Assembly: GCF_000421485.1 (NCBI RefSeq) | Contig: NZ_ATXC01000001.1 | Span: 62,001-126,000, forward strand | Direction of reading: 5' to 3' | Origin: Desulfurobacterium sp. TC5-1 | Lineage (GTDB): Bacteria > Aquificota > Aquificia > Desulfurobacteriales > Desulfurobacteriaceae | DNA: 64,000 bases | Shown: piece after piece, positions 1 through 64,000 of the stretch | Layout: every line of letters starts with the position of its first letter | Position numbering within the stretch: the stretch's first letter is position 1 | Program-made: the position numbers and the translations under genes | Notes under the pieces: generated by a model | Told to the model about the DNA's origin: nothing | The model's input: only the letters and a program-made list of their open reading frames with translations | Databases searched by the model: none

Positions 1-1166
1 GCCAATTTTTTAATTTCTCTGTTTTTCTTCTCAAGTTCTTTCATGACGGTGTTAGCAAGATGGACAAGCATCTCTATTATTATGTGCTGGATATCGTTTT
101 CGGTTTTCTGGTGGTATGGACAGAATTTTTTAAAGTTTCTTCCCTTTCTTTTTTCATTTTTGTATTTTATGCCTATGGCTGTTAGAGAATGATTTAGTAA
201 GATAGGTTTTTTCCTTCCAAATATTTCACCAAAAACAAATCCACCTGTTGTTTCACCTATTGAGTCAAAAGGGGAAATTTCTATAAGAGTTTTTCTTCCT
301 AAAAATGTCTTCCTGCCAAGGCAGGAAAAAATAATGATTTTATCCGGTGAAAATTTTGTCATTTTCCACCATAGATCCCTTGAAGCGAGGAGAATTTTTC
401 TCTCACCGCCAACACCAAAGTAGGCGTATTCTCCCTCTCTAAAGTTTCCCGTGTAGGACATTGATTCATCTTCGTTTATTCTTATACAGGCTCTGGCGAC
501 GAGGATGCCTTTCCTCCTCACCATTAAAGGAAAGCATAGTGTAACGGCTTCAAGGTTTTTCAGAAACATATCACCAAGGTAGTGGCGGTAGAATTCAATA
601 ACCGGTTTATCCTCTATTTCGTAAATTCTGTTTTTGAAAGCCTTTGTTATTTTGAATTTTTTTTCAAGGTGCTTCCAGCCAAAAGCGTAATCTCTGAAGG
701 TCTCTATACTTTCACCTTTTATAGCCAGGAATACAATACCTTCGGAGATTATCTTGTTTTTTGTGAATACATACGTATTTACGAATCCTTTCGGGTTGGA
801 AGCTAAACCACCGACGAGGGGAGCTTCTGGATATATGCGGCCAAACTGATTTAAGTACTCTTCTACGTTACCATCTAAGTCGCTTACAAGCATAATAATG
901 ACTTTTGGCTTAAAAGACTTAAGCTTGACAGCAGCTTTAGTTGCGGATTCCTTAGATAAGTTTTCCTCTTCCAATATCATGTATTCTAAGTCTTTTAGTG
1001 GAAAGGTGGAATTTACAGATTCAGAAGTTATGTTTGCACCGTTTATCCCTCCGGCTGTTGTCATGCCACAAACAAAGTCGTAACTATTTAGAGAGTTTAT
1101 GAGTTTTTTTATTTCTCCCTTAGAATATTTACTGGCAAAAACGAGAACTCCCTCTCCACCGGTCAT
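1..1166 (-). CDS. FIST-domain sensory protein, 3' end beyond the window
   Basis: Reading the minus strand from an ATG at 1166 gives an uninterrupted frame of 388 codons that runs off the left edge. Residues about 5-150 fit a FIST N domain (opening VLVFASKYSKGEIKKL, then a G(M/C)TTAGG-like turn). The later part fits FIST_C, with a GGFVFGEIFGRKKPILLNHS segment. FIST domains are known as putative small-ligand, probably amino-acid, sensing modules in signal transduction proteins. The last visible residues (KELEKKNREIKK) look like the start of a coiled coil, so an output domain such as GGDEF or a histidine kinase may follow outside the window; that is inference. The start lies 44 bases after rluD stops, with an AGAGAGAAG ribosome-binding site. 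It is probably the last gene visible of a mutS-rluD-FIST operon. Confidence 0.8.
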   Translation of the reverse strand, partial: MTGGEGVLVFASKYSKGEIKKLINSLNSYDFVCGMTTAGGINGANITSESVNSTFPLKDLEYMILEEENLSKESATKAAVKLKSFKPKVIIMLVSDLDGNVEEYLNQFGRIYPEAPLVGGLASNPKGFVNTYVFTKNKIISEGIVFLAIKGESIETFRDYAFGWKHLEKKFKITKAFKNRIYEIEDKPVIEFYRHYLGDMFLKNLEAVTLCFPLMVRRKGILVARACIRINEDESMSYTGNFREGEYAYFGVGGERKILLASRDLWWKMTKFSPDKIIIFSCLGRKTFLGRKTLIEISPFDSIGETTGGFVFGEIFGRKKPILLNHSLTAIGIKYKNEKRKGRNFKKFCPYHQKTENDIQHIIIEMLVHLANTVMKELEKKNREIKKL

Positions 1167-1210
1167 TATCTTCTCTCTTGCTTTATGATAATTTAAGAAT
1201 GTATTATATA

Positions 1211-2155
1211 CTATCTTTGCTTTTCTGCATAGTCAAGGATTTTTCTCATTCCTTCTGGTAGATCAATTTCGAACTCCATTCTTTTTTTAGTTGATGGATG
1301 ATCAAATGCAAGGTAGCAGGCGCATAGAGCGTGCATGTTCATTTCTTTTATAAGTTTTCTAAGTGTTTCGTCTTTTATTCTTGATAGCTTAAACCCGTAA
1401 ATTTCGTCACCAAGGAGCGGGTGTCCGAGGTAGGACATGTGGACTCTTATCTGGTGAGTTCTTCCTGTTTCTAACTTGCACCTTATGTCTGTAAAGTTGA
1501 GTTTTTCAAATCTGTTGATTACCTGATAGTTGGTTATGGCCTCTTTTGGCGAGGTTGTATTTGGGGAGAACTTCTTTCGGTTAAATTTATCTCTTCCTAT
1601 TGGCAGAACGATTCTTTCTTTATCTTTTTTAACTGTTCCGTGCACAAAAGCTCTGTAGAATCTTCCGACGCTCCTTTTTTTGAACTGCTCTATCAGGCTG
1701 TTCTGAGCGGTGTCATTTTTTGCAACTACTAAAAGCCCTGCTGTGTCTTTGTCTATTCTGTGAACGATGCCGGGCCTTATGGTTCCGTTTATTCCCTGAA
1801 GATCTTTACAGTGGTATAGTAGAGCGTTTACTAAAGTTCCCGTGTAATGTCCCGGCGCAGGGTGAACTACCATTCCTGCTGGTTTGTTGACAACTACAAC
1901 GTCTTTATCTTCGTAAACGATTTCAACGGGTATGTTTTCAGGTTCTACGTTTAAAGGTACAGGTTCCGGTATTTCAAAACTTACAATATCACCTTCTTTA
2001 ACTTTGTGGGACGGTTTTTTAATAATCTTCCCGTTTATGCTTACTTCACCGTCTTCTATAAGAAGCTTTGCCTGGTTTCGTGAAATATCTGCGATATTGG
2101 AAAGAAAAACATCGAGCCTCTTTTTATTGTGTTCATTTGTGACTTTTACTTCCAT
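1211..2155 (-). CDS. rluD: RluD-family 23S rRNA pseudouridine synthase
   Basis: This protein of 314 residues isomerises uridine to pseudouridine in large-subunit rRNA (helix 69 in E. coli RluD). An S4-type RNA-binding domain covers about residues 1-70 (KKRLDVFLSNIADISRNQAKLLI). The catalytic domain carries the RluA/C/D signature HRIDKDTAGLLVVAKND, whose Asp is the nucleophile, followed by GRTHQIRVHMSYLGHPLLGD. The length matches RluD. It starts three bases after the mutS stop on the same strand, so the two are very likely cotranscribed. The family assignment is firm; the exact uridines modified cannot be read from sequence, and RluC-like specificity is possible. Confidence 0.93.
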   Translation of the reverse strand: MEVKVTNEHNKKRLDVFLSNIADISRNQAKLLIEDGEVSINGKIIKKPSHKVKEGDIVSFEIPEPVPLNVEPENIPVEIVYEDKDVVVVNKPAGMVVHPAPGHYTGTLVNALLYHCKDLQGINGTIRPGIVHRIDKDTAGLLVVAKNDTAQNSLIEQFKKRSVGRFYRAFVHGTVKKDKERIVLPIGRDKFNRKKFSPNTTSPKEAITNYQVINRFEKLNFTDIRCKLETGRTHQIRVHMSYLGHPLLGDEIYGFKLSRIKDETLRKLIKEMNMHALCACYLAFDHPSTKKRMEFEIDLPEGMRKILDYAEKQR

Positions 2156-2158
2156 TTT

Positions 2159-4699
2159 TTAAACCTTTTTTATCATCTTTTTTAGTCTGGCAAGTATCAT
2201 AAGAGCATCAAGAGGTGTCGTGGTTGATATATCTATATTTTCAAGCTCTTTGATAATCTCACTTTCCTGTTGAGGTGGAGTAAGTTCTGTCTTTTTTTCT
2301 GAAATTTTAAATAAGGGAAGGTCAAAATCTTCTTTTATTTGATTTTCTTTTTCAACTGAGAGAAGAATTTCTCTTGCCCTTTCGATTACTTCCTCCGGTA
2401 AACCTGCAAGTTCTGCTACATGAATACCGTAAGATTTTTCAGAAGCTCCTGAAAGAACCTTGTGAGTAAATACGATTTTTCCGTTTAATTCTTTTACGCT
2501 TACGTGAAGATTAAAAATAGCACTTATCTCTTTTTCAAGTTCTGTAAGTTCATGGTAGTGGGTGGCAAAGAGGGTTTTTGCTCCTATTTTCATAGTTATG
2601 TATTCAACGACAGCTCTTGCTATACTCATTCCATCGTATGTGCTTGTACCCCTTCCAACTTCATCTAAAATGAGAAGGCTTTTTTCTGTGGCGTTATGAA
2701 GGATGTTTGCCGTTTCCACCATTTCCATCATGAACGTTGAAAGTCCTCTGCTTAAGTTGTCTGAAGCACCAACGCGGGAAAAGATTCTATCTACGACTCC
2801 AATTTTTGCTTTTTTGGCTGGAACAAATGATCCTATCTGTGCCATTAGTGTTATAAGAGCGGTCTGTCTTAAAAATACCGATTTACCACCCATGTTTGGT
2901 CCTGTTACAATTGCGAAGAATTTCTCCTTTGAAAGGTTGATGGAATTCGGGATAAAGTCTTCTTCTAAAAATTTTTCTAAAACAGGGTGTTTCCCTTCCT
3001 CTATTTTCAGGTTGTAACCATCGTCTATCTCGGGTTTTGTATATCCTCTCTCAACTGCCACTTTTGCAAGAGACAGTAAAAAGTCAATTTTGCCGATTAT
3101 TTCTGCCGTATGCTGAATTCTTTCTGCATTTTGGGTTATGAACTTTCTTATGTTTACAAATATTGTATATTCCAGTTTTTCTACTTTCTCTTTTGCCGAT
3201 AGGATTTTTTCTTCAAAATCTTTTAGTTCAGGTGTTATAAATCGCTCAGCGTTTACAAGGGTCTGCCTTCGCATGTAGTCGTCAGGAACAAGGTGGAGAT
3301 TTGCCTTTGAAACCTCTATGTAGTAGCCAAAAACGTTGTTGAATTTGATTTTCAGACTTGCAATGCCCGTTCTTTTCCTCTCCCGCTCCTCAATTCTTTT
3401 AATTATTTCTTCGCCTTCTTCAAGAATGGTTTTTAATTCATCTAACTCTTTATTGACACCTCTTTTTATTATTCCACCTTCTCTGGATGAAAAAGGTGGA
3501 TTTTCCACTATCGTTCTTTCAAGTTCGCAATAGATGTCTTCTAATGTATCTAAATCTTTTCCGAGGCTTTTTAAAAGTTTTGATGACATGGATAGGAGGT
3601 ATTTTTTCAGTTCTGGAAGGTTTTTAATAGAGCGGCGAAGGGCTGCTAAATCTTTTGGTGAGGCGACTCCGGAAGTTATTTTGGAAAGCAATCTTTCTAT
3701 GTCATATACATTTTTCAGGATATTGCCTATTGATTCAGCTACGAGAAATGAGTTCATTAGCTCTTCTACGCTATCGAGTCTTGCCTCTATTTCTTCTTTT
3801 TCTTTTAAAGGATGAAGCAGAGAGAATTTTAAGAATCTTCTTCCCATTCCTGTTAGTGTTTTGTCAAGGGTCCCAAATAGTGAGTACTCTTTTCTGCCGT
3901 TGTTCATTGATTCAACAATTTCAAGACTTCTGCAGGTGTGAGGGTCAATGTGCATAAATGAATCTTCGGAGTATCTCTTTGGTCGTTTTAGCTTTGGTAT
4001 GAATTCAATTTGTGTTTCTTCTATAAATTTTTTAAGTGCGGAAAGACTTTTTGCTTCTCCTTTGCGTTCTGTAACTATTGTCTCTTCATCTTTAAAATAG
4101 AACTCTTCTTTTGTCTGGAAAAATGTTTCAGGTGATAAACTTTTTACCTCTTTGAAAAGCGTTTTAAGTTTTTCCGGGACGATGACTTCTTTAGGTTTAA
4201 ATTTGCTTATTATATTGAAAAGGCCACTTTTATCTGTTGTTGTGAAAAATAGGTCTCCGGTGGAAAGTTCAGTCCATGAGATGCCAAAGTTCTTTCCTTC
4301 AGGATAAATTGCCATAAGAAAACGGTCTTCTTTCTCATCTTCAAAGTATGTTCCAGGTGTAACAATCCTTACGACTTCTCTTTTTACGACCTTTTTGCCC
4401 GGTTTTGGTTCTTCCATCTGCTCGCAGATGGCGACTTTGTACCCTTTTCTTACTAACTTTTCTATGTAGGGTTCAACACTATGATAGGGAACGCCACACA
4501 TAGGAACTTTCTCAACCGATTTTCCAAAACCGCGGGATGTTAGTGTTATTTCAAGTTCTTTTGCAGCTATCTTGGCGTCTTCAAAGAAGAGTTCATAGAA
4601 GTCACCCATTCTGAACAGGAGTAGTGTATCTCTATACTTTTCTTTTATTTCAAAGTACTGTTTAAGGGCAGGGGTGAGTTTTTTGTTCAGTCTGTCCAT
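2159..4699 (-). CDS. mutS: DNA mismatch repair protein MutS
   Basis: The 846-residue length is normal for MutS1. Domain I near residues 10-40 has the mismatch-contacting motif in LLFRMGDFYELFFEDA (Phe and Glu of the F-x-E mismatch-binding element). The ATPase domain has Walker A TGPNMGGKS, Walker B LLILDEVGRGTSTYDG and the ATHYHEL switch, in the order expected. It recognises mispairs and insertion/deletion loops in the cytoplasm and hands over to MutL. No mutL lies in the window. It leads a minus-strand operon with rluD and is transcribed divergently from the [FeFe] hydrogenase operon. The C-terminal dimerisation region is present, so this is not the MutS2 subfamily, which carries a Smr domain. 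Confidence 0.97.
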   Translation of the reverse strand: MDRLNKKLTPALKQYFEIKEKYRDTLLLFRMGDFYELFFEDAKIAAKELEITLTSRGFGKSVEKVPMCGVPYHSVEPYIEKLVRKGYKVAICEQMEEPKPGKKVVKREVVRIVTPGTYFEDEKEDRFLMAIYPEGKNFGISWTELSTGDLFFTTTDKSGLFNIISKFKPKEVIVPEKLKTLFKEVKSLSPETFFQTKEEFYFKDEETIVTERKGEAKSLSALKKFIEETQIEFIPKLKRPKRYSEDSFMHIDPHTCRSLEIVESMNNGRKEYSLFGTLDKTLTGMGRRFLKFSLLHPLKEKEEIEARLDSVEELMNSFLVAESIGNILKNVYDIERLLSKITSGVASPKDLAALRRSIKNLPELKKYLLSMSSKLLKSLGKDLDTLEDIYCELERTIVENPPFSSREGGIIKRGVNKELDELKTILEEGEEIIKRIEERERKRTGIASLKIKFNNVFGYYIEVSKANLHLVPDDYMRRQTLVNAERFITPELKDFEEKILSAKEKVEKLEYTIFVNIRKFITQNAERIQHTAEIIGKIDFLLSLAKVAVERGYTKPEIDDGYNLKIEEGKHPVLEKFLEEDFIPNSINLSKEKFFAIVTGPNMGGKSVFLRQTALITLMAQIGSFVPAKKAKIGVVDRIFSRVGASDNLSRGLSTFMMEMVETANILHNATEKSLLILDEVGRGTSTYDGMSIARAVVEYITMKIGAKTLFATHYHELTELEKEISAIFNLHVSVKELNGKIVFTHKVLSGASEKSYGIHVAELAGLPEEVIERAREILLSVEKENQIKEDFDLPLFKISEKKTELTPPQQESEIIKELENIDISTTTPLDALMILARLKKMIKKV

Positions 4700-4876
4700 A
4701 CTGTCTCTCTTGACGTTTGTTCTGTTCTTTATTTTAAGTAAAAACAGTCTTTCAGTCCAGTTTCAGATGAGGACTCTCTATTCGGTAATAAAAATTATTT
4801 TACATAAGCTTCTCTTTGTATCCGGTAGTGTTAATATTTTGCGAAATTTTTATGCAGTATTTGTTACTGTAGGTTC

Positions 4877-4905
4877 TTGACATCGTAATTTAATTTCACT
4901 AAACT
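4877..4905 (+). promoter_or_regulatory. Putative sigma70 promoter of the [FeFe] hydrogenase operon
   Basis: TTGACA at 4877-4882 is followed after 17 bases by TAAACT at 4900-4905. A strong Shine-Dalgarno element (GGGAGGT) then precedes the hydA ATG at 4945. The 245-base gap between divergent mutS and hydA must hold both promoters. I see no clear operator palindrome in it. Confidence 0.55.
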
Positions 4906-4944
4906 ACACATAAGTGATACTAACCCAGAAGGGAGGTAAAAGGG

Positions 4945-6363
4945 ATGTCTTTATTTGGAACGAAAAGAATAACAACCTTTGCTCCGCCCAAGGATGCAAG
5001 AAGTGGAGGTGGTACGTACCTTCCAGGTGAGCTTAAGGGTATCATCAGGATTAACAAAGACAGGTGTGTGGCGTGTGATACCTGCAGGCCTCACTGTCCG
5101 GCGGACGCCATCAATGGGAAACTTGGCGAGCCTCATTCAATCGATGTTGACCGCTGTATAGCCTGTGGTCAGTGCCTTGTTAACTGTCCATTTCAGGCTA
5201 TTGAGCAGATGTCTCAAATTGACGAGGTTTCTGCCAAGTTAAAAGATCCAAACACAGTAGTTGTTTTTGCACCTGCCCCGGCGGTAAGAGTAGCTCTCGC
5301 AGAGGAATTTGGTGGAAAAACGGGAGAGCTTACCGTGGGCAGAATGTACAACGCCTTTAAGAAGCTTGGAAACAACGTGAAAATCTACGACATCAACCTT
5401 GCTGCTGATCAGACTATCTGGGAAGAGGGAGTGGAGTTTATCTGTAAAGTTCTCTATCATGTTGTTGGTCTGAAAGAATGGAAGATAGATGAGGAAATGG
5501 CAAAGGCTCTTGGAATTGAGCCTGTGACGATTAATCTCGAGTGGTGTGAGCACCATCCTCTTCCTCACTTTACAAGCTGCTGTCCTGGATGGATAAGATG
5601 GATGGAACTTTATGCTCCTGCCGTTCGTCCTCATGTTTCAGGTACAAAATCCCCACAGCAGATATTCGGTCCGTCGGCCAAAACGTGGGCTGCTCTTGAT
5701 GTCTGGAATGTTGATCCAAGAAACGTTTATAACGTTACAATAATGCCGTGTACTGCAAAGATTTTTGAGGCTTCAAGACCGGAATTCAAGGCTGCTTACG
5801 AGTATCTTAAGGAAAACGGTAAGATTCCAGAGGATACACCGCCATTCCCTGACGTTGACGCTGTTCTTACGACAAGAGATATGGCTGAGCTTCTCAGGAG
5901 AAACGGTATTAATCCTCTTGAAATGCCTGAAAAAATTGAAAATCCTGAACCTACGGAGATTTATACAGGTGGTGGAACAATTTTTGGAACTTCAGGTGGA
6001 GTTACTGAAGCTGCTCTCCGTATGGCTTACTTTGTTCTTTCCGGTGAAAGGCCACCAAAATGGGATATCTATCCTGTTCGTGGTTACACAACAGGTATCA
6101 GAGAAGCGGTTATTCCAATTCCAGTTAAGCTTCTTGGTGGAAAGACGTTTGATCTTCATGTGTGTGTTGTTAACGGAAATAGGAACCATCTTCCGACAAT
6201 AATAGAAGAGGTACTGGATGGAAGTTCCAAGTACCACTGGATAGAGGTTATGAACTGTCCTGGTGGATGTGTTGATGGTGGTGGACAGCCTGTTAACGGT
6301 ATGGGAACAGGCTGGATTGATGGGCTTTTCCCAATTCCAAAAGAAGTTGGAAACAGTATTTAA
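4945..6363 (+). CDS. hydA: [FeFe] hydrogenase large (catalytic) subunit
   Basis: The 472-residue protein begins with two [4Fe-4S] ferredoxin motifs (CVACDTCRPHCP and CIACGQCLVNCP, residues about 40-95), followed by the H-cluster domain. All three H-cluster signatures are present: TSCCPGW near residue 210, MPCTAKIFEASR near 270, and EVMNCPGGCVDGGGQP near 435. The second Cys of TSCCPGW is the known proton-transfer residue. The two-cluster architecture with a separate small subunit matches the periplasmic dimeric enzymes of Desulfovibrio. It has no signal peptide of its own, consistent with export by hitchhiking on the Tat signal of the next gene. It opens an operon that also holds its cytochrome b and all three maturases. 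Direction, uptake or evolution, cannot be told from sequence; the membrane cytochrome favours uptake. Confidence 0.96.
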   Translation: MSLFGTKRITTFAPPKDARSGGGTYLPGELKGIIRINKDRCVACDTCRPHCPADAINGKLGEPHSIDVDRCIACGQCLVNCPFQAIEQMSQIDEVSAKLKDPNTVVVFAPAPAVRVALAEEFGGKTGELTVGRMYNAFKKLGNNVKIYDINLAADQTIWEEGVEFICKVLYHVVGLKEWKIDEEMAKALGIEPVTINLEWCEHHPLPHFTSCCPGWIRWMELYAPAVRPHVSGTKSPQQIFGPSAKTWAALDVWNVDPRNVYNVTIMPCTAKIFEASRPEFKAAYEYLKENGKIPEDTPPFPDVDAVLTTRDMAELLRRNGINPLEMPEKIENPEPTEIYTGGGTIFGTSGGVTEAALRMAYFVLSGERPPKWDIYPVRGYTTGIREAVIPIPVKLLGGKTFDLHVCVVNGNRNHLPTIIEEVLDGSSKYHWIEVMNCPGGCVDGGGQPVNGMGTGWIDGLFPIPKEVGNSI

Positions 6364-6388
6364 TTTGAGTTTGAGGAGGTAAGGAGGT

Positions 6389-6745
6389 ATGAGGAGGCTA
6401 CCTTACAAGTATGAAGAAGGTCCTGCTTCTATGGTTGTTTCAAGGAGGGGATTTCTCAAAGTTACAGGTATCCTTGCCGCGTTTGTGGCTTTTGGCAAGG
6501 CAGTTATAGGGTATTTCTATGGAAAAAGGCACGATTACCTTACATCGAGGCAGGAAGGTCTTTACAAAGATGATAAGATTCATCAGAGAGAGGGACTTGC
6601 TGCTTCTCAGGAAAACCCGACAGTCAAGGAGTATTACGAGCAGTTTGGAGAATATCCTTTAAGTGAGAAATCCCATCACCTTCTCCACACGCATCGTTAC
6701 TACGAAAGGTGGCAGTTAGCAAAAAGGGAGGTGCGTAATGGCTAA
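6389..6745 (+). CDS. hydB: [FeFe] hydrogenase small subunit with Tat signal
   Basis: This 118-residue protein has a twin-arginine motif (SRRGFLKVTG, about residues 18-27) and a hydrophobic stretch, then a mature part resembling the Desulfovibrio small subunit: REGLAASQENPTVKEYYEQF and SEKSHHLLHTHRYYERW match the conserved QxNxxVKxxY and KSHxLLHTH patterns of the family. The small subunit wraps around the catalytic subunit and carries both through the Tat pathway to the periplasm. The start at 6389 is backed by GGAGG just upstream. A second ATG at 6431, which would place the arginines at residues 4-5, is also possible. It begins 25 bases after hydA and overlaps the cytochrome gene by 8 bases. 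Confidence 0.92.
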   Translation: MRRLPYKYEEGPASMVVSRRGFLKVTGILAAFVAFGKAVIGYFYGKRHDYLTSRQEGLYKDDKIHQREGLAASQENPTVKEYYEQFGEYPLSEKSHHLLHTHRYYERWQLAKREVRNG

Positions 6746-7436
6746 TGATTACACAAACAAAGTTTTAAAATTTCCTCTTCCAAATAAGATTTTTCATAAT
6801 GTGAATGCCGTGACCTGGTATATTCTTCTTATAACAGGCCTTATTGCTTACTTTAAGCTTGCATCGCCGCAAACGATGGCTCTTATGATGAAGATTCACA
6901 TCTACACAGCTGTTATTTTTACGCTTAACTTTATTGCATTTGTATTCATTACGCCCCACAGATTCTACATGATGCTTGACAGACTCTTTACCTGGGATAG
7001 AGATACATTTGCATGGTTTAAAAACTTTGGTGGTTATCCGAGGATGCTTGGAATTCCTTTTGGTCCTGAGGAAGTTGCGCCTCAAGGCAAGTACAACGCA
7101 GGTCAGAAGTTAAGTTATCCAATGTTTGTATTCTTTGTTGCGATTCTTATCGTAACAGGATGGGGACTTTTCCTCTTTAAGCATGCCCTTGGAAAAGGTC
7201 TTTTTACTGTTATGTTCTACGTTCACGTTTGGGGTTCAATCCTTGTTAGTGCAATGGCAACGTTCGGCCACGTTCCACTTGCCCTTATTCACCCGGACGA
7301 CGTTAAAGCTATGTTTGGATTTGGACCTGGAACTGTACCTATAGAGGTTGCGGCTCATCACAACCCTAAATGGGTTGAAAATGAAATTGTAGAAATTGAT
7401 ATTCCAGAGGATATTCCGGAGGGACATCACCACTGA
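6738..7436 (+). CDS. Membrane cytochrome b subunit of the hydrogenase
   Basis: A 232-residue integral membrane protein with four predicted hydrophobic segments (about residues 20-45, 55-75, 125-150 and 160-185). Histidines lie inside or at the ends of the helices (KIHIYTA, FYVHVWGS, FGHVPLALIHP), the pattern of di-haem cytochrome b561/FdnI-type subunits. Such subunits anchor periplasmic hydrogenases or formate dehydrogenases and pass electrons to the quinone pool. The overlap with the small-subunit gene and the shared operon make it the electron acceptor of this [FeFe] hydrogenase. The protein ends in a short His cluster (GHHH). It is analogous in role to HydC or HynC but I assign no firm symbol. 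Confidence 0.85.
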   Translation: MANDYTNKVLKFPLPNKIFHNVNAVTWYILLITGLIAYFKLASPQTMALMMKIHIYTAVIFTLNFIAFVFITPHRFYMMLDRLFTWDRDTFAWFKNFGGYPRMLGIPFGPEEVAPQGKYNAGQKLSYPMFVFFVAILIVTGWGLFLFKHALGKGLFTVMFYVHVWGSILVSAMATFGHVPLALIHPDDVKAMFGFGPGTVPIEVAAHHNPKWVENEIVEIDIPEDIPEGHHH

Positions 7437-8845
7437 TGAAATTTCGCATTGAGAGAGACTTTTTAGGAGAGGTATCTATCCCCGCTGACCGGTACTACGG
7501 CATTCATACCGCCCGGGCGGCGGGGAATTTTCCTGTTTCTAAGTATCGTGTTCCTTTCGAGCTTATAAAAGGTTTTGCAGTTGTTAAAAAGGCTGCTGCC
7601 ATTGCAAATGGAAGGCTTGGCTATCTGGAAGAGAAAATTGTTCAGGCGATAGTTAAGGCCTGCGATGAGATTTTAGATGGGAAGTTTAAAGAGGATTTTA
7701 TAGTTGATGCTTTTCAGGGTGGTGCCGGTACTTCCACAAACATGAATGTAAACGAAGTTATAGCTAACAGGGCAAATGAAATTTTAGGCAGTAAAAAGGG
7801 AAAGTACTTTCCCGTTCACCCCCTTGAACATGTAAATCTTCATCAATCAACAAACGATACATATCCAACGGCTCTTAAGATTGCTTCTCTCTTTCTTCTG
7901 AAGGAGCTCAGTGAAAAAGTTGCCGAGTTTCAGGGGAGCCTTCAGAAGAAGGAGAAAGAGTTTGCTTCCATCGTAAAAATAGGCAGGACAGAGCTTCAGG
8001 AAGCTGTTCCCATAACGCTTGGCAGAGAGTTTTCCGGGTATGCTGATGCTATTTCCCGGGATAGATGGCGTATATGGAAGGCTATGGAGAGGATAAGGAC
8101 ACTTAATATCGGCGGAACTGCCATCGGCACCGGTTTGGCAGCTCCAAGAGATTACATTTTTGAAGTCATAGAAGTTTTGAGAGAGCTTACAGGCCTGAAC
8201 ATATCAAGGCATGAAAATCCCGTTTCTGTCACCGCTTTTGCTGACGACTTTGTGGAAGTGGCAGGAATTCTTGACGCATATGCATCAAACGTTTTTAAGA
8301 TAGCGAATGATTTGAGGCTCATGAACATGTTAAAAGAGATAAACTTAAAACCTGTTCAGCCAGGTTCTTCCATAATGCCGGGAAAAGTTAATCCGGTTAT
8401 CATGGAAGCTGCAATGCAGGTTGCAATTAGAGTTAAAGCCAATTTTTCAACGGTTAGAGAGTGTGCATCTCACGCTTCTTTTGAAATAGTAGAGTTTATG
8501 CCGCTGCTTGCTTTTTCTTTAATAGAGGCTTTAAAACTTCTTATTAATATTTCTGAGATTCTTTCTAAGCACGTTGCCCAGATAAGGCCTGTTCCTGAAA
8601 AGTGTCAGGAATACTTTGATAGAAGCTTTTCCCTTGTTACGGTTATGTTGCCCCTTATAGGTTATGAAAATGCGACAGAGGTAGTTAAAGAGATAAAAGA
8701 GAAGGGAGTGAAAAACATTAGAGATTATCTGACACAGAGGTTTGGCAGGAAAGTTGTTGAAAAACTTCTCTCACCAGAATACCTTAACGCCTTCGGCTAT
8801 GATGAAGAGGACTTAGAGGAGCTTTTAGATGAATTCAACACCTAA
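7436..8845 (+). CDS. aspA: Aspartate ammonia-lyase-like enzyme within the [FeFe] hydrogenase operon
   Basis: At 469 residues this is a full-length member of the fumarase/aspartase family. The signature GSSIMPGKVNPVIMEA and the substrate loop HQSTNDTYPTA are intact, and the N-terminus (RDFLGEVSIPADRYYGIHTARA) resembles aspartases more than class II fumarases. The expected reaction is L-aspartate to fumarate plus ammonia. Its ATG overlaps the cytochrome stop (TGATG), and hydF starts inside its 3' end, so it is tightly embedded among maturation genes. Aspartase genes are known neighbours of hydE/F/G in several anaerobes. A role in supplying ammonia for the azadithiolate bridge of the H-cluster is a plausible inference, not shown here. 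Fumarase activity is the main alternative. Confidence 0.82.
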   Translation: MKFRIERDFLGEVSIPADRYYGIHTARAAGNFPVSKYRVPFELIKGFAVVKKAAAIANGRLGYLEEKIVQAIVKACDEILDGKFKEDFIVDAFQGGAGTSTNMNVNEVIANRANEILGSKKGKYFPVHPLEHVNLHQSTNDTYPTALKIASLFLLKELSEKVAEFQGSLQKKEKEFASIVKIGRTELQEAVPITLGREFSGYADAISRDRWRIWKAMERIRTLNIGGTAIGTGLAAPRDYIFEVIEVLRELTGLNISRHENPVSVTAFADDFVEVAGILDAYASNVFKIANDLRLMNMLKEINLKPVQPGSSIMPGKVNPVIMEAAMQVAIRVKANFSTVRECASHASFEIVEFMPLLAFSLIEALKLLINISEILSKHVAQIRPVPEKCQEYFDRSFSLVTVMLPLIGYENATEVVKEIKEKGVKNIRDYLTQRFGRKVVEKLLSPEYLNAFGYDEEDLEELLDEFNT

Positions 8846-10115
8846 AGGATTGAGGCTTCACATAGGCGTTTTTGGCAGGACAAATGTGGGTAAGTCAAGT
8901 CTTATAAACCTTCTGACCGGTCAGGAAGTTTCTATAGTTTCCGACGTTCCCGGCACCACGACAGATGTTGTTGAAAAGGCGATGGAGATTCTCCCTATAG
9001 GTCCTGTGCTTTTTCTTGATACTGCCGGTGTAGATGACGAGTCTCTACTTGGGAAAGAGAGAATAAGAAAAGCAATGGAGATACTCAAGCGGTGTGATGT
9101 TGCCGTTTTAGTTCTTGAACCTGATAGGTTTACCGATTTTGAAGAGCGGTTGATAGAAAAGTTGGAGGAGAAAAAGATTCCTTTTGCCTTTGTTGTCAAT
9201 AAAGTGGATTTTTCAAAACCGTCTGAAAGTTTTGTAAAGAAGCTTGAAGAGAAAGCACCTGTTATTCAAATTTCTGCAAAGAGCGATTCAAGGGAAGAGG
9301 CACTTTCAAAATTCAAGAAGATTCTGCTTAAGGTTGTTCCTTCAGAGTTTCTAAAAGAACCTCAGCTTATTGGTGACCTTGTTCCCCCAGGCGGTATAGC
9401 TGTCCTTGTTGTTCCTATAGATCTTGAAGCACCTAAAGGGAGGCTGATTCTGCCTCAGGTTCAAACGATACGAAATGTTCTTGATAGTGATGCAACGGCA
9501 ATTGTTGTTAAGGAAAGGGAACTTCCATTCATGCTTTCTATCTTAAACAGGAAGCCTGACGTTGTTATTTGTGACTCTCAGGTAGTTTTAAAGGTTTCTG
9601 CTGACGTTCCTTCAGGTGTTAAGTTCACGACATTTTCGGTGCTCTTTTCAAGGTATAAAGGTGATATTACCGAATTTGCAAAAGGACTTGCAGCAATAAA
9701 AAATCTTAAAGAAGGTGCAAGGGTTCTTATCGCTGAATCCTGCACTCACCATCCAATAGAGGACGATATCGGTAGAGTTAAGATTCCCCGATGGATAAGG
9801 CAGTTTACCGGTTTAAAGGATATAGAGTTTCACCATCACGCAGGAAGAAGTTATCCGGAGGACCTATCCGGTTACGATGTTGTTGTTCACTGTGGAGCCT
9901 GCACTTTAAATAGAAGGGAGATGCTTTCAAGGATAGAAGCTGCTAAAAGGGCCGGCGTACCAATAACAAACTACGGGATGACAATATCCCTCACTCAAGG
10001 GGTGGCAGAGAGGGTGCTTGAACCTTTCCCATCAGCTTTGAGGGCTTTTAGAAACAGCGTTAAAAGGAGGAAGAGAAATGTTAACCGAAGAGGCTGTAAA
10101 ATCCTGGATATCTAA
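8829..10115 (+). CDS. hydF: [FeFe] hydrogenase maturation GTPase HydF
   Basis: The 428-residue protein has an N-terminal GTPase domain with GRTNVGKSS (P-loop), DVPGTTTD, LDTAGVDD and NKVD. It is followed by a dimerisation region and a C-terminal cluster-binding domain with CTHHP and, about 50 residues later, HCGACTLNRREM. The C-x-H...C-x2-C set is the known [4Fe-4S] ligand pattern of HydF. HydF is the scaffold on which the diiron subcluster is assembled before transfer to apo-HydA. The start overlaps the aspartase end by 17 bases and its own end overlaps hydG by 38 bases. The last roughly 12 codons lie in the overlap and are rich in Arg and Lys. Confidence 0.95.
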   Translation: MNSTPKGLRLHIGVFGRTNVGKSSLINLLTGQEVSIVSDVPGTTTDVVEKAMEILPIGPVLFLDTAGVDDESLLGKERIRKAMEILKRCDVAVLVLEPDRFTDFEERLIEKLEEKKIPFAFVVNKVDFSKPSESFVKKLEEKAPVIQISAKSDSREEALSKFKKILLKVVPSEFLKEPQLIGDLVPPGGIAVLVVPIDLEAPKGRLILPQVQTIRNVLDSDATAIVVKERELPFMLSILNRKPDVVICDSQVVLKVSADVPSGVKFTTFSVLFSRYKGDITEFAKGLAAIKNLKEGARVLIAESCTHHPIEDDIGRVKIPRWIRQFTGLKDIEFHHHAGRSYPEDLSGYDVVVHCGACTLNRREMLSRIEAAKRAGVPITNYGMTISLTQGVAERVLEPFPSALRAFRNSVKRRKRNVNRRGCKILDI

Positions 10116-11544
10116 CGTTATAAAGCCAGAACAGTATGAGAAGTACATGGAAAACGGCAGGGATTTCATCAACGATGAGGAGATATGGGAAAAATTAAAG
10201 GCAAACAGTAATCCCGAACCTTCCCGTATAAGAGAAATTATAGCAAAATCTCTTGAACTTGAAAGGCTTGAACCTGATGAAACAGCGGCACTTTTGCACG
10301 TTAAAGATGAAGAACTATGGCAGGAGATTTTTGAAGCGGCTGGAAAAATAAAAGAGCAAGTTTACGGTAGACGGATTGTAACTTTTGCGCCACTTTACGT
10401 TTCCAACTACTGTGTGAACGATTGTGACTACTGTGGTTACAGAATTTCCAACGATAAGGTAAAGAGAAAACGCCTTACAATGGACGAACTTAGAGAGGAA
10501 GTGGAAGCACTTGTCAAGCAGGGTCACAAAAGGCTTATCATGGTTTACGGTGAACATCCCCTTTCAGATGCAAAGTTTATAGCAGAGACTCTTAAAGTTA
10601 CTTATGAAACGAAAGTCGGTCACGGGGAAATCAGAAGGGTAAACGTTAACGCAGCTCCTATGAGCGTTGAAGACCTTGAACTTTTAAGGGATATTGGAAT
10701 TGGGACATATCAGGTTTTCCAGGAGACATACCACCACGAAACCTACAAGAAACTTCACAGAGGTCTTAAAGCAAACTATCAGTGGAGGTTATACGCACTT
10801 CACAGGGCGCAGGAAGCAGGTGTTGACGACGTCGCTATAGGAGCACTTTTTGGCCTTTACGACTGGCGTTTTGAGGTAATGGGACTTCTATACCACGCTA
10901 TTGATCTTGAAAAGCGTTTTGGCGGCGTCGGACCTCACACAATTTCCTTTCCGAGGCTTGAGCCGGCAGTTGGAACACCATTCTATGAGAAGCAGAGGAA
11001 GTATCTTGTAAGTGACGAAGATTTCCTGAAATTGGTTGCGGTTATAAGGCTTTCCGTGCCTTACACAGGTATGATTTTAACGGCAAGAGAACCTGCAGAA
11101 ATAAGAGAAAAGGTTCTGCCTCTTGGTGTTACTCAGCTTGACTTTGGAACAAACATCGGTGTTGGTTCTTACAGCAAAGGTGCCTTTGACCCTGAGAAAC
11201 AGCAGTTTCTCATTAACGATAACCGTTCACTTGACGAAGGTATCAGGTGGCTTGCTTCCACTGGAAGGATTACAAGCTTCTGTACAGCAGGTTACAGATG
11301 TGGAAGGACAGGAAATTACTTTATGGATATAGCAAAAACCGGTAAGGTTCATCACCTCTGCATGCCTAACGCCATTTTGACGTTTAAAGAGTATCTCCTT
11401 GACTACGCTTCTCCTGAAACGAGGAAGGTTGGTGAGGAGCTTATAAAGAAAGAACTTGAAGCCATTAACCATCCAAAATTAAGGGAAATTGTTGAAGAGT
11501 ACCTTAAAAGGATAGAAAACGGTGAGAGAGACCTTTACGTATAA
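10078..11544 (+). CDS. hydG: [FeFe] hydrogenase maturation radical SAM tyrosine lyase HydG
   Basis: This 488-residue radical SAM enzyme has the CX3CX2C cluster motif CVNDCDYC near residue 115 and the HydG-specific second cluster motif near the C-terminus (CTAGYRCGRTGNYF, with a further Cys in HHLCMPN), which separates HydG from ThiH. It cleaves tyrosine to p-cresol and dehydroglycine, which yields CO and cyanide bound to an Fe-cysteine synthon. A strong Shine-Dalgarno site (AAGGAGG) inside the 3' end of hydF supports the ATG at 10078. The next gene is a small unknown and then hydE. Confidence 0.95.
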   Translation: MLTEEAVKSWISNVIKPEQYEKYMENGRDFINDEEIWEKLKANSNPEPSRIREIIAKSLELERLEPDETAALLHVKDEELWQEIFEAAGKIKEQVYGRRIVTFAPLYVSNYCVNDCDYCGYRISNDKVKRKRLTMDELREEVEALVKQGHKRLIMVYGEHPLSDAKFIAETLKVTYETKVGHGEIRRVNVNAAPMSVEDLELLRDIGIGTYQVFQETYHHETYKKLHRGLKANYQWRLYALHRAQEAGVDDVAIGALFGLYDWRFEVMGLLYHAIDLEKRFGGVGPHTISFPRLEPAVGTPFYEKQRKYLVSDEDFLKLVAVIRLSVPYTGMILTAREPAEIREKVLPLGVTQLDFGTNIGVGSYSKGAFDPEKQQFLINDNRSLDEGIRWLASTGRITSFCTAGYRCGRTGNYFMDIAKTGKVHHLCMPNAILTFKEYLLDYASPETRKVGEELIKKELEAINHPKLREIVEEYLKRIENGERDLYV

Positions 11545-11548
11545 TTTT

Positions 11549-11574
11549 AGGGGGATATTTTCCCCCATATTTTT
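11549..11574 (+). terminator. Hairpin between hydG and the small downstream gene
   Basis: GGGGGA (11550-11555) and TCCCCC (11561-11566) form a six-pair G+C-rich stem with a five-base loop, followed by CATATTTTT. It resembles a weak intrinsic terminator. Because two more genes on the same strand follow at once, it more likely attenuates transcription into the small gene and hydE or stabilises the upstream mRNA. Confidence 0.5.
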
Positions 11575-11586
11575 ATGGAGTTAAGT

Positions 11587-11853
11587 ATGGAAAAAGGAGA
11601 AGTGATAAAACGTTTTGAAGCGTTTCAAAAAGAGATTAAGCAGAAGTTTCCCGATGTTAACGTTGCCCTGTGTGAACTTTTGGGGAGGCGCTGGTCTTTT
11701 CTTTGTGGTTCTTCTATGGAGCTTTCTCCTTTTGTTAAAAGGATCAAAATTAATGAACGTTACGGTGTTTCCATTTTTGACGGTAGTATAGATGAAAGTA
11801 AGTCAGAAGAGATAGTCAGGATTCTCAAAGGGTATTTTGATGGAGATAAGTGA
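11587..11853 (+). CDS. Small unknown protein between hydG and hydE
   Basis: An 88-residue protein from the ATG at 11587, which has GGAG six bases upstream; an ATG at 11575 would add four residues but has no clear ribosome-binding site. Its 3' end overlaps hydE by 14 bases, as expected for a coupled gene. It has mixed alpha/beta character, two Cys (in ALCELLGRRWSFLCGSS) and no membrane segment or metal motif. I do not recognise the family. It does not resemble the ACT-like TM1266 hydrogenase regulator that I know from such clusters. Position suggests a link to H-cluster maturation, for example as a partner of HydE or HydG. That is inference from neighbours only. Confidence 0.7.
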   Translation: MEKGEVIKRFEAFQKEIKQKFPDVNVALCELLGRRWSFLCGSSMELSPFVKRIKINERYGVSIFDGSIDESKSEEIVRILKGYFDGDK

Positions 11854-12937
11854 CGATAGGATTCTTAAAGAACTTTCAATAGATGGTGTCAGCGGTTCTC
11901 TTATATCACTTGCAGACCTTATAAGAAAACAAAAAGTTGGTGATTTTGTCTATTTTAGAGGTCTTGTTGAAATATCAAACATCTGCTCAAAAAACTGCTA
12001 TTACTGCGGTTTGAGGAAAGATAATACGAAATTGAGAAGGTACGCCCTGTCTGAGGATGAAGCAGTTGCTATTGGCGTTTCTATATATAAAAGCGGTATT
12101 TCCTCACTTGCCCTTCAGTCGGGAGAAGTAAAAAGTGACAGATGGGTTGAAAAGCTTGTAAACATTGTGAAAAGGATAAAAGAAGAGACAAAAAAGATAG
12201 ATGAAGAAAATGGAAAACAACCAGAAGGTGCCGGTATAACAATATCCTTTGGTGAACTTGAGAAAGAACACTACGAAGAGCTTTTTAAGGCCGGTGCCCA
12301 CAGGTATCTTTTGAGGATTGAAACTTCGGATAGAGAGCTTTACGAAAAACTTCATCCTGTGGATAAAGACCATTCTTTTGATACAAGATTAAGGTGTCTT
12401 GAGTGGCTTAAAGAGATAGGTTATCAGGTTGGAACGGGTGTTATGATAGGCGTTCCGGGACAGACGATTAAGCATCTTCTCAACGACCTTAAATTTTTTA
12501 AAAGTTTTGATGTAGATATGGTAGGTATGGGGCCTTACATAGAGCATAGAGATACGCCTCTTTTCGTGTGGTACAGAAAAGAAATAGAGAAGAAAGGTTT
12601 TTACAGGAAGGCTTATGAGCTTTCCGTGAAGATGATAGCTTTTGCCAGAGTTATTCTGGAAGATGTAAACATAGTTGCATCAACTGCTCTTCAAAGTATT
12701 CCCGGATGTGAGAATTCCCTTGAAACTGGAATAATAGCCGGTGCAAATGTTGTTATGCCTGTTTTTACACCTTCTGATTTCAAAAAAGCTTATTCAATTT
12801 ACGAGAACAAGAACAATCTGACCGTTTCTCAGATGGCAGAAAGAATAGAAAGGGCAGGATACACGCCTGTTTTTGATAGATGGGGAGATCCTGTTCACTA
12901 CTTTGAAAGGATAAAGGGGCAGACCGCCCCTGTTTAA
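11840..12937 (+). CDS. hydE: [FeFe] hydrogenase maturation radical SAM protein HydE
   Basis: A radical SAM protein of about 365 residues with the cluster motif CSKNCYYC near residue 50, in the BioB/HydE/PylB family. A segment GMGPYIEHRDTPL fits HydE, and the Fe-synthon-processing role in H-cluster assembly is established for the family. I chose the ATG at 11840; a TTG immediately before it is in frame. The gene overlaps the small upstream frame and ends five bases before the convergent fmdB-like gene. A short hairpin (AGGGGC/GCCCCT, 12915-12931) overlaps its 3' end and may help terminate the operon. Its presence completes the HydEFG set. Confidence 0.94.
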   Translation: MEISDDRILKELSIDGVSGSLISLADLIRKQKVGDFVYFRGLVEISNICSKNCYYCGLRKDNTKLRRYALSEDEAVAIGVSIYKSGISSLALQSGEVKSDRWVEKLVNIVKRIKEETKKIDEENGKQPEGAGITISFGELEKEHYEELFKAGAHRYLLRIETSDRELYEKLHPVDKDHSFDTRLRCLEWLKEIGYQVGTGVMIGVPGQTIKHLLNDLKFFKSFDVDMVGMGPYIEHRDTPLFVWYRKEIEKKGFYRKAYELSVKMIAFARVILEDVNIVASTALQSIPGCENSLETGIIAGANVVMPVFTPSDFKKAYSIYENKNNLTVSQMAERIERAGYTPVFDRWGDPVHYFERIKGQTAPV

Positions 12938-12942
12938 ATACC

Positions 12943-13140
12943 TCAGCCAAACGGTGAGCAGGTTGCACCTGTTGAGCTTGAACTTGAGCTGCTTCCACCT
13001 ATACCGCATGCAGAAATTTTCTTTTTAACGTTTTGAGAACCGCAGTATGGACACTTTACCTCGCTTACCTTTGAAGCTGAAATAACAAACTTTTCAAACT
13101 CTTTTCCACAATCTTCGCATTTAAACTCGTAAACCGGCAT
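12943..13140 (-). CDS. FmdB-family zinc ribbon protein
   Basis: A 65-residue protein opening MPVYEFKCEDCGKEFE, with a second CxxC (CPYCGS), which together form the FmdB/CxxC_CXXC zinc ribbon. The C-terminus is a low-complexity Ser-rich tail (GGSSSSSSSTG) ending in a Cys-containing ATCSPFG. The family was named from a putative regulator of formamidase expression, but its function is generally unknown. A Shine-Dalgarno site (AGGAGG) is visible just upstream. It is convergent with hydE with only five bases between them. Confidence 0.85.
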   Translation of the reverse strand: MPVYEFKCEDCGKEFEKFVISASKVSEVKCPYCGSQNVKKKISACGIGGSSSSSSSTGATCSPFG

Positions 13141-13336
13141 TCAACCTCCTTGATATTTTGTTCATTCTAAAAATGTAGTGAAACTGGATTTTCTGTCAAG
13201 TATTAGTGGTATATTCAGCTGGATTTTAAATAAACCAGAGACGGTGCTTGTTTTATACGATGGTAGCGTAAAGACGGAAATTATACTTTATCGTTTTAAT
13301 CCCTGATGGGAAGGAGAAAAGGCAGCTAAGGGAAAA
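13141..13336. other. Gap upstream of fmdB-like gene and pseudogene
   Basis: This stretch must hold the promoter of the minus-strand fmdB-like gene (AT-rich from 13150 to 13210). I see no further gene in it. The right part, from about 13250, may be eroded 5' sequence of the ATPase relic that follows, since a stop codon breaks the frame just upstream of 13337. Confidence 0.4.
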
Positions 13337-13664
13337 GTAGATAGAGAAAAGTACACTTCCGAACTTTTCTTTCCTCTTAATACAAAAGATGTGATTCTTT
13401 TGACCGGTCTTGGAAGGGCAGGACAAACAACTATAATGAAACTTTTTATAGACCACCTGATTGAATCCGGATTGGAGCCACACAGAATATTTTATGTGTC
13501 TCTTGATTTTTATGGTTTTACGAGAAGTTAAGTATGACAAGTGGAAGAAAAGCAGAAAAAAATTGTTTAAAGATTCTGCGGCTGAAAAAAAGCTACTGAT
13601 ATATTCCGCAGAAGATTATCTGAGGCTTTTAAAAGAGCAATCTGAAGACAGTAATCTTGTCTGA
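13337..13664 (+). pseudogene. Relic of an AAA_14/DUF4143-type ATPase gene
   Basis: Frame 13337-13531 reads like the N-terminal half of an AAA_14 ATPase: VILLTGLGRAGQTTIMKLF aligns with the usual GPRRVGKTT Walker A region, and HRIFYVSLDFYGF matches the segment that follows it. It has no start codon, a stop just upstream, and a degraded Walker A (Gln in place of Lys). The frame ends at 13531, and a second frame that overlaps it (to 13664) carries REVKYDKWKKSRKKLF and LIYSAEDYLRLLKEQ, which resemble the C-terminal EVKY core of DUF4143. The middle of the normally about 400-residue protein is missing, so an internal deletion joined the two ends out of frame. Intact members often occur in variable regions of archaea and thermophiles. 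Confidence 0.72.
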
Positions 13665-13667
13665 TGT

Positions 13668-13691
13668 AAAGGGACAGATTACTGTCCCTTT
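13668..13691. terminator. Ten-pair inverted repeat at the end of the phosphomannomutase gene
   Basis: AAAGGGACAG (13668-13677) and CTGTCCCTTT (13682-13691) are perfect inverted copies around the four-base loop ATTA. The repeat overlaps the stop codon of the minus-strand phosphomannomutase gene. No long T-run follows on either strand, so termination may be inefficient or factor-assisted. Confidence 0.5.
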
Positions 13692-15067
13692 ATCAGATTA
13701 ACGCCTTTCTGTATCAGTTTTTCTACCTCTTCCGGTGTTGGTGCTTCTGCGTATGTTCTGAACACCGGTTCTGTTCCTGATGGTCTGAACAGGAGCCACG
13801 AATCGTCTTCAAATATCAGTTTTAAGCCATCTATTGTTAGGGCTTTTTTAACTTTTTTTCCTTCTACCTCTTCCGGTGGATTCTCTTTAAGTTTATTAAG
13901 AACAGCTTTCTCTTCTTCTGAAACCGGAAGGTCGATCCTTCTGTAGTAGGCGCTTCCGTACCTTTCAAATAGTTCTTCTACCATTTTGGAAAGACTTTTG
14001 CCTTCAACCAGCATCTTTTCAACGATAAACAGCCCCATGAGAAGACCGTCTCTTTCGGGTAGATAATCCATGAGGGCATAACCGCCGCTCTCTTCACCGC
14101 CAAAGAGAACTTTCCTTTTAAGCATCACCTCTGTTATGTTTTTAAATCCAACAGGTGTTTCAACAAGTTCTATTCCGAAATCTTCGCAGACTCTATTGAC
14201 CAGGTATCCTGTTGATACAGTTTTTACAACACAGCCGCCTCTAAGTCCTTTGTTTTTAAGTACGTGGAGGAGTATTAAGGCATACACTATCTGTGAGTTT
14301 ACAAAATTCCCGTTCTCGTCAACTATGCCGACCCTGTCACCATCTCCATCATTTGCTATGCCTATGTCAGCACCTACTGCTCTTACTTTTTCCATTAAAG
14401 ATTTTATGTTCTTTTCAACGATGGGTTCAGGATGTTTATTATCGAATAAGGGGTCTCTGTAACTGTGTATCTCTGTAACTTCTGCCTTTGTTCCTTTTAA
14501 GGCTTGCGAAACGAAGTTCTGCTGTGCACCGAACATAGGGTCGTGAACAATCTTTACCGCTCTTTCTTTAAAAAGTGACAGGTCAATCTGATTTCTCACA
14601 GCTTCAATGTAGGGAGTGTTTATATCTTCTGTTTTAACTTCACCAGCTTTTCTTTCCGCACTTTCCACATCGGGAAGGTACTTTTCTATTCTCTTTACGT
14701 AAGCTGTCGTTGCTGCACCGCCGAATGATTCTTTTACCTTGTAACCACTGTATTTTCCGTAATTATGAGAAGCTGTGATAACGATACCGTTGTCAAAGTT
14801 CATGTATTTTGTTGCGAAAGATACCGCTGGTGTTGGTGAAAACGTGTCTGCAAGAACAACTTCAAATCCTTCGCCGGATAGAGTTTCGGCTACAAACTTT
14901 CCGAATTCCGGTGATAAAAAACGCATATCATATCCGACAACGATTCTCTTAGCGCCGTCTTCTTTTAAAACTTTTGCGTGGGCCTGGGTTACTTTTCTTA
15001 AGTTTTCAAATGTAAAATCATCGGCGATTACACCTCTCCATCCGTCAGTTCCAAATTTTATAGCCAC
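13679..15067 (-). CDS. Phosphomannomutase/phosphoglucomutase
   Basis: A 462-residue member of the alpha-D-phosphohexomutase superfamily with all four landmarks: FGTDGWRG at the N-terminus, the phosphoserine loop TASHNYGKYSGYK near residue 100, the Mg2+ loop NDGDGDRVG near 240, and the phosphate-binding RPSGTEPVFRTYAE near the C-terminus. It interconverts hexose 1- and 6-phosphates and so feeds glycan and polysaccharide precursors. The usual Pro after TASHN is Tyr here, as in some thermophile phosphoglucomutases. It stands alone with a Shine-Dalgarno-like GGAGG upstream. Phosphoglucosamine mutase is less likely because that subfamily has a different serine loop. Confidence 0.9.
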   Translation of the reverse strand: MAIKFGTDGWRGVIADDFTFENLRKVTQAHAKVLKEDGAKRIVVGYDMRFLSPEFGKFVAETLSGEGFEVVLADTFSPTPAVSFATKYMNFDNGIVITASHNYGKYSGYKVKESFGGAATTAYVKRIEKYLPDVESAERKAGEVKTEDINTPYIEAVRNQIDLSLFKERAVKIVHDPMFGAQQNFVSQALKGTKAEVTEIHSYRDPLFDNKHPEPIVEKNIKSLMEKVRAVGADIGIANDGDGDRVGIVDENGNFVNSQIVYALILLHVLKNKGLRGGCVVKTVSTGYLVNRVCEDFGIELVETPVGFKNITEVMLKRKVLFGGEESGGYALMDYLPERDGLLMGLFIVEKMLVEGKSLSKMVEELFERYGSAYYRRIDLPVSEEEKAVLNKLKENPPEEVEGKKVKKALTIDGLKLIFEDDSWLLFRPSGTEPVFRTYAEAPTPEEVEKLIQKGVNLIKGQ

Positions 15068-15180
15068 CTGCTTCCTCCAGCTCTTTTTAAAGTTTATTAT
15101 ACAAATAATTGGAGTATAAATATGAAGGCAGTTTTATTAAGAATTTTTACAGAGCAAGCTGATAAAAGAAGGAAAGGAGA

Positions 15181-15210
15181 GAAAAGAAAAGGCGGGAATT
15201 ACCCGCCTGC
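15181..15210 (-). terminator. Intrinsic terminator of the mfd-hydrogenase-arsR operon
   Basis: On the minus strand, GGCGGG and CCCGCC (15191-15196 and 15202-15207) form a stem with a five-base loop, followed by the T-rich run TTTTCTTTTC at 15190-15181. It lies five bases beyond the arsR stop, which is the expected place and orientation. Confidence 0.8.
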
Positions 15211-15214
15211 CTGA

Positions 15215-15490
15215 TCAGTCAAGAACAAAGATATCGAGGAATTCTCTTATTCTGTCGTCTCCGATAGAGTAGAGAACTTTTGTTCCCTCTTTTCTGAAGT
15301 TGAGTATCCCGAGCTCCTTCATGATACCAACGTGCTGGGAAACCTTTGGTTGAGAAATGCCAAGAGCTTCTTTTAAATCTTTTACACATTTCTCACCATC
15401 GGAGAGGAGCATCAAAATAGCGAGCCTCTCTGGATGTCCGAGGACCTTAATAACCTCTGCCTTCATTCTTAGTTCTTCTGTTAGAAGCAT
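15215..15490 (-). CDS. ArsR-family winged-helix transcriptional regulator
   Basis: The 91-residue protein has the ArsR/SmtB winged-helix fold pattern: LGHPERLAILMLLSDGEKCVKDLKEAL..SQPKVSQHVGIMKELGILNFRKEGTKVLYSI (shown with a short gap). The recognition helix is in ISQPKVSQHVGIMKEL. Only one Cys sits in the alpha-3 metal site (EKCVKDL in place of the ELCVxDL that binds As or Cd with two), so metal sensing by that site is doubtful. It is the last gene of the operon, two bases after the FrhB-like gene, and may autoregulate the hydrogenase genes. This is inference from context. Confidence 0.88.
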   Translation of the reverse strand: MLLTEELRMKAEVIKVLGHPERLAILMLLSDGEKCVKDLKEALGISQPKVSQHVGIMKELGILNFRKEGTKVLYSIGDDRIREFLDIFVLD

Positions 15491-15491
15491 T

Positions 15492-16400
15492 TTAAAACAC
15501 CTCCTCTTCTATATCTTCAGCATATATATTGTTCCACAGCGCACTGAATCTTCCATATCTGTTCCCGTCCCATTTGTTTGACGGTATTCCAAGTTCTGCT
15601 CTCTCAAGGGTAGTCTCTATGTTTTTCTTTAGTATCTCCTTTGCCATATTTTCAACCCTTGAAATTTCTTCCTTCCCCGCCTCTTTGACTTCAAAAGGAA
15701 CATCTTCGAAGAGCTTTTCAGCCCTTTTGCTCCTGACAAAACATAAAGAATAGTCATTATCAAGGCAAGGGACAAATGTAACGTCACTTCCCCGGGAACT
15801 TACGTTCATACAAACCTTGCAGCCCTCGTTAACATAAAAATAATACTCTTCGGGTGAAAATGCAAATAATTTAGATGATTTTATATAAATTTTACCTCTA
15901 TTAATGAAAATTTCATTTATTCTTCCTGAACTATCTCCTTTTTCTTTAAGGAGGCACTTTATTCCTTCCATTGAAGCCGCACCAATGCAGAAAATTCCAA
16001 TCTTTAGTGCGAACTTCAACGCGGTAAAGTTGTACCCTATTCCGAAATACTGCATCTTATTTATTCCATCAAGGACACAAGAATGTCCAACAACAGCCAC
16101 CTTCTCAAAAGAATATTTTTGCGTTATTTCCTTTAATATAGAATTCTGTCCACCATGGACGAAGAAAAACTGTTCATTGCCTTTTAATTCCTCTTTAGAT
16201 TTTATAAATACAGGAGTTGTTACACTTGTACCATTTTTCTCTTTGATGGTTGTTCCTATTACACTATCTATTAACCCCTTATCAAATGCTGATTCAAGAA
16301 GAATCCTGAGATTGTCTTTTGGTGTTGCGTTCTTACCAGCTCGGAGCAAGAATGCCTTTGTAAATTTTCCCAGTATGAATTGCCTGTTAAGCCCAAGCAT
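15492..16400 (-). CDS. FrhB-like (coenzyme F420 hydrogenase beta) subunit
   Basis: A 302-residue protein of the FrhB/FdhB/FpoF family. The N-terminal half (LRAGKNATPKDNLRILLESA, then DSVIGTTIKE and VAVVGHSCVLDGINKMQYF) follows the FrhB order, and a Cys pair occurs in GCKVCMNVSSRGSDVTF. In methanogens FrhB carries FAD and a [4Fe-4S] cluster and reduces F420. In bacteria relatives use other acceptors. The protein lacks the N-terminal ferredoxin motifs that some relatives have; those are in the small subunit here. It lies between the small subunit gene (nine-base gap) and arsR (one-base gap). F420 as the substrate cannot be confirmed, since no F420 biosynthesis gene is in the window. Confidence 0.8.
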   Translation of the reverse strand: MLGLNRQFILGKFTKAFLLRAGKNATPKDNLRILLESAFDKGLIDSVIGTTIKEKNGTSVTTPVFIKSKEELKGNEQFFFVHGGQNSILKEITQKYSFEKVAVVGHSCVLDGINKMQYFGIGYNFTALKFALKIGIFCIGAASMEGIKCLLKEKGDSSGRINEIFINRGKIYIKSSKLFAFSPEEYYFYVNEGCKVCMNVSSRGSDVTFVPCLDNDYSLCFVRSKRAEKLFEDVPFEVKEAGKEEISRVENMAKEILKKNIETTLERAELGIPSNKWDGNRYGRFSALWNNIYAEDIEEEVF

Positions 16401-16409
16401 TGTCCCTCC

Positions 16410-17150
16410 CTATCCATAAACCGGCTGGGGATATGGTTTGAATGACTGAGGACATGCCGCAAGACATGAACCGCAGCTTATACAGAATAATCTATTGAAT
16501 TGAGGCCTCTGCGTTCTTTTGCTGAATTCAAGGGCTCTTGTTGGGCAAGCGGAGACACATGTACCACAACCAGTGCAGAGTCCTTTGTTTACCACTTCTG
16601 TAAGGATGTCATATCCGCAGGCAAATGTTGAAAATACCATGAATTCAAACGGTCTTAAAAAATCCTCGTTTACCTCAAGTAGTGCAAGGAGAAACTTGTA
16701 CAAGAGGTTAGGATTCGGTGGACATCCCGGAATAACATACTTTATCTTGTTTCTTAAAAAGGCAACTTCTGTTATGGGAATTGATGCCTGATGAGAAGGT
16801 TGTGGAGCCTGGGCACCGGTATTTAATCTTCTTATTCCTCCAAAAGCTGCACATCCACCTACGGCTACGATAATGTCTGCTTTTTCGTATATTTCTTTAA
16901 GTAATCTGATGTGGGGTTCAAAACCTATAGAGAAAGTGCCTTCAACGAAAGCAACATTTATTTTAGGAATTTCTTTGTTATTTGTAAGAAGATTTGAGTA
17001 GGCTATTTCTACGGTATCAAGAACATCTGCAAGTTCATCAAACATATCAAGGAAAGCTATTTGGCATCCTGAACAGCTTGAAAGATGGAAAAAGCCAACT
17101 TTAACTTTTATGTCTTCTTCAAGTTCAAAGTTATCAAATGAATAAACCAA
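16410..17150 (-). CDS. [NiFe] hydrogenase small subunit (FrhG/MvhG-like)
   Basis: A 246-residue small subunit. The proximal cluster ligands are visible in SSCSGCQIAFLD, GGCAAFGG and PGCPPNP. The C-terminal part adds two [4Fe-4S] ferredoxin motifs, CTGCGTCVSACP and CISCGSCLAACP, as in FrhG of the F420-reducing (group 3) enzymes. There is no Tat signal, so the complex is cytoplasmic. Electrons would go from the NiFe site through these clusters to the FrhB-like flavoprotein encoded next. Gaps of about ten bases on each side show a single operon with the large subunit and FrhB-like genes. Confidence 0.88.
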   Translation of the reverse strand: MVYSFDNFELEEDIKVKVGFFHLSSCSGCQIAFLDMFDELADVLDTVEIAYSNLLTNNKEIPKINVAFVEGTFSIGFEPHIRLLKEIYEKADIIVAVGGCAAFGGIRRLNTGAQAPQPSHQASIPITEVAFLRNKIKYVIPGCPPNPNLLYKFLLALLEVNEDFLRPFEFMVFSTFACGYDILTEVVNKGLCTGCGTCVSACPTRALEFSKRTQRPQFNRLFCISCGSCLAACPQSFKPYPQPVYG

Positions 17151-17161
17151 CTTTCTCCCCG

Positions 17162-18322
17162 TTAGTGTGTTGCACAGGCGATACAGGGATCGTACGCCCG
17201 CACCACCATCTCAGCATATTCAACTTTTTCACCTTTAAGTGCTTCTGCAATGGCTAACATATTTATAGCAGTAGGTACAACAATCTTATAATATGTAATC
17301 TTTCCGCTTTTATCAACTCTTACCTGGTGAATATTTACGCCTCTTGGTGCTTCAACAATTCCTGTACCCGTTGTTTCTCCGTCGGAAACAGGAAATTCTC
17401 TATTCCATAATTCTCTATTAAAAGTGTTTTCTTCAAGTATTGTTTTCATCTTCTTTAAAGCAGATATGATTTCTTCTGCTCTCAGTATGTGGAGTTCTTT
17501 TATACCTCCTGATGGTTTAAAACCTTCTTTTTTAACTTTTCTTGCTCTCACGCCTGTTTCAACGGCTTTTCCTTTTACCTTTACGAGGGTGTTTGTTGCT
17601 TCTCTTTTAAAAGGGAACTCTGGAAAAACTTCCTGGGGATACAGCTCTTCTATATCTTCTGAATGGAAGTCTTCAGCTATAAAGAAATCAAGGTTATGAG
17701 AGCCAAGATTATCAGGCAGGTTTCGTTTCTTCCATATGTGATTTATATAGTCAATAAATCTTTTAGTTTCCTTCTCTGCAAGGGGAATACTTTCATCAGC
17801 GAGGTTTATAAGTCTCTCTCTGACAGATTCATCTATTGATGAAGAGATACCGCCCACGACCACATTTGGCGGATGAACGAACTCACCGCCGATTATTTCC
17901 ATTATCGTTGAGATATTTTTTCTGATACGCTGAACGCCTTTTATAAATTCGAATCGTTCGTCTTTGTCTTCAAACATGTTTCCCGATATGACAATGTGAT
18001 GGAGCAGATGATTATAGACTCTTACGGCAAGGTTAAGAGCCTCTCTCAACTTTTCTGCAGCTTCTGGAACTTCAATGTTGCAGGCGTCTTCTATTGCTTT
18101 AGCCGCCGCTATGCTGTGAACTGCCTGACACATGCCGCATATTCTTGTTGCAGCGACCGTCGCAAAGGGAGCTTCCTTGTCAAGAAGGAGAGTTTCAAAG
18201 CCTCTAATAGGAACAAGAGCGTAGTAGTAACCTTCAACGATAATGCCCCTTTCAACCTTTAAAACCAGCTTTGAGCATCCTTCGGTAAGTGGAATTGGCT
18301 CTATTTCAATTCTCTTTATCAC
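17162..18322 (-). CDS. [NiFe] hydrogenase large subunit lacking a cleavable C-terminal tail
   Basis: A 386-residue large subunit of group 3 type. The N-terminal NiFe ligands lie in TRICGMCQAVHS (near residue 65), and the C-terminal pair in DPCIACATH. The stop codon comes directly after that His, so there is no C-terminal extension of the kind normally cut by a maturation endopeptidase, and no FrhD-like protease gene lies in this operon. The start is a GTG 17 bases inside the end of mfd, with AAGGAG eight bases upstream. H2 would be split here and electrons passed to the small subunit. Closest families are FrhA and MvhA; the exact electron acceptor is uncertain. Confidence 0.88.
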   Translation of the reverse strand: MIKRIEIEPIPLTEGCSKLVLKVERGIIVEGYYYALVPIRGFETLLLDKEAPFATVAATRICGMCQAVHSIAAAKAIEDACNIEVPEAAEKLREALNLAVRVYNHLLHHIVISGNMFEDKDERFEFIKGVQRIRKNISTIMEIIGGEFVHPPNVVVGGISSSIDESVRERLINLADESIPLAEKETKRFIDYINHIWKKRNLPDNLGSHNLDFFIAEDFHSEDIEELYPQEVFPEFPFKREATNTLVKVKGKAVETGVRARKVKKEGFKPSGGIKELHILRAEEIISALKKMKTILEENTFNRELWNREFPVSDGETTGTGIVEAPRGVNIHQVRVDKSGKITYYKIVVPTAINMLAIAEALKGEKVEYAEMVVRAYDPCIACATH

Positions 18323-21300
18323 AGGTTTTCTCCTTAAGCTCTTTAAGTGTTTCTTCTACCTTTTCAAGTGTTGTTCCTGCGTCAACGTAAAGTGTTTTAT
18401 CCGGTGTGAACGTTGCTCCTTTTTCCTTTACGTATTCCACCAGCTGGTCAGGTGATATGTTTACCTCATCACTAAATTTAAGTATCAACCTTCCAGAAGG
18501 GGTAAGGGAAAGTTCCGCTACACCCAACTCTTTTGCCAGCTTTTTGATTTTAAATAGTTTGAACGTATTTACAACGGGATCAGGGATTGGTCCGTAGAGT
18601 TCTTTCATCTTATCAAGGAGTTCTGAAGGATTTTCTGTTGATGAAAGTTCTGCATACACCTTTAGTCTTTCTTTTGAATCCTCTATATAGTCTTCAGGGA
18701 TGAAAGCTTCAACAGGGATGTTTAGCTTAACGTCTTTCTCTTTTTCCCTTTCTTCTACGACCTCTGAGAAAAGTTTTAAGTACAGGTCAAGTCCCACAGA
18801 GTTGATGTAGCCGCTCTGCTGAGGTCCTAAAAGGTTCCCAGCGCCTCTTATCTCAAGGTCTTTTAGTGCTAACTGGAATCCACCGCCAAGCTGGGATACC
18901 TTTTTAACAGCTTCAAGCCTTTTTACAGCCTCTTTTGTAAGCTTTGCTTTAGGTGAGATGAGGAGATAACAGTAGCCTTTTTCTACGCCTCTTCCGACTC
19001 TTCCCTTTAGCTGATATAGTTGAGATAGTCCAAAATTTTCCGCACCGATGACGATTAAAGTGTTTGCTGAAGGTATATCAAGTCCAGACTCGACGATGGA
19101 GGTTGCTATCAGAATTTTCGTTTCGCCGTTTACAAAACGGTGCATAATTCTCTCTATCTTGTCTGCCCTCATCTGTCCGTGAATGATTTCTGAAGGAACC
19201 TCAGGAAAAAAGGATTCTATTTTCTGTTTAATCTCTTCAAGGGAAGATATGTCGTTGTGGACAATAAACACCTGTCCGTTTCTTTCAAGCTCCCGTTCAA
19301 TTGCCGTTTTCAGGATTTTATCCGTGTATTTCATCACGGCAACTTTTGTTCCCTTTCTGCCGACGGGAGGTGTTTCGATAACCGATATGTCTCTGAAACC
19401 TGATATGGCCGAATAGAGGGTTCTTGGTATCGGAGTTGCGGACAGATAAAGAACGTCAAGGTTTTTCTTTAGGGATGTTAGTTTCTCTTTTGTTTTAACG
19501 CCGAACTTGTGTTCTTCATCTATTATCAGAAGTCCTAAATTTTTAAATTCAACGTCAGGAGAGGTTAACCTGTGGGTACCGATGATTATGTCTATTTCAC
19601 CGTTTTTAAGTTTTTCAAGTATTTCTTTTTGTTCTTTCTTGGTTCTGAATCTTGATAGAAGCTCGATCGTTACAGGGAAGTCTTTAAATCTCTCTTTGAA
19701 CGTTCTGTAGTGCTGTTCTGCAAGTATCGTTGTTGGTGCAAGGAGCGCAACCTGCTTTCCTGCGGATACCGCTTTCATCGCGGCTCTCATGGCAACTTCC
19801 GTCTTTCCGAAACCGACATCACCGCATATGAGCCTGTCCATCGGCTTTTCCGATTCCATGTCCCGATAAACGTCTCTTATAGCTTTAAGCTGGTCTTCTG
19901 TCTCTTTAAACGGAAATGCCTTTTCAAACGCCTTTACTATTTCTGGATTTCCAACGATAGGTTCACCTGTTACCGTTTTTCTCTCTTTGTAAAGCTCTGC
20001 AAGCTCTTTGGCAAACTTTATAAGAGAGGCTTTTATCCGTCTTTCAAGGTTTTTCCAGGATGTTCCGCCTAACCTGTCAAGTTTTGGCTTTTTTCCTTTG
20101 TAACCTGAATACGGATAGATTCTGTCTATCTGTGTAAACGGGGCCAAAAGTTTTTCGCCGCCTGCATACTCTATTTCAACAAAGTCGAACTTTTTGTTTG
20201 CTATCCTTCTGCTGGTTATTCCTTTGAATATTCCTATGCCGTAGTCTCTGTGAACAACAAGTTCACCCGGTGAAAGAGTTAGAACGGACTTTTCCTTAAA
20301 CGGTGAGAAGACCTCTATTTCGCACAGGTGGGAAAACGACTGTTCTTTTATCCTGTATCCGCCTGCGGAAATGCCTTTTTCGAGGGTAATTTTTAGGTTC
20401 AACGTTTTTTGGAGTCTCTCAATTTCTTCTTTCAAGCTTTCTGTTGAGTGGATTATTCTTATCGTGTCTTTAGAAACGGATTTAAGGATTTCTTCAGCTT
20501 CAACAACGTCAAGGTTGGGGAGCGGTGTTAAACCAAAGTCGGCGTCACTTTTCCCCTTTTCCACTATCGTAATTGAAGGTTCAGGAAGTTCATCCGAAAC
20601 AAAACCTTCAACTTTTGAATGGGGATATCCTTCCCGCTCGAGGATTTTCGCTTCGTTTTCAAGTTCTCTTATGAAATCTTCCTTTATTGCCTTACACTGA
20701 AAAGGTTCAACCGTAACAATACGGTAGCTTTCAATGTACTCCTTTAAAGGCACTAACTTGAAAAAATCCGGCAGGAGCTTTTCCGCACCGCTTAAAGAAG
20801 GAAAGAGAAAGTGTTTCTCATAAACTTCTGGATATATATCTTCAAGGCTTTTAAGCCTATCTCTGTCAGGTACCATCTCAAATAGAGGAAAGATTGTAAC
20901 CCGTTCTTTTTCTTTTCCGTTTACCGTTATCTTCTCAACAGTGTCGCCAAAAAACTCAACGGTTACCTTTTCTTCAGGTGTGTTGATGGTGAGAGTATCA
21001 CCTTTTAGCAGGAATTCGCCCTCTTCTGCATCTGCTTCAACCCTTGTAAAACCGCCTTTTGTCAGGAATTTTTCAAGTTCTCCCCTTGGGATTTCTTTAT
21101 CCTTTTCAATGGTTAGAGAGTACTCTATTATCTCTTCCGGTGAAAGGACTTTTTGAAGATAACCTTTAACGCTTGTTACCAGAATTTCAAAGTCTTCTTC
21201 AAGCAGCCTGAAAAGGGCAGAGAATCGTTTGTATTGAACAGATGGAGAGGGTGATGCAGGTTCAAAAGGTGAAGAATCCCACGGCGGTAGATAAACCGCG

Positions 21301-21503
21301 TTAATTCCTTCTCTTAAAAGGTCTGCGTGTAATGCTTCAGATAGAGGTTCTGTCGGTGCTATGAGGATGAATTTTTCTTTAGTCGCTGTGTGAAGTTCTT
21401 TTAAAAACAGGGCTTTTGCTCCGCCCGGTAGCCCTGAACAGGTAACCTTGCCCTCTGTTTTCAGCCTTCCTCTTACGACTTTTAGTAGCCTTTTATCAAG
21501 CAT
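18306..21503 (-). CDS. mfd: Transcription-repair coupling factor Mfd
   Basis: At 1065 residues this is a near full-length Mfd. The N-terminal UvrB-homology region is followed by the RNA-polymerase-interacting (CarD-like) domain containing LSPGELVVHRDYGIGIFKG. A RecG-like helicase comes next, with Walker A CGDVGFGKTEVA, the DEEH box (IIDEEHKFGV), SATPIPRTL and QLKGRVGRG; the TRCF C-terminal domain ends the protein. It removes stalled RNA polymerase and recruits UvrA. It is the first gene of a minus-strand operon that continues into a [NiFe] hydrogenase with a 17-base overlap, an unexpected partnership. Confidence 0.96.
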   Translation of the reverse strand: MLDKRLLKVVRGRLKTEGKVTCSGLPGGAKALFLKELHTATKEKFILIAPTEPLSEALHADLLREGINAVYLPPWDSSPFEPASPSPSVQYKRFSALFRLLEEDFEILVTSVKGYLQKVLSPEEIIEYSLTIEKDKEIPRGELEKFLTKGGFTRVEADAEEGEFLLKGDTLTINTPEEKVTVEFFGDTVEKITVNGKEKERVTIFPLFEMVPDRDRLKSLEDIYPEVYEKHFLFPSLSGAEKLLPDFFKLVPLKEYIESYRIVTVEPFQCKAIKEDFIRELENEAKILEREGYPHSKVEGFVSDELPEPSITIVEKGKSDADFGLTPLPNLDVVEAEEILKSVSKDTIRIIHSTESLKEEIERLQKTLNLKITLEKGISAGGYRIKEQSFSHLCEIEVFSPFKEKSVLTLSPGELVVHRDYGIGIFKGITSRRIANKKFDFVEIEYAGGEKLLAPFTQIDRIYPYSGYKGKKPKLDRLGGTSWKNLERRIKASLIKFAKELAELYKERKTVTGEPIVGNPEIVKAFEKAFPFKETEDQLKAIRDVYRDMESEKPMDRLICGDVGFGKTEVAMRAAMKAVSAGKQVALLAPTTILAEQHYRTFKERFKDFPVTIELLSRFRTKKEQKEILEKLKNGEIDIIIGTHRLTSPDVEFKNLGLLIIDEEHKFGVKTKEKLTSLKKNLDVLYLSATPIPRTLYSAISGFRDISVIETPPVGRKGTKVAVMKYTDKILKTAIERELERNGQVFIVHNDISSLEEIKQKIESFFPEVPSEIIHGQMRADKIERIMHRFVNGETKILIATSIVESGLDIPSANTLIVIGAENFGLSQLYQLKGRVGRGVEKGYCYLLISPKAKLTKEAVKRLEAVKKVSQLGGGFQLALKDLEIRGAGNLLGPQQSGYINSVGLDLYLKLFSEVVEEREKEKDVKLNIPVEAFIPEDYIEDSKERLKVYAELSSTENPSELLDKMKELYGPIPDPVVNTFKLFKIKKLAKELGVAELSLTPSGRLILKFSDEVNISPDQLVEYVKEKGATFTPDKTLYVDAGTTLEKVEETLKELKEKTCDKEN

Positions 21504-21577
21504 CGTTTTATCTTTACCTCTGAGAATTTGTGCATGATTATATTTTTGCTTCTTTAAAGGTGCAAGGGGCTTGTAAA

Positions 21578-21703
21578 GTGGTTGAGAATCTTTTTTTGGT
21601 TATAATATTTCTAATTTCTCTTTTTGCAACTGTCAGGATAAGTACTGGAAAGTGTTCTAAGTGCAGCAGGAAGGGATGTCCTTTAAACAGAAGGAGAAAG
21701 TAG
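21578..21703 (+). CDS. Possible 41-residue single-pass membrane protein with a Cys cluster
   Basis: A GTG at 21578, with AAGGGG eight bases upstream, opens a 41-codon frame whose TAG directly abuts the pheA ATG. The product would have one hydrophobic helix (NLFLVIIFLISLFATV) and a basic tail with CSKCSRKGC. This layout, one helix then clustered Cys, recalls FeoB-associated Cys-rich membrane proteins, but I cannot assign it. The frame is open further upstream, so the exact start is uncertain. The pheA ribosome-binding site lies in its last codons. It could be a real small gene or chance coding in the pheA leader. Confidence 0.42.
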   Translation: MVENLFLVIIFLISLFATVRISTGKCSKCSRKGCPLNRRRK

Positions 21704-22786
21704 ATGGATAGATTGGAAGAGCTCAGGAAGCAGATTGACAGGATAGATAAGCAGTTGATAGAGCTTTTAAGCAAAAGGGCGCAGCTTGCAAAAGAGGTTG
21801 GAGAAGTTAAGAGAGAAAAGGGACTGCCGTTTTACGTTCCTGAAAGGGAAGCAAAGATTCTTATAAAGCTTGAGGAGATGAACAAGCAGTACGGTGTTCT
21901 TCCGCCTCAGTCAATAAGGGCTATTTTCAGGGAGATAATATCTGCCTGCCGTGCTCTTGAAGAGCCTACAAAAGTTGCTTTTCTGGGACCTTTTGCAACG
22001 TTTACTCACCTTGCGGCTCTTAAACATTTTGGTACCTCTTCAGACTTAAGGCCGATGGCTTCAATAACCGACGTTTTTGAGGAGGTGGAAAAAGGAAGGG
22101 CTGATTATGGTGTTGTTCCGGTTGAAAACTCAATAGAGGGCATCGTTAACTACACCGTTGACATGTTTCTTGATACGGAACTTAAGATATGCGGTGAGAT
22201 TTTTGTCCCCGTTAACCTTCACCTTTTAAGTCAGGAAGCTTCTTTAAAGGACATTAAAAAGGTTTATTCCCACCGTCATGCAATCGCTCAGGCTAAAAAG
22301 TGGTTGACTGAAAATCTTCCTCATGCTGAGATTGAAGAAGTTTCAAGCACTGCAAAAGCCGCGGAGCTGGCAAGCAGGGAAAGAGGCGTTGCCGCTGTTG
22401 CAAGTGAAGCAGCAGCACTTCTTTACGATTTAAATATCCTTGAAAAGAACATTCAGGAAATTTCCCAGAACTTTACGAGATTCCTTGTCGTCGGTATGAA
22501 AGATTCCGAGTCACCTACCGGGAACGATAAAACGTCCATAATGTTCAGCACAAGGCACGTTGCAGGTGCTTTATTCCACGCTTTAAAGCCGTTTGCCCTT
22601 TATGATGTTAACCTTAGCAAAATAGAGTCAAGACCTACAAAGAAACGCCCCTGGGAATACGTTTTCTTTGTTGATATGGACGGCCACAGGCTTGAACCCA
22701 AGCTCAAAAAGGCTCTTGAAGAGGTAGCCCAGGGCACTTCCTTCATGAAGATTTTAGGTTCATATCCAAAAGGGTTCAAGGAGTAA
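21704..22786 (+). CDS. pheA: Bifunctional chorismate mutase/prephenate dehydratase
   Basis: The 360-residue P-protein has an AroQ chorismate mutase domain at residues 1-90 (LEELRKQIDRIDKQLIELL and ERE...REI), then a prephenate dehydratase domain (VAFLGPFATFTHLAA, VPVENSIEGIVN, TRFLVVG), and a C-terminal ACT domain with the Phe-binding ESRP motif (KIESRPTKK). It converts chorismate through prephenate to phenylpyruvate for phenylalanine synthesis; the ACT domain normally mediates feedback by Phe. GGAGAAAG upstream supports the ATG. It is followed after two bases by the CDF transporter gene, so cotranscription is likely. Confidence 0.95.
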   Translation: MDRLEELRKQIDRIDKQLIELLSKRAQLAKEVGEVKREKGLPFYVPEREAKILIKLEEMNKQYGVLPPQSIRAIFREIISACRALEEPTKVAFLGPFATFTHLAALKHFGTSSDLRPMASITDVFEEVEKGRADYGVVPVENSIEGIVNYTVDMFLDTELKICGEIFVPVNLHLLSQEASLKDIKKVYSHRHAIAQAKKWLTENLPHAEIEEVSSTAKAAELASRERGVAAVASEAAALLYDLNILEKNIQEISQNFTRFLVVGMKDSESPTGNDKTSIMFSTRHVAGALFHALKPFALYDVNLSKIESRPTKKRPWEYVFFVDMDGHRLEPKLKKALEEVAQGTSFMKILGSYPKGFKE

Positions 22787-22788
22787 GT

Positions 22789-23694
22789 ATGTCTCTTCAG
22801 AAAAAAGCCACCGTTGTGGCAAGTTCCGTTGCGGCGGTGCTTGTCGTAATAAAACTCTTTGTGGGTGTTGTGAGCGGTTCCGTTTCCGTTCTTGCCTCTG
22901 CAATTGATTCGATTCTTGATATTTTTGTTTCTCTTTTCAATTACTTTGCCATACACAACGCCGAAAAGCCACCTAACGAGAGATTTAACTACGGGCTCGG
23001 GAAGATAGAAGCACTTGCAGCCGTTATAGAAGGTTTGATTATCACGATGTCCGGTCTTTTCATAATGTATCAGGGTATTACGAAAATAATTCATAACAGG
23101 CCGATAACGCATCTTGGGACTTCTCTTCTTGTTATGGTTGTTTCCATTGTTTTAACAGGGGGGCTTGTCGTTTTCCTTGAATACGTTGCTAAGAAAACCG
23201 GCAACCTTGTTGTAAAGTCGGACGCCCTTCACTATAAAACAGACCTCCTTTCAAACTCTGCTGTTCTTCTATCCCTTGCCATTGTATATTTCACAAAGTT
23301 TTACGCAGTTGACGGATTTTTCGGCATTGCCATAGCCCTTTATATCATTTATTCTGCTTATGAGTTAATAAAAGAAGGTATTTTGATATTGATGGATGTT
23401 GCCCTTGAAGATGAAACGGTTGAAAAAATAGTGAAAATTATAGAGTCAACGCCTAAAGTAACCAGCTACCATTTTTTAAAGACGCGAAAGGCGGGCCCTT
23501 TTAACTTTGTTGATGTTCACCTTGTCTTTAATCCTGAGATTTCACTGAAAGAGGCTCATGATATATCTGATCAGGTTGAGGAAAGGATAAAACAGATAGA
23601 TCCCGATAAGAGGTGGGAGGTTACGATACACCTTGACCCGACTGATGATTCCTGCCTTCACGATACAGATGATTGCCTGAAAGGAGAAAAATGA
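22789..23694 (+). CDS. Cation diffusion facilitator (FieF-like) metal transporter
   Basis: A 301-residue CDF protein with about six membrane segments in residues 1-210 and a cytoplasmic C-terminal domain. Site A residues are visible as the DSILD pattern in the second helix and HYKTD in the fifth. The NYGLGKIEALAAVIEG segment between helices 2 and 3 is typical. Such transporters export Zn2+, Fe2+, Co2+ or Mn2+ in exchange for protons. The D-x3-D/H-x3-D set allows Zn/Fe/Co-type specificity but does not prove it. The tail has acidic and Cys residues (DSCLHDTDDC) that may bind metal. Its stop overlaps the rsmH start (ATGA). Confidence 0.9.
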   Translation: MSLQKKATVVASSVAAVLVVIKLFVGVVSGSVSVLASAIDSILDIFVSLFNYFAIHNAEKPPNERFNYGLGKIEALAAVIEGLIITMSGLFIMYQGITKIIHNRPITHLGTSLLVMVVSIVLTGGLVVFLEYVAKKTGNLVVKSDALHYKTDLLSNSAVLLSLAIVYFTKFYAVDGFFGIAIALYIIYSAYELIKEGILILMDVALEDETVEKIVKIIESTPKVTSYHFLKTRKAGPFNFVDVHLVFNPEISLKEAHDISDQVEERIKQIDPDKRWEVTIHLDPTDDSCLHDTDDCLKGEK

Positions 23695-24593
23695 AAGAGA
23701 TATTTCATCCGCCGGTTCTTTTAAATGAATCCATTGAGTTTTTAAAGGCTAAAGAAGGGGGAGTCTTTGTTGACGCTACACTCGGTGGAGGTGGCCATAC
23801 CGAGGCGATACTTGAGGCAAACCCTCAGAACAGAGTCATAGCCATAGATAGAGATGAAGAGGCAATAGATAGGGCTATAAAGAAGCTTGAGCGGTTTGGT
23901 GATAGGTTTTCCGTTTATCACGCAAACTTTGCGCAAATAGGCGTTGTTCTTGATGAAGAAGGGATAGATTTTGTTGACGGTATCCTTTTTGACCTTGGCG
24001 TTTCTCACTTCCAGTTAAGGGGAGACAGGGGCTTCTCCTTCTGGAAGGACGATCCTCTTGATATGAGGATGGACAGAAGCCAGAAGCTAACGGCTGCTGA
24101 TGTTGTTAATACTCTGCCGGAGAGAGAACTGGCGAACATCATATACCGCTACGGCGAGGAGAGATTTTCAAGGAAGATAGCAAGAGAAATAGTAAAGAGA
24201 CGAAGAGAAAAGCCGATAAAGACGACCCTTGAACTTGCGAAAATAGTTGAATCTGTTATACCTAAAAAACTCTGGGCTGGAAGAAAGAAGCATCCTGCCA
24301 CCAAAACCTTTCAGGCGATAAGAATCTACGTTAACAAGGAGCTTGAAAGCATTGAAGAGGCAATTCCCGAAGCAGTTGACAGGTTAAAACCCGGTGGAAG
24401 GATTGTTGTTATAACCTTTCACTCTCTTGAAGATAGAATAGTAAAGGAACTTTTAAAAGAGAGAAAAGACCTTAAAATAATTGCCAAGAAACCTGTTCTG
24501 CCGACTGAGGAAGAGATAGCAGCAAACCCTGCCGCAAGGAGTGCAAAGCTGAGAGCGGCTGAGAAGAAGGCACCCGCAGAGCTTGGAAATTAA
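23691..24593 (+). CDS. rsmH: 16S rRNA (cytosine1402-N4)-methyltransferase RsmH
   Basis: From the ATG at 23691, with AAAGGAG seven bases upstream, the protein has 300 residues; an in-frame TTG 18 bases earlier is less likely. SAM-binding motif DATLGGGGHTEAIL is at the N-terminus, and the DGILFDLGVSHFQL and RGFSFWKDDPLDMRM segments are diagnostic of RsmH (MraW). It methylates C1402 of 16S rRNA in the ribosomal P site. In many bacteria it heads the division/cell-wall cluster (ftsL, pbpB); here it instead ends a pheA-CDF-rsmH string and faces the convergent accessory island. Confidence 0.95.
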   Translation: MKEIFHPPVLLNESIEFLKAKEGGVFVDATLGGGGHTEAILEANPQNRVIAIDRDEEAIDRAIKKLERFGDRFSVYHANFAQIGVVLDEEGIDFVDGILFDLGVSHFQLRGDRGFSFWKDDPLDMRMDRSQKLTAADVVNTLPERELANIIYRYGEERFSRKIAREIVKRRREKPIKTTLELAKIVESVIPKKLWAGRKKHPATKTFQAIRIYVNKELESIEEAIPEAVDRLKPGGRIVVITFHSLEDRIVKELLKERKDLKIIAKKPVLPTEEEIAANPAARSAKLRAAEKKAPAELGN

Positions 24594-24603
24594 GGCAAGG
24601 TGT

Positions 24604-25287
24604 TTAAGTCGGCTTTTTTTCAAAGATTTCTTTTACTACTGTTTGTATGAAATTTTCGGGAACCTTTCCTATCAGGAACGGAGAAACCGAAAGTTTTTGT
24701 AAGGTATTTAATATCCCTTCGCTCTTTACAACTTTCTGCAAGTAAGCTGCCCTTTTTCTTAAGGTTTCTTCCTTTCTTTTTAAGAAATTCCTAAAGATCA
24801 GTCTGGTGCTTTCGGTTTTTAATGGATCTTTTAAAACGATGTAAGCATCCAAAAAATCTCTTATTTTTAAGCTTTCTGTTCTGTAAAAGAATTTTTTGAC
24901 AAGTATTTCTTCCGGTTGCTCTACAAATATTTCCATGTTTGAATCCAATGTTTTTTTGACAGGCAGTTTCCCGCTTAAATTTGGGGCAACTATAAAGTCT
25001 ATTTCTCTGTTTTCCACTAATATTTTTATAAAAACGGAAGATTCCTTGTAATCGGTAGCTATGCTTTCGGCGTATTCGTTAAGTCTTGGAGATAACATTG
25101 TGATGTATTGAGGATTTGTAAGAAATATATCAACATCTTTGCTTTCTCTGTGCCAGTACCGGAACATTAAAGCACTGCCGCCTCCGAAACTCCATTCATT
25201 ATAAGGAATTCCGGCAGTTTTTAGACAGCTTATTGCCTTGTTTAGTAAATCAAGAATTTCTAATTTCCACTTTAGAATATGTTCCAT
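24604..25287 (-). CDS. AbiEii-like nucleotidyltransferase (putative toxin)
   Basis: A 227-residue protein with a nucleotidyltransferase core: GGGSALMFRYW followed by DVDIF gives the GGS...DxD pattern of DNA polymerase beta-like enzymes, and a third acidic residue lies in EIDFIV. The family (DUF1814/AbiEii) includes the toxin of the AbiE system. The C-terminal third is helical and basic. It is the last gene of a three-gene set with a 90-residue protein, which it overlaps by 16 bases, and a Phd-like antitoxin. It may act as the toxin or growth arrest effector of the set; this is inference from family and order. It is convergent with rsmH. Confidence 0.75.
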   Translation of the reverse strand: MEHILKWKLEILDLLNKAISCLKTAGIPYNEWSFGGGSALMFRYWHRESKDVDIFLTNPQYITMLSPRLNEYAESIATDYKESSVFIKILVENREIDFIVAPNLSGKLPVKKTLDSNMEIFVEQPEEILVKKFFYRTESLKIRDFLDAYIVLKDPLKTESTRLIFRNFLKRKEETLRKRAAYLQKVVKSEGILNTLQKLSVSPFLIGKVPENFIQTVVKEIFEKKPT

Positions 25288-25544
25288 AATTCCTCTAACT
25301 CTTCATTGCGGAACTTTGGCTTTATATATCTCTCGTAATATTTTTTTAACTCTTTCATGTCTATTCCGTGTTTTTCACAAAACGACACAACCATGGAAAC
25401 AGGAACTTCGGAAAAGAAAACCTCTACCTGTTCGTTTAAAGGATAGCTTTTTGGGAAAATTTGCCCCTTTATAAGTTCCGCAAGCTTTTCCTCTGTTAGT
25501 CCTTTTCTGTATGCACGGTTAATTGTAACTATCGAAGGATCCAT
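25272..25544 (-). CDS. Small unknown protein, putative antitoxin of the nucleotidyltransferase
   Basis: This 90-residue protein lies between a Phd-like antitoxin and a nucleotidyltransferase, separated by 11 bases from the first and overlapping the second. It is mostly helical by eye (LTEEKLAELIKGQIF, DMKELKKYYERYI) with many charged residues. I recognise no domain. Small genes upstream of AbiEii-like nucleotidyltransferases often encode their antitoxins or cofactors, which is the basis for the tentative role. Confidence 0.65.
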   Translation of the reverse strand: MDPSIVTINRAYRKGLTEEKLAELIKGQIFPKSYPLNEQVEVFFSEVPVSMVVSFCEKHGIDMKELKKYYERYIKPKFRNEELEELWNIF

Positions 25545-25555
25545 TTTTCCTCCAG

Positions 25556-25750
25556 CTATAATAATTTACCATAATTAATTGCAACCTTTCTTATAGCATG
25601 TTCAAGTTCTTTTAGCTTTTCGTATTCTTCCACGGTTAGTATTACGAACTTTTTTCCTCTAACGGAGATAAAAACGTTCTCAAACTTCTTTAAAAGTTCA
25701 GATATGTAAGAGATACCTCTTCTTTTAAGCTCGTTTGCCGTTACGATCAT
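25556..25750 (-). CDS. Phd/YefM-like antitoxin
   Basis: A 64-residue protein with the Phd pattern: N-terminal MIVTANELKRRGISYI, then VFISVRGKKFVILTVEEYEKL, the strand-helix segment shared by Phd and YefM antitoxins. These bind DNA as dimers through the N-terminus and neutralise a toxin with the C-terminus. No Fic/Doc, RelE or PIN partner is adjacent; the following genes are a 90-residue unknown and a nucleotidyltransferase. That makes this an atypical combination. It is the first gene of the set, with its promoter in the AT-rich gap to its right. Confidence 0.72.
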   Translation of the reverse strand: MIVTANELKRRGISYISELLKKFENVFISVRGKKFVILTVEEYEKLKELEHAIRKVAINYGKLL

Positions 25751-25906
25751 TGCGTCCCCAAAAGTGCTCTTTATAGAAATATATCAGATACTGTTAAAAG
25801 TCTATTTGTTGGCTTTTTTGTATTTTCGTCAAGTTTTGGTTTATGCGACAGATACAGTCCTATTTTAAGGCTATTATTCTATTAAGACTTTGATGAGGGA
25901 GGATTG

Positions 25907-26113
25907 ATGATTATAAAAACAAGAACGCCGTACCTTGGGAAAAAGAAAATCTGGATGAGGTTTGTTACATCTACAGGAGATTACGAAAAATTCTACGAGA
26001 TAAGATTTCACAATATAGAAAAAGGGGCTTTTCTATACGAGATTGATGATGATTTTCCGAAAGATCTGATAGAACTTATCTTCGGTTATGGGGCAACTAT
26101 CTGGCATCGTTGA
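25907..26113 (+). CDS. Small unknown protein upstream of the PLD-HerA gene
   Basis: A 68-residue protein from the ATG at 25907, with GAGGGAGGA just upstream. It has beta-rich character, many aromatic and charged residues (WMRFVTSTGDYEKFYEIRF, GYGATIWHR), no membrane segment and no Cys. I do not recognise it. The 38-base gap to the PLD-HerA gene and the shared strand suggest an operon, so it might be a regulator or small partner of that ATPase. Confidence 0.6.
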   Translation: MIIKTRTPYLGKKKIWMRFVTSTGDYEKFYEIRFHNIEKGAFLYEIDDDFPKDLIELIFGYGATIWHR

Positions 26114-26151
26114 ATGTATAATTTAAAAAGTTTTAACGGGGAGGAGAAATT

Positions 26152-28146
26152 ATGAAAACATTAAAAAGTGATGAGATATACTCTTGCGTGGAATCAATGG
26201 TTAAGGAGGCTGAAAGAAGTGTAAAAATTTCCTCTGCCTGGTTAAAAGGGAGCATCGTTGATAAGCTGCTTTCAAATCTTCCTGACAGTGTGGAACTTGA
26301 AGTTATCCTTAGAGCTTCTGAGCTTCAGGATCTTCTCATAACTGACGATTACGTCTTTAGGAAGATAGAAGAAAAGGGAGGGCAGGTTTTTTTAAGCAAC
26401 AGGCTTCATGCAAAATTTATCCTTGTTGACGAGAAAAGGGCGGTTGTAGGTTCCGCAAACTTTACAGGTGCCGGGTTTTCAGGCTACGATTCAGGTAATA
26501 TAGAAGCTGCCGTTTACTATGATATTGATGACGATGAAGAAGAAGTAAAAGAGCTTTTTTCATACTTTGAACAGATAAAAAGTGATTCTGCAAAGTTTGA
26601 CGAGAACCTTTTAGGTTTTGCGATAAATCCTGTTAAATCCCGCTCTTTTGAGTTTATTCTCATTGAACCTGATGTAAAAGAACAATCTTATGTTGAAGTT
26701 AAGCATGGTGAAGGTACAATCCTTGCCAAGATTGTAACAATCTACTCCTATGATATGGGATTTTTTGCCAATCCTTTCTCTGCCGGTGAATCACCGGTTT
26801 TTGGTTCTGTTGATACGTTTAAGACCCTGTTTACAGGGAGGAAAGGGAAAGAGTGGAAGAAGGCTGCCGTGTGGTCTTACCTTAACGAGAACAGCGACAG
26901 GGTAAAAGTTGCCGTTGCAGAGGTTTTAGGAATTGTAAAGAACGGAAAACTTGAGACGAACATGGAACCTTTTGACGTGGGGGAACCTGTTTACCTTGCA
27001 TCTTCAGATACTCTGAGAAACCTTGTAAAAAGGACTTTTTCAGGTAAAAGTATGACCTATCCCGTTAAAGTGGGAACGTTTGAAGACGGTGAGCAGGAAG
27101 TTTTTATTGACGGCAAAGAGGTAATAACGAAACACATGCTTATTTTAGGTACAACAGGTTCGGGAAAGAGCCACTTCACAAAAATTTTCCTCTCACGGTT
27201 TTTAAAAGATTATCCCGTTCAAACCTTTATTTTTGATCCTCACGGCGAGTATTACGATGAACTTTCAGACTCCATTTCTCAGGAAGACATTATGCATGTT
27301 GTTTTTGAAGAAACCCTCTTTCCCATCCACCCTGATGAGGTGGAATGGCTTGTGAAAGAGGCAGGGTTTTCCTATCTTGTAAGCGGTAATTCCGGACTTG
27401 CAAGAGACAATAAAGCTTACCTTTCAAATCTTATAAAGCCATCACTTAAAAGAACTGTGTTTAAAGATGAAAATCTTTTGGACATTCTTTCAAAAGTAAA
27501 AGATGAAGTAGAGGAAGAAATAGAAACCTCAAACGGAAAACCGAAAAAGGTTAAAAAGCGTGTTTCTGCAGGTGTTGAGAAAGAGGCAGCAGAGATTTTT
27601 GGAGAAAAAATTTTAACCACTCAGGTAGAAACTTACAATCAGCTTATTTCGGCCGTTGAAAGCTCTAAAAAGGTAGTTATTTTCAACTTTTCCCGCGTAA
27701 CCGATCCCGTTACGAGGGTAAACATTGCAGGCCTTGCCATGCAGGAGCTCTTCAATCAGAACAAGGAACATAAGAAAGAAAGACTTATAGTCCTTGAAGA
27801 GGCTCACAATTTTGCACCTGAAGGAAGCTACGGCGATGTTTCAGCAGGAAAAGACAACCTTGCCCTAACCATGGCGAGAAAAATAGCATCAGAAGGAAGA
27901 AAATTTAATCTTGGACTTGTTGTAATCACTCAGAGGCCTGCGCAGGTCAGCAAGTACGTTCTATCACAGGCAAATACTCAGGCAATGTTCAGAACGATGA
28001 ACGTTTCAGACCTTGCCGCCGTTGAAACCTACGTAGAATTTGCCGGAAGAGATTTGATAGACCTTCTGCCCTCCCTTCAAACCGGAATGGGAATCCTGAG
28101 CGGTTTGGGTGTACCCTTTCCGGTAGTGGTGGAGGTGGACGGTTGA
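26152..28146 (+). CDS. Fusion of a PLD-family nuclease domain and a HerA-type ATPase
   Basis: This 664-residue protein begins with a PLD-superfamily domain (residues about 1-145): HAKFILVD with GSANFT downstream is the HxKx4D...GS(x)N motif of PLD nucleases, present once, so activity would need a dimer. A beta-barrel-like linker follows. From about residue 310 there is a HerA/FtsK-type ATPase with Walker A GTTGSGKSHF, the characteristic FDPHGEYYDEL, Walker B LIVLEEAHNFAPE, and ITQRPAQVS. HerA proteins are hexameric DNA translocases; in archaea HerA works with the NurA nuclease. Here the nuclease is fused and is PLD-type. Such HerA-nuclease pairs are common in defence islands; antiphage activity is an inference. 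The start has GGGGAGGAG upstream. Confidence 0.88.
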   Translation: MKTLKSDEIYSCVESMVKEAERSVKISSAWLKGSIVDKLLSNLPDSVELEVILRASELQDLLITDDYVFRKIEEKGGQVFLSNRLHAKFILVDEKRAVVGSANFTGAGFSGYDSGNIEAAVYYDIDDDEEEVKELFSYFEQIKSDSAKFDENLLGFAINPVKSRSFEFILIEPDVKEQSYVEVKHGEGTILAKIVTIYSYDMGFFANPFSAGESPVFGSVDTFKTLFTGRKGKEWKKAAVWSYLNENSDRVKVAVAEVLGIVKNGKLETNMEPFDVGEPVYLASSDTLRNLVKRTFSGKSMTYPVKVGTFEDGEQEVFIDGKEVITKHMLILGTTGSGKSHFTKIFLSRFLKDYPVQTFIFDPHGEYYDELSDSISQEDIMHVVFEETLFPIHPDEVEWLVKEAGFSYLVSGNSGLARDNKAYLSNLIKPSLKRTVFKDENLLDILSKVKDEVEEEIETSNGKPKKVKKRVSAGVEKEAAEIFGEKILTTQVETYNQLISAVESSKKVVIFNFSRVTDPVTRVNIAGLAMQELFNQNKEHKKERLIVLEEAHNFAPEGSYGDVSAGKDNLALTMARKIASEGRKFNLGLVVITQRPAQVSKYVLSQANTQAMFRTMNVSDLAAVETYVEFAGRDLIDLLPSLQTGMGILSGLGVPFPVVVEVDG

Positions 28147-28338
28147 TGATGGAGCTGGTGGCTACTTGGCAGCGCGTGGAAATTACTCAGGTACAATTAA
28201 GTTAGGCAAAAGGTACTTAGGGAAACAAAAACTCTTTCCATCCTTTGTAATAATTTTTCCATGATTCAAGAGCTTAATAGGACATTGGGTGTCCCATAAA
28301 ACAGATAGACTTCTCTCAAACCTTCAAGGGGTTAAGCT

Positions 28339-28896
28339 GTGAAGGAAATTACAAGATCTACGTTTGAAGATTTTGGCAACACCGATAAGGTTCTTGAAAT
28401 TCTTGAATTAGTTTCAAAAGAGCTTGCTGGCAATTATGTAGTTATAGGGGGATTGGCAGTTCGGACTTACGCTGGAAAAGTTAGAAAGTTGACTCCAGAT
28501 CTTGATTTTCTCGTAAAGCCTGAGGTTGAAGAAAAGGTTTTCTCTCTGTTCAGGCTAAGCAGAAACACACTCTGCGGCTCTGTATGGCTTGTCGGAAATG
28601 TAGATGGTGTTGAGGTTGACTTTCAGGTTGCAACAAAAAAGTTTGAAAATGGAATCATTGAAAGTGCAGAGACTTTTTGCGTTGATGACTTTTTTATAAA
28701 AGTGGCTAAACCTGAGCATCTGATTTTAATGAAACTCGGCGTTTTGAGGGAGAAGGATGAAATGGATATAGCTTTACTTTTGAAACGGAAAGAATTGGAC
28801 CTCGGAAAGCTGCTTGGACTTGTAAAGACTCATTTGCCGTCTGAAATTGATACGCTAAAGCAGTTTGTTTTGATGAGTAAGTTGGTAAAGGAGTAA
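28339..28896 (+). CDS. Nucleotidyltransferase-fold protein (second in the island)
   Basis: A 185-residue protein. VVIGGLAVRTYAG followed by PDLDFLV gives the GG(x)...DxD core of nucleotidyltransferases, with another acidic pair in VEVDFQV. It is related in fold but not closely in sequence to the AbiEii-like protein encoded at 24604-25287. The start is a GTG with AAGGGG eight bases upstream. The next gene begins four bases after it stops, so the two form a pair. It may be a toxin, an antitoxin-type regulator or a metabolic nucleotidyltransferase; nothing in the sequence decides. The 192-base gap before it shows no other gene. Confidence 0.7.
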   Translation: MKEITRSTFEDFGNTDKVLEILELVSKELAGNYVVIGGLAVRTYAGKVRKLTPDLDFLVKPEVEEKVFSLFRLSRNTLCGSVWLVGNVDGVEVDFQVATKKFENGIIESAETFCVDDFFIKVAKPEHLILMKLGVLREKDEMDIALLLKRKELDLGKLLGLVKTHLPSEIDTLKQFVLMSKLVKE

Positions 28897-28899
28897 AAG

Positions 28900-29541
28900 A
28901 TGGTGGAATGTGTCGTTGAGTTCTCTAAATGTCTTGAAGAAGTTTCAGCTTCTCAGTACGATAGAGTTATAAGTTTTATTGAAAGCCACTCATTCGTTAT
29001 GTTTACAGCACATAGAGAAAAGAGCCATATGGAAGGATGTAAACAAAATCTCAAATCTTTAATAAGAAATGTTTATAAGAAAGCAAATATACGAGCTATT
29101 CTATTGTATGGAACTGGTTTAAAAGGTGTGAGAGAAAATAAAATAATTCCTTTTAGTGAATGGACTACTCTATTTATCTTTAACAGAGAAAAGTTCCGGA
29201 CAAAAGCTGGAACTATTTTTGCCTATAAACTAAACAATTATAAAGAATTTTTGGAAGTTGTTAAAGAGGAGATAGTGAAATATGGCCAAAAATATCTCTT
29301 ATATAAGGAAAGTCCTGAGAGAGTAAATCTCTACAATTTAGAAACTAACAGTGTGGAAATTACTTATTCAAAATTTAAAGAAGCTATAGCTGGATTCTAC
29401 TGCAAAACAATAGATTCTTTCAACTTGGATAACTTCAAAATTTATATGAAGGGGCAAGAAGCTTACAATCACGGGATTTTTAGTATGATGGTATGTGCAC
29501 CGTATTATCCGAAATTAGATTTTTCGGGGGAAAATGAATAA
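28900..29541 (+). CDS. Unknown 213-residue partner of the nucleotidyltransferase
   Basis: I do not recognise this protein with confidence. It starts at an ATG with AAGGAG upstream, four bases after the nucleotidyltransferase. A stretch FVMFTAHREKSHMEGCKQNLKSL followed by YGTGLKG and a central FSEWTTLFIFN faintly recalls DUF3293-type proteins (TAxNP...N...L...G...E), but the match is weak. It is soluble, Lys- and Tyr-rich, with three Cys. It is convergent with the unknown 235-residue gene 48 bases away. The short gap to the nucleotidyltransferase suggests a two-gene system. Confidence 0.6.
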   Translation: MVECVVEFSKCLEEVSASQYDRVISFIESHSFVMFTAHREKSHMEGCKQNLKSLIRNVYKKANIRAILLYGTGLKGVRENKIIPFSEWTTLFIFNREKFRTKAGTIFAYKLNNYKEFLEVVKEEIVKYGQKYLLYKESPERVNLYNLETNSVEITYSKFKEAIAGFYCKTIDSFNLDNFKIYMKGQEAYNHGIFSMMVCAPYYPKLDFSGENE

Positions 29542-29589
29542 TTTATTAAATGGAAGCCAAAAAGAATGGTCGGTTTTACTCCAATCATT

Positions 29590-30297
29590 TTAACCTCTCC
29601 AATCAATTTTTGTTTCTTGCGATATGTTTAGGGAAATACAGGCTTCTTTTATGTCTTTTATCTGTAGAACTTCGTTTCTGCATGTTTCCTGCAGGTATTT
29701 AAAATTGTTTAGAAATAGAGAATGTCTGAGAGAATTTGAAATATTTTGTTTTACCCTTTTCTGTGATTTAGAATAAATATAGGGGATAAATTTAAAATCG
29801 CTGGATGAAAATAGTTCTATTTCGTATCTTTCGTTTTTTGGAATAAACCAGACGTTTAAATTGAAAGTGTATTTATCAAGATTTCCAAAGTAGGCATTAA
29901 TGAGTTCATCCCGCAGGGTGTAAGCTTTTGTTTCAAGGTCTATCAGCCATTGTTTTATGTTGTTGCATTCAGGCTTTTCAAATAGCTGGTAGCAGGATGT
30001 TATTTTTATCATTGCCGTGCTGATGTTTTCAATCTCTGAAATTGATAGATTAGTTGTTATCCACATTTCAATTTCTTCCAAGATTTTTATACTATTCTCT
30101 CTGCTTATGTAATCTTTGAGGGATACTGAAAATGAAAGAGCTTCTTCTTTACTTTCAAACAGAATCAAATCGCATTCAATTTCAAAATCATGAATTTTTC
30201 TCAAGGAATAGAAATTCGATAATTTTGCATACTCTTTTAATCCTCTCGGCAGGACGTTTTTCCCTAATTTTACGGTTAACTGCCTTATTCTATTCAT
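29590..30297 (-). CDS. Unknown 235-residue partner of an AAA+ ATPase
   Basis: The protein has no motif I recognise. It has a basic N-terminus (MNRIRQLTVKLGKNVLPRG), a helical middle with three Cys, and a basic C-terminal part. AGAGGC upstream of the ATG serves as ribosome-binding site. It starts nine bases after the AAA+ ATPase gene ends and on the same strand, so they are almost certainly cotranscribed. It might be the effector or substrate adaptor of that ATPase. Its base composition is A+T-rich compared with the housekeeping genes around the island, which fits recent acquisition. Confidence 0.62.
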   Translation of the reverse strand: MNRIRQLTVKLGKNVLPRGLKEYAKLSNFYSLRKIHDFEIECDLILFESKEEALSFSVSLKDYISRENSIKILEEIEMWITTNLSISEIENISTAMIKITSCYQLFEKPECNNIKQWLIDLETKAYTLRDELINAYFGNLDKYTFNLNVWFIPKNERYEIELFSSSDFKFIPYIYSKSQKRVKQNISNSLRHSLFLNNFKYLQETCRNEVLQIKDIKEACISLNISQETKIDWRG

Positions 30298-30306
30298 TTT
30301 TGCCTC

Positions 30307-31383
30307 TTAGAATCCTATTTCTTTAGAGTAGGCTTTTATTCTTTTGGAAATGGTTTTGTCTATCAGGTAATCTTTTTTAATGATTCTTTTTCTATCTATA
30401 TAATCTAAAATCTCTGATACTTTTAATTCTTCTACGGTTTCAAAAAGTTCAAGTCCGGGAGAAAGTTCCGGGTATTTTTTGCAGAGGGATTCAAAATATT
30501 CCTTCGGAATGGGTTTAAGCTCTAAAATGTCAAACAGTCTGCTTGGTCGAAGCAGTGCAGGGTCTATTTCTTTAAGTCTTTTGTTGGTGCTTATTATTAT
30601 TTTGGCTTTTTTAGGTAAGAATCCGTCTGTTACTGAAAGGATCGTTGAGACTATATCAGATACGATTTCGTCACGTCTAAAGTCATCAAGTATTACAAGG
30701 TCGTTTTCTATATATGTATTTACTTCGTCAGCATTGGACTTAAAAGCATTTTTCCCTTTTAGCATTAATATTTTTACTTTCTTATTTAAAATGTGCTGGC
30801 TCCTTCCGATGATGTATTGGATTAATTTGCTTTTCCCCGTTCCCGGCTCTCCAAAAAGTATTAAGATTCCCTGAGGTGCTCTGAGGAAGGCGTTTGCCAA
30901 TTCTTCAACGTCAATGCCGTAAAATAGCTCCCTTATTAACGGATTTAAAAATTCCTCAGCTTCAAGATAGTAGTTTATTGATCTCCGCCAGCTGGCATCA
31001 ATCCTTATATAAATATGGCTTTTGTCTAAACTTTCTGCTTTTAATATTTCGCATACTCTTGAAATTACCGGCCTGTCATCTTCGGTAGGCGCGTAAGAGA
31101 AATTAACTTCTATGAATTTATCATCATACAGGGAATTGTCCCAGTCTATCTTCAGAATACCAACGGGTTTGTCACCTTTGAAGATAAAAATGCTGTTAAT
31201 TACAAAAGCATTTTTAAAAATGGTTTCTTCAGTATAGACCCTGTACTCAGGGTACTGCTGTTCTATTAAGAATATTATGGATTTTAATACATCTAAAACG
31301 TTTTCCCTTATCAGAAAGTTCTTACGCGGGAAAAACTCCTTTAAATAAACCTGAGATATGATTCCTTTATTTTCCATTTCCAC
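30307..31383 (-). CDS. AAA+ ATPase with a novel-looking N-terminal domain
   Basis: The 358-residue protein has an AAA+ module from about residue 150 to 290: Walker A LFGEPGTGKSKL, Walker B DLVILDDFRRDE, sensor 1 KIIISTNKR, and an LRPSRLFDILE segment that corresponds to the LRPGRFD box of classical AAA proteins. The N-terminal 150 residues (with FKGDKPVGILKIDWDN) match nothing I know. The C-terminal part is a basic helical region. Classical AAA ATPases remodel proteins; this one lacks a protease domain and a transmembrane segment. Together with the cotranscribed 235-residue gene it forms a two-gene unit inside an island of defence-like genes. Confidence 0.75.
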   Translation of the reverse strand: MEMENKGIISQVYLKEFFPRKNFLIRENVLDVLKSIIFLIEQQYPEYRVYTEETIFKNAFVINSIFIFKGDKPVGILKIDWDNSLYDDKFIEVNFSYAPTEDDRPVISRVCEILKAESLDKSHIYIRIDASWRRSINYYLEAEEFLNPLIRELFYGIDVEELANAFLRAPQGILILFGEPGTGKSKLIQYIIGRSQHILNKKVKILMLKGKNAFKSNADEVNTYIENDLVILDDFRRDEIVSDIVSTILSVTDGFLPKKAKIIISTNKRLKEIDPALLRPSRLFDILELKPIPKEYFESLCKKYPELSPGLELFETVEELKVSEILDYIDRKRIIKKDYLIDKTISKRIKAYSKEIGF

Positions 31384-31513
31384 CTTTCTCTCCTTATTTG
31401 ATTTATTTCTTTTGAAAAGATATGGAAACTATTGGACATTAAATGACTAATTGCGAAGGGATTTTATGGTTGCTGGAACGATGGATTTAACGGTGTATTA
31501 ATGCCGGGGTGAG

Positions 31514-32620
31514 TCACAAGTGGTCAATATTGCTGATGAGCTTCTGCCTCTGTTTTATGAGCGTGTCAAATGTTTTCAGGAATGATTGAAAGCGTTTTCT
31601 GTTTTCTTTTAGCGAGTAGATTAGTTCAGGGTAGTGTTTTGTAAGCTCTTTTTCTTTAGCTTTTTTGATTATGCTTTTGTCGGGTGGGAGGATTTCTATT
31701 ATTTCCTCAACTAAGAATCTGCTTGCAAAGCGGTATCCTGTGAATCCAACGAGGAATACTTCAAAATGTCTCTCTTCTTCCTTTTTTAGGTAGAATTGGG
31801 TCGGGAATAAGAGGGGATTTTTGAAAAAGCTCAGGGATTCTTTAAATGCAACTCTTGCACCGAAAAGGAAAGGCTTTTCTTCTTCAAACAGAAATGTTGT
31901 TTTTCGGAATTTGCGGGATAAGAATTTGTCTGGTTTTTCCGAATGTTTGTCTATGATTTTTAGCCCTGAAATGTGAAAAGTTCTGAAAGTTTTGTTTTCA
32001 ATGAGTGCACACAGGTACATTATGCCGTTATAGACAAAAACTTTTAACGGCTGAATTTTGAAAAACTCGGAACCCTTGTAACTTACAATTAATGACATGC
32101 CTTCTATGATTGCTTCGTAGATTAATTTCAGGTCTTTTTGATTTACATCTACGAATTTTTCAAGGAATTGAGGTTCATACACGAAAGAGAACTCTATGCG
32201 TTCCAGCTTTTCCTTGTTGAATTCCTTTTGCAGGCGCTTTATCAGGTTAACAAACGGTTTAAATATTTCAATGTTTCTGTAGTTCTCAGGTATGAAACTG
32301 CTAAAAGTAAGCAGGGATACCAGCTCTTCTTCTGTTATGGATGTTAAAACGGGAAATGCTTTCTGGTTTGCACGCCACTCTTGAGCTTTTCTTCCCTTTA
32401 TTTCCGGGTATTTTGATTCTGCGTATCCTATGCTTTCAAGGAACTGCAGCGCCCTGTTGAGTTTCCTTCTCTCTTTCCCTGCCGGGTTTTTGTCAGATAA
32501 AATCCCGTTTGCGAATAGTCGTTCATGAATTTCTCTTGTCGTTATGAAGCTGCCACTTTGAAGGAGTATTTTTAGTATTTCTATTAATAGTTCTGCTTTT
32601 GTGTGTTCTTCGGCTGCCGT
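31514..32620 (-). CDS. WYL-domain transcriptional regulator with a non-standard start
   Basis: The reading frame is open from 32629 to 31514. It encodes an N-terminal winged helix (LLIEILKILLQSGSFITTRE ... LNRALQFLESIGYAES), and a C-terminal part resembling a WYL domain (MSLIVSYKGSEFFKIQPLKV, NGIMYLCAL). No ATG, GTG or TTG occurs in this frame until a GTG at 32182, which would cut off the whole DNA-binding domain. However, TTGAGGAT lies five bases before an ACG at 32620, exactly where an ATG is expected, so ACG is the likely start, or the start codon has mutated. WYL regulators often repress defence islands and respond to nucleic acids or nucleotides. The product from ACG has 368 residues. 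Confidence 0.72.
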   Translation of the reverse strand, partial: TAAEEHTKAELLIEILKILLQSGSFITTREIHERLFANGILSDKNPAGKERRKLNRALQFLESIGYAESKYPEIKGRKAQEWRANQKAFPVLTSITEEELVSLLTFSSFIPENYRNIEIFKPFVNLIKRLQKEFNKEKLERIEFSFVYEPQFLEKFVDVNQKDLKLIYEAIIEGMSLIVSYKGSEFFKIQPLKVFVYNGIMYLCALIENKTFRTFHISGLKIIDKHSEKPDKFLSRKFRKTTFLFEEEKPFLFGARVAFKESLSFFKNPLLFPTQFYLKKEEERHFEVFLVGFTGYRFASRFLVEEIIEILPPDKSIIKKAKEKELTKHYPELIYSLKENRKRFQSFLKTFDTLIKQRQKLISNIDHL

Positions 32621-32628
32621 GGTGTATC

Positions 32629-32654
32629 CTCAATATCTATTTATTGAGATTATA
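32629..32654 (-). promoter_or_regulatory. Promoter -10 box and inverted-repeat operator of the WYL regulator
   Basis: On the minus strand TATAAT (32654-32649) is followed at once by an inverted repeat whose arms CTCAATA and TATTGAG (32648-32642 and 32635-32629) are separated by six bases. The repeat covers the predicted transcription start. A regulator bound there would block initiation, so autorepression by the WYL protein is a reasonable inference. The -35 region is poorly conserved. Confidence 0.5.
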
Positions 32655-32726
32655 ACTGATGTTCTGTTTGCCTTATCAGAAATTTAACCTAAATTCCCCT
32701 TTGCAAGTCTTATTCGAGGGTCGTTT

Positions 32727-32969
32727 ATGGAAAGGACGAAAGGAGAGAAAATTCTTGAGATAGTAGCATCCGTGTTTGGTGTTTCAGGGCTTTTTATTAC
32801 AGCTCTTGGTTATCCTAACATAGGCTTTATGGTTGCACTTTGTGCGTCAACGCTTTACGCAATTTATGCCTATAAAACGAAACAGTATGGAATATTAACA
32901 AGTTCACTTATTTATGCGATTGTTGAAGTGATAGGAATTGTTCACTGGACGCTTAACAATGGAAAGTAG
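32727..32969 (+). CDS. Small membrane protein with three hydrophobic segments
   Basis: An 80-residue protein with hydrophobic stretches at about residues 10-28, 30-48 and 54-74. The pattern YAIYAYKTKQYGILTSSLIYAIVEVIGIVHW faintly resembles the helices of PnuC-type vitamin transporters (a W-K-x-x-YG turn), and a half-size transporter is possible; I would not assign a function. Its 3' end overlaps the methyltransferase gene by 11 bases, so the two are translationally coupled. Confidence 0.65.
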   Translation: MERTKGEKILEIVASVFGVSGLFITALGYPNIGFMVALCASTLYAIYAYKTKQYGILTSSLIYAIVEVIGIVHWTLNNGK

Positions 32970-34056
32970 AACAGTTTTTAAGCTTTTTGCCGTTTCTCAG
33001 CCGGGAATAGAAGAGATTACACTTTCAGAGCTTGAAGATTTAGGCATAGAAGGAAAAGTTGTTCCTGGCGGTGCTTTGTTTAAAGGTGGTTTGAGGGAGC
33101 TTTACCTTTCCAACCTCTGGCTGAGAACGGCTAACAGGATTCTTGTCAGGGTTGCTTCATTTAAGGTTACAACTTTTTCAGAACTTGTTAAGAAGGTTTC
33201 AAGGTATCCATGGGATATCTATTTTCCTTTTCCCCAGAAAGTCAAAGTCAGGGTAACGTGTAAAAAGTCAAAGCTTTACCATTCTAAAGCAGTTGCTGAG
33301 AGAGTTTTAAAAGGTATCCATCATAGGTTGAAACATCAGCTTGAAGAGGCAAAGTTTGAGGATGAAGGGACATCTATTGTTGTGAGAATTGAGAACGATT
33401 TTTGCACAGTAAGTGTTAACAGTTCTGGTGCATCTTTACATAAAAGAGGATACAGGGTTGTTGAAACGGAAGCACCGATTAGAGAAACGCTTGCTTCTGC
33501 TATGATTCTTGCTTCAGGCTGGGATAGAAAAACACCTTTAATAGATCCTTTTTGCGGTTCAGGAACAATTCCGATAGAGGCTGCTTTGATAGGTGCAAAC
33601 ATACCGCCCGGTTTTAAGAGGGATTTTGCTTTTATGAAATGGAAAAACTTCGATGAAGTTTTGTGGAATCAGCTTTTAGCAGAGGCTAAAGATGGAATTA
33701 CAGAATTTCCACAGGTTTTCGGTTTTGACATTTCTAAAGAGGCTGTGGATGCTGCAGTAAAGAATGCCGGGGCAGCCGGTGTAAAAATCTCTTTTAAAGT
33801 TGCTTCCTTTCCCGAAGATGGTTTACCACCTCTTGCATACATTGTTACCAATCCTCCTTACGGAAAAAGAATAAAAGTAAATCCAGAGGAAATTTATAGA
33901 GATTTCGGTAGATGGCTTAAAAAGGTGTTTTCCGGATTTAAGGTTGCGTTTCTTTCCCCTTCTAACAGGCTTGCCTCTGTTACCGGAATAAAATGTAAAA
34001 GAGTTACCACCTTTTCTAACGGCGGAATAAGGGTTAACTTATACTGTAGCCGCTAA
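32959..34056 (+). CDS. THUMP-domain RNA guanine-N2 methyltransferase (RlmL N-terminal-like)
   Basis: A 365-residue protein from the ATG at 32959 (an upstream in-frame TTG at 32938 is less likely). An N-terminal ferredoxin-like plus THUMP region (residues about 1-155) binds RNA, and the UPF0020 methyltransferase domain has the SAM motif DPFCGSGTIPIEAA and the catalytic TNPPYGKR, typical of N2-guanine methyltransferases. It corresponds to COG0116, the RlmL N-terminal half that makes m2G2445 in 23S rRNA in E. coli. A tRNA target (TrmN-like, m2G6) is the alternative. It overlaps the small membrane protein gene and is followed closely by cysH. Confidence 0.88.
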   Translation: MESRTVFKLFAVSQPGIEEITLSELEDLGIEGKVVPGGALFKGGLRELYLSNLWLRTANRILVRVASFKVTTFSELVKKVSRYPWDIYFPFPQKVKVRVTCKKSKLYHSKAVAERVLKGIHHRLKHQLEEAKFEDEGTSIVVRIENDFCTVSVNSSGASLHKRGYRVVETEAPIRETLASAMILASGWDRKTPLIDPFCGSGTIPIEAALIGANIPPGFKRDFAFMKWKNFDEVLWNQLLAEAKDGITEFPQVFGFDISKEAVDAAVKNAGAAGVKISFKVASFPEDGLPPLAYIVTNPPYGKRIKVNPEEIYRDFGRWLKKVFSGFKVAFLSPSNRLASVTGIKCKRVTTFSNGGIRVNLYCSR

Positions 34057-34076
34057 GAAATTTTTGTGAGGTTGCA

Positions 34077-34760
34077 GTGAAAAATTATGAATCCTTTTCA
34101 CCTCAAGAACTTCTTGAAGAATTCATCCTTTCATCTTCCCGTCCTGTCATTACTTCTTCGTTTAGTGTTAATAGTGTGGTTATTCTTGACATGGCTTTAA
34201 AAATTAAACCTGATATAGAAGTAGTTCTTATTGATACAGGTCTTCTGTTTAAAGAGACTTACGAGTTTGCAGAATATCTAAAGAACAAGTGGAACATTAA
34301 TCTTATCTTTGTTGAGCCTGCGCTTTCTCTTGAAGAACAGGGTAAGAAATACGGAAAAGAGCTCTGGAATCGTGATCCTGATCTTTGCTGCAGGTTAAGG
34401 AAAGTTGCCCCACTTGATAAATTCCTTGAGGATGGAGTTGATCTCTGGATTACAGGAATGAGAAGGGATCAATCACCAACCAGAAAGAATCTGAAAAAAG
34501 TGGAAATACACAGACTACCCTCGGGAAGGCGAATAACAAAGCTGGCGCCTGTTGCCGATTGGGACAGGAAAAAGGTCTGGAATTATGTTTTTAAGAATAA
34601 ACTTCCGTATAATCCATTGTATGACAAAGGTTACACATCTTTCGGATGTGTTCCGTGCACTTCTCTTCCTATTTCCGATGATGAACGTTCTGGAAGGTGG
34701 CCGGGGAAAGGGAAGTTAGAGTGTGGCATTCATACATTTACCGAAAAAGAAGAAATGTAG
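34077..34760 (+). CDS. cysH: Phosphoadenylyl/adenylyl-sulfate reductase (4Fe-4S type)
   Basis: The 227-residue protein has the PAPS/APS reductase pattern: VILDMALKI, VVLIDTGLLFKETYEFAE, and the C-terminal ECGIHTF whose Cys is the catalytic nucleophile. CCRLRKVAPL near residue 102 and a later CVPC pair supply the four Cys ligands of the [4Fe-4S] cluster found in APS-type reductases. It reduces activated sulfate to sulfite with thioredoxin as donor. The start is a GTG just after the methyltransferase gene. No other sulfate assimilation gene is visible, so the source of APS is unknown; a deposited alternative would be a thiosulfate- or sulfite-independent role, which I cannot judge. Confidence 0.88.
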   Translation: MKNYESFSPQELLEEFILSSSRPVITSSFSVNSVVILDMALKIKPDIEVVLIDTGLLFKETYEFAEYLKNKWNINLIFVEPALSLEEQGKKYGKELWNRDPDLCCRLRKVAPLDKFLEDGVDLWITGMRRDQSPTRKNLKKVEIHRLPSGRRITKLAPVADWDRKKVWNYVFKNKLPYNPLYDKGYTSFGCVPCTSLPISDDERSGRWPGKGKLECGIHTFTEKEEM

Positions 34761-34805
34761 TAAAATGTTGAGGAGGGTTGTGCTTTAACGTTGGAGGAGG
34801 AAAGG

Positions 34806-35063
34806 ATGCAGGAAGATTTGAGAAAAGCTGAAAGGCTCGCAAGAACGGTTGTGGCTGATTTTTTTCTTTACAATCAGGATAAGATAGATAAAGCTTTAAG
34901 GGAAGATACCCTTTTTGAGCTTTTAGGTGGTGAGCTGGAAGATTCAGAAAAGTTTTATAACTCTAACGTAAACGCTGCGGTAAGAAAGTCTTCTAACTAC
35001 TTCTGGGATACGCTGTTTAATAGACTTATGAAGAGAGAAGCTCAACTGTTCGATATTTCCTGA
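34806..35063 (+). CDS. Small conserved-looking protein upstream of rplJ
   Basis: An 85-residue helical, charged protein from the ATG at 34806, with GGAGGAGGAAAGG immediately upstream; a TTG at 34791 is in frame but lies before that site. The stretch ARTVVADFFLYNQDKIDKAL with LFELLGGELEDSEKFY resembles a short module that I associate with deltaproteobacterial hypothetical proteins (AR-x-I-V-S-D-I-x-L-Y-N), but I cannot name it. It follows cysH by about 45 bases and precedes the rplJ promoter. No Cys, no membrane segment. Confidence 0.68.
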   Translation: MQEDLRKAERLARTVVADFFLYNQDKIDKALREDTLFELLGGELEDSEKFYNSNVNAAVRKSSNYFWDTLFNRLMKREAQLFDIS

Positions 35064-35104
35064 AAGCTATGTTTGAATTTTTAGCGGAAGTGGTGAATTT
35101 TTTC

Positions 35105-35132
35105 TTGACAATGTAGAAACAGTACATATAAT
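35105..35132 (+). promoter_or_regulatory. Strong sigma70 promoter of rplJL-rpoBC
   Basis: TTGACA at 35105-35110 and TATAAT at 35127-35132, both exact consensus, are separated by 16 bases. Transcription would start near 35139, just before the L10 leader structure. Confidence 0.8.
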
Positions 35133-35144
35133 TACACCTGACAG

Positions 35145-35266
35145 TGTGGCGGTCGTAGAGGGTAGGTGCGTGAGCTTAAATGTCCTAAAAGGACAGCCTG
35201 CTGAGACCGGAGGAGAGCTGTTTCTTTCTATCTCAATTAGCCCCTCCCTCTACAATCCCGCCTTTT
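35145..35266 (+). ncRNA. Ribosomal protein L10 leader RNA
   Basis: The untranslated region before rplJ folds as an L10 leader. Outer stems are GGCGG (35148-35152) with CCGCC (35258-35262) and GTAGAGGG (35155-35162) with CCCTCTAC (35246-35253). An inner hairpin TGTCCT/AGGACA (35081-35095 of the second kilobase block, that is 35181-35186 with 35190-35195) has an AAA loop, and the conserved GAGCTTAAATGTCC and CCTGCTGAGAC segments surround it. In bacteria this RNA binds the L10-L12 complex and represses translation of rplJL. The lower-case details of the kink-turn were judged by eye only. Confidence 0.85.
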
Positions 35267-35289
35267 AAAACCTTAAGGAGGTAGCTCCT

Positions 35290-35814
35290 TTGAAAACGAG
35301 AAAGGATAAAGCGGTTATCATTGAAGAATTAAAAGAAAAGTTTGAAAAGGCACCGCTTATTGTTCTCACGGACTTTCAGGGCATGACGGTTGCAGAAAGT
35401 AACGCCCTTAGAAGAGTTCTTAGAGAAGCCGGTGCTGAGTACAGGGTTGTTAAAAACACCCTGATGAGAAAGGCTTATCCGGGGACACCGGTTGAGCAGA
35501 TTGCTGACAAGTTTGTCGGTCCTACTGGTATTGCTTTTGCCTTTGATGACATTGTAGCTGCTGCAAAGGCCCTCAAAAAATTCATCGAGGAAGATGAGAA
35601 GCTGAAGTTTAAAGCAGCCGTTATCGAAGGTAAAGTTGCTGATTACGAACAGCTTAAGGCTCTTGCTTCTGTTCCTTCAAGGGAAGAACTCCTTGGACAG
35701 CTTGCTTTTGCATTGAAGTATCCGGTAAATGCAATAGCCTGGTCTCTGGAAAATCTCTTCCAGAAACTTGTTTTTGTGCTTGAAAACGTAAAAAGCGAGA
35801 AAGAAACAGCTTAA
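35290..35814 (+). CDS. rplJ: 50S ribosomal protein L10
   Basis: A 174-residue L10 with the characteristic VLTDFQGMTVAESNALRRVLREAGAEYRVVKNTLMRKA (shown in part of its N-terminal domain) and C-terminal helix that binds L7/L12 dimers. It forms the base of the ribosomal stalk. The start codon is TTG at 35290, with AAGGAGGTAGC upstream, which is unusual for a ribosomal protein and might lower expression relative to rplL. It is preceded by its own leader RNA and promoter, while rplK and rplA, the usual upstream genes, are absent from this place. Confidence 0.95.
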   Translation: MKTRKDKAVIIEELKEKFEKAPLIVLTDFQGMTVAESNALRRVLREAGAEYRVVKNTLMRKAYPGTPVEQIADKFVGPTGIAFAFDDIVAAAKALKKFIEEDEKLKFKAAVIEGKVADYEQLKALASVPSREELLGQLAFALKYPVNAIAWSLENLFQKLVFVLENVKSEKETA

Positions 35815-35832
35815 TTTATAGGGAGGTAAAGA

Positions 35833-36216
35833 ATGGCTGAAATCACAAAAGAGCAAATAGTAGAAGCAATTGAAAACATGACAGTACTTGAGCTTGTAGA
35901 GCTCATCAACCTCATCAAGGAAAAGTTTGGCGTATCTGATATGCCTGTTGTTGTTGCTGGTCCTGTTGCTGCAGGTGGTGCAGGTGAAGCTGCTGCAGCT
36001 GAGAAAACAGAATTTGACGTTATTCTCAAAAGCCCGGGTGCTAAAAAGATTCAGGTTATCAAGGTTGTTAGAGAAATTACAGGTCTCGGACTTAAAGAAG
36101 CAAAGGCTCTTGTTGACGGTGCTCCAAGCCCGGTAAAAGAAGGCGTATCTAAGGAAGAGGCTGAAGAGATTGCTAAGAAGCTTGAAGAAGCTGGAGCAGA
36201 AGTAGAAGTTAAGTAA
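35833..36216 (+). CDS. rplL: 50S ribosomal protein L7/L12
   Basis: The 127-residue stalk protein has the N-terminal dimerisation helices ([16 protein letters not shown]), an Ala/Gly-rich hinge ([13 protein letters not shown]), and the C-terminal factor-binding domain ([20 protein letters not shown], then [21 protein letters not shown]). It recruits translation factors. GGGAGG precedes the ATG. It follows rplJ by 18 bases and is separated from rpoB by a perfect hairpin. Confidence 0.97.
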
Positions 36217-36261
36217 CATATTGAAAATTTAGAGACCGGGTAATAAATTACCTTTTTCGGC

Positions 36262-36301
36262 GGGTGGTTGTCAGATTGACAACCACCCTTATCCTATTTT
36301 T
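36262..36301 (+). terminator. Attenuator hairpin between rplL and rpoB
   Basis: GGGTGGTTGTCA (36262-36273) and TGACAACCACCC (36277-36288) are perfect 12-base inverted copies around a GAT loop, followed by TTATCCTATTTTT. It looks like a partial intrinsic terminator that would set a higher level of ribosomal protein mRNA than of RNA polymerase mRNA, as known at this junction in other bacteria. Confidence 0.8.
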
Positions 36302-36325
36302 AAAAACCAAAAAAGAGGGTGCAGT

Positions 36326-39300
36326 ATGAGTAGAACACAGGCAGTCAAAAAGGCAACGGGTGTCAAATTAGAAAAATCCCTCCCCAGAAAAACCTTCGCA
36401 GATAGAAAAGAAGTTCTTCCAATTCCGGATCTTCTTGAATTTCCTTTTGAATCCTATGAAAGATTTCTGCAGCTCAATAAGCATCCTGAGAAGAGGGAAA
36501 ATACTGGACTTGAATCAGCTTTTAGACAGGCGTTTCCGATAGTTGATGAGGCGTCCGGTGTTGAAATTCACTATAAAGGCTATGAAATAGGCGATTGGTA
36601 CTGTAAATGTGGAAAATATCAGGGCCTTGGTGGGAAAGGAGTTGTATGTCCCAACTGTGGAATGGAAGTTGTATTTAGACCAAAGTACACTCCTGACGAA
36701 TGTATAGAAAGGGGTATCTCTTACACCGCACCTTTAAGGGTTCTTTTTGAGCTTCACGTGTGGCAGAAAGATCCAAAAACCGGCGAAAAGATAGCTCCGA
36801 TTATAAAAGAAAACAAGATGTATTTTGGTGAAATTCCTCTCATGACAGAGAGGGGAACGTTCATTATTAATGGTACTCAAAAGGTTGTTGTCAGCCAGCT
36901 TCACAGATCTCCCGGTCTTTTCTTTAAAAATGAAGTTTCCAAAACGACAACGGTTGCAAGGATTATTGATATTGCAAGCATAATCCCTGCAATGGGTTCA
37001 TGGATAGAGTTTGAAATTCCCCACAATGAGGTTCTCTACGTTAAGATAGACAGAAAGAGAAGATTTCTTGGAACCTACCTTTTAAGAGCTTTTGGCGTAA
37101 GAACTGATGAGCAGATTATAAACATCTTTTATGGGGATGTTGTAGAGAAATTTAAAATCGTAAACGGTGAAATAGTTGATGAAGAGGGCAATGTTAAGTC
37201 CAGCGAAGATATGCTTGGATACTACCTCATTGAGGATTTAATAGATCCTGAAACGGGTGAAGTCGTTCAGGAAGCTTATGAGGAACTTTCAACAAGTTCA
37301 AGGAAACTTCCTGAAGGTGCTGAGTTTAAAGCAGTTCACAGAAAAGCAAAGCCTTACGGTGCTGTTATTATTAACACTTTGAGAAAAGAGAAGAAGGACA
37401 GAGTTAGAGAAAAGATAGACGATCCCCTTATCGCTGCTTACGTTGAGATTTTTAGAAAGGTTAGACCCGGTGATACGGCTACCGTTGAAGGTGCTAAAAG
37501 ACTATTTGAAACTATGTTTTTCAGCACCAAGCACTACGACCTTTCAAGGGTTGGCAGGGCAAAAATTAACGAAAAGGTTTATCCTCAGGAAAAACTTAAA
37601 GAAATAACGAAAGAAGATCTCACTTCTATAGACTGGCTGCCTCCTCTTAGAATTGCTGAAGATGTTAAAAACGAAGATGGTGACATTGTTATAACGAAAG
37701 GAACATTTCTTGACAGAGAAGTTGCAATTAAACTTTTAGAGCTTACCAGCGTTGATAAGATAGCGGTTGAGCCTGATTACGACGAGGCTGGAAGGCTTCT
37801 CCACAAAGCAGACATTGTAGGAACTGTTAAGGCATTACTTGAGGTTCATGCTGGAATTAGAGGTTACGACGATATTGACCACCTTGGTAACAGAAGGGTT
37901 AGAGGCGTTGGCGAACTTGCAGAGATAGCCTTTAAGTCAGGTCTTTTCAAGCTTGAAAAAGCTGTAAGGGAAAAGCTTGGTGTTGCTGATGTTGAGTCTG
38001 TTATGCCTCAGGATCTTATAAATCCAAGAACGGCACTTAATCCTTTAAATGAGTTCTTCAACCTTACACAGCTCTGCCAGTTCATGGATCAGACAAACCC
38101 ACTTTCAGAGACAACGCATAAGAGACGTCTTTCAGCACTTGGCCCTGGCGGTCTTACAAGGGAAAGAGCTGGATTTGAAGTGCGTGATGTTCATCCATCC
38201 CACTACGGCCGTATCTGTCCAATTGAAACGCCAGAAGGTCAGAATATCGGTCTCATTAACTCTCTTACCACATATGGAAAGATTAACTGGCTTGGCTTCC
38301 TTGAGACGCCTTACAGAAAGGTCGTTAACGGAAAGGTTACCGATGAGATTGTTTACATGACAGCCGATGAAGAGGAGAACTACATTATTGCTCAGGCTAA
38401 CGCCCCTGTTGATGAAGAGGGCAACCTTACCTCTGACATGGTAATGGCAAGGCACAAAGCCGAGTTCAAACTTGTAAAGAAAGAAGAAGTTCAGTTTATG
38501 GACGTTTCACCTAAGCAGGTCTTTTCAGTATCAGCTTCTCTCATTCCATTCCTTGAGCACGATGACGCCAACCGTGCCCTCATGGGTTCAAACATGCAGC
38601 GTCAGGCTGTTCCTTTAGTTAAGACAGAGGCACCGTTTGTTGCCACAGGTATGGAGAAGCCGGTTGCTCTTTACAGTAGAAACGCTGTTGTTGCAAGGCG
38701 TTCAGGTATCGTTGAGAGCGTAACTGCTGACAAGATAATCATAAAGGTTGATCCGGAAGAGATAACGGAAGGCGGACTTTCCGTTGATACAGGTTTTGAC
38801 GTTTATGAGCTTAAAAAGTTCAAGAAGTCAAACCAGAAAACCTGCTTCAACCAGAGACCTATCGTTAAAAAAGGTCAAAGGGTTGAAAAAGGCGAAATAA
38901 TCGCAGATGGTCCTTCAATGGATAACGGTGAGCTTGCCCTTGGTAAGAACGTTCTCATTGCATTTATGCCATGGCGCGGTTACAACTTTGAGGATGCCAT
39001 CCTCGTCAGTGAAAGACTTTTGAAAGACGATGTTTATACTTCAATTCACATACAGGAACTTGAGTGTGAGGCAGTAGAAACAAAGCTTGGAAGAGAAGAG
39101 ATAACAAGAGATATTCCGGGCGTTCCCGAGTCTCTGCTTAAGAATCTTGACGAATCAGGAATTGTGAGAATCGGAACCTATGTGAAGCCCGGCGACATCT
39201 TAGTTGGAAAGGTTACGCCAAAAGGAGAGCAGGTTCTAACGCCTGAAGAGAAGCTGCTCCAGGCTATTTTCGGTGAGAAGGCAAAAGGTGTTAAAGATTC

Positions 39301-40690
39301 TTCACTCTACGTGCCTCACGGTGTGGAAGGTGTTGTTATTGATGTTAAGATTCTCTCAAGGAAGGGAGAGAAGAAAGACGTTAGAACACAGCTTATAGAG
39401 AGTGAAGAGAAGGCAAAACTCGAAAGGGCCAAGCAGGAAGAGATAGGTCTTGTTAAGGCAGACAGGGACAGAAGGGCTGCTGAACTTATCGTTGGAAAGG
39501 CTGTTAAGGAAGACGTTTACGACGCTAACGGCAATCTTCTTGTTGCTGCCGGTGAAAAGATAACTGAAGATAAAGTTAACGATGTTGTCTTCTTTGCCCT
39601 TCGTAAGCCTTCAATAATAGATGACGCTGAAGTTGAGAAGAAGCTTAAAGAGATAAGGATCAAGGCTGTTGATAAGATTGCGCTTATTGAAAACATCTAT
39701 GAAGAGAAGAAAGCTGCCCTTGAAATGGGACATGACCTTCCTGCTGGTGTGAATAAGGTTGTCAAGGTTTACATAGCAACCAAGCGTAAGCTTACAATTG
39801 GTGATAAGATGTCAGGTCGTCACGGAAACAAGGGTGTTGTTTCCCAGATAAGACCTGTTGAAGATATGCCTTTCCTTGAAGATGGTACACCAATTGACAT
39901 TACTCTTAACCCTCTTGGCGTTCCATCTCGTATGAACGTTGGACAGATTCTTGAAGTTCACCTTGGTCTTGCCGCTAAAGAGCTTGGTAAGAAGATTGAA
40001 AAGCTTATGAAGGTTGGACTTGACCTTGTAAGGGAAGAAATAAAAGCTATCTATAACGATGAAAGCATAAGCAAGCTTATAGATTCTCTATCTGACGATG
40101 AACTGAGAGAGGTTGCCAAGAAGCTTTCAAAGGGTATCAGGTTTGAATCACCTATTTTTATGGGTGCTAAAGAGAAAGAGATTAAGAGACTTCTCAAGCT
40201 TGCGGGACTTCCTGAAACGGGAAGACTCACAGTTTATGATGGTCTTACTGGAGAGCCGTTTGACCAGGACGTTACCGTTGGTTACATGTACATGCTCAAG
40301 CTTATTCACCTTGCTGACGATAAGATTCATGCCCGTTCAACAGGTCCTTACTCACTCATTACTCAACAGCCACTTGGTGGTAAGGCACAGTTTGGCGGTC
40401 AGAGATTTGGTGAGATGGAAGTCTGGGCACTTGAAGCTTACGGTGCTGCTTACACGCTTCAGGAGATGCTTACGGTTAAGTCTGACGATGTTGAAGGAAG
40501 GTCAAGGGTTTACGAATCTATCGTAAAAGGAAAGTACACATTTGAACCTGGACTTCCTGAATCATTTAACGTTCTTGTTAGAGAGCTTAAAGCACTTGCC
40601 CTTGATGTTAAATTCATCAAGCAGATAGAAGAAGCAGAGCCTGAGAAGAGCGAGGCTGAAAAACTATTTGAAGAGAAAGAAGAAGAGTAA
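36326..40690 (+). CDS. rpoB: RNA polymerase subunit beta
   Basis: A 1454-residue beta subunit, near the upper end of the family range. The rifampicin region (FFNLTQLCQFMDQTNPLSE, then THKRRLSALGPGGLTRERAG) and the C-terminal catalytic segments (HGNKGVVS, GGKAQFGGQRFGEMEVWALEAYGA) are intact. In the N-terminal lobe CKCGKYQGLGGKGVVCPNCGMEV gives four Cys arranged as a zinc ribbon, an insertion not seen in E. coli RpoB. It forms the catalytic core with RpoC, which follows after 56 bases. Likely a single operon with rplJL. Confidence 0.97.
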   Translation: MSRTQAVKKATGVKLEKSLPRKTFADRKEVLPIPDLLEFPFESYERFLQLNKHPEKRENTGLESAFRQAFPIVDEASGVEIHYKGYEIGDWYCKCGKYQGLGGKGVVCPNCGMEVVFRPKYTPDECIERGISYTAPLRVLFELHVWQKDPKTGEKIAPIIKENKMYFGEIPLMTERGTFIINGTQKVVVSQLHRSPGLFFKNEVSKTTTVARIIDIASIIPAMGSWIEFEIPHNEVLYVKIDRKRRFLGTYLLRAFGVRTDEQIINIFYGDVVEKFKIVNGEIVDEEGNVKSSEDMLGYYLIEDLIDPETGEVVQEAYEELSTSSRKLPEGAEFKAVHRKAKPYGAVIINTLRKEKKDRVREKIDDPLIAAYVEIFRKVRPGDTATVEGAKRLFETMFFSTKHYDLSRVGRAKINEKVYPQEKLKEITKEDLTSIDWLPPLRIAEDVKNEDGDIVITKGTFLDREVAIKLLELTSVDKIAVEPDYDEAGRLLHKADIVGTVKALLEVHAGIRGYDDIDHLGNRRVRGVGELAEIAFKSGLFKLEKAVREKLGVADVESVMPQDLINPRTALNPLNEFFNLTQLCQFMDQTNPLSETTHKRRLSALGPGGLTRERAGFEVRDVHPSHYGRICPIETPEGQNIGLINSLTTYGKINWLGFLETPYRKVVNGKVTDEIVYMTADEEENYIIAQANAPVDEEGNLTSDMVMARHKAEFKLVKKEEVQFMDVSPKQVFSVSASLIPFLEHDDANRALMGSNMQRQAVPLVKTEAPFVATGMEKPVALYSRNAVVARRSGIVESVTADKIIIKVDPEEITEGGLSVDTGFDVYELKKFKKSNQKTCFNQRPIVKKGQRVEKGEIIADGPSMDNGELALGKNVLIAFMPWRGYNFEDAILVSERLLKDDVYTSIHIQELECEAVETKLGREEITRDIPGVPESLLKNLDESGIVRIGTYVKPGDILVGKVTPKGEQVLTPEEKLLQAIFGEKAKGVKDSSLYVPHGVEGVVIDVKILSRKGEKKDVRTQLIESEEKAKLERAKQEEIGLVKADRDRRAAELIVGKAVKEDVYDANGNLLVAAGEKITEDKVNDVVFFALRKPSIIDDAEVEKKLKEIRIKAVDKIALIENIYEEKKAALEMGHDLPAGVNKVVKVYIATKRKLTIGDKMSGRHGNKGVVSQIRPVEDMPFLEDGTPIDITLNPLGVPSRMNVGQILEVHLGLAAKELGKKIEKLMKVGLDLVREEIKAIYNDESISKLIDSLSDDELREVAKKLSKGIRFESPIFMGAKEKEIKRLLKLAGLPETGRLTVYDGLTGEPFDQDVTVGYMYMLKLIHLADDKIHARSTGPYSLITQQPLGGKAQFGGQRFGEMEVWALEAYGAAYTLQEMLTVKSDDVEGRSRVYESIVKGKYTFEPGLPESFNVLVRELKALALDVKFIKQIEEAEPEKSEAEKLFEEKEEE

Positions 40691-40696
40691 CAGTTT

Positions 40697-40711
40697 GGGG
40701 GCTTTGCCCCC
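40697..40711 (+). terminator. Short hairpin between rpoB and rpoC
   Basis: GGGGGC and GCCCCC form a six-pair stem with a TTT loop, followed by TTTAGTATAAAG. The T-run is short, so it is unlikely to terminate efficiently. It may be an mRNA processing or pausing site. Confidence 0.35.
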
Positions 40712-40746
40712 TTTAGTATAAAGAATCCTTTGCAGGAGGAGCTGTA

Positions 40747-43700
40747 GTGAAAGAGATTATCTTTTCAGAAGAACCTAAAACCTTTGATTTTGATGCAATA
40801 GAGATTGGCCTTGCTTCACCTGAAAAAATTAAGGAGTGGTCTTACGGTGAAGTAAAGCTGCCAGAGACACTTAATTACAGGACATTAAAGCCAGAGAAGG
40901 ACGGACTTTTCTGTGCGAGAATATTCGGACCTGTAAGGGATTGGGAATGTCTCTGTGGAAAATACAGAGGTTCAAAATATAAAGGTGTAGTTTGTGATAG
41001 ATGCGGTGTAGAAGTTACTCTTTCAAGAGAGAGAAGAAGAAGGTTCGGTCACATTGAACTTGCAGCTCCGTGTACGCACATCTGGTACGTAAAGTCAGTT
41101 CCAAGTAAAATAGGTGCCCTTTTAGGACTTTCTGTAAGGGAAGTTGAAAGGGTTGTTTACTTTGAAAGCTACATAGTTCTTGATCCAGGCGATGAGGAAG
41201 AAACAGGCCTTAAACAGTTTCAAATATTAACGGAAGAAGAGTACAGAGAAAAGATAGAGGAAGTTGGTGAGGATGCCTTTGAGGTTGGTATTGGTGCCGA
41301 AGCCATAAAAGAAGCTCTTAGAAGGGTTAACCTTGAAGACCTTGCCGAGGAGCTTCGTGAAGAGATAAGAATGTACTCTGGTGAGATTGACGGTATCAAC
41401 AGCGATCTTCAGAAGAGACTGCCCAACGTATTTAAGGCGGCAGTTGAAACAATTTCTTACTACACAGGTCTTTCAGAAGACACCATTATCGGTATTGTTA
41501 AGAAAACACTTGTTGTTGTAGTTGAGCCTGGAGATAGCAACCTTGAAAAGGGACAGATTATTCCTTACGAAGACTTCAAGAAGATTTCGGAAACATGCAC
41601 GCTGAAAGTTGAAAAAGGTGGAAAAGCCCTTGACTGGTATGTTGACTACCTTGTTGAGCTTGGAAAAATTCAGAGCAAAGAGCTTGTAAAGGAAGAAATC
41701 AGAAGGGCTACAAGAAAAGATACAACAGAAGCTAAACTTAAAAAGTTGGTTAAAAGATTAAGACTTGTAGAGGCTTTCATAGAAAGTGATAACAAGCCTG
41801 AGTGGATGGTTCTTGAGGTTCTTCCTGTTCTTCCACCGGAATTGAGACCTTTAGTTCCTCTTGAAGGTGGCAGGTTTGCAACATCTGACCTTAACGACCT
41901 TTACAGAAGGGTTATTAACAGGAATAACCGTCTTAAAAGACTTATAGAGCTTGATGCTCCTGACATTATCATCAGAAACGAAAAGAGAATGCTTCAGGAA
42001 GCGGTTGATACTCTCATAGATAACGGAAGAAGAGGAAGGCCTGTAAGAAGTTCAAAGGGACATCCTCTTAAGTCTCTTTCAGATGTTTTGAGAGGAAAGC
42101 AGGGAAGATTCAGGCAGAACCTTTTGGGTAAAAGAGTTGACTACTCAGGTCGTGCCGTTATCGTTATCGGTCCTGACCTTAAGATGCACCAGTGCGGTCT
42201 TCCTAAAATTATGGCACTTGAACTCTTTAAGCCTTTTATATACAGAAGACTGGAAGAGAAAGGCTACGCTAATACGGTCAAGCAAGCCAAGAAGATGGTT
42301 GAAAGACAGGATCCGGTAGTATGGGAATGCCTTGAAGAGGTTATTAAAGAACACCCTGTTCTTCTCAACCGTGCGCCGACACTTCACAGAGTTTCTGTTC
42401 AGGCTTTTGAACCGATACTTGTTGAGGGTAAGGCTATTAAGCTTCATCCTCTTGTCTGTGCGGCGTTTAACGCTGACTTTGATGGTGACCAGATGGCCGT
42501 TCACGTCCCTCTTTCCCTTGAGGCGCAGCTTGAAGCTTACACACTTATGCTTTCAACTCAGAACATTCTTTCACCAGCTCACGGAAGACCTCTTGCCGTT
42601 CCGTCTCAGGACATGGTTCTTGGTCTTTACTACATTACACTTGAGAAGAAAGGTGCTAAAGGTGAAGGAAAGATATTTGCTAACTTTAACGAGGCACTCA
42701 GGGCCCTTGATCTTGGTCTTATAGATCTCCACGCAAAGATTAAGGTTAGAATTCCTGCCCACAAGAGTGAAACAGGAAAACCTGAACTTGTTGAAACGAC
42801 GGCCGGAAGGATAAAGTTTAATCTGCTCCTTCCAGAGGATTATCCCTACATTAACAGGGTAATGAGCAAGAAAGCCATTGCTGCCATGATTGCCGACATT
42901 CACAAAAAATTCGGTAATGAAGTTACCGTTGATATGCTTGATAGGTTAAAGGAAAACGGATTTCTCATGGCAACGCTTGGTGGTCTCTCAATCGGTATAG
43001 ATGATCTTCATATTCCACCTACGAAAAAAGAGCTTGTTGAAAAGGCTAAGAAGGAAGTAGAGAGGATAGAGGAAGGTTACAGAAAAGGCCTTCTTTCTAA
43101 GGATGAAAGGTACAACAAGATAGTTGATATATGGACAAGGGTTACGGAGCAGATAACCAAAGACATGATGGAGTACATGAAAACTCACGATATTGACAGC
43201 CGTGGAAGGCTTCCAGACGATGGTACTTTCAATCCAGTTTACATGATGCTCTCCTCCGGTGCTCGTGGTAGCCAGCAGCAGATTCGTCAGCTTGCAGGTT
43301 TAAGGGGTCTTATGGCCAAGCCTTCCGGTGAAATCATTGAAACACCTATTATTTCAAGTTTCCGTGAAGGTCTGACAGTTCTTGAATACTTTATCTCAAC
43401 TCACGGTGCAAGAAAAGGTCTTGCCGATACCGCTCTTAAAACTGCTGACGCCGGTTACCTGACAAGGAGACTTGCTGATGTTGCTCAGGATATTATTGTA
43501 ACGATGGAAGACTGCGGGTGCGATGACGGTATTGAGATTTCTGCTCTCATGGAAGCGGGTGAGATTGTTATTCCGCTTGCTAAAAGGATTGCAGGAAGAT
43601 ACGCTGCTGAAGACATATCCGATCCTATAACAGGTGAGATTCTGGTTCGCAAGAACGAAGAGATTTCAGATGAAATGGCGCAGAGGATTGAAGATCTTGG

Positions 43701-45156
43701 TATAGATAAGGTTAAGATTAGATCTGTTATGACCTGTAAGGCACCATTTGGTGTTTGTGCCAAATGTTACGGAAGGGACCTTGCAAGGAGAAGGCCGGTT
43801 CAGTTAGGAGAATCTGTGGGTATTATTGCTGCCCAGTCAATCGGTGAGCCGGGAACCCAGCTTACCATGCGTACCTTCCACATTGGTGGTATTGCCATGC
43901 GTGGTGCTGAAGAATCTGAATACAAGGCCAAACATGAGGGAATCGTTAAAGTCTTTGATGTTAACACGATTACCGATACTGAAGGGAATGTCATTGTCAT
44001 TAACAGAGCCGGAAAAATTGCCGTTGTTGATGAGAAGACAGGTAAACACCTTGAAAGGTATGATATTCCTTACGGCTCTTACTTGAGGGTTAAAGATGGT
44101 CAGCAGGTGAAGCCTGGAATGATACTTGTCGAGTGGGATCCACTCGCTGTACCTATTCTTGCCCTCAAATCCGGTACTGTCAGGTATAAAGATATTATTC
44201 CGGGAGTTACCATTTCTGAAACAGAACCTGTTGTTCTTGAGTACAGGACCCTTCCATACGAGCCAACAATTGAAATAGTTGATGAAAACGGTGAAGTTGT
44301 TGATTTCTATCCTCTTCCTGTTGGTTCCCGTATAATGGTTAAAGAAGGTGAAAAGGTTACAGTTGGAACATCTCTGGCAAGGCTTCCGAGAAAAATTGGA
44401 GGAACGAAGGACATTACCGGTGGTCTGCCGAGAGTTGCGGAACTTCTTGAAGCGAGAAAGCCAAAAGATGCGGCAATTCTTGCTGAAATTGACGGTAAGG
44501 TTTATGTTGAAACAGAGAGAGCTAAGAAAAAGATAACTATCCTCAATCCTGAAACCGGCGTTAAAAGGGAATACGAAGTTCCAAAAGGAAAGTATATTTA
44601 TGTGAGAACGGGAGACTACGTTAAAGCCGGTGAGCCTCTGACGGACGGTCAGCTTAATCCTCACGACATACTTGCCATCATGGGTGAAAGAGCTGTTGAG
44701 AGATTCCTCCTTGATGAGGTTCAGTCTGTTTACCGTGCTCAGGGCGTTGAGATTAACGACAAGCATTTTGAAGTAATTATCAAGAGAATGCTCAGAAAGG
44801 TTAAGATAGAGGACGCTGGCGACAGTAACTTCCTTGTTGAAGAGATCGTTGACAGAGAGGAGTTTGAAAGAGTGAGAGAGAGACTCTTTAAGGAAGGCAA
44901 GCGGCCACCTAAAGCCAAGCCTGTTCTTACGGGTATCACAAAGGCAGCTCTTTCTACGGAAAGCTTTATCTCTGCTGCTTCCTTCCAGGAGACAACGAGG
45001 GTTCTATCTGAGGCAGCAGTTAGAGGTAAGAGGGATTATCTCAGAGGTCTTAAAGAAAACGTTATTATCGGAAGACTTATTCCCGCCGGAACAGGAAGGA
45101 AAGAATACAGAAAAGTTACATGGCAGTACTGTGAAAAAGCTGAAGAGGCAGAGTAA
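40747..45156 (+). CDS. rpoC: RNA polymerase subunit beta'
   Basis: A 1469-residue beta' subunit with a GTG start (GGAGG upstream). The N-terminal zinc finger (CLCGKYRG, then CDRCGVEV), the active-site [12 protein letters not shown], the bridge-helix region ([21 protein letters not shown]) and the second zinc site ([19 protein letters not shown]) are all visible. RpoB and RpoC are separate, unlike the fused form of Helicobacter. It ends the operon; a strong terminator follows 22 bases later. Confidence 0.97.
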
Positions 45157-45177
45157 ACTTCTTAATTGCCAATATTT

Positions 45178-45205
45178 AAAGGGGGGCTTTAAAGCCCCCC
45201 TTTTT
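45178..45205. terminator. Bidirectional intrinsic terminator after rpoC
   Basis: A perfect palindrome is formed by AAAGGGGGGCTTT and AAAGCCCCCCTTT, with T-rich tails on both strands. It lies between the converging rpoC and HD-hydrolase genes and can serve both. Confidence 0.9.
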
Positions 45206-45214
45206 ATTTTTGAT

Positions 45215-46411
45215 TTAGAAAATTTTTACTTCAGGAGGGATGAAAAGCAGAGCTTTTTTGACACGGCGGGATAGTGCTTTAAGAGCATCTGTTGGTGCTA
45301 TGTTTGAAACTTCTTCTATTTTACCGTTCATCTTTACAAGTATCGCGTCAAGTTTTTCCGGTGAATAGTAAGAGTAAGCGACCTTTGAAGGTTCTATTAC
45401 ATCCATATAGTATTCAGGGTCAAAGCCTTCTTTTATCAGTTTTTCTCTTGCTTCAAGTACGATCTGAGGACTTTCTATCTCTATGGCTCTAAAGAAGTAT
45501 CGCTTTACAAATCTTCGGCTTAAGTCTTCAAGCACAGGATCTTTTGATAAAGTAAATTGATACACGGAAGAGATTACAGAAGCGTCAGTTAACATGAAGA
45601 ACTTTTCAACACTTTTTGTCTTTATTGTTTCTTTAAGCAGAGAATCCATTTCAACTGTTGTACCGTTTGACAGCAAGTGCCTGAGCCTTTTTAGCATTTT
45701 TTGTAGAAGAACCTGAGCCGAGATGTTTACAGGGTGAAAATAGACAGTCCAGTACATCTGGTACCTTGACATAACGTACGATTCAAGGGCGTTAAATCCT
45801 TTGTAATTCCAGACGAGGTTGTTATCTTCAATCTCAATAGATGCAAGTATCCTGTTAACGTCAACCTTTCCAAAGCTTACGCCTGTATGGAAGGCGTCCC
45901 TCCTTAAGTAGTCAAGTCTGTCACAATCAAGTTGGCTTGAGATAAGCTGGTGTCCAAAAGGAATCGCGAACTCCTTTTTTATTATCTTTTTTACATTTTT
46001 AACGGTTAAACTTTCTACGGCACCTTCTGATTCGAGCATTTCAAGTGCTTTTAATGTTAGTTCTTCGTGACTGTAAGGGATTATTTTTTTCTCAAGGGCG
46101 TGGGAGTAGGGAGAGTGGCCAAGGTCGTGAGTTAGAGCTGCGATTTTTATGTTGAATTTTAAACTTTCATCAACAGAGTAGCCTTTCTTTTCTAAAAAGC
46201 CAAAAGCTTTTGTTACGAGCCAGTAAACGCCTAATGAATGTTGAAAACGGGTATGTTCCGCACCGGGATAGACAAAGTAGCAGGGACCAAGTTGTCTTAT
46301 GTATCTTAAGCGTTGCATGAGAGGAGAGTTTATGATTTTTTCTCCTGTTCCCCCTTTTTCTATCATTACAAATTCATCGTAAACAGGATCCATAAAGAGC
46401 TTGTATTTCAT
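45215..46411 (-). CDS. HD-domain phosphohydrolase (dGTPase-like)
   Basis: A 398-residue protein of the dGTP triphosphohydrolase-like HD family. PGAEHTRFQHSLGVYWL supplies the first metal His, ALTHDLGHSPYSHALE the HD motif, and SSQLDCDRLDYLRRD the distal Asp. The order H...HD...D is that of the family known from thermophiles (COG1078). These enzymes hydrolyse nucleoside triphosphates, often dNTPs; the exact substrate is unknown here. It is convergent with rpoC and transcribed alone or after the fur-like gene, from which it is separated by about 90 bases that include a terminator. Confidence 0.87.
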   Translation of the reverse strand: MKYKLFMDPVYDEFVMIEKGGTGEKIINSPLMQRLRYIRQLGPCYFVYPGAEHTRFQHSLGVYWLVTKAFGFLEKKGYSVDESLKFNIKIAALTHDLGHSPYSHALEKKIIPYSHEELTLKALEMLESEGAVESLTVKNVKKIIKKEFAIPFGHQLISSQLDCDRLDYLRRDAFHTGVSFGKVDVNRILASIEIEDNNLVWNYKGFNALESYVMSRYQMYWTVYFHPVNISAQVLLQKMLKRLRHLLSNGTTVEMDSLLKETIKTKSVEKFFMLTDASVISSVYQFTLSKDPVLEDLSRRFVKRYFFRAIEIESPQIVLEAREKLIKEGFDPEYYMDVIEPSKVAYSYYSPEKLDAILVKMNGKIEEVSNIAPTDALKALSRRVKKALLFIPPEVKIF

Positions 46412-46471
46412 TTTTTCACCTTGAGAAAATTTCCTGAGGTAATTCTATCAAATGAAGAGGAGGGGTGGGTT

Positions 46472-46506
46472 AAATTTAAAAGTGGTGCGGTAGCACCGCA
46501 CCACTT
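46472..46506 (-). terminator. Terminator of the fur-family gene
   Basis: On the minus strand AAGTGGTGCGG and CCGCACCACTT form an 11-pair perfect stem (46480-46490 with 46496-46506) with a five-base loop, followed by TTTTAAATTTAA. The stem overlaps the stop codon of the fur-family gene. Confidence 0.8.
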
Positions 46507-46930
46507 AGTTCTGACATTTATCGCAGACACCGTAGTAGATTACTTCGCACTTTTCAACGCTGAAATTGTATTTTTTGAGTTTTTCCATTTCTACATTTAC
46601 ATCACAGTCTATATCCACCACTCTTCCACACATTTTACAGATAAAGTGGCTGTGGGGCGTTATCTTTCCATCGAATCTTGCAACGCCGTTAACAGTTGCA
46701 ACTTTCACTGCAAGACCTGCATTTTCAAGGCTTGTTAGTGTCCTATACACTGTAGCGAGGGATATTCCTGCGAATTTCCCTTTAAGGGCATCGTAGATAT
46801 CTTCTGCTGACGGATGGTCGTGTCTGCTTATGAGCTCTCTGTAAATTGCCACCCTCTGGGGTGTAATTTTCATACCTTTCGAGCGGGCGATTTTCTTGAA
46901 ATTTTCAACCATGGTTTCTATATTTTTCAT
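46505..46930 (-). CDS. Fur-family regulator (PerR-like)
   Basis: The 141-residue protein has the Fur winged helix (ITPQRVAIYRELISRHDHPSAEDIY, ISLATVYRTLTSLENAGLAV), a metal-sensing segment (HSHFICKMCGRVVDIDC) and the structural Zn site made by two CxxC pairs, CKMC and CDKC. Lacking the HHH-rich element typical of iron-sensing Fur and having the compact form, it looks more like PerR (peroxide) than Fur, but this is a judgement from pattern only. It is divergent from the 97-residue membrane protein gene, with repeats in the shared regulatory gap. Confidence 0.88.
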   Translation of the reverse strand: MKNIETMVENFKKIARSKGMKITPQRVAIYRELISRHDHPSAEDIYDALKGKFAGISLATVYRTLTSLENAGLAVKVATVNGVARFDGKITPHSHFICKMCGRVVDIDCDVNVEMEKLKKYNFSVEKCEVIYYGVCDKCQN

Positions 46931-47057
46931 TGGATGCTCCTTTTATCTAAAGAGGTTTATACTAAAATTACAACAACAGCAAGTTGCGGCCTGCCAGACC
47001 TGATAAATAATATAACTTTTAATTCTGTAAGTCAATACTTGTTGCTAATATGTAACA

Positions 47058-47127
47058 TTAACCATTCGTAAGTTGTGACTAATCATAACCATTTGCAAGT
47101 AGTTTTCCACATTATAAATATAATAAG
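47058..47127. repeat. Direct repeats and a palindrome in the fur-family/membrane-protein divergent gap
   Basis: The 15-base element TAACCATTYGYAAGT occurs at 47058-47072 and 47085-47099, spaced 27 bases (start to start). Nearby ATTATA-AA-TATAAT (about 47111-47124) is an AT-rich palindrome similar to Fur/PerR boxes. Either could be an operator in the 235-base gap between the divergent genes. Nothing else in the gap (46931-47165) looks like a gene. Confidence 0.5.
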
Positions 47128-47165
47128 TGGTACAATATTGACAAGATGCGTAAGGGAGAGGTGTT

Positions 47166-47459
47166 ATGAGTGCTGAGTCTGTTTCTTTAGTTATTATAGC
47201 AGTATGTATGGTCGTTATCACTATTTCAATCGTTGTTATGGCACTTGGTGTTTATTCTTTTCTCAAAAATTTAAGTGAATTCCTTGAAAGGACAGAACCT
47301 GAAGTTTCAGAAGTGGCTGATACTGTTAAGGGTACTGTTGATGTTGTTAAAGAGACGGTAGAGTCTTTAAGGGATACGGTTAATTCTTTTGTTGAAACAT
47401 TTAATGCTGTCTTTTCTGTTTTAAGATTGTTCAGTAATAGAAAGAAAAAGAAAAAGTGA
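47166..47459 (+). CDS. Small membrane protein with cytoplasmic coiled coil (DUF948-like)
   Basis: A 97-residue protein with one membrane helix at about residues 8-32 (SLVIIAVCMVVITISIVVMA), then a heptad-patterned region (VSEVADTVKGTVDVVKETVESLRDTV) and a Lys-rich C-terminus. The layout matches YtxG/DUF948 proteins, of general-stress or envelope type, but without a strong match. GGGAGAGG precedes the ATG. It faces the convergent gyrB gene with a shared terminator. Confidence 0.72.
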   Translation: MSAESVSLVIIAVCMVVITISIVVMALGVYSFLKNLSEFLERTEPEVSEVADTVKGTVDVVKETVESLRDTVNSFVETFNAVFSVLRLFSNRKKKKK

Positions 47460-47473
47460 GCATAGCGCTCACT

Positions 47474-47475
<2 letters not shown>
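47446..47475 (-). terminator. Intrinsic terminator of gyrB
   Basis: On the minus strand AAAGTGAGC and GCTCACTTT (arms at 47467-47475 and 47453-47461) form a stem, followed by TTTTCTTTTTC within the end of the small membrane protein gene. It lies right at the gyrB stop and may also stop readthrough from the plus strand. Confidence 0.75.
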
Positions 47476-49885
<2,410 letters not shown>

Positions 49886-49983
49886 TTAATCCTCCTGGGA
49901 CGGTAAAGCGGTACTAAAGTGGCAAAACACCTTTATTTTGAACGATTTATTATACCACTTTGGAAAAAGGAAGGAGAGAGAAA

Positions 49984-50060
49984 TGGTGCCGGCGAAGGGA
50001 TTCGAACCCTTGACCTGGGCATTACGAGTGCCCCGCTCTGGCCATCTGAGCTACGCCGGC
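49984..50060 (-). tRNA. tRNA-Thr (anticodon CGU)
   Basis: The minus-strand sequence folds as a 77-base tRNA including the encoded CCA. The acceptor stem pairs GCCGGCG with CGCCGGC; the D-arm GCTC...GAGC, anticodon stem GGGCA/TGCCC with loop CTCGTAA, and T-arm with GGTTCGAATCC are all present. Anticodon CGU decodes ACG threonine codons. It is single and not in a cluster; a discriminator A precedes the CCA. Confidence 0.95.
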
Positions 50061-50084
50061 ACTTGTCGGGCAGCGGCTATTATA

Positions 50085-51308
50085 TCAAACAATTAGCTGC
50101 CACAGCATTATGAAAGTGCAAACAAGCGCCACGATAAATGTTATTAAACAAAATATATTATTGAAAAATGTGTTTGTGAAGTTTCCCATTATTTTTTTGT
50201 TGTTCGCTACAATTGCTATGACGGCAACTAAAAAGGGCAGAAGAATTCCGTCTAATATCTGGCTGTAATAGAGGGCATCAACCGCTGACATTGGGGAAAG
50301 GTTAATAATGTCTCCCAGGAGCAGGGAGCCCAAAAAGACGATGTAAAATCCCTTTGCACCGCTTATCTTCTCTTCGAATCCTTCCCGCCATCCGAAAAGG
50401 TCTGCTATTGCGTATGCTGAAGAGCCTGCAAGAACAGGTATTGCAAGGAAACCGGCGGCGGTTATTCCAATTGAGAAAAGTGCAAACGAGAAATTGCCTG
50501 CAACAGGTTTTATGGCTATTGCGGCTTCTTTTATCGTCGAAACGGGAATGCGGTATTTAAACAGCGTGTAAGCGGCAGCAACAATGATAAAGTAAGCAAC
50601 TAAGTTTGAATAGACCATTCCAGCAACTGTGTCAAACGTTGCATCTTCTATCTGAATGACCGTTTTGTGTTCTATCTTTTCTTCCGTTGCCTGCCAGAAC
50701 ATCATGTAAGGTGATATTGTTGTGCCGAGGAGTCCTAAAGCGGCCATAAAAAAGGTTGCCGACAGTTTTATGTGAGGAATAAAAGTATTAATTATGAGAG
50801 TTCCAATATCAGGTTTGCACTTTATCGCAGAAAATATGTAAACGGAAAGTATGGCTGTCAGGAAAACCAGGATCTTTTTGATTGTTCTGTAGGTTTTGAA
50901 AATTACAAGGTATCCTATCAGAAGGTTTATAGGTATTAACCAGTATATTGCATGAATTCCTGTTACGATTTCAAATATCTGTGCAACCGCTTCCATATCA
51001 GCGGCTATTGTGAAAAGGTTTGCTATGAGCAGTAGCGATATGACAATTGTTGCCGTTTTCTTCGTGTAAAAAGTTTTTAAGACTTCGGAAAGACTCTTTT
51101 CTGTTACTATTGCTATCCTTGCGACGGAATCCTGAACGGCTATCATCATAGGCGTTGAAAGAACCATAAGCCAGAGCTGATGAAGTCCGGTGGTAGCACC
51201 TATCATCGTGTAGGTTACTATTCCGGCTGGGTCGTTGTCTGCTCCTCCCGTTATTATGCCAGGTCCGAAATTTTTTATTCGTTTTTTTACTTTCTGGTAG
51301 TTTTCCAT
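50085..51308 (-). CDS. NRAMP-family-related metal ion transporter
   Basis: A 407-residue protein with about 11 membrane segments in the NRAMP/MntH fold. The first helix has GADNDPAGIVTY where classical NRAMPs have DPGN, and helix 6 has SPYMMFWQ where classical ones have the MPHN-type metal-binding Met. Both metal-binding motifs are therefore altered, which recalls the NRAMP-related Mg2+ transporters (NRMT) rather than Mn2+/Fe2+ carriers. That is a motif-based inference. It is divergent from truD and downstream of tRNA-Thr with no operon partner. Confidence 0.8.
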   Translation of the reverse strand: MENYQKVKKRIKNFGPGIITGGADNDPAGIVTYTMIGATTGLHQLWLMVLSTPMMIAVQDSVARIAIVTEKSLSEVLKTFYTKKTATIVISLLLIANLFTIAADMEAVAQIFEIVTGIHAIYWLIPINLLIGYLVIFKTYRTIKKILVFLTAILSVYIFSAIKCKPDIGTLIINTFIPHIKLSATFFMAALGLLGTTISPYMMFWQATEEKIEHKTVIQIEDATFDTVAGMVYSNLVAYFIIVAAAYTLFKYRIPVSTIKEAAIAIKPVAGNFSFALFSIGITAAGFLAIPVLAGSSAYAIADLFGWREGFEEKISGAKGFYIVFLGSLLLGDIINLSPMSAVDALYYSQILDGILLPFLVAVIAIVANNKKIMGNFTNTFFNNIFCLITFIVALVCTFIMLWQLIV

Positions 51309-51385
51309 TATTCACCTGCCGACTTTTCCTTATGTTTAATATTGTTCCATTTTTTGTCGATGAAAGGTATATTCTGGAGGCAGAA

Positions 51386-52468
51386 TTGGCAAAGATTAAA
51401 ACAAGGCCTGAAGATTTTAAGGTCAGGGAGATTCTTAAAAAGGGATTTCTGAAAGGAAAGGGTTATCGTATCTATTCTCTCTGGAAAAGGAGATTAGAGA
51501 CGGAAGAGGCTGTTAAAAGGATTGCTAAAGTTTCAAATGTTCCTGTTAAGCTTATAGGCTACGGAGGATTAAAGGATAAAAATGCTGTTACCGTTCAGTT
51601 TATCTCTGTGCCGGAAAGGTTTAAGCTGAAAGAAGTTAAAGAAAAGAATTTGAAGGTAAAGTTCAAAGGATTTTCAGGCAAAGGGATTACACCTGCCGCC
51701 GTTGAGGGAAACAGTTTTGAAATTGTCGTTAGAGAGCCGCTTCGCTATCCTGAAAGGATCGACGTTTTAGAGACGCTTGGGATTCCCGGTTACTACGGTG
51801 AGCAGCGGTTTACGCCTGTTCGTGGTGGTCAGTTTTTTGTTTCATACCTTGCCTCTGATGATTTTGAAGGTGCGCTTCTTTATCTTTTTACACCGGCTGG
51901 CTGGGAGAGTTCAAGAAGCCGAAAGGCAAAGAGGGCTTTCGTTGCTAAAAGGTTTAAGGAGGCTGCACGGCTTTTTTCAGGTTGGCGGAGGGAGGTTGCC
52001 CTTTTTCTTGATAGGTGTAATGATTTTAAAAAAGCCCTTTCCTTTGTCCCGCGAAAAGAGATTGAATTTCAGTTTAACGTCTTTCAGAGTTATCTTTTCA
52101 ATAAGTATCTTCGGTTTCTTATTAATGAAAAAACAGGGGAGAAGGTTGTTTTTAAGTATAAAGTTGGCGAAATGGTTTTTCCTCTTGAGAATATAGAACT
52201 TCCGGAGAAAATTCCTGTTTTTCATCCTGAAGATTGGACTTTGTATGTTCCTTTTCTGGAAGATATTGGTCTGGAACTGGAACGGCTAAAAGAGTTTTCT
52301 GACTTTTTTCACCGTTTTGAGAGAGAGACGGTTGTGCCTGTGAAAGGTTTTAAACTGCAGCAGATTTCAGAAGGTGTTGTTCTCAGGTTTACGCTTCCTT
52401 CAGGTCACTACGCTACAAATGTTGTAAGGTTTCTTTTTGATGCCGTGAGGAAGAAAAAAATAGGTTAG
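51386..52468 (+). CDS. truD: tRNA pseudouridine synthase TruD
   Basis: The TruD family landmarks are present: RPEDFKVREI at the N-terminus, GGLKDKNAVTVQF with the catalytic Asp, YYGEQRFTPVR, and FNVFQSYLFNKYLR. TruD makes pseudouridine-13 in tRNA(Glu). I chose a TTG at 51386 because GGAGG lies six bases upstream and the protein then starts close to the family core (MAKIKTRPEDF). An ATG at 51332 is in frame but has no ribosome-binding site. The predicted product has 360 residues. The family is patchy in bacteria and common in archaea. Confidence 0.85.
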   Translation: MAKIKTRPEDFKVREILKKGFLKGKGYRIYSLWKRRLETEEAVKRIAKVSNVPVKLIGYGGLKDKNAVTVQFISVPERFKLKEVKEKNLKVKFKGFSGKGITPAAVEGNSFEIVVREPLRYPERIDVLETLGIPGYYGEQRFTPVRGGQFFVSYLASDDFEGALLYLFTPAGWESSRSRKAKRAFVAKRFKEAARLFSGWRREVALFLDRCNDFKKALSFVPRKEIEFQFNVFQSYLFNKYLRFLINEKTGEKVVFKYKVGEMVFPLENIELPEKIPVFHPEDWTLYVPFLEDIGLELERLKEFSDFFHRFERETVVPVKGFKLQQISEGVVLRFTLPSGHYATNVVRFLFDAVRKKKIG

Positions 52469-52502
52469 AATATTAATCGTTATCTTTAAATGGAGGTTGG
52501 GC

Positions 52503-53177
52503 ATGAAGGCACTTTTTGTTAAGAACATAGAGATTGAAGGACCCGGAACACTTGCGCCGCTTTTTGAGAGAAAAGGGGTAAAGGTTGAAACTATTGATGC
52601 TTTTCGCGGCGAGACGGTGGATTCGGTTGACGATTATGAGTTTATAACAATATTAGGCGGTCCTATGGGGGTTTATGAGGCTGATAAGTATCCTTTCCTT
52701 AACAGTGAGTTTAAGCTGGTTGAGGAGGCTATAAAGAAAAACAAAAGGGTTGTTGGAATATGCCTTGGCGCCCAGATAATAGCACACGTTTTAGGTGCCA
52801 GAGTTTACAAAGGTGAGATGGGAAAAGAGATAGGGTGGTACGAACTCTATCCTCAGAATGAGTTCGAATTTTTGTACAGGCACAAGATGGAAGTTTTTGA
52901 GTGGCACGGCGACACGTTTGACCTGCCTGAAGGGGCAACAAAGCTTGCTTCAACGCCTCTCTATCCAAATCAGGCTTTCAGATTAAATAGAGCTGTTGGC
53001 CTTCAGTACCACATAGAGGTTACGAAGGAAGATATAGAAAAGTGGATTGGCGCATACAGGGAAGAGGTTGTTTCAGAAGGTTTAACGCCTGAACAGATAC
53101 TTGGCAATGACGATAAGAAGTGGGAAATGCTTAAAGTCTATTCTTCCGTCTTTGTTGAGTTTTTATTCAAGATTTGA
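52503..53177 (+). CDS. Class I glutamine amidotransferase (GMP synthase-like)
   Basis: A 224-residue protein with the GATase triad: nucleophile Cys in GICLGAQIIAHVLG, and His and Glu in LQYHIEVTKED. FEWHGDTFDLPEGATKLAST is typical of the GuaA-like stand-alone amidotransferases. It would release ammonia from glutamine for an unidentified partner; alternatively it may act as a gamma-glutamyl hydrolase-type enzyme. The ATG at 52503 is preferred over an in-frame TTG six bases before. It converges on the FtsB-like gene with a 40-base overlap of the two 3' ends. Confidence 0.85.
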   Translation: MKALFVKNIEIEGPGTLAPLFERKGVKVETIDAFRGETVDSVDDYEFITILGGPMGVYEADKYPFLNSEFKLVEEAIKKNKRVVGICLGAQIIAHVLGARVYKGEMGKEIGWYELYPQNEFEFLYRHKMEVFEWHGDTFDLPEGATKLASTPLYPNQAFRLNRAVGLQYHIEVTKEDIEKWIGAYREEVVSEGLTPEQILGNDDKKWEMLKVYSSVFVEFLFKI

Positions 53178-53482
53178 ATTTTCGGGTGTTTTTTTGTTAC
53201 AAAGAGGAAGGTTTCTTCGCCTTCCTTCCCTTTTACGAGCATTTCTCTTGCTAACTTTTCGTAGTAGAATTTGCGATTTTTCTCTATGGCTTTTATCCTT
53301 TCGCTTAAAATTTCAACTTTTGTGTTCCAGTAGTTTTTTTCCTCCTGCAGTTTCTGATAGTTTTCCTGCAGTTCACCAAGCGTTTTTAAGGAGTTTTCGC
53401 CAAAGAAATAGCTGTAAAAATAAAAGGGCAGGAAAACCACCCACCCAATGATTAAAAGCTTACTCAGTTTCTTCTGTATCAA
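53138..53482 (-). CDS. FtsB/DivIC-like membrane coiled-coil protein
   Basis: From a TTG at 53482 (AAGAGGT four bases upstream) the product has 114 residues: one membrane helix (LLIIGWVVFLPFYFYSYFF), then a heptad coiled coil (LGELQENYQKLQEEKNYWN) and a tail with KGKEGEETFLFV, where FtsB/DivIC proteins typically have RPGE. An ATG at 53533 would extend it 17 residues but further into the upstream gene. Such proteins form a trimer with FtsL and FtsQ at the division site. Its 5' end overlaps the DUF507-like gene, and its 3' end overlaps the amidotransferase gene on the other strand. Confidence 0.72.
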   Translation of the reverse strand: MIQKKLSKLLIIGWVVFLPFYFYSYFFGENSLKTLGELQENYQKLQEEKNYWNTKVEILSERIKAIEKNRKFYYEKLAREMLVKGKEGEETFLFVTKKHPKIQILNKNSTKTEE

Positions 53483-54038
53483 GGAGACCTCTTGATATAA
53501 GTTCTTCTTCGTAGAATTTTCTGTATAGGGCAAACCACTCCGGTGTGCCTTCAGGTATCGGCTTTGACATGGACTCTATCTTGTGTTTTGCAGCCTGATC
53601 AACTTCTTTTTTGAGCTGAGCTATCGTGTTAAATGCTTTTACTATTTCCTGTCTGATGATGCCCCTTTCCTGTGTGTAGTCTATTTCATCGTCAGTTAAA
53701 ATAAATTTGAGGATTTTTCCTGCAAGGTAGTTTGCCTTTTCTCTGCTGAATATGCTACCTGCTGCGGGAATACCTCTTTCCTTTGCCAGTTTCTCTTTTA
53801 TGAGCTTGCGTGCCTTGAAAAACGGGATACCTCTGTACATGATCTCGTCCGAATTTTCCTGCAGGATTCTTTCCGCCTCTTCTTCTAACTCTTTCTCAAC
53901 CTTGTATTCATTGATGATGATTTCAAGGACTTTATTTTTAAAATAGTTCTTGTCGTCAACGATTATGTAGTCCTTTCCAACAAGGTTTTTCGTTATCTCG
54001 TTTACAAGGAGTTGCACGAACTTACCGCCCTTCTGCAT
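53460..54038 (-). CDS. DUF507-like protein with two repeats
   Basis: A 192-residue helical, charged protein. The halves around residues 10-90 (LVNEITKNLVGKD, then EEEAERILQENSDE) and 105-190 (LAGKILKFILTDDEID, then EIVKAFN) look like a tandem copy of the DUF507 motif known from Aquificota, where it occurs as one or two genes. Function is unknown. It starts 17 bases inside the end of the TPR gene and overlaps the FtsB-like gene, so the three form an operon. A more distal start is possible; the start here has no perfect ribosome-binding site. Confidence 0.7.
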   Translation of the reverse strand: MQKGGKFVQLLVNEITKNLVGKDYIIVDDKNYFKNKVLEIIINEYKVEKELEEEAERILQENSDEIMYRGIPFFKARKLIKEKLAKERGIPAAGSIFSREKANYLAGKILKFILTDDEIDYTQERGIIRQEIVKAFNTIAQLKKEVDQAAKHKIESMSKPIPEGTPEWFALYRKFYEEELISRGLLDTEETE

Positions 54039-56763
54039 TAACGCCTCCTTTCATCTTTTTCTCAATTTCCTTAATCTTTTCAAGGGCTTTTATCCCTTCC
54101 GGTGATTGCCCTTTAATTTTAACCACTTTCTTTAACAACTTCAAAGCCTGCTGGTAGCTTCCCCTGTCTTCAAGTATGGAAGCTGCCCTGTAAAGGGCTG
54201 TTGAAGTCCAGGGTTCTACGCCGACTTCGTAATATATTTTAAGGTAGTCCATCAGCGCCTTTTCACGGTTTCCCGTTTCCTCCTCCACAGATGCAAGCCA
54301 GAAAAGGGATTCTGCCTTCTGTTCCTTTTTCTTTGCCTTTTTGTTTGCCTCTTTCAACAGTTCAATAGCCTCTTTTTTCTTCCCTTTTTTGTCGAGGAAC
54401 AGTGCAAGGTTGACAAGGTCATCATAATCAATTTCTGAGAGGTGTCCCGATTTTACTATGTAGTTTAGAAGTTCCATTGCCTTTTCTTCGTTTCCTGCAA
54501 GTTTGTATAAAGATGCAAGGGTGGCAGCGAATTTCACCCTGTCTTCTTCTGGAATGTTTTCAATGTTTGCAACAGCCTTTCCAGCGTTGAGTGCATCAAG
54601 GAGTCTTCCTTCTTTGTAGTAAACTTCAGTCAGGAGGTAGTTCTTTATGTCTTTCTCTTTCTGCCCCTTGTCCGGAATGAGGTTTATGTCCCTTACCGCT
54701 CTTTTGTAGTTTTTAAGCTTCATGTCTATTTCGACCATTTTAGTTGCTACGGATGTTCTTATTTCAGGGTCTGTCGTTCTTTCAGCCGCCAGTTTGTAAA
54801 GTCCGTAAGCTTTCAGGATACCTTTTGCTTCATAGTAGTCATTTGCCTTTTCAACGATTGAGTTTATGTCCGATATGTCGTTTTCAGGGTTGTAGGCTAT
54901 GAATTCAGGATTATTTAGGAGAAGACTGTCAAACTGTCCGGATCGGTAAGCGTCGTACTCTTCCATCTTCTCTGCAAAGTTGGCCGTTTCAGGATTTTCA
55001 GCGACGGCTTTAAGAAGTGAAAGGTAGTAAAACCGTCTGCTTGGGCTTTTTTCCATCGTTGCAAGTTTGTAAAGGATCGCCTCTCTTGCCATTCCTGTTG
55101 TTTTGTATATCAGTTTTTTCATAAGGTTTTTGTTGCCTGTTAAAACGGCTAACATAGCTGCTGTTAGTGGTTCTTCCGGTGGTGGCACTTTTTTCAGGTA
55201 GGATGTTTTCTTTAAGCCTGCAGCTAAGTAGCAGAGTCTTCCATAGTTTATTTCTGGAAAGAGCCTGCTGTTGTTTAATTTCGCCTTTAAGTATTCAAAT
55301 GCAGTTCGTTTTTTCCCGCCGTAAAATTCTGAAAGGATAAAAAAGTGAAAAGCTTCGTCATCTTTGCTTATTATAGGCTTTAACGTTATGGTGGCTTTTT
55401 TGTAGTTACCTTCGTAATAATAGGCTTTGCCTAAAAGTTTCCTTGCTTCTGTGCTTTCTATCTTGAATTGCTCTATTCCGTATTCAAGAAGCTTTGCAGC
55501 TGCATCAAAGTTTCCCTTTAGTATCAAGGATTTTGCGTAAGGAATTATGGATGCACGGTAGTAGGATGTGTTCTGAAAATTGTTTGCTATTTCTGAGTAG
55601 AGCATGTTTCCCATGTCTTTGTTTATTACGGCTATTTTACCTAACAGATAGAGCGTTCTTGGTGTTAAATAGATGCTTTTCCTTGAGGTTAGTGCCTGCT
55701 TAAGGTGGCTGAACGCTTTGTCGAAATCCCCTCTCTCAAAGAAAAACATGCCTGCGTCGTGGTTGTTTATCCCTTTTACATTTTCGTCTGCCGATGGTGC
55801 GAATGTGAAAAGGAGTGCCCGATAGTAGTATTCCGGATAGAATTTTTTAATTTCTTCAGGATTTATTTTTCCCTCTATGAAGTTTACTGCTGCTTTGAGA
55901 CTTTCAGGCATTGAGGGTTTTTGAATGTTCATATCCAATTCTTTAAATGCTTCTCTCTTCTTCCCTGACTTAAAGTATGCCCACGCTCTTAAAAACTTAG
56001 CTTCTTTTGTTTTCAGGTTTCTGGCAAGTTTAAGGGCTGTTTTATAGTTGCCTTTGAGGTAATAAACCTTTGCCATTTCAAATAGGATTTCTGAATTTTT
56101 CTCTTTTTTATAGAGTTTTTTGAGCCTTATAAGTGCGTCGTCGTATCTTTTCTGTCTTTCAAGATACCTTATGTACGGAAGTTCAAACGTTTTTCCTTTT
56201 AACCAGTCGCCGTAGTTTGCAAATATGTAGTCGGTTATTTCCTGTTTTTTGTTTCTTATTGCTTCTTCTGCAAATGTTTCAAGAAATCCACTGTCTGATA
56301 ATGCACCTTTAACGTCTATCCTTTTTCTTCCCAATGTGAGGATATAGAACTTTTCATCCGTTGAAAGGGGAGCTTTTGAGAGAACTTTCAGAAAGTCTAT
56401 TTTCTCTTTTACGGGAAGTGACAGGAATGAAGTTTCATTGAAAACATCCTTCAATTTTTTTCCTTCACTGATGTTTACAAATGTTGATAGACCTAAGTAG
56501 TATCCCTTTTTGTATGTGGGGTATCTCTCTTTCCATATTTTGAGAAGTTTTTTCAGGGAGTTTATATCTTTTGTTTTTAAAAATGTTTCTGCCATCGGAA
56601 TGAGATATGGTTTTATGGTTTTAGGCGGTGATGTCAGTACCTGGGAAAATGTCTGGTCTGCTAAGTCGTACATACCGTCTTTGTATAGTTTCAGACCGAA
56701 ATTTATATCTGCTGCATTGGCGGTTACTGCTAAAAGTAGAGAGGCTATGAGGATTTTTTTCAT
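54022..56763 (-). CDS. Large exported TPR-repeat protein
   Basis: A 913-residue protein with a clear signal peptide ([20 protein letters not shown]), then many TPR-like helical repeats (for example [67 protein letters not shown]). It would lie in the periplasm or on the outer membrane and serve as a protein-binding scaffold; large TPR proteins in Aquificota are often tied to envelope or secretion functions. No catalytic motif is visible. It leads the TPR-DUF507-FtsB-like operon and is divergent from uvrB. Confidence 0.85.
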
Positions 56764-56810
56764 CTCTTTGTCTCCATGTCTGTGTTCATCGGTATAAATT
56801 ATACTCTACC

Positions 56811-58796
56811 ATGGAAAAGTTTAAGGTTAAATCACAGTTTAAACCGGCAGGAGACCAGCCAAAAGCTATAGAAAAGTTAACTGAAGGTTTAAATAGGGGA
56901 TTAAAGTATCAGACGCTGCTTGGGATAACGGGTAGCGGAAAGACCTTTACCATTGCAAACGTTATAGAGAAGGTTCAAAAGCCAACACTTGTAATTTCTC
57001 ACAACAAAACGTTAGCTGCTCAGCTTTACCATGAGCTTAAAAACTTTTTTCCCGACAATGCCGTTGAGTACTTCATAAGCTATTACGACTACTATCAGCC
57101 TGAAGCCTACCTGCCGAACAGAGATCTATATATAGAGAAGGATTGTTCCATAAATCCTGTTATTGACAGGATGAGGCACTCTGCAACCGTTTCTCTCCTT
57201 ACAAGGCGTGATGTTATTGTTGTCTCGTCTGTTTCCTGCATCTACGGTCTCGGTTCCCCCTCTTTCTATTCTCAATTGGCTTTAAGGTTTGGTGTTGGTG
57301 AAGAGATTAATAGGGATGATGTCATCAGAAAGTTGGTTAATTTAGGTTACGAGAGAAGTGAATTTGACATGCGTCCCGGCATTTTCAAGGTAAGGGGCGA
57401 TGTTATAGACATTTTCCCTGCCGATGTTGAGGACAGATTTATAAGGGTTGAGCTTTTTGGCGATGAAGTGGATTCAATAACGGAGCAGGACTACTTTGAC
57501 AGGAGAGTTATAAGGAGTTTTGACACTTACACCGTCTATCCGGCTTCTCACTACGTTACACCTCATGAGCAACTGATCAGGGCTGTAAGATCTATTGAAG
57601 TAGAGCTTGAAGAGAGGATAAGGTTTTTCCTTGAACAGGATAAAATTGTTGAGGCTAAAAGGATAGAACAGAGGACCCGTTATGACATAGAACTGCTTCT
57701 TGAGATAGGTCACTGTAAGGGTATTGAGAACTACTCACGGCACCTTGACGGCAGAAAACCAGGTGAACCCCCATTTACGCTTCTCGATTACTTTCCCGAC
57801 GATTTTTTAGTGGTGATAGATGAGTCCCACGTTACAATCCCCCAGATAAAGGCGATGTGGCGAGGTGATAGGGCGAGGAAGTTTAACCTTGTTGAGCACG
57901 GTTTCCGTCTTCCTTCCGCCTACGACAACAGGCCTTTGAATTTTGAGGAGTTTTTGGAAAGGCTCAATCAGGTGATTTTTGTTTCTGCAACACCCAGGCC
58001 TTTTGAAATGGAGGTTTCAGAGCAGATTGTTGAACAGATTGTAAGACCGACAGGACTCCTTGATCCAGAAGTTGAGGTGAGAAAGACAGAAGGGCAGATG
58101 GAAGATCTCCTTTCTGAAATTAGAGAGAGGGTTAAGAGAAACGAGAGGGTGCTCGTTACAACGTTAACAAAGAGAACGGCCGAAGAGCTTACCGATTACT
58201 TGCTTGATAGAGGCGTAAGGGCGAAATATCTCCATTCAGAGATAGATTCGGTTGAAAGGGTTGAAATTATAAGGGCTTTAAGGCTTGGTGAGTTTGATGT
58301 TTTGGTTGGTGTTAACCTGTTGAGGGAAGGACTTGACCTTCCAGAAGTTTCTCTTGTTGCAATTCTTGATGCCGATAAAGAGGGATTTTTACGTTCGACA
58401 ACTTCTCTCATCCAGACGATGGGTAGGGCAGCGAGGAACGTTAACGGCAAGGTTATCCTTTACGCAGACAGGATAACCGACTCAATGAAAAAGGCGATAG
58501 ATGAGACAAACAGGCGTCGTGAGATACAGAAGGCTTACAACAAAAAGCACGGTATAGAGCCTACGACTGTCAGAAGAGAGATAGATTCAAGCATTCTTGA
58601 GGATGCAGGCATTGCACCGTTCTTTACGATAAAGGTTAAAGAGGAAGAACTTCCAAAGACGGAAGAGGAGCTTTTTGAAGAGATAGCGAGGCTTGAAAAG
58701 GAGATGAAAGAAGCGGCCAGGAACTGGGAGTTTGAAAAGGCTGCAAAGATAAGGGACAGGATAAAAGAGTTGAGAAAGCTGATAGTTCCTGCTTAA
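56811..58796 (+). CDS. uvrB: Excinuclease ABC subunit B
   Basis: The 661-residue UvrB has Walker [11 protein letters not shown], the beta-hairpin region ([12 protein letters not shown]), the helicase motifs DESHVT and [32 protein letters not shown], and the C-terminal UVR domain ([16 protein letters not shown]) that binds UvrC. It verifies DNA damage in nucleotide excision repair. With mfd in the same window, two partners of transcription-coupled repair are present. No Shine-Dalgarno site is seen; TATAAA/TATACT lie 6-18 bases before the ATG, so a leaderless transcript is possible. Confidence 0.97.
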
Positions 58797-58847
58797 CTTG
58801 CGGAGTTAGTATAATTATCCCTCATTACAAAACAGATGGAGGCAGAG

Positions 58848-59408
58848 ATGGCAGAGGTTCAAACAGATCTTAACGTTCAGAAAGAAATAGAGGAGCTTCG
58901 TTCCCTCATAAGAGACATACCTGACTTTCCAAAGCCGGGCATTATATTTAAGGACATCACACCACTTCTTCACAAGCCCTGGGCACTTCAAAAGGTAATA
59001 GATTTCATAGGCAATAGATATGTAGGTGCCGGTGTTGATATTGTTGCAGGTATAGAGTCAAGAGGTTTTATCTTAGCTTCTGCGCTTGCTTACAAAATAG
59101 GTGCAGGACTTGCAATAATTAGAAAACCTGGAAAGCTTCCGTACAAGACGATAAGTGCAACCTATACACTTGAGTACGGTGAAGACAAGATAGAGGTTCA
59201 CGAAGACGCCATTCAGAAAGGGATGAAGGTAATCCTTATAGACGATGTTCTTGCGACAGGTGGTACTATGGGTGCTGCCATAGACCTGATTGAAAAACTT
59301 GGTGGAAATATTGTAAGTATTGACTTTTTACTTGAGCTTACGTTCCTTGGCGGAAGGAAAAGGATACAGGATAGAGGCTATCCTGTATTCTCTCTCATCA
59401 AGTTTTAA
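58848..59408 (+). CDS. apt: Adenine phosphoribosyltransferase
   Basis: A 186-residue protein from the ATG at 58848, with GGAGG six bases upstream; an ATG at 58836 adds four residues but overlaps that site. The PRPP loop VILIDDVLATGGTM and the ESRGFILAS segment are typical of Apt. It salvages adenine to AMP. It has the N-terminal IPDFPKPGIIFKDITPLL of the family. The penicillin-binding protein gene starts about 12 bases after it stops. Confidence 0.95.
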   Translation: MAEVQTDLNVQKEIEELRSLIRDIPDFPKPGIIFKDITPLLHKPWALQKVIDFIGNRYVGAGVDIVAGIESRGFILASALAYKIGAGLAIIRKPGKLPYKTISATYTLEYGEDKIEVHEDAIQKGMKVILIDDVLATGGTMGAAIDLIEKLGGNIVSIDFLLELTFLGGRKRIQDRGYPVFSLIKF

Positions 59409-59421
59409 TTTAGGAGGCGTG

Positions 59422-61350
59422 TTGAGGTTTGTTGCTTTCCTCTTTTCTCTTTTGTTGATATTTTCAAACAGCTGGGCTTCTCCTGCCTACAAGGAGAAGC
59501 TTCTTCCAGATTTTGCAACTACCGTGCTTGACAGACACGGTAACGTTATAGGTTACTTTTACAAAAAGCATTTTAGACTCTATGCCTCTTTTGATGAAAT
59601 TCCTCAAAACCTTATCTGGGCGGTTATATCAGCCGAGGACGCAAGGTTTTATGAACATAAGGGTATAGATCCTGTAGGTTTGCTTAGAGCAGCGGTTAGA
59701 GACATAACTTCCGGCAGGATTGTTCAGGGTGGAAGCACCATTACACAGCAACTTGCGAAGCTTATATTTCTTTCACCTCAAAGGACATTCTCAAGAAAAC
59801 TGAGAGAGATAGGAATTGCAAAAGAGCTTGAGAATAATCTTTCAAAGAATGAAATCTTAGAGCTATACCTTAACTACGTTTACCTTGGAAGTGGAGCCTA
59901 CGGTGTAAAGGCTGCCGCAAGGGTTCTTTTTGGAAAAGATTTAAAAGATCTCTCTCTAACGGAATGTGCGCTGATAGCGGGGCTTATAAGGGGACCTGAA
60001 TACTACAATCCTTTCAAACATCCGGAAAGAGCTTTAAGGCGTAGAAACTGGGTTTTAAAACAGATGTACAAAAACGGTTACATAACTAAGACTATCTACC
60101 TCAATGCTATAAACCAGCCTCTTGGAGTTTTACCCAAACCTGAAAGACCAAGAACTGCCGGGTATGAGCTTGATTTTGTCAGGTTCATGGCGAAAAAAAT
60201 TCTTCCTGCCGAGGAGCTTTATACGGGCGGTTTGACGATAAGAACTACTATAGATGAAGATATTCAAAACTTTGCCCAGAAGGTTCTTTCTTCTTATGCG
60301 GAAAAGTATTCAAAGGAGCACAATCTTAGCGATTTACAGTGCGCTGGAATGGCAATGACAAGACTTGGTGAGGTCCTCTTTGTTGTTGGTGGAACTGATT
60401 ATAAGGAAACGAAACTAAACAGAGCTTTCCAGATTTTAAGGCCTATCGGTTCAACGGCAAAGCCGATAACCTACCTTTCAGCTTTTGAAAAAGGGATTTC
60501 ACCATACGACTATGTTGAGAATACACCTGTTGAATTACCTATGGAGTATGCCGGGAAAGAAAATAGTGAACATGAAGAAGATAAGTATTGGCGTCCGGAA
60601 AACTACTCCCACCACTATACCGATTACATGGAGGTTAAAAATGGTCTCACCTATTCTGTTAACCTTGCAACCATTCATCTTGCGATGAAAATTCCTTCTA
60701 AAGTGAGACAGAATTTTAGAAAGTTTGAATTTACAAAGGGTGATTTCAACCTTTCTTACGTTTTGGGAAGTTTCCCTGCAAACCTTTATAGAATTTTGAG
60801 AGCTTTCTCGGCGATTGAAAACGGCGGTGTTCTTTACAGACCGTTTGTTATAAAAGAAATTCTTGATAAACACAATCAGCTTATCTATAGAGGTGGTCCT
60901 TCATTTAAGAAAGTTGCTGACAGAAAGGACATTGCCATTTTAAGAACTATTCTTCAGGATGTTGTCAGAAAAGGAACAGCAAGACGCATATCCTACCTTG
61001 CAAATGAGTTTGATGTTGCTGGAAAAACTGGAACAACAAATGGCTGGCGGGATGCCTATTTTACAGGGTTTACAACCTCTTTCGTTATGAGTGTATGGTT
61101 CGGCAGGGACAGCTATAAGACACTGTGGAAAGGTGCAGACGGGGGAAGACTTTCATCACCGCCCTGGGCTGAAATTGCAAAAAGGCTTTGCTCTGTTTAC
61201 GGCTGTGGAAAATTTTTGCCTTCCTACGAAGAAGTTGTCAGAAATTATTATCCGTTACCTTCTCTTCCGATTAAGACAGAGATTGACATGTATGTGAAAG
61301 GCAACACTCTTAGTGTTGAAGATTTTGGAATTTTATCGACATTAAACTAA
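59422..61350 (+). CDS. Class A penicillin-binding protein (PBP1A-like)
   Basis: From a TTG at 59422 with AGGAGG four bases upstream (an adjacent GTG at 59419 is also in frame) the product has 642 residues. It has a signal-anchor (FVAFLFSLLLIFSNSWA), a GT51 transglycosylase domain with ISAEDARFYEHKGID, GGSTITQQLAK, KLREIGIAKELE and ELYLNYVYLG, and a transpeptidase domain with SxxK in GSTAKPITY, SVN, and KTGTTN. It polymerises and cross-links peptidoglycan. It is shorter than E. coli PBP1A by about 200 residues, as in other small bacterial versions. Confidence 0.93.
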   Translation: MRFVAFLFSLLLIFSNSWASPAYKEKLLPDFATTVLDRHGNVIGYFYKKHFRLYASFDEIPQNLIWAVISAEDARFYEHKGIDPVGLLRAAVRDITSGRIVQGGSTITQQLAKLIFLSPQRTFSRKLREIGIAKELENNLSKNEILELYLNYVYLGSGAYGVKAAARVLFGKDLKDLSLTECALIAGLIRGPEYYNPFKHPERALRRRNWVLKQMYKNGYITKTIYLNAINQPLGVLPKPERPRTAGYELDFVRFMAKKILPAEELYTGGLTIRTTIDEDIQNFAQKVLSSYAEKYSKEHNLSDLQCAGMAMTRLGEVLFVVGGTDYKETKLNRAFQILRPIGSTAKPITYLSAFEKGISPYDYVENTPVELPMEYAGKENSEHEEDKYWRPENYSHHYTDYMEVKNGLTYSVNLATIHLAMKIPSKVRQNFRKFEFTKGDFNLSYVLGSFPANLYRILRAFSAIENGGVLYRPFVIKEILDKHNQLIYRGGPSFKKVADRKDIAILRTILQDVVRKGTARRISYLANEFDVAGKTGTTNGWRDAYFTGFTTSFVMSVWFGRDSYKTLWKGADGGRLSSPPWAEIAKRLCSVYGCGKFLPSYEEVVRNYYPLPSLPIKTEIDMYVKGNTLSVEDFGILSTLN

Positions 61351-61412
61351 CTGTTGGCTTACTTTTGATTTGATAATTTTGTAAAATTTTTTGAACCTAT
61401 TTAGAGGGTAGG

Positions 61413-62903
61413 TTGTATTATAAAAACATTAAGCGTTCTTTTATAGGTAAGACCCTCCTTATGATTCTTGTTCTCATAGCTTTTTCGATACTTTTATCTG
61501 GAGTATCGGATTTTTTTGTGATTAAAAAAATGGAAACGGAAATTAGAAAAAAAGAGTCCTGTAGAATAAAAAGAGCTTTTCCTTCACTTTTGCATTTATG
61601 TGAGGAAAAAATAGGCAATATGCTTAACAGCTTCGGCATGTGGGACGAGATGGTTCAGAGTGTTAGAGAAAAGAATGTTGACTGGATAAAAGAAATGATG
61701 GATGATGATGAAATGGTTACGTCACAGTTTGACTCCTATGGAGTTTATAATTTGAAGGGTGTTCCTATATATTTAAAAAATCGCATTTTTTCTGATGGAG
61801 AAGTGTCCAAGATAATGTCTTTTATTGATAAAAATTTTAAAGTAGGGAAGATTGCTCATCCTGTAACATTTTTTCATAAATGGGATGGAAAAATATACCA
61901 TGTGGGAATTCTGCCTCTGTGCTGGAACAATGGGAAAGTGGCTTCACAAGGATTTATCTATTTTGCTCACAGGATAGGCAAAAATTCTTTAAAGACCTAT
62001 AGTCAGATTTTATCTTCGAAGGTAGAGATAGATGTTGGTAGATTGAATGGAACAGGTAGCGGTAATTTGATTTTCACGTTTCCCATGAAAGATATTGACG
62101 GAACGATTATTGGTAATTTTAAGTTTTTTGAAGACATGCTTATCATCAGAATTTTTCAAAAAATGAATAAAACATTTATTTTTGTGATGATTATTCTTGT
62201 TATCTGTTATGCAGGAGCTTTTTTATTTGTTTCTACAAGTATTAATAGGGCTATTAAAGAGACTTTTGGAAATATAACCGGCGCTTTAAAAAGGCTGTCT
62301 GAAGGTGATTTTGGTGCCCTTGAAAAACTTGATAAATTCTGTTTGCGAAAGGATGAACTTGGCAATTTGACAAGAAATATCCAAAAAATAGCAGAGCAAC
62401 TTTCTGTGAATCTTTCCACAGATCCTCTTACCGGTATATACAATAGACTCTATTTTTCCAAGAAGTTTGAAGAAGAGATAGAGAGGGCTAAGAGAATGAA
62501 AAGGCCTCTCTCTTTTGTAATTTTTGATCTTGACGATTTTAAAAAGATAAACGATACTTACGGTCACGTTGCCGGTGATCTTGTCCTTAAAAGTTTTGCT
62601 AAGGCGGTATCTTCTTCTGTTCGAAGTCTTGACACATTTGCAAGGATTGGAGGAGAAGAATTTGGGCTCATCCTGCCGGAGACTGATGTGAAAACAGCAG
62701 TGCGGGTGGTTAACAGGATAAAAGAGAGATTTAAGAATGTTTATATACCTGAGATAGGTAAAAAAGTGAAGATTACTTTTAGTGCCGGTGTGGCGGGTTA
62801 TAGAGAAGGTGACAACATGGATGCTCTTTTCCACAGGGCAGATGTAGCTCTTTACAGGGCAAAAGAAAATGGTAAGGATAGAGTGGAGATAGAAGAGGAG
62901 TAG
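61413..62903 (+). CDS. CHASE4-like membrane diguanylate cyclase
   Basis: A 496-residue protein with a TTG start (GAGGGTAGG upstream). A membrane segment (about 14-36), an extracytoplasmic domain (about 40-245) resembling CHASE4, a second membrane segment (about 248-272), a HAMP-like linker (about 275-325) and a GGDEF domain (335-495) with GGEEF at the active site are visible. The I-site RSLD lies five residues before the GGEEF motif, so c-di-GMP product inhibition is predicted. It senses an unknown external signal. It overlaps nothing and precedes the ATP synthase operon by one base. Confidence 0.9.
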   Translation: MYYKNIKRSFIGKTLLMILVLIAFSILLSGVSDFFVIKKMETEIRKKESCRIKRAFPSLLHLCEEKIGNMLNSFGMWDEMVQSVREKNVDWIKEMMDDDEMVTSQFDSYGVYNLKGVPIYLKNRIFSDGEVSKIMSFIDKNFKVGKIAHPVTFFHKWDGKIYHVGILPLCWNNGKVASQGFIYFAHRIGKNSLKTYSQILSSKVEIDVGRLNGTGSGNLIFTFPMKDIDGTIIGNFKFFEDMLIIRIFQKMNKTFIFVMIILVICYAGAFLFVSTSINRAIKETFGNITGALKRLSEGDFGALEKLDKFCLRKDELGNLTRNIQKIAEQLSVNLSTDPLTGIYNRLYFSKKFEEEIERAKRMKRPLSFVIFDLDDFKKINDTYGHVAGDLVLKSFAKAVSSSVRSLDTFARIGGEEFGLILPETDVKTAVRVVNRIKERFKNVYIPEIGKKVKITFSAGVAGYREGDNMDALFHRADVALYRAKENGKDRVEIEEE

Positions 62904-62904
62904 T

Positions 62905-63153
62905 ATGAAGAAAGAAAAGTTCAGAATAACGCAGCAGGATATAAAAGACGCCTCTCTCTCAACGGTGGGTTTAAGTTTCGTGTTTGCCGTGGCCATTGGT
63001 TTTTTTATTGGTTATTATCTTGATAAGTGGCTTAAAACATCTCCCTGGATGACAGTAATCTGGCTTCTTATTGGCCTTGCTGCAGGGTTTAAGAATATCT
63101 ATCTTGCCGTTAGAGAAGGATATGACAGGTATGATAATAGAAAAGATGTTTGA
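62905..63153 (+). CDS. AtpZ-like F0F1 ATP synthase accessory protein
   Basis: An 82-residue protein with two membrane helices (about 20-38 and 45-68) and the GYYLDKWLKTSPWMTVIWLLIGLAAGFKN (in part) core of the AtpZ/AtpI family, which aids c-ring assembly or Mg2+ supply. GGAG occurs shortly upstream within the GGDEF gene end. It overlaps the next gene by 32 bases and opens the ATP synthase operon. Confidence 0.85.
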   Translation: MKKEKFRITQQDIKDASLSTVGLSFVFAVAIGFFIGYYLDKWLKTSPWMTVIWLLIGLAAGFKNIYLAVREGYDRYDNRKDV

Positions 63154-63541
63154 AAGATTATTCTTAAGATTATCCATTGTGGGTTTAGTTGGCTTACTAT
63201 TTTTTCTGATATGGAGGGGTTGGAAATTTGCCAATGCATTTTCTTTCATATACGGCTTTTCTGTGATAATGCTCGATTTTTTAATCCTTGCCCGTTTTTC
63301 GTCTTCTGTGGTCAAGAAAAGATCTATTAAAAAGACCATTACCTATGGCGGGATGTTTTTTAGATATTTTATTGTTTTTCCACTTCTTTATTTTGGCATT
63401 AGGGTTGCACCTGAGTTTATCTTTGCTATAATTAGCGGTGCTGTGTGGGCTAATTTAGCCTTCACAATAGTAATAACTACTCTATTAAAGGAGAGGAGCG
63501 GATGGAGCATGGAGGAGCACAACTCATCACATGGCCGGTAG
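63122..63541 (+). CDS. AtpI-like ATP synthase subunit I
   Basis: A 139-residue protein with four hydrophobic segments (SIVGLVGLLFFLIW, FIYGFSVIMLDFLIL, IVFPLLYFGI, IISGAVWANLAFTIVI). I chose the ATG at 63122 because AGAAGG lies just before it; ATGs at 63131 and 63149 are alternatives. It overlaps AtpZ upstream and atpB downstream by 40 bases. The family is poorly conserved in sequence, so the call rests on topology and position in the operon. Confidence 0.72.
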   Translation: MTGMIIEKMFERLFLRLSIVGLVGLLFFLIWRGWKFANAFSFIYGFSVIMLDFLILARFSSSVVKKRSIKKTITYGGMFFRYFIVFPLLYFGIRVAPEFIFAIISGAVWANLAFTIVITTLLKERSGWSMEEHNSSHGR

Positions 63542-64000
63542 TTTACTGGACATGGATTACCATGGCTTTTGTTATCATTATCTCTTACTTGGTTGCTAAG
63601 AACTTGAAGAAGTATCCCGGAAAGATTCAGTACCTCTTTGAAGCTTTTATAAGCTTTATAGCCGGTGTCCTTTCCGATGCTATTGATGAAGAGAGAGGAT
63701 TGGCGTTCCTGCCGCTTGTTGGTGGATTTGCTTTCTTTATTCTTTTTACAAACCTGGTTGGCCTTATTCCGGGAGCTCATCAGCCCACTTCAAATCTTAA
63801 TACTACGGTTGCCCTTGCTCTTATCTCATTTTTTGCCTACAACATTGTAGCAGTTAGAGAACATGGATTGTTTAATTATTTGAAGCATTTTGCAGGGCCT
63901 ATAAAGGCTCTTGCACCTTTAATGTTTCCTATTGAAGTAATTTCTCACATATCAAGGATTCTTTCTCTCTCTCTGCGTCTTTTCGGTAACATGTTCGGCG
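63502..64000 (+). CDS. atpB: ATP synthase F0 subunit a, 3' end beyond the window
   Basis: From the ATG at 63502 (AGGAGCG upstream) the frame is open to the right edge, giving 166 codons. Residues about 75-105 (AFFILFTNLVGLIPGAH) and the segment SLSLRLFGNMFG with the essential proton-channel Arg identify subunit a. Membrane helices at about 12-32, 70-92 and 105-125 are visible. It forms the proton half-channels with the c-ring. The rest of the atp genes presumably lie to the right. Confidence 0.93.
   Translation, partial: MEHGGAQLITWPVVYWTWITMAFVIIISYLVAKNLKKYPGKIQYLFEAFISFIAGVLSDAIDEERGLAFLPLVGGFAFFILFTNLVGLIPGAHQPTSNLNTTVALALISFFAYNIVAVREHGLFNYLKHFAGPIKALAPLMFPIEVISHISRILSLSLRLFGNMFG

Follow-up and report, generated by a model that had tools for sequence, protein, structure and literature searches.

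The [FeFe] hydrogenase operon

Eight genes on one strand of the genome of the thermophile Desulfurobacterium sp. TC5-1 encode a hydrogenase, the proteins predicted to assemble its H-cluster, a lyase and a small conserved protein (Table 1). They lie in a 64,000-nucleotide stretch of DNA that we call the window. The first-pass annotation placed an [FeFe] hydrogenase operon here, and every gene that it named is present on the forward strand. It was also right that most of the genes overlap: five of the seven junctions do so (by 8, 1, 17, 38 and 17 bp), and 25 and 30 bp separate the genes at the other two. All eight genes are under purifying selection, with dN/dS values of 0.016-0.085 between the window and a genome of the same genus (G001). 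The proposed comparison of gene order across [FeFe] operons bears out the arrangement, which is kept in three relatives (G001, G003 and G005) and in the available part of a fourth (G002). A TTGACA-17-TAAACT sequence before hydA was rejected as promoter evidence, such sites being rarer (8 found) than expected in shuffled sequence (15.5).

Table 1. Genes of the operon, with window coordinates and the profile match of each product
Gene	Product	Coordinates	Strand	Evidence
hydA (hydL)	[FeFe] hydrogenase large subunit	4945..6363	+	PF02906, 199.5 bits, over cut-off
hydS	Small subunit with Tat signal (SRRGFL)	6389..6745	+	PF02256, 58.5 bits, over cut-off
Cytochrome b gene	Membrane subunit (HydH in HR11)	6738..7436	+	PF01292, 61.0 bits, over cut-off
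aspA-like	Lyase of the hyd-linked clade	7436..8845	+	NF008909, 540.8 bits (cut-off 510)
hydF	GTPase scaffold maturase	8829..10115	+	TIGR03918, 538.8 bits, over cut-off
hydG	Radical SAM tyrosine lyase maturase	10078..11544	+	TIGR03955, 501.8 bits, over cut-off
orf92	Small conserved protein	11575..11853	+	Family of 24 loci without Pfam or NCBIfam match
hydE	Radical SAM maturase	11837..12937	+	TIGR03956, 281.3 bits (cut-off 254.6)

The large subunit has two N-terminal 4Fe-4S motifs and the H-cluster motifs TSCCPGW, MPCTAK and MNCPGGCVDGGGQ; it is 91-96% identical to its counterparts in G003 and G001, both of the same genus. PF02906 and the three cysteine motifs, with PF02256 and a Tat motif on a separate small subunit, place the enzyme in the group A heterodimeric periplasmic type. 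The large subunit is left outside the NCBIfam model TIGR02512 because its 353.8 bits fall below the curated cut-off of 405.95. This shortfall may arise because the C-terminal small-subunit part sits on a separate chain, at a cost in score. The suggestion of a Tat-exported small subunit with a periplasmic catalytic partner stands for the former; since the Tat motif is on the small subunit and none was seen on the large one, we infer the export of the latter. Large subunit, small subunit and cytochrome b would together form a membrane-bound periplasmic hydrogenase that exchanges electrons with menaquinone.

All three maturases score above their equivalog cut-offs and retain their metal motifs: GKS, DTAG, NKVD and CxH...HCxxC in HydF, CxxxCxxC and a C-terminal cysteine motif in HydG (84% identity in G005), and CxxxCxxC in HydE, for which ATG 11840 is a better start than TTG 11837.

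Between hydG and hydE lies orf92, which is absent from the earlier annotation. It encodes about 88-92 residues (about 10 kDa); its first ATG is ACG in G001, so translation probably starts at ATG 11587. It belongs to a new, unnamed family whose members lie directly 3' of hydG in all 24 loci. Profile searches gave no Pfam or NCBIfam match, and membership of a Pfam family was rejected (no family matched more than one of 18 members; best E 0.015). The best E values were 0.46 in a PDB sequence search and 0.08 with Foldseek. The AlphaFold2 model (pLDDT 86.8) resembles Roadblock/LC7 at best with Z 6.9 (rmsd 2.5, 76 residues aligned), tied with GAF and other domains. A role as an H-protein substitute was rejected, since orf92 also occurs in genomes with GcvH (for example L055-L059, L062 and L067). 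It is an unstudied candidate accessory factor.

Is the operon self-contained, as had been proposed? Structural and maturation genes do stand together, but a second, NuoE/NuoF-linked HydA is encoded elsewhere in the genome, a profile search found no second HydF over the cut-off, and GcvH and GcvT, needed for the published assembly route, were not found (see below). HydE, HydF and HydG may serve both hydrogenases. The claim is weakened by the second HydA and by nearest relatives that differ between genes. By BLAST, the nearest outside relatives of hydA and hydS are Thermodesulfobacterium and a Nitrospiraceae genome, those of aspA and hydF a single group within our 138-place locus set, and that of hydG and hydE a genome of our 123-place set. 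The suggested comparison of hydA, aspA and hydEFG histories, made by BLAST only, accordingly finds relatives shared in pairs but not across the operon, which looks like a mosaic. Transfer as one unit is not upheld: distribution is patchy (HydF over the cut-off in 6 of 61 genomes) and the neighbours in G005 differ from those in the window, yet no single outside relative is closest for all the genes.

A hydrogenase-linked lineage of lyases

The aspA-like lyase had been read as an aspartase rather than a fumarase. It scores 442.6 bits against the aspartase equivalog TIGR00839 and is not filed there because the cut-off is 681.2. It does pass the aspartate ammonia-lyase subfamily model (Table 1), with the STND and GSSxMPxKxN motifs. 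Class II fumarases pass TIGR00979 and carry SSND with a histidine; the lyase falls below that cut-off (403.7 bits against 664.75) and has STND with a glutamate. This residue, Glu186 (codon at 7991), aligns with His188 of Bacillus AspB, which contacts the amine of the substrate.

The same departure marks a whole lineage. All 60 hyd-linked lyase loci examined belong to a single 64-member clade (SH-aLRT support 100); they represent 59 genomes, since one locus is listed twice, as L154 and L062. All 60 have STND, and at the His188 position 41 have Glu, 19 Gln and none His. Outside the clade, His occupies this position in 91 of 102 tree rows. In the loci whose gene order was compared, the linked lyase genes adjoin hydF, hydG or hydE. 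Clade members L348 and L170 lie outside any hyd context, and none was seen for L311. Linkage was scored within flanks of 1.5 kb (L130-L159 and L260-L289) or about 6 kb (other loci), shorter where a contig stops, and the loci labelled unlinked may therefore include some errors; G022, on a contig of 4.6 kb, owes its unlinked label to that length alone. Some matches of both locus sets seem to contain in-frame stops, probably because they overrun the true stop.

It is new that the hyd-linked lyases constitute a lineage of their own, marked at the active site by Glu or Gln. Judged from sequence, the lyase is a member of this hydrogenase-associated lineage, which is nearly confined to hyd operons, and it is probably an aspartase. 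The original reading is supported by the clade and by the class I fumarase that the genome encodes at another locus, although the equivalog cut-off is missed. E. coli AspA, whose sequence is absent from our tree, would fall outside the lineage.

Glycine-cleavage components

H-cluster assembly in vivo is reported to need aminomethyl-lipoyl-H-protein (PMC12752695). With Pfam profiles, GcvT (T-protein) gave no match in any of 16 Desulfurobacteriaceae genomes and GcvH only weak carrier-domain matches in this family, mostly in frames of more than 600 residues. LipA was not over the cut-off in any of seven family genomes tested, gave no match at 1e-8 in TC5-1, and had one weak match in G005 (35 bits; cut-off 310). 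The search covered GcvT, GcvH and LipA. Completeness of the TC5-1 genome is 99.8%, and at E 1e-8 the same models match 11 (GcvT) and 10 (GcvH) of 14 control genomes. Because neither the GcvH-GcvT pair nor LipA was found, the published azadithiolate route would be unable to run in TC5-1 as described.

Elsewhere the lyase and the H-protein tend to occur together. GcvH is present in 49 of 59 genomes with a hyd-linked lyase and in 5 of 38 hydF/hydG genomes whose examined stretch shows no lyase (Fisher p 6e-12, raw, kinship ignored). The linkage label changes only four times on the HydF tree, however, and a sign test on four phylogenetically independent pairs is not significant, so we claim no causal link. 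The co-occurrence fits the glycine-cleavage (GCS) model and makes the Desulfurobacteriaceae an exception. The searches at E 1e-8 took in 49 of 80 HydG loci, those with hydF visible in the stretch, plus six relatives. Of the two locus sets, the first covered 130 of 138 listed places, the 8 lowest dropped, and the second 90 of 123, hand-picked and not random; genomes reached through loci carry no completeness figure.

The source of the bridge nitrogen

We favor a model, with a probability of about 0.62, in which the operon encodes both the hydrogenase and its assembly machinery. Working next to HydF, the predicted aspartase would deaminate aspartate, and the ammonium released would supply the nitrogen of the azadithiolate bridge. 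Since no H- or T-protein was found, we infer that the [2Fe] unit on HydF receives its two bridge carbons and the nitrogen without aminomethyl-lipoyl-H-protein, for instance from formaldehyde or methylene-folate plus ammonium. At even odds, we extend GCS-free bridge assembly to the Desulfurobacteriaceae and many other hydEFG bacteria; in the Desulfurobacteriaceae a dedicated carboxylate-site aspartase would hand ammonium to the HydF-bound step with another C1 carrier, possibly helped by orf92.

The lyase might instead be an ordinary metabolic aspartase, yielding fumarate as an acceptor for H2 oxidation or using aspartate as a nitrogen or carbon source. Fumarate can be an electron acceptor (PMC11736057), aspartate use coupled to hydrogen disposal has been proposed in Pelobacter (PMC3543383), and HR11 has two fumarate reductases (PMC12724263). 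We consider this unlikely, given that the linked lyases stand apart from unlinked aspartases in clade and residue and adjoin maturase genes; a flux role would leave that constant linkage unexplained, though the H-cluster presumably needs little ammonia. Quite unlikely, too, are glycine-cleavage components too divergent for Pfam, with the canonical route running. Absence from a profile search is never proof, and T. maritima, among the controls, matches the GcvH and GcvT models without a LipA match, so lipoylation by other enzymes is possible. Against this, GcvT and GcvH are absent together, the former throughout the family, from a nearly complete genome and with models that detect most controls.

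The remaining alternatives concern what the lyase does. It might run in reverse, or donate ammonium to the monovalent-cation-gated GTPase of HydF instead of the bridge. A glutamate at the amine site could change ammonium binding, but K+ could also serve the GTPase, and we regard this as very unlikely. Highly improbable is a class II fumarase or an enzyme for another amino acid. The two equivalog scores are close and the amine-contacting residue is unlike that of the characterised Bacillus aspartase; yet the catalytic loop GSSIMPGKVN is retained with STND, Bacillus aspartase 1j3u is the top PDB match (3.9e-112), and the lyase stands apart from the fumarase-like rows in a tree that took in 14 of 86 fumarase-type (SSND) rows. 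Although this is the only aspA/fumC-type gene in the genome, it need not be the cell's fumarase, a role that we rejected given the class I enzyme.

Known systems share parts of the preferred arrangement. D. thermolithotrophum HR11 has the same structural triplet, HydLSH, detected by proteomics and assigned by its authors to menaquinone; at low H2, HydS and HydH are 2.2- to 2.7-fold lower and HydL is unchanged. The available part of that report (PMC12724263) does not discuss the maturation genes, the lyase or orf92. The S. cavolei operon (PMC4794192), in the part of the report available, holds large, small and membrane subunits, HydG, aspartate ammonia-lyase, HydE and HydF; it shares these components and the idea of a complete cluster, but its lyase and maturase order differs and orf92 is not reported there. 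Shewanella oneidensis HydX (SO_3924) is likewise an uncharacterised gene that separates hydG from hydE; compared by size and position only, its product, at 23.9 kDa (PMC4694547), is larger than that of orf92.

A further parallel is the work of Pagnier et al. (2024; PMC11736057), who noted that aspA usually lies near hydF, as here, and proposed it as the source of bridge ammonium. The general idea of a local ammonia supply, suggested for this operon, thus finds support and has already been published. Their in vitro system labeled the bridge from 15N-aspartate with E. coli AspA and GCS proteins, whereas in TC5-1 the lyase belongs to the hyd clade and carries Glu186, and GCS components were not found. 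With two HydA genes and a full hydEFG set, TC5-1 would be a natural counter-example in which the origin of the carbons and nitrogen of the bridge can be tested directly. The single lineage points to the hyd-linked lyase, and not E. coli AspA, as the relevant enzyme to assay.

Gene content, order and origin of the operon

The first-pass annotation described an [FeFe] hydrogenase operon, and frames, family assignments and sequence bear it out: all of the named genes are present, along with a small one, orf92, that had gone unrecognised. The operon is real and of a known kind, and its main interpretation is already in print. The small subunit carries the Tat motif SRRGFL, and intact motifs are seen for the H-cluster, radical SAM, GTPase and HydF cluster. 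Genes overlap at five of the seven junctions and are separated by 25 and 30 bp at the other two. Gene order is identical in G001 and G003 (same genus), in G005 (same family) and in the available part of G002, also of the family. dN/dS is 0.016-0.085 against G001 for all eight genes and 0.03-0.09 against G003 for seven, with orf92 evolving faster (0.33). This signal of order and selection exceeds chance by far.

Features of the operon, its surroundings and related loci
Feature	Position	Strand
Operon: hydA (large subunit), hydS (small subunit), cytochrome b, aspartase-like lyase, hydF, hydG, orf92, hydE	4945-12937	+
Aspartase-like lyase	7436-8845	+
Terminator-like hairpin with T-rich tail, between hydG and orf92	11550-11566	+
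orf92	11575-11853	+
Short CxxC-CxxC frame just past hydE	12944-13141	-
Genes resembling small and large [NiFe] hydrogenase subunits and an FrhB-like protein (from translations alone)	15492-18322	-
Second HydA, in a NuoE-NuoF-HydA cluster	about G000:C1:1424166-1425899	
Second [FeFe] hydrogenase: consecutive NuoE-like, NuoF-like and 577 aa HydA	L028 6470-9900	
Lyase of the hyd clade beside thiamine-type genes	L348 6017-7432	

The hairpin occupies the only gap between maturase genes; a similar stretch occurs in locus L026 and not in L023, L024 or L048, where genes overlap or abut. The frame beyond hydE resembles an FmdB-type zinc ribbon. Judging from their translations, the [NiFe]-type genes are probably the F420-type frhAGB set that the accessible text of PMC12724263 reports in D. 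thermolithotrophum HR11. The same text has HydLSH of HR11 detected by proteomics and assigned to menaquinone (Kubik and Holden 2025); the direction of electron flow is one that we infer.

Could the operon have been transferred as one unit, as was first proposed? The best outside relatives by BLAST differ by gene: L057, L161 and L062 for hydA and hydS (about 50% and 36-40%), L212, L216, L224 and L209 for aspA and hydF (55-60%), and L340 for hydG and hydE (73% and 48%). Together with a small rise in GC (39-46%, against 36-43% in the surroundings), these relatives suggest a mosaic of modules and not a single transferred block.

A search of 61 genomes put HydF over the cut-off in 6: four in the genus, one (of three) in another genus of the family and one in the sister family. 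HydG of L048, from a Desulfurobacterium MAG, is 88% identical to that of the window. The second [FeFe] hydrogenase in L028 has no maturases adjoining. Since a single HydF is over the cut-off in the window's own genome, the operon's maturases presumably serve both HydAs.

A dedicated lineage of lyases

The proposal that an aspartase supplies ammonia locally for the azadithiolate bridge is not new. In the parts of these papers available to us, an aspA-hydF association is already reported, with E. coli AspA and 15N-aspartate labeling the bridge in vitro (Pagnier et al. 2024, PMC11736057), and similar operons including the lyase are described in Sulfurospirillum cavolei (PMC4794192) and Pelobacter (PMC3543383). 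The lyase would have the activity, and would deliver the ammonia, that this proposal assigns to it. The points deserving attention are a dedicated lyase lineage, a missing glycine cleavage system (GCS) and orf92.

Relatives of aspA and fumC were gathered from two phyla, that of Thermodesulfobacterium thermophilum (297 genomes) and that of Ruminiclostridium papyrosolvens (249 genomes), together with HydG loci and the window's relatives, and each locus was scored for hydE, hydF or hydG nearby (hyd-linked). Window residue 186 aligns with His188 of Bacillus aspartase (1j3u). At this position the 60 hyd-linked loci have Glu in 41, Gln in 19 and His in none (31 Glu and 13 Gln in one batch, 10 and 6 in the other). 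The 92 unlinked STND-type rows have His in 77, Gln in 10, Glu in 4 and Cys in 1, and His is invariant among the 86 SSND fumarase-type rows. Where Bacillus aspartase uses His to hold the amine, hyd-linked lyases thus present a carboxylate or an amide. Gln also occupies this position in E. coli AspA and in PDB 3oce, labelled a fumarate lyase. With STND and the catalytic loop retained, aspartate stays the best guess for the substrate.

In a tree of 166 rows, made by a quick method without bootstrap and with some long branches, all 60 hyd-linked rows fall within one clade of 64 (SH-aLRT 100). The other four are L348 and L170, which have different neighbours; L311, for which 9.8 kb of sequence showed no hyd gene; and L034, whose flanks are short. 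Of the 102 rows that lie outside the clade, 91 have His.

The L348 lyase has Glu, and its neighbours include a ThiH-like gene, not HydG; its genome, G454, is without GcvH. The unlinked lyases of L136 and L137, outside the clade, also have Glu (GRTENQ), in open frames of 635-659 aa. Each of the Paenibacillus loci L071-L074 has two hydF-like matches, flanking aspA on both sides.

Glycine cleavage genes not found by profile search

The published route to the bridge requires aminomethyl-lipoyl-H-protein, made by T-protein (PMC11736057 and PMC12752695, in their accessible parts). Pfam GcvT (T-protein) is without a match in all 18 genomes searched from the family and sister family, 16 of 16 from the family among them, and matches in the other 7 genomes of the same search. 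GcvH (H-protein) gives only weak matches in the family: the best (3.3e-6, G012) lies in a frame of 143 aa that adjoins the end of a contig, and the others, in frames of 616-655 aa, we read as probable biotin carrier domains. LipA is not over the cut-off in family genomes G000 (the window's own; 1.65 Mb, 99.8% complete), G001, G002, G003, G005, G006 and G011, nor in G022 of the sister family. All three models match in most of 14 control genomes.

The missing GCS extends beyond Desulfurobacteriaceae. A set of 55 genomes carrying hydF or hydG, of which 6 are relatives and 49 were reached through HydG loci, has GcvH in 16 and GcvT matches at 1e-8 in 16, 11 of these strong and full-length (E < 1e-90). 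Named isolates without GcvH include Ruminiclostridium papyrosolvens C7, Pectinatus frisingensis, Butyrivibrio sp. MC2013 and Collinsella tanakaei. GcvH accompanies a hyd-linked lyase in 49 of 59 genomes, against 5 of 38 without one (Fisher p 6e-12), although the genomes are related and the 4 independent pairs are not significant. Given this co-occurrence elsewhere, the window's family is an exception, with the lyase retained and the GCS not found. Nine further linked-lyase genomes are without GcvH: G001, G002, G003 and G005 of the family, and G078, G346, G264, G250 and G608.

The family would thus need an alternative carbon route for the bridge. In defined maturation, formaldehyde can stand in for serine and SHMT as carbon source; T-protein is still listed in the mixture in the methods, so this result is just a hint (PMC13339137, accessible portions). 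Our literature search, with few subscription papers in reach, returned no report of GCS absence in hydEFG genomes or of the lyase lineage.

The small gene between hydG and hydE

An iterated profile finds 24 members of the orf92 family in the examined loci, including 17 of 80 HydG loci. Hosts are Desulfurobacteriaceae, Atribacteria, Caldatribacterium, Thermodesulfobacterium, Nitrospiraceae, Aminicenantes, Hydrothermota, Mesoaciditoga, WOR-3 and others. The domain starts -28 to +74 bp from the end of hydG in every one of the 24, and the consensus core is W..E.LGKRWS.IAG.....P...L..RYG. An AlphaFold2 model from 18 sequences has a helix, four strands and a helix (pLDDT 86.8, pTM 0.79); family searches gave no match and fold searches no clear one. 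Our guess is that orf92 encodes a putative HydG partner. Shewanella HydX likewise lies between hydG and hydE, but it is a 23.9 kDa protein (PMC4694547) without identified function (PMC2991362); set apart by the descriptions in the available text of these papers, orf92 is probably different from HydX.

What the first reader, a model, noticed from the sequence alone, without database searches (positions are those of the whole stretch)
26152..28146. PLD-family nuclease domain fused to a HerA-type translocase, with a 68-residue upstream gene
HerA normally pairs with NurA. Here a single-motif PLD domain replaces the nuclease in the same chain, so the hexameric translocase would carry six nuclease domains or three dimers. 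HerA associations with PLD proteins have been noted before, so the idea is not new, but this architecture with a small unknown partner deserves study as a candidate antiphage machine.
Basis: partly seen in the sequence, partly recalled or inferred. Interest (0 to 1): 0.6.

Follow-up and report, generated by a model that had tools for sequence, protein, structure and literature searches.

The report
Self-armed DNA pump in Aquificota
The gene encodes a ring-forming DNA pump (HerA) with its own DNA-cutting domain built into the same chain; such fusions turn out to be widespread in a phylum of heat-loving bacteria, and this particular copy sits in a removable island of defence-like genes, so it is probably an anti-virus machine, while the small neighbour gene is not a fixed partner.

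Summary
Window 26152-28146 (+) encodes 664 aa: an N-terminal single-motif PLD nuclease domain (H86xK88, D93, S101, N103), a HAS barrel, and a HerA/DUF87 translocase with intact Walker A/B. A 68-aa gene ends 38 bp upstream. Catalytic residues of both halves are invariant in 38 homologues.

The fusion is not a one-off. It forms one clade in most Aquificota, with a few transfers to other phyla, and has two branches. A 'core' branch is chromosomal in Hydrogenothermaceae- and Aquificaceae-like genomes, where it is often the only HerA and coexists with NurA. The window's branch is patchy (12 of 22 genomes of its family), always additional to a canonical HerA and NurA there. It sits in an 8.1-kb insertion that a same-genus genome lacks. 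Relatives lie beside type III-A CRISPR, type III R-M or toxin genes.

So PLD does not simply replace NurA, and the small gene is adjacent in only one other genome, of the same genus. I judge the window copy to be an accessory, probably antiviral, single-chain nuclease-translocase (about 0.6). Neither activity nor defence was tested. It is a new variant of the known HerA-effector theme.

The parts
26152..28146 (+). PLD-HerA fusion protein, 664 aa
   Evidence: ribosome-binding-like GGGGAGGAG just upstream
26152..26586 (+). N-terminal PLD-like nuclease domain (residues 1-145)
   Evidence: Pfam PLDc_2 5.3e-11 and PLDc 4.5e-07; helix/strand pattern in the model
26407..26460 (+). HKD-type motif H86xK88(x4)D93...G100 S101 x N103
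   Evidence: H86, K88, D93, S101 and N103 invariant in 38 homologues of both branches
26590..27021 (+). HAS-barrel region (residues about 147-290, with a poorly predicted insert about 204-250)
   Evidence: weak Pfam HAS-barrel; strands in the model and whole-chain fold match to HerA structures
27061..28143 (+). HerA/FtsK-type RecA-like core with helical insert and C-terminal part (residues 304-664)
   Evidence: DUF87 1.9e-24; phmmer to solved HerA structures; fold match
27148..27171 (+). Walker A GTTGSGKS (residues 333-340)
   Evidence: G333, T335, G336, G338 and K339 invariant
27787..27807 (+). Walker B IVLEEAH (residues 546-552)
   Evidence: E549 and E550 invariant
27892..27903 (+). EGRK (residues 581-584), candidate arginine-finger region
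   Evidence: invariant; role inferred from HerA family knowledge
25907..26113 (+). 68-aa gene of unknown function, 38 bp upstream; adjacent to the fusion only within the genus
   Evidence: single-sequence model of low confidence (pLDDT 68) with no fold match
24566..32685 (.). 8.1-kb variable island between rsmH and the 80-aa/RNA-methyltransferase genes; the site is empty in same-genus G003
   Evidence: window 24565 and 32686 are 27 bp apart in G003:C11
24604..25287 (-). AbiEii-like nucleotidyltransferase (type IV TA toxin family)
   Evidence: Pfam AbiEii 3.9e-12
25272..25544 (-). 90-aa gene overlapping the AbiEii-like gene (possible antitoxin)
   Evidence: position only; homologue next to AbiEii in G001 and in G003
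25556..25750 (-). 64-aa Phd/YefM-like antitoxin
   Evidence: PhdYeFM_antitox 2.1e-06, slightly below the curated cut-off
28339..28896 (+). nucleotidyltransferase-like gene (DUF6036/DUF2204)
30307..31383 (-). AAA ATPase, island cargo
   Evidence: Pfam AAA 1.6e-08
31514..32182 (-). WYL-domain regulator, 222 aa, truncated against a 372-aa homologue in G001

Best explanation
This is a single-chain nuclease-translocase. The HerA part forms a ring, probably a hexamer, that pumps double-stranded DNA using ATP. The PLD domain, joined to the HAS barrel with almost no linker, sits on the face where separate effectors (NurA, DUF4297) dock on other HerAs. The PLD domains pair (a two-site HKD centre is made from two chains, so up to three pairs per ring) and cut the DNA fed to them through a covalent phospho-histidine, without a metal. 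The window copy is an accessory version carried in an exchangeable island and most likely degrades invading DNA; the core version in other Aquificota probably works in DNA-end processing or DNA degradation alongside NurA. Shown here: architecture, intact and conserved active sites, island location, distribution. Inferred: hexamer, PLD pairing, DNA as substrate, defence role, trigger.
For: PLD and HerA catalytic residues invariant across 38 homologues. Good AF2 model whose best fold matches are HerAs of HerA-NurA, SIR2-HerA and DUF4297-HerA complexes. In a solved DUF4297-HerA complex the effector docks on the HAS domains (PMC11291478). Empty site in same-genus G003. Patchy in family f1, 12 of 22 genomes, always besides canonical HerA and NurA. 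Neighbours of the window's branch: type III-A Csm operon directly upstream in G018 and G008, type III R-M genes in G007 and G046, McrB-like AAA, second HerA and trypsin-like genes in G020, AbiEii/Phd genes in the window, PIN/AbiEii/Fic on Aquifex plasmid ece1. Core-branch neighbours are mostly housekeeping (rpmB, obg).
Against: No activity or phage test exists. The neighbours differ from genome to genome, so no defence operon is conserved. Some window-branch copies lie among housekeeping genes (G079, G098). In f4 genera g19 and g21 a window-branch copy is the only HerA, beside NurA. The f1 copies form one clade, which also fits vertical inheritance with losses. NCBI's antiphage HerA models match far below their cut-offs (117 bits against 800).
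Confidence: 0.6

Rival explanations
1. It is mainly a DNA-repair or end-processing enzyme (a HerA-NurA equivalent) in all branches, and the island location of the window copy is incidental.
For: The core branch is conserved in f3 and f4. In many f4 genomes it is the only DUF87 HerA. In f4 genomes at least 90% complete, compiled by hand: 34 have fusion and NurA, 0 fusion without NurA, 4 NurA without fusion, 5 neither. In g9/g22 of f3 the order is rpmB - fusion - obg - (1-2 genes) - nurA on one strand.
Against: The window's family keeps a canonical HerA and NurA in all 22 genomes, so the fusion is dispensable there. It lies in an island that is absent at the same site of G003. HerA-NurA itself may be a defence enzyme rather than a resection enzyme (PMC12977600).
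Confidence: 0.25
2. The 68-aa gene is a specific partner, such as an inhibitor, antitoxin or adaptor of the fusion protein.
For: Adjacent, same strand, 38 bp apart, each with a ribosome-binding-like sequence. Adjacent also in G001. All 8 f1 genomes with a clear homologue also carry the fusion, against 12 of 22 overall (exact probability about 0.0015 without correction for kinship or incomplete genomes).
Against: In the 6 other genomes the homologue lies at another place, beside GmrSD, a WYL regulator or leuA. Four f1 genomes have the fusion without it. It is absent near every core-branch copy examined. Kinship explains part of the co-occurrence (three of the eight are one genus).
Confidence: 0.12
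3. The fusion is an effector or helper recruited by CRISPR type III or R-M systems rather than a stand-alone system.
For: In G018 its ORF overlaps the end of csm5, and in G008 it follows csm5 on the same strand. PADLOC's 'Type III coevolved' HerA model matches at 2.6e-18. In G046 a type III methyltransferase gene starts 12 bp downstream.
Against: Most window-branch loci have neither. PADLOC generic HerA models match better (2.9e-47). The partners differ between genomes, as expected of an ordinary defence island.
Confidence: 0.1
4. The PLD domain acts on something other than DNA (lipid, RNA) or only holds the ring together.
For: The sequence alone does not fix the PLD substrate; the PDB hit of the domain alone is a phospholipase, by a short active-site stretch (8e-04).
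Against: Best family kin are nucleases or defence proteins (DrmC 2.8e-12, NucT 2.8e-07, NgoFVII 0.0017). The catalytic residues are invariant, which a purely structural role does not need. It is fused to a DNA translocase.
Confidence: 0.08

Closest known systems
HerA-NurA (DNA-end processing or antiviral nuclease)
   Same: HerA translocase with HAS barrel; a nuclease expected at the HAS face; best fold match 9x1m
   Different: Nuclease is PLD, not NurA, and is part of the same chain; NurA is still encoded elsewhere in most genomes
DUF4297-HerA and SIR2-HerA (Nezha) antiphage systems
   Same: HerA ring joined to an effector at the HAS face, in accessory loci; strong fold matches (8xav, 8wld, 8zir)
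   Different: There the effector is a separate gene and a different fold, and the complex is two-component
PLD restriction enzymes of the NgoFVII / CglI kind
   Same: PLD nuclease coupled to an NTP-driven DNA motor (CglI: PMC5737866)
   Different: There the motor is an SF2 helicase in a second protein with a B3 target-recognition domain; here there is no recognition domain and the motor is HerA
HerA/FtsK capture systems (DndH and relatives)
   Same: Nuclease joined to a HerA/FtsK ATPase in one chain, proposed to intercept invading DNA (PMC10853773)
   Different: DndH uses a REase fold and several DNA-binding domains; that paper does not mention PLD
DISARM DrmC
   Same: PLD domain; best PADLOC hit for the N-terminal part (2.8e-12)
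   Different: DrmC is a separate protein of a multi-gene system; no DISARM model hit among the listed neighbours
Aquifex aeolicus plasmid ece1 genes AQ_RS08880 / AQ_RS08875
   Same: Same fusion, 54% identical
   Different: Broken by stops or frameshift; an intact core-branch copy is on the chromosome

Membership tests
HerA/DUF87 translocase | HAS barrel plus RecA-like core with Walker A/B | tested here: met
HerA/DUF87 translocase | ring assembly and DNA translocation | not testable with these tools
   only monomer prediction was available
PLD superfamily nuclease | HxK(x)4D...GSxN motif | tested here: met
   invariant in 38 homologues
PLD superfamily nuclease | two motifs brought together (dimer) and DNA cleavage | not testable with these tools
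   one motif per chain; needs multimer modelling or assay
HerA-NurA | NurA encoded as the partner next to this HerA | tested here: not met
   in the window's genome NurA is about 0.5 Mb away; in f3 g9/g22 the core branch does lie within about 3 kb of nurA
NCBI anti-phage-associated HerA (NF042943/NF042944) | score above the curated cut-off | tested here: not met
   117 of 800 and 83 of 850 bits
SIR2-HerA / DUF4297-HerA systems | adjacent SIR2 or DUF4297 gene | tested here: not met
   Pfam scan of the neighbours in the window
DISARM (DrmC) | drmA/B/MTase genes alongside and DrmC score above cut-off | tested here: not met
   35 of 133 bits; no such genes found beside the fusion
Type III CRISPR accessory gene | consistent linkage to type III cas genes | tested here: inconclusive
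   linked in G018 and G008 only
Two-gene unit with the 68-aa protein | conserved adjacency across genera | tested here: not met
   adjacent only in G000 and G001
Antiphage defence system | protection against phage | not testable with these tools
   needs phage challenge

The most novel reading that the evidence does not exclude
Aquificota-wide, a HerA that carries its own PLD nuclease became a core machine and in Aquificaceae the only HerA, working together with NurA as a two-nuclease DNA processor, while a sister branch was turned into a mobile defence weapon. That would be a documented exchange between housekeeping DNA processing and immunity inside one protein family.
Probability: 0.3. Interest if true: 0.65.

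Novelty: new variant of a known kind. Interest (0 to 1): 0.45.

Why it matters
Known HerA systems use a separate effector that must dock on the ring. A built-in nuclease fixes the stoichiometry and gives a one-gene construct for asking how a DNA pump and a nuclease are coupled. The conserved core branch also raises a testable question that the databases leave open: what performs HerA's job in Aquificaceae, which lack the canonical protein yet usually keep NurA.

Tried and rejected
Co-occurrence of the small gene as proof of partnership: adjacency fails outside the genus. 'PLD replaces NurA': NurA is present in the window's genome and in most genomes with the fusion. Phage origin: no match in the phage collection, and viral contigs give only HerA-domain matches. 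CRISPR array, tRNA or known RNA at the island: none found near it. Promoter and terminator scan: no more sites than in shuffled sequence. Fold of the small protein: low-confidence model, no match with E below 0.5. Literature: no paper found with 'PLD-HerA'; the 2004 FtsK-HerA survey is not held, so an earlier mention of PLD-linked HerA could not be checked. The statement that a region is free of defence genes rests on lists cut at 25 families, so the PADLOC contrast between the two branches (71 families against 8) is only indicative; most of the 71 are redundant Cas models from two loci.

Full report
What is there. The ORF at 26152-28146 (+) encodes 664 residues. Pfam finds a PLD domain at 16-142, a weak HAS barrel at 163-263 and the HerA central domain at 305-529. 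The AlphaFold2 model from 38 sequences is good (pLDDT 86.7), with a poorly predicted insert at about 204-250. The strands of the HAS region begin at residue 147, directly after the last helix of the PLD domain (129-145), so there is almost no linker. Foldseek's best matches are HerA chains of HerA-NurA, the S. solfataricus HerA hexamer, and the SIR2-HerA and DUF4297-HerA antiphage complexes. The PLD catalytic residues H86, K88, D93, S101, N103 and the ATPase residues (Walker A 333-340, E549/E550, EGRK 581-584) are invariant in 38 homologues.

Distribution. Of 136 genomes of the phylum, 110 match the query at E 1e-3 or better, but part of these are canonical HerA only. Full-length fusions fall into two branches. 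In the tree the fusions separate from canonical HerA with full support (SH-aLRT 100, quick search), which fits one origin of the fusion although the sampling of other phyla is thin. The core branch (34-39% identical to the window protein) holds f3 and f4 sequences (families whose named members are Hydrogenothermaceae and Aquificaceae). The window's branch holds 11 f1 sequences as one clade (98), f4 sequences, an Acidobacteriota MAG (L109) and, with lower support, WOR-3 MAGs (L111, L146). Other full-length fusions are in MAG contigs labelled Thermotogota (L139), Archaeoglobaceae (L122), Desulfobacterales (L173) and an unclassified bacterium (L135). MAG labels on short contigs may be wrong. Among plasmids only Aquifex aeolicus ece1 has the whole fusion, and there it is broken.

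Relation to NurA and canonical HerA. All 22 genomes of the window's family have a canonical HerA and a NurA match; 12 also have the fusion (in G006 it is split in two frames). In family f4, complete genomes such as G028, G029, G030, G031 and G048 have one strong DUF87 HerA and it is the fusion. Compiled by hand for f4 genomes at least 90% complete: 34 with fusion and NurA, 0 with fusion alone, 4 with NurA alone (one of these, G068, has another DUF87 protein beside a NurA-like gene), 5 with neither. Genus g16 supplies four of the five, so this is about two independent events, not strong statistics. In f3 genera g9 and g22 the order rpmB - fusion - obg - (0-2 genes) - nurA is conserved on one strand; four f3 genomes without the fusion have nurA away from obg, but in f4 G028 obg and nurA are adjacent without it. 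The simple reading 'PLD replaces NurA' therefore fails.

The island. In same-genus G003 the sequences matching window positions 24565 and 32686 lie 27 bp apart. The 8.1 kb between them in the window holds an AbiEii-like gene with a small overlapping gene, a Phd-like antitoxin, the 68-aa gene, the fusion, a nucleotidyltransferase-like gene, two genes of unknown function, an AAA ATPase and a WYL regulator. In G002 a DNA-methyltransferase-like ORF (my reading of its motif, not scanned) follows rsmH at the same site. No integrase or tRNA was found there.

Neighbours in relatives. In G018 the fusion ORF overlaps the end of csm5 of a type III-A operon, and in G008 it follows csm5 (Cas10 1.8e-131 and 4.8e-126). 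In G007 rmuC, and a type III-like methyltransferase and Res pair, lie beside it. In G046 a type III methyltransferase starts 12 bp downstream. In G020 a McrB-like AAA protein, a second HerA and a trypsin-like protein follow. Core-branch neighbours are mostly housekeeping genes. This is the usual pattern of an accessory defence gene, though several window-branch copies (G079, G098) lie among ordinary genes.

The small gene. Homologues at E below 1e-10 exist in 8 f1 genomes, all of which also have the fusion; only in G000 and G001 are the two adjacent. Elsewhere they lie beside a WYL regulator, a GmrSD protein or between leuA and a rhomboid gene. It looks like a mobile small gene of the same pool of islands, not a fixed subunit.

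Mechanism. From the HerA complexes solved by others I infer a ring that pumps duplex DNA towards PLD domains on the HAS face, where pairs of PLD domains cut. Pairing, DNA substrate and trigger are inference. PLD nucleases generally act without metal through a phospho-histidine (general knowledge of the family).

Novelty. HerA-effector coupling, PLD nucleases coupled to motors (CglI) and nuclease-HerA fusions (DndH) are known. I found no description of the PLD-HerA fusion family in the held literature, and no named family model reached its cut-off for the whole protein. I file it as a new variant of a known kind.

Noticed in passing
G018 (L092:3788-11762) and G008 (L082:1003-10079): The fusion stands directly downstream of a type III-A Csm operon; in G018 the ORFs overlap.
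   Followed up: partly
Aquificaceae-like genomes (f4), for example G028, G029, G030, G031, G048: No canonical HerA; the PLD-HerA fusion is the only strong DUF87 HerA, while NurA is kept. Genus g16 lacks both; part of g11 keeps NurA with no HerA.
   Followed up: partly
window 31514-32182: WYL regulator of 222 aa is truncated against a 372-aa homologue in G001 (L200:5426-6544); WYL homologues recur near the fusion or the small gene in other f1 genomes.
   Followed up: partly
window 29590-31383: Pair of a 235-aa unknown protein (weak BrxF resemblance, 0.003) and an AAA ATPase; a homologue of the 235-aa protein is next to the small gene in G006 (L059:4958-5737).
   Followed up: no
window 28339-29541: DUF6036/DUF2204 nucleotidyltransferase-like gene followed by a 213-aa unknown gene, possibly another toxin-antitoxin pair.
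   Followed up: no
L085:2177-8469 (G020): McrB-like AAA protein, a second HerA (PADLOC 'Type III coevolved', 5e-41) and a trypsin-like protein resembling RT-Protease XI form a row: a candidate separate defence system.
   Followed up: no
G002:C97 (L199:2032-3102): A DNA-methyltransferase-like ORF occupies the same insertion site after rsmH, so the site may be a hotspot.
   Followed up: partly
Aquifex aeolicus plasmid ece1, NC_001880 26335-28291: A broken copy of the fusion, annotated as two genes, among PIN, AbiEii and Fic genes.
   Followed up: partly
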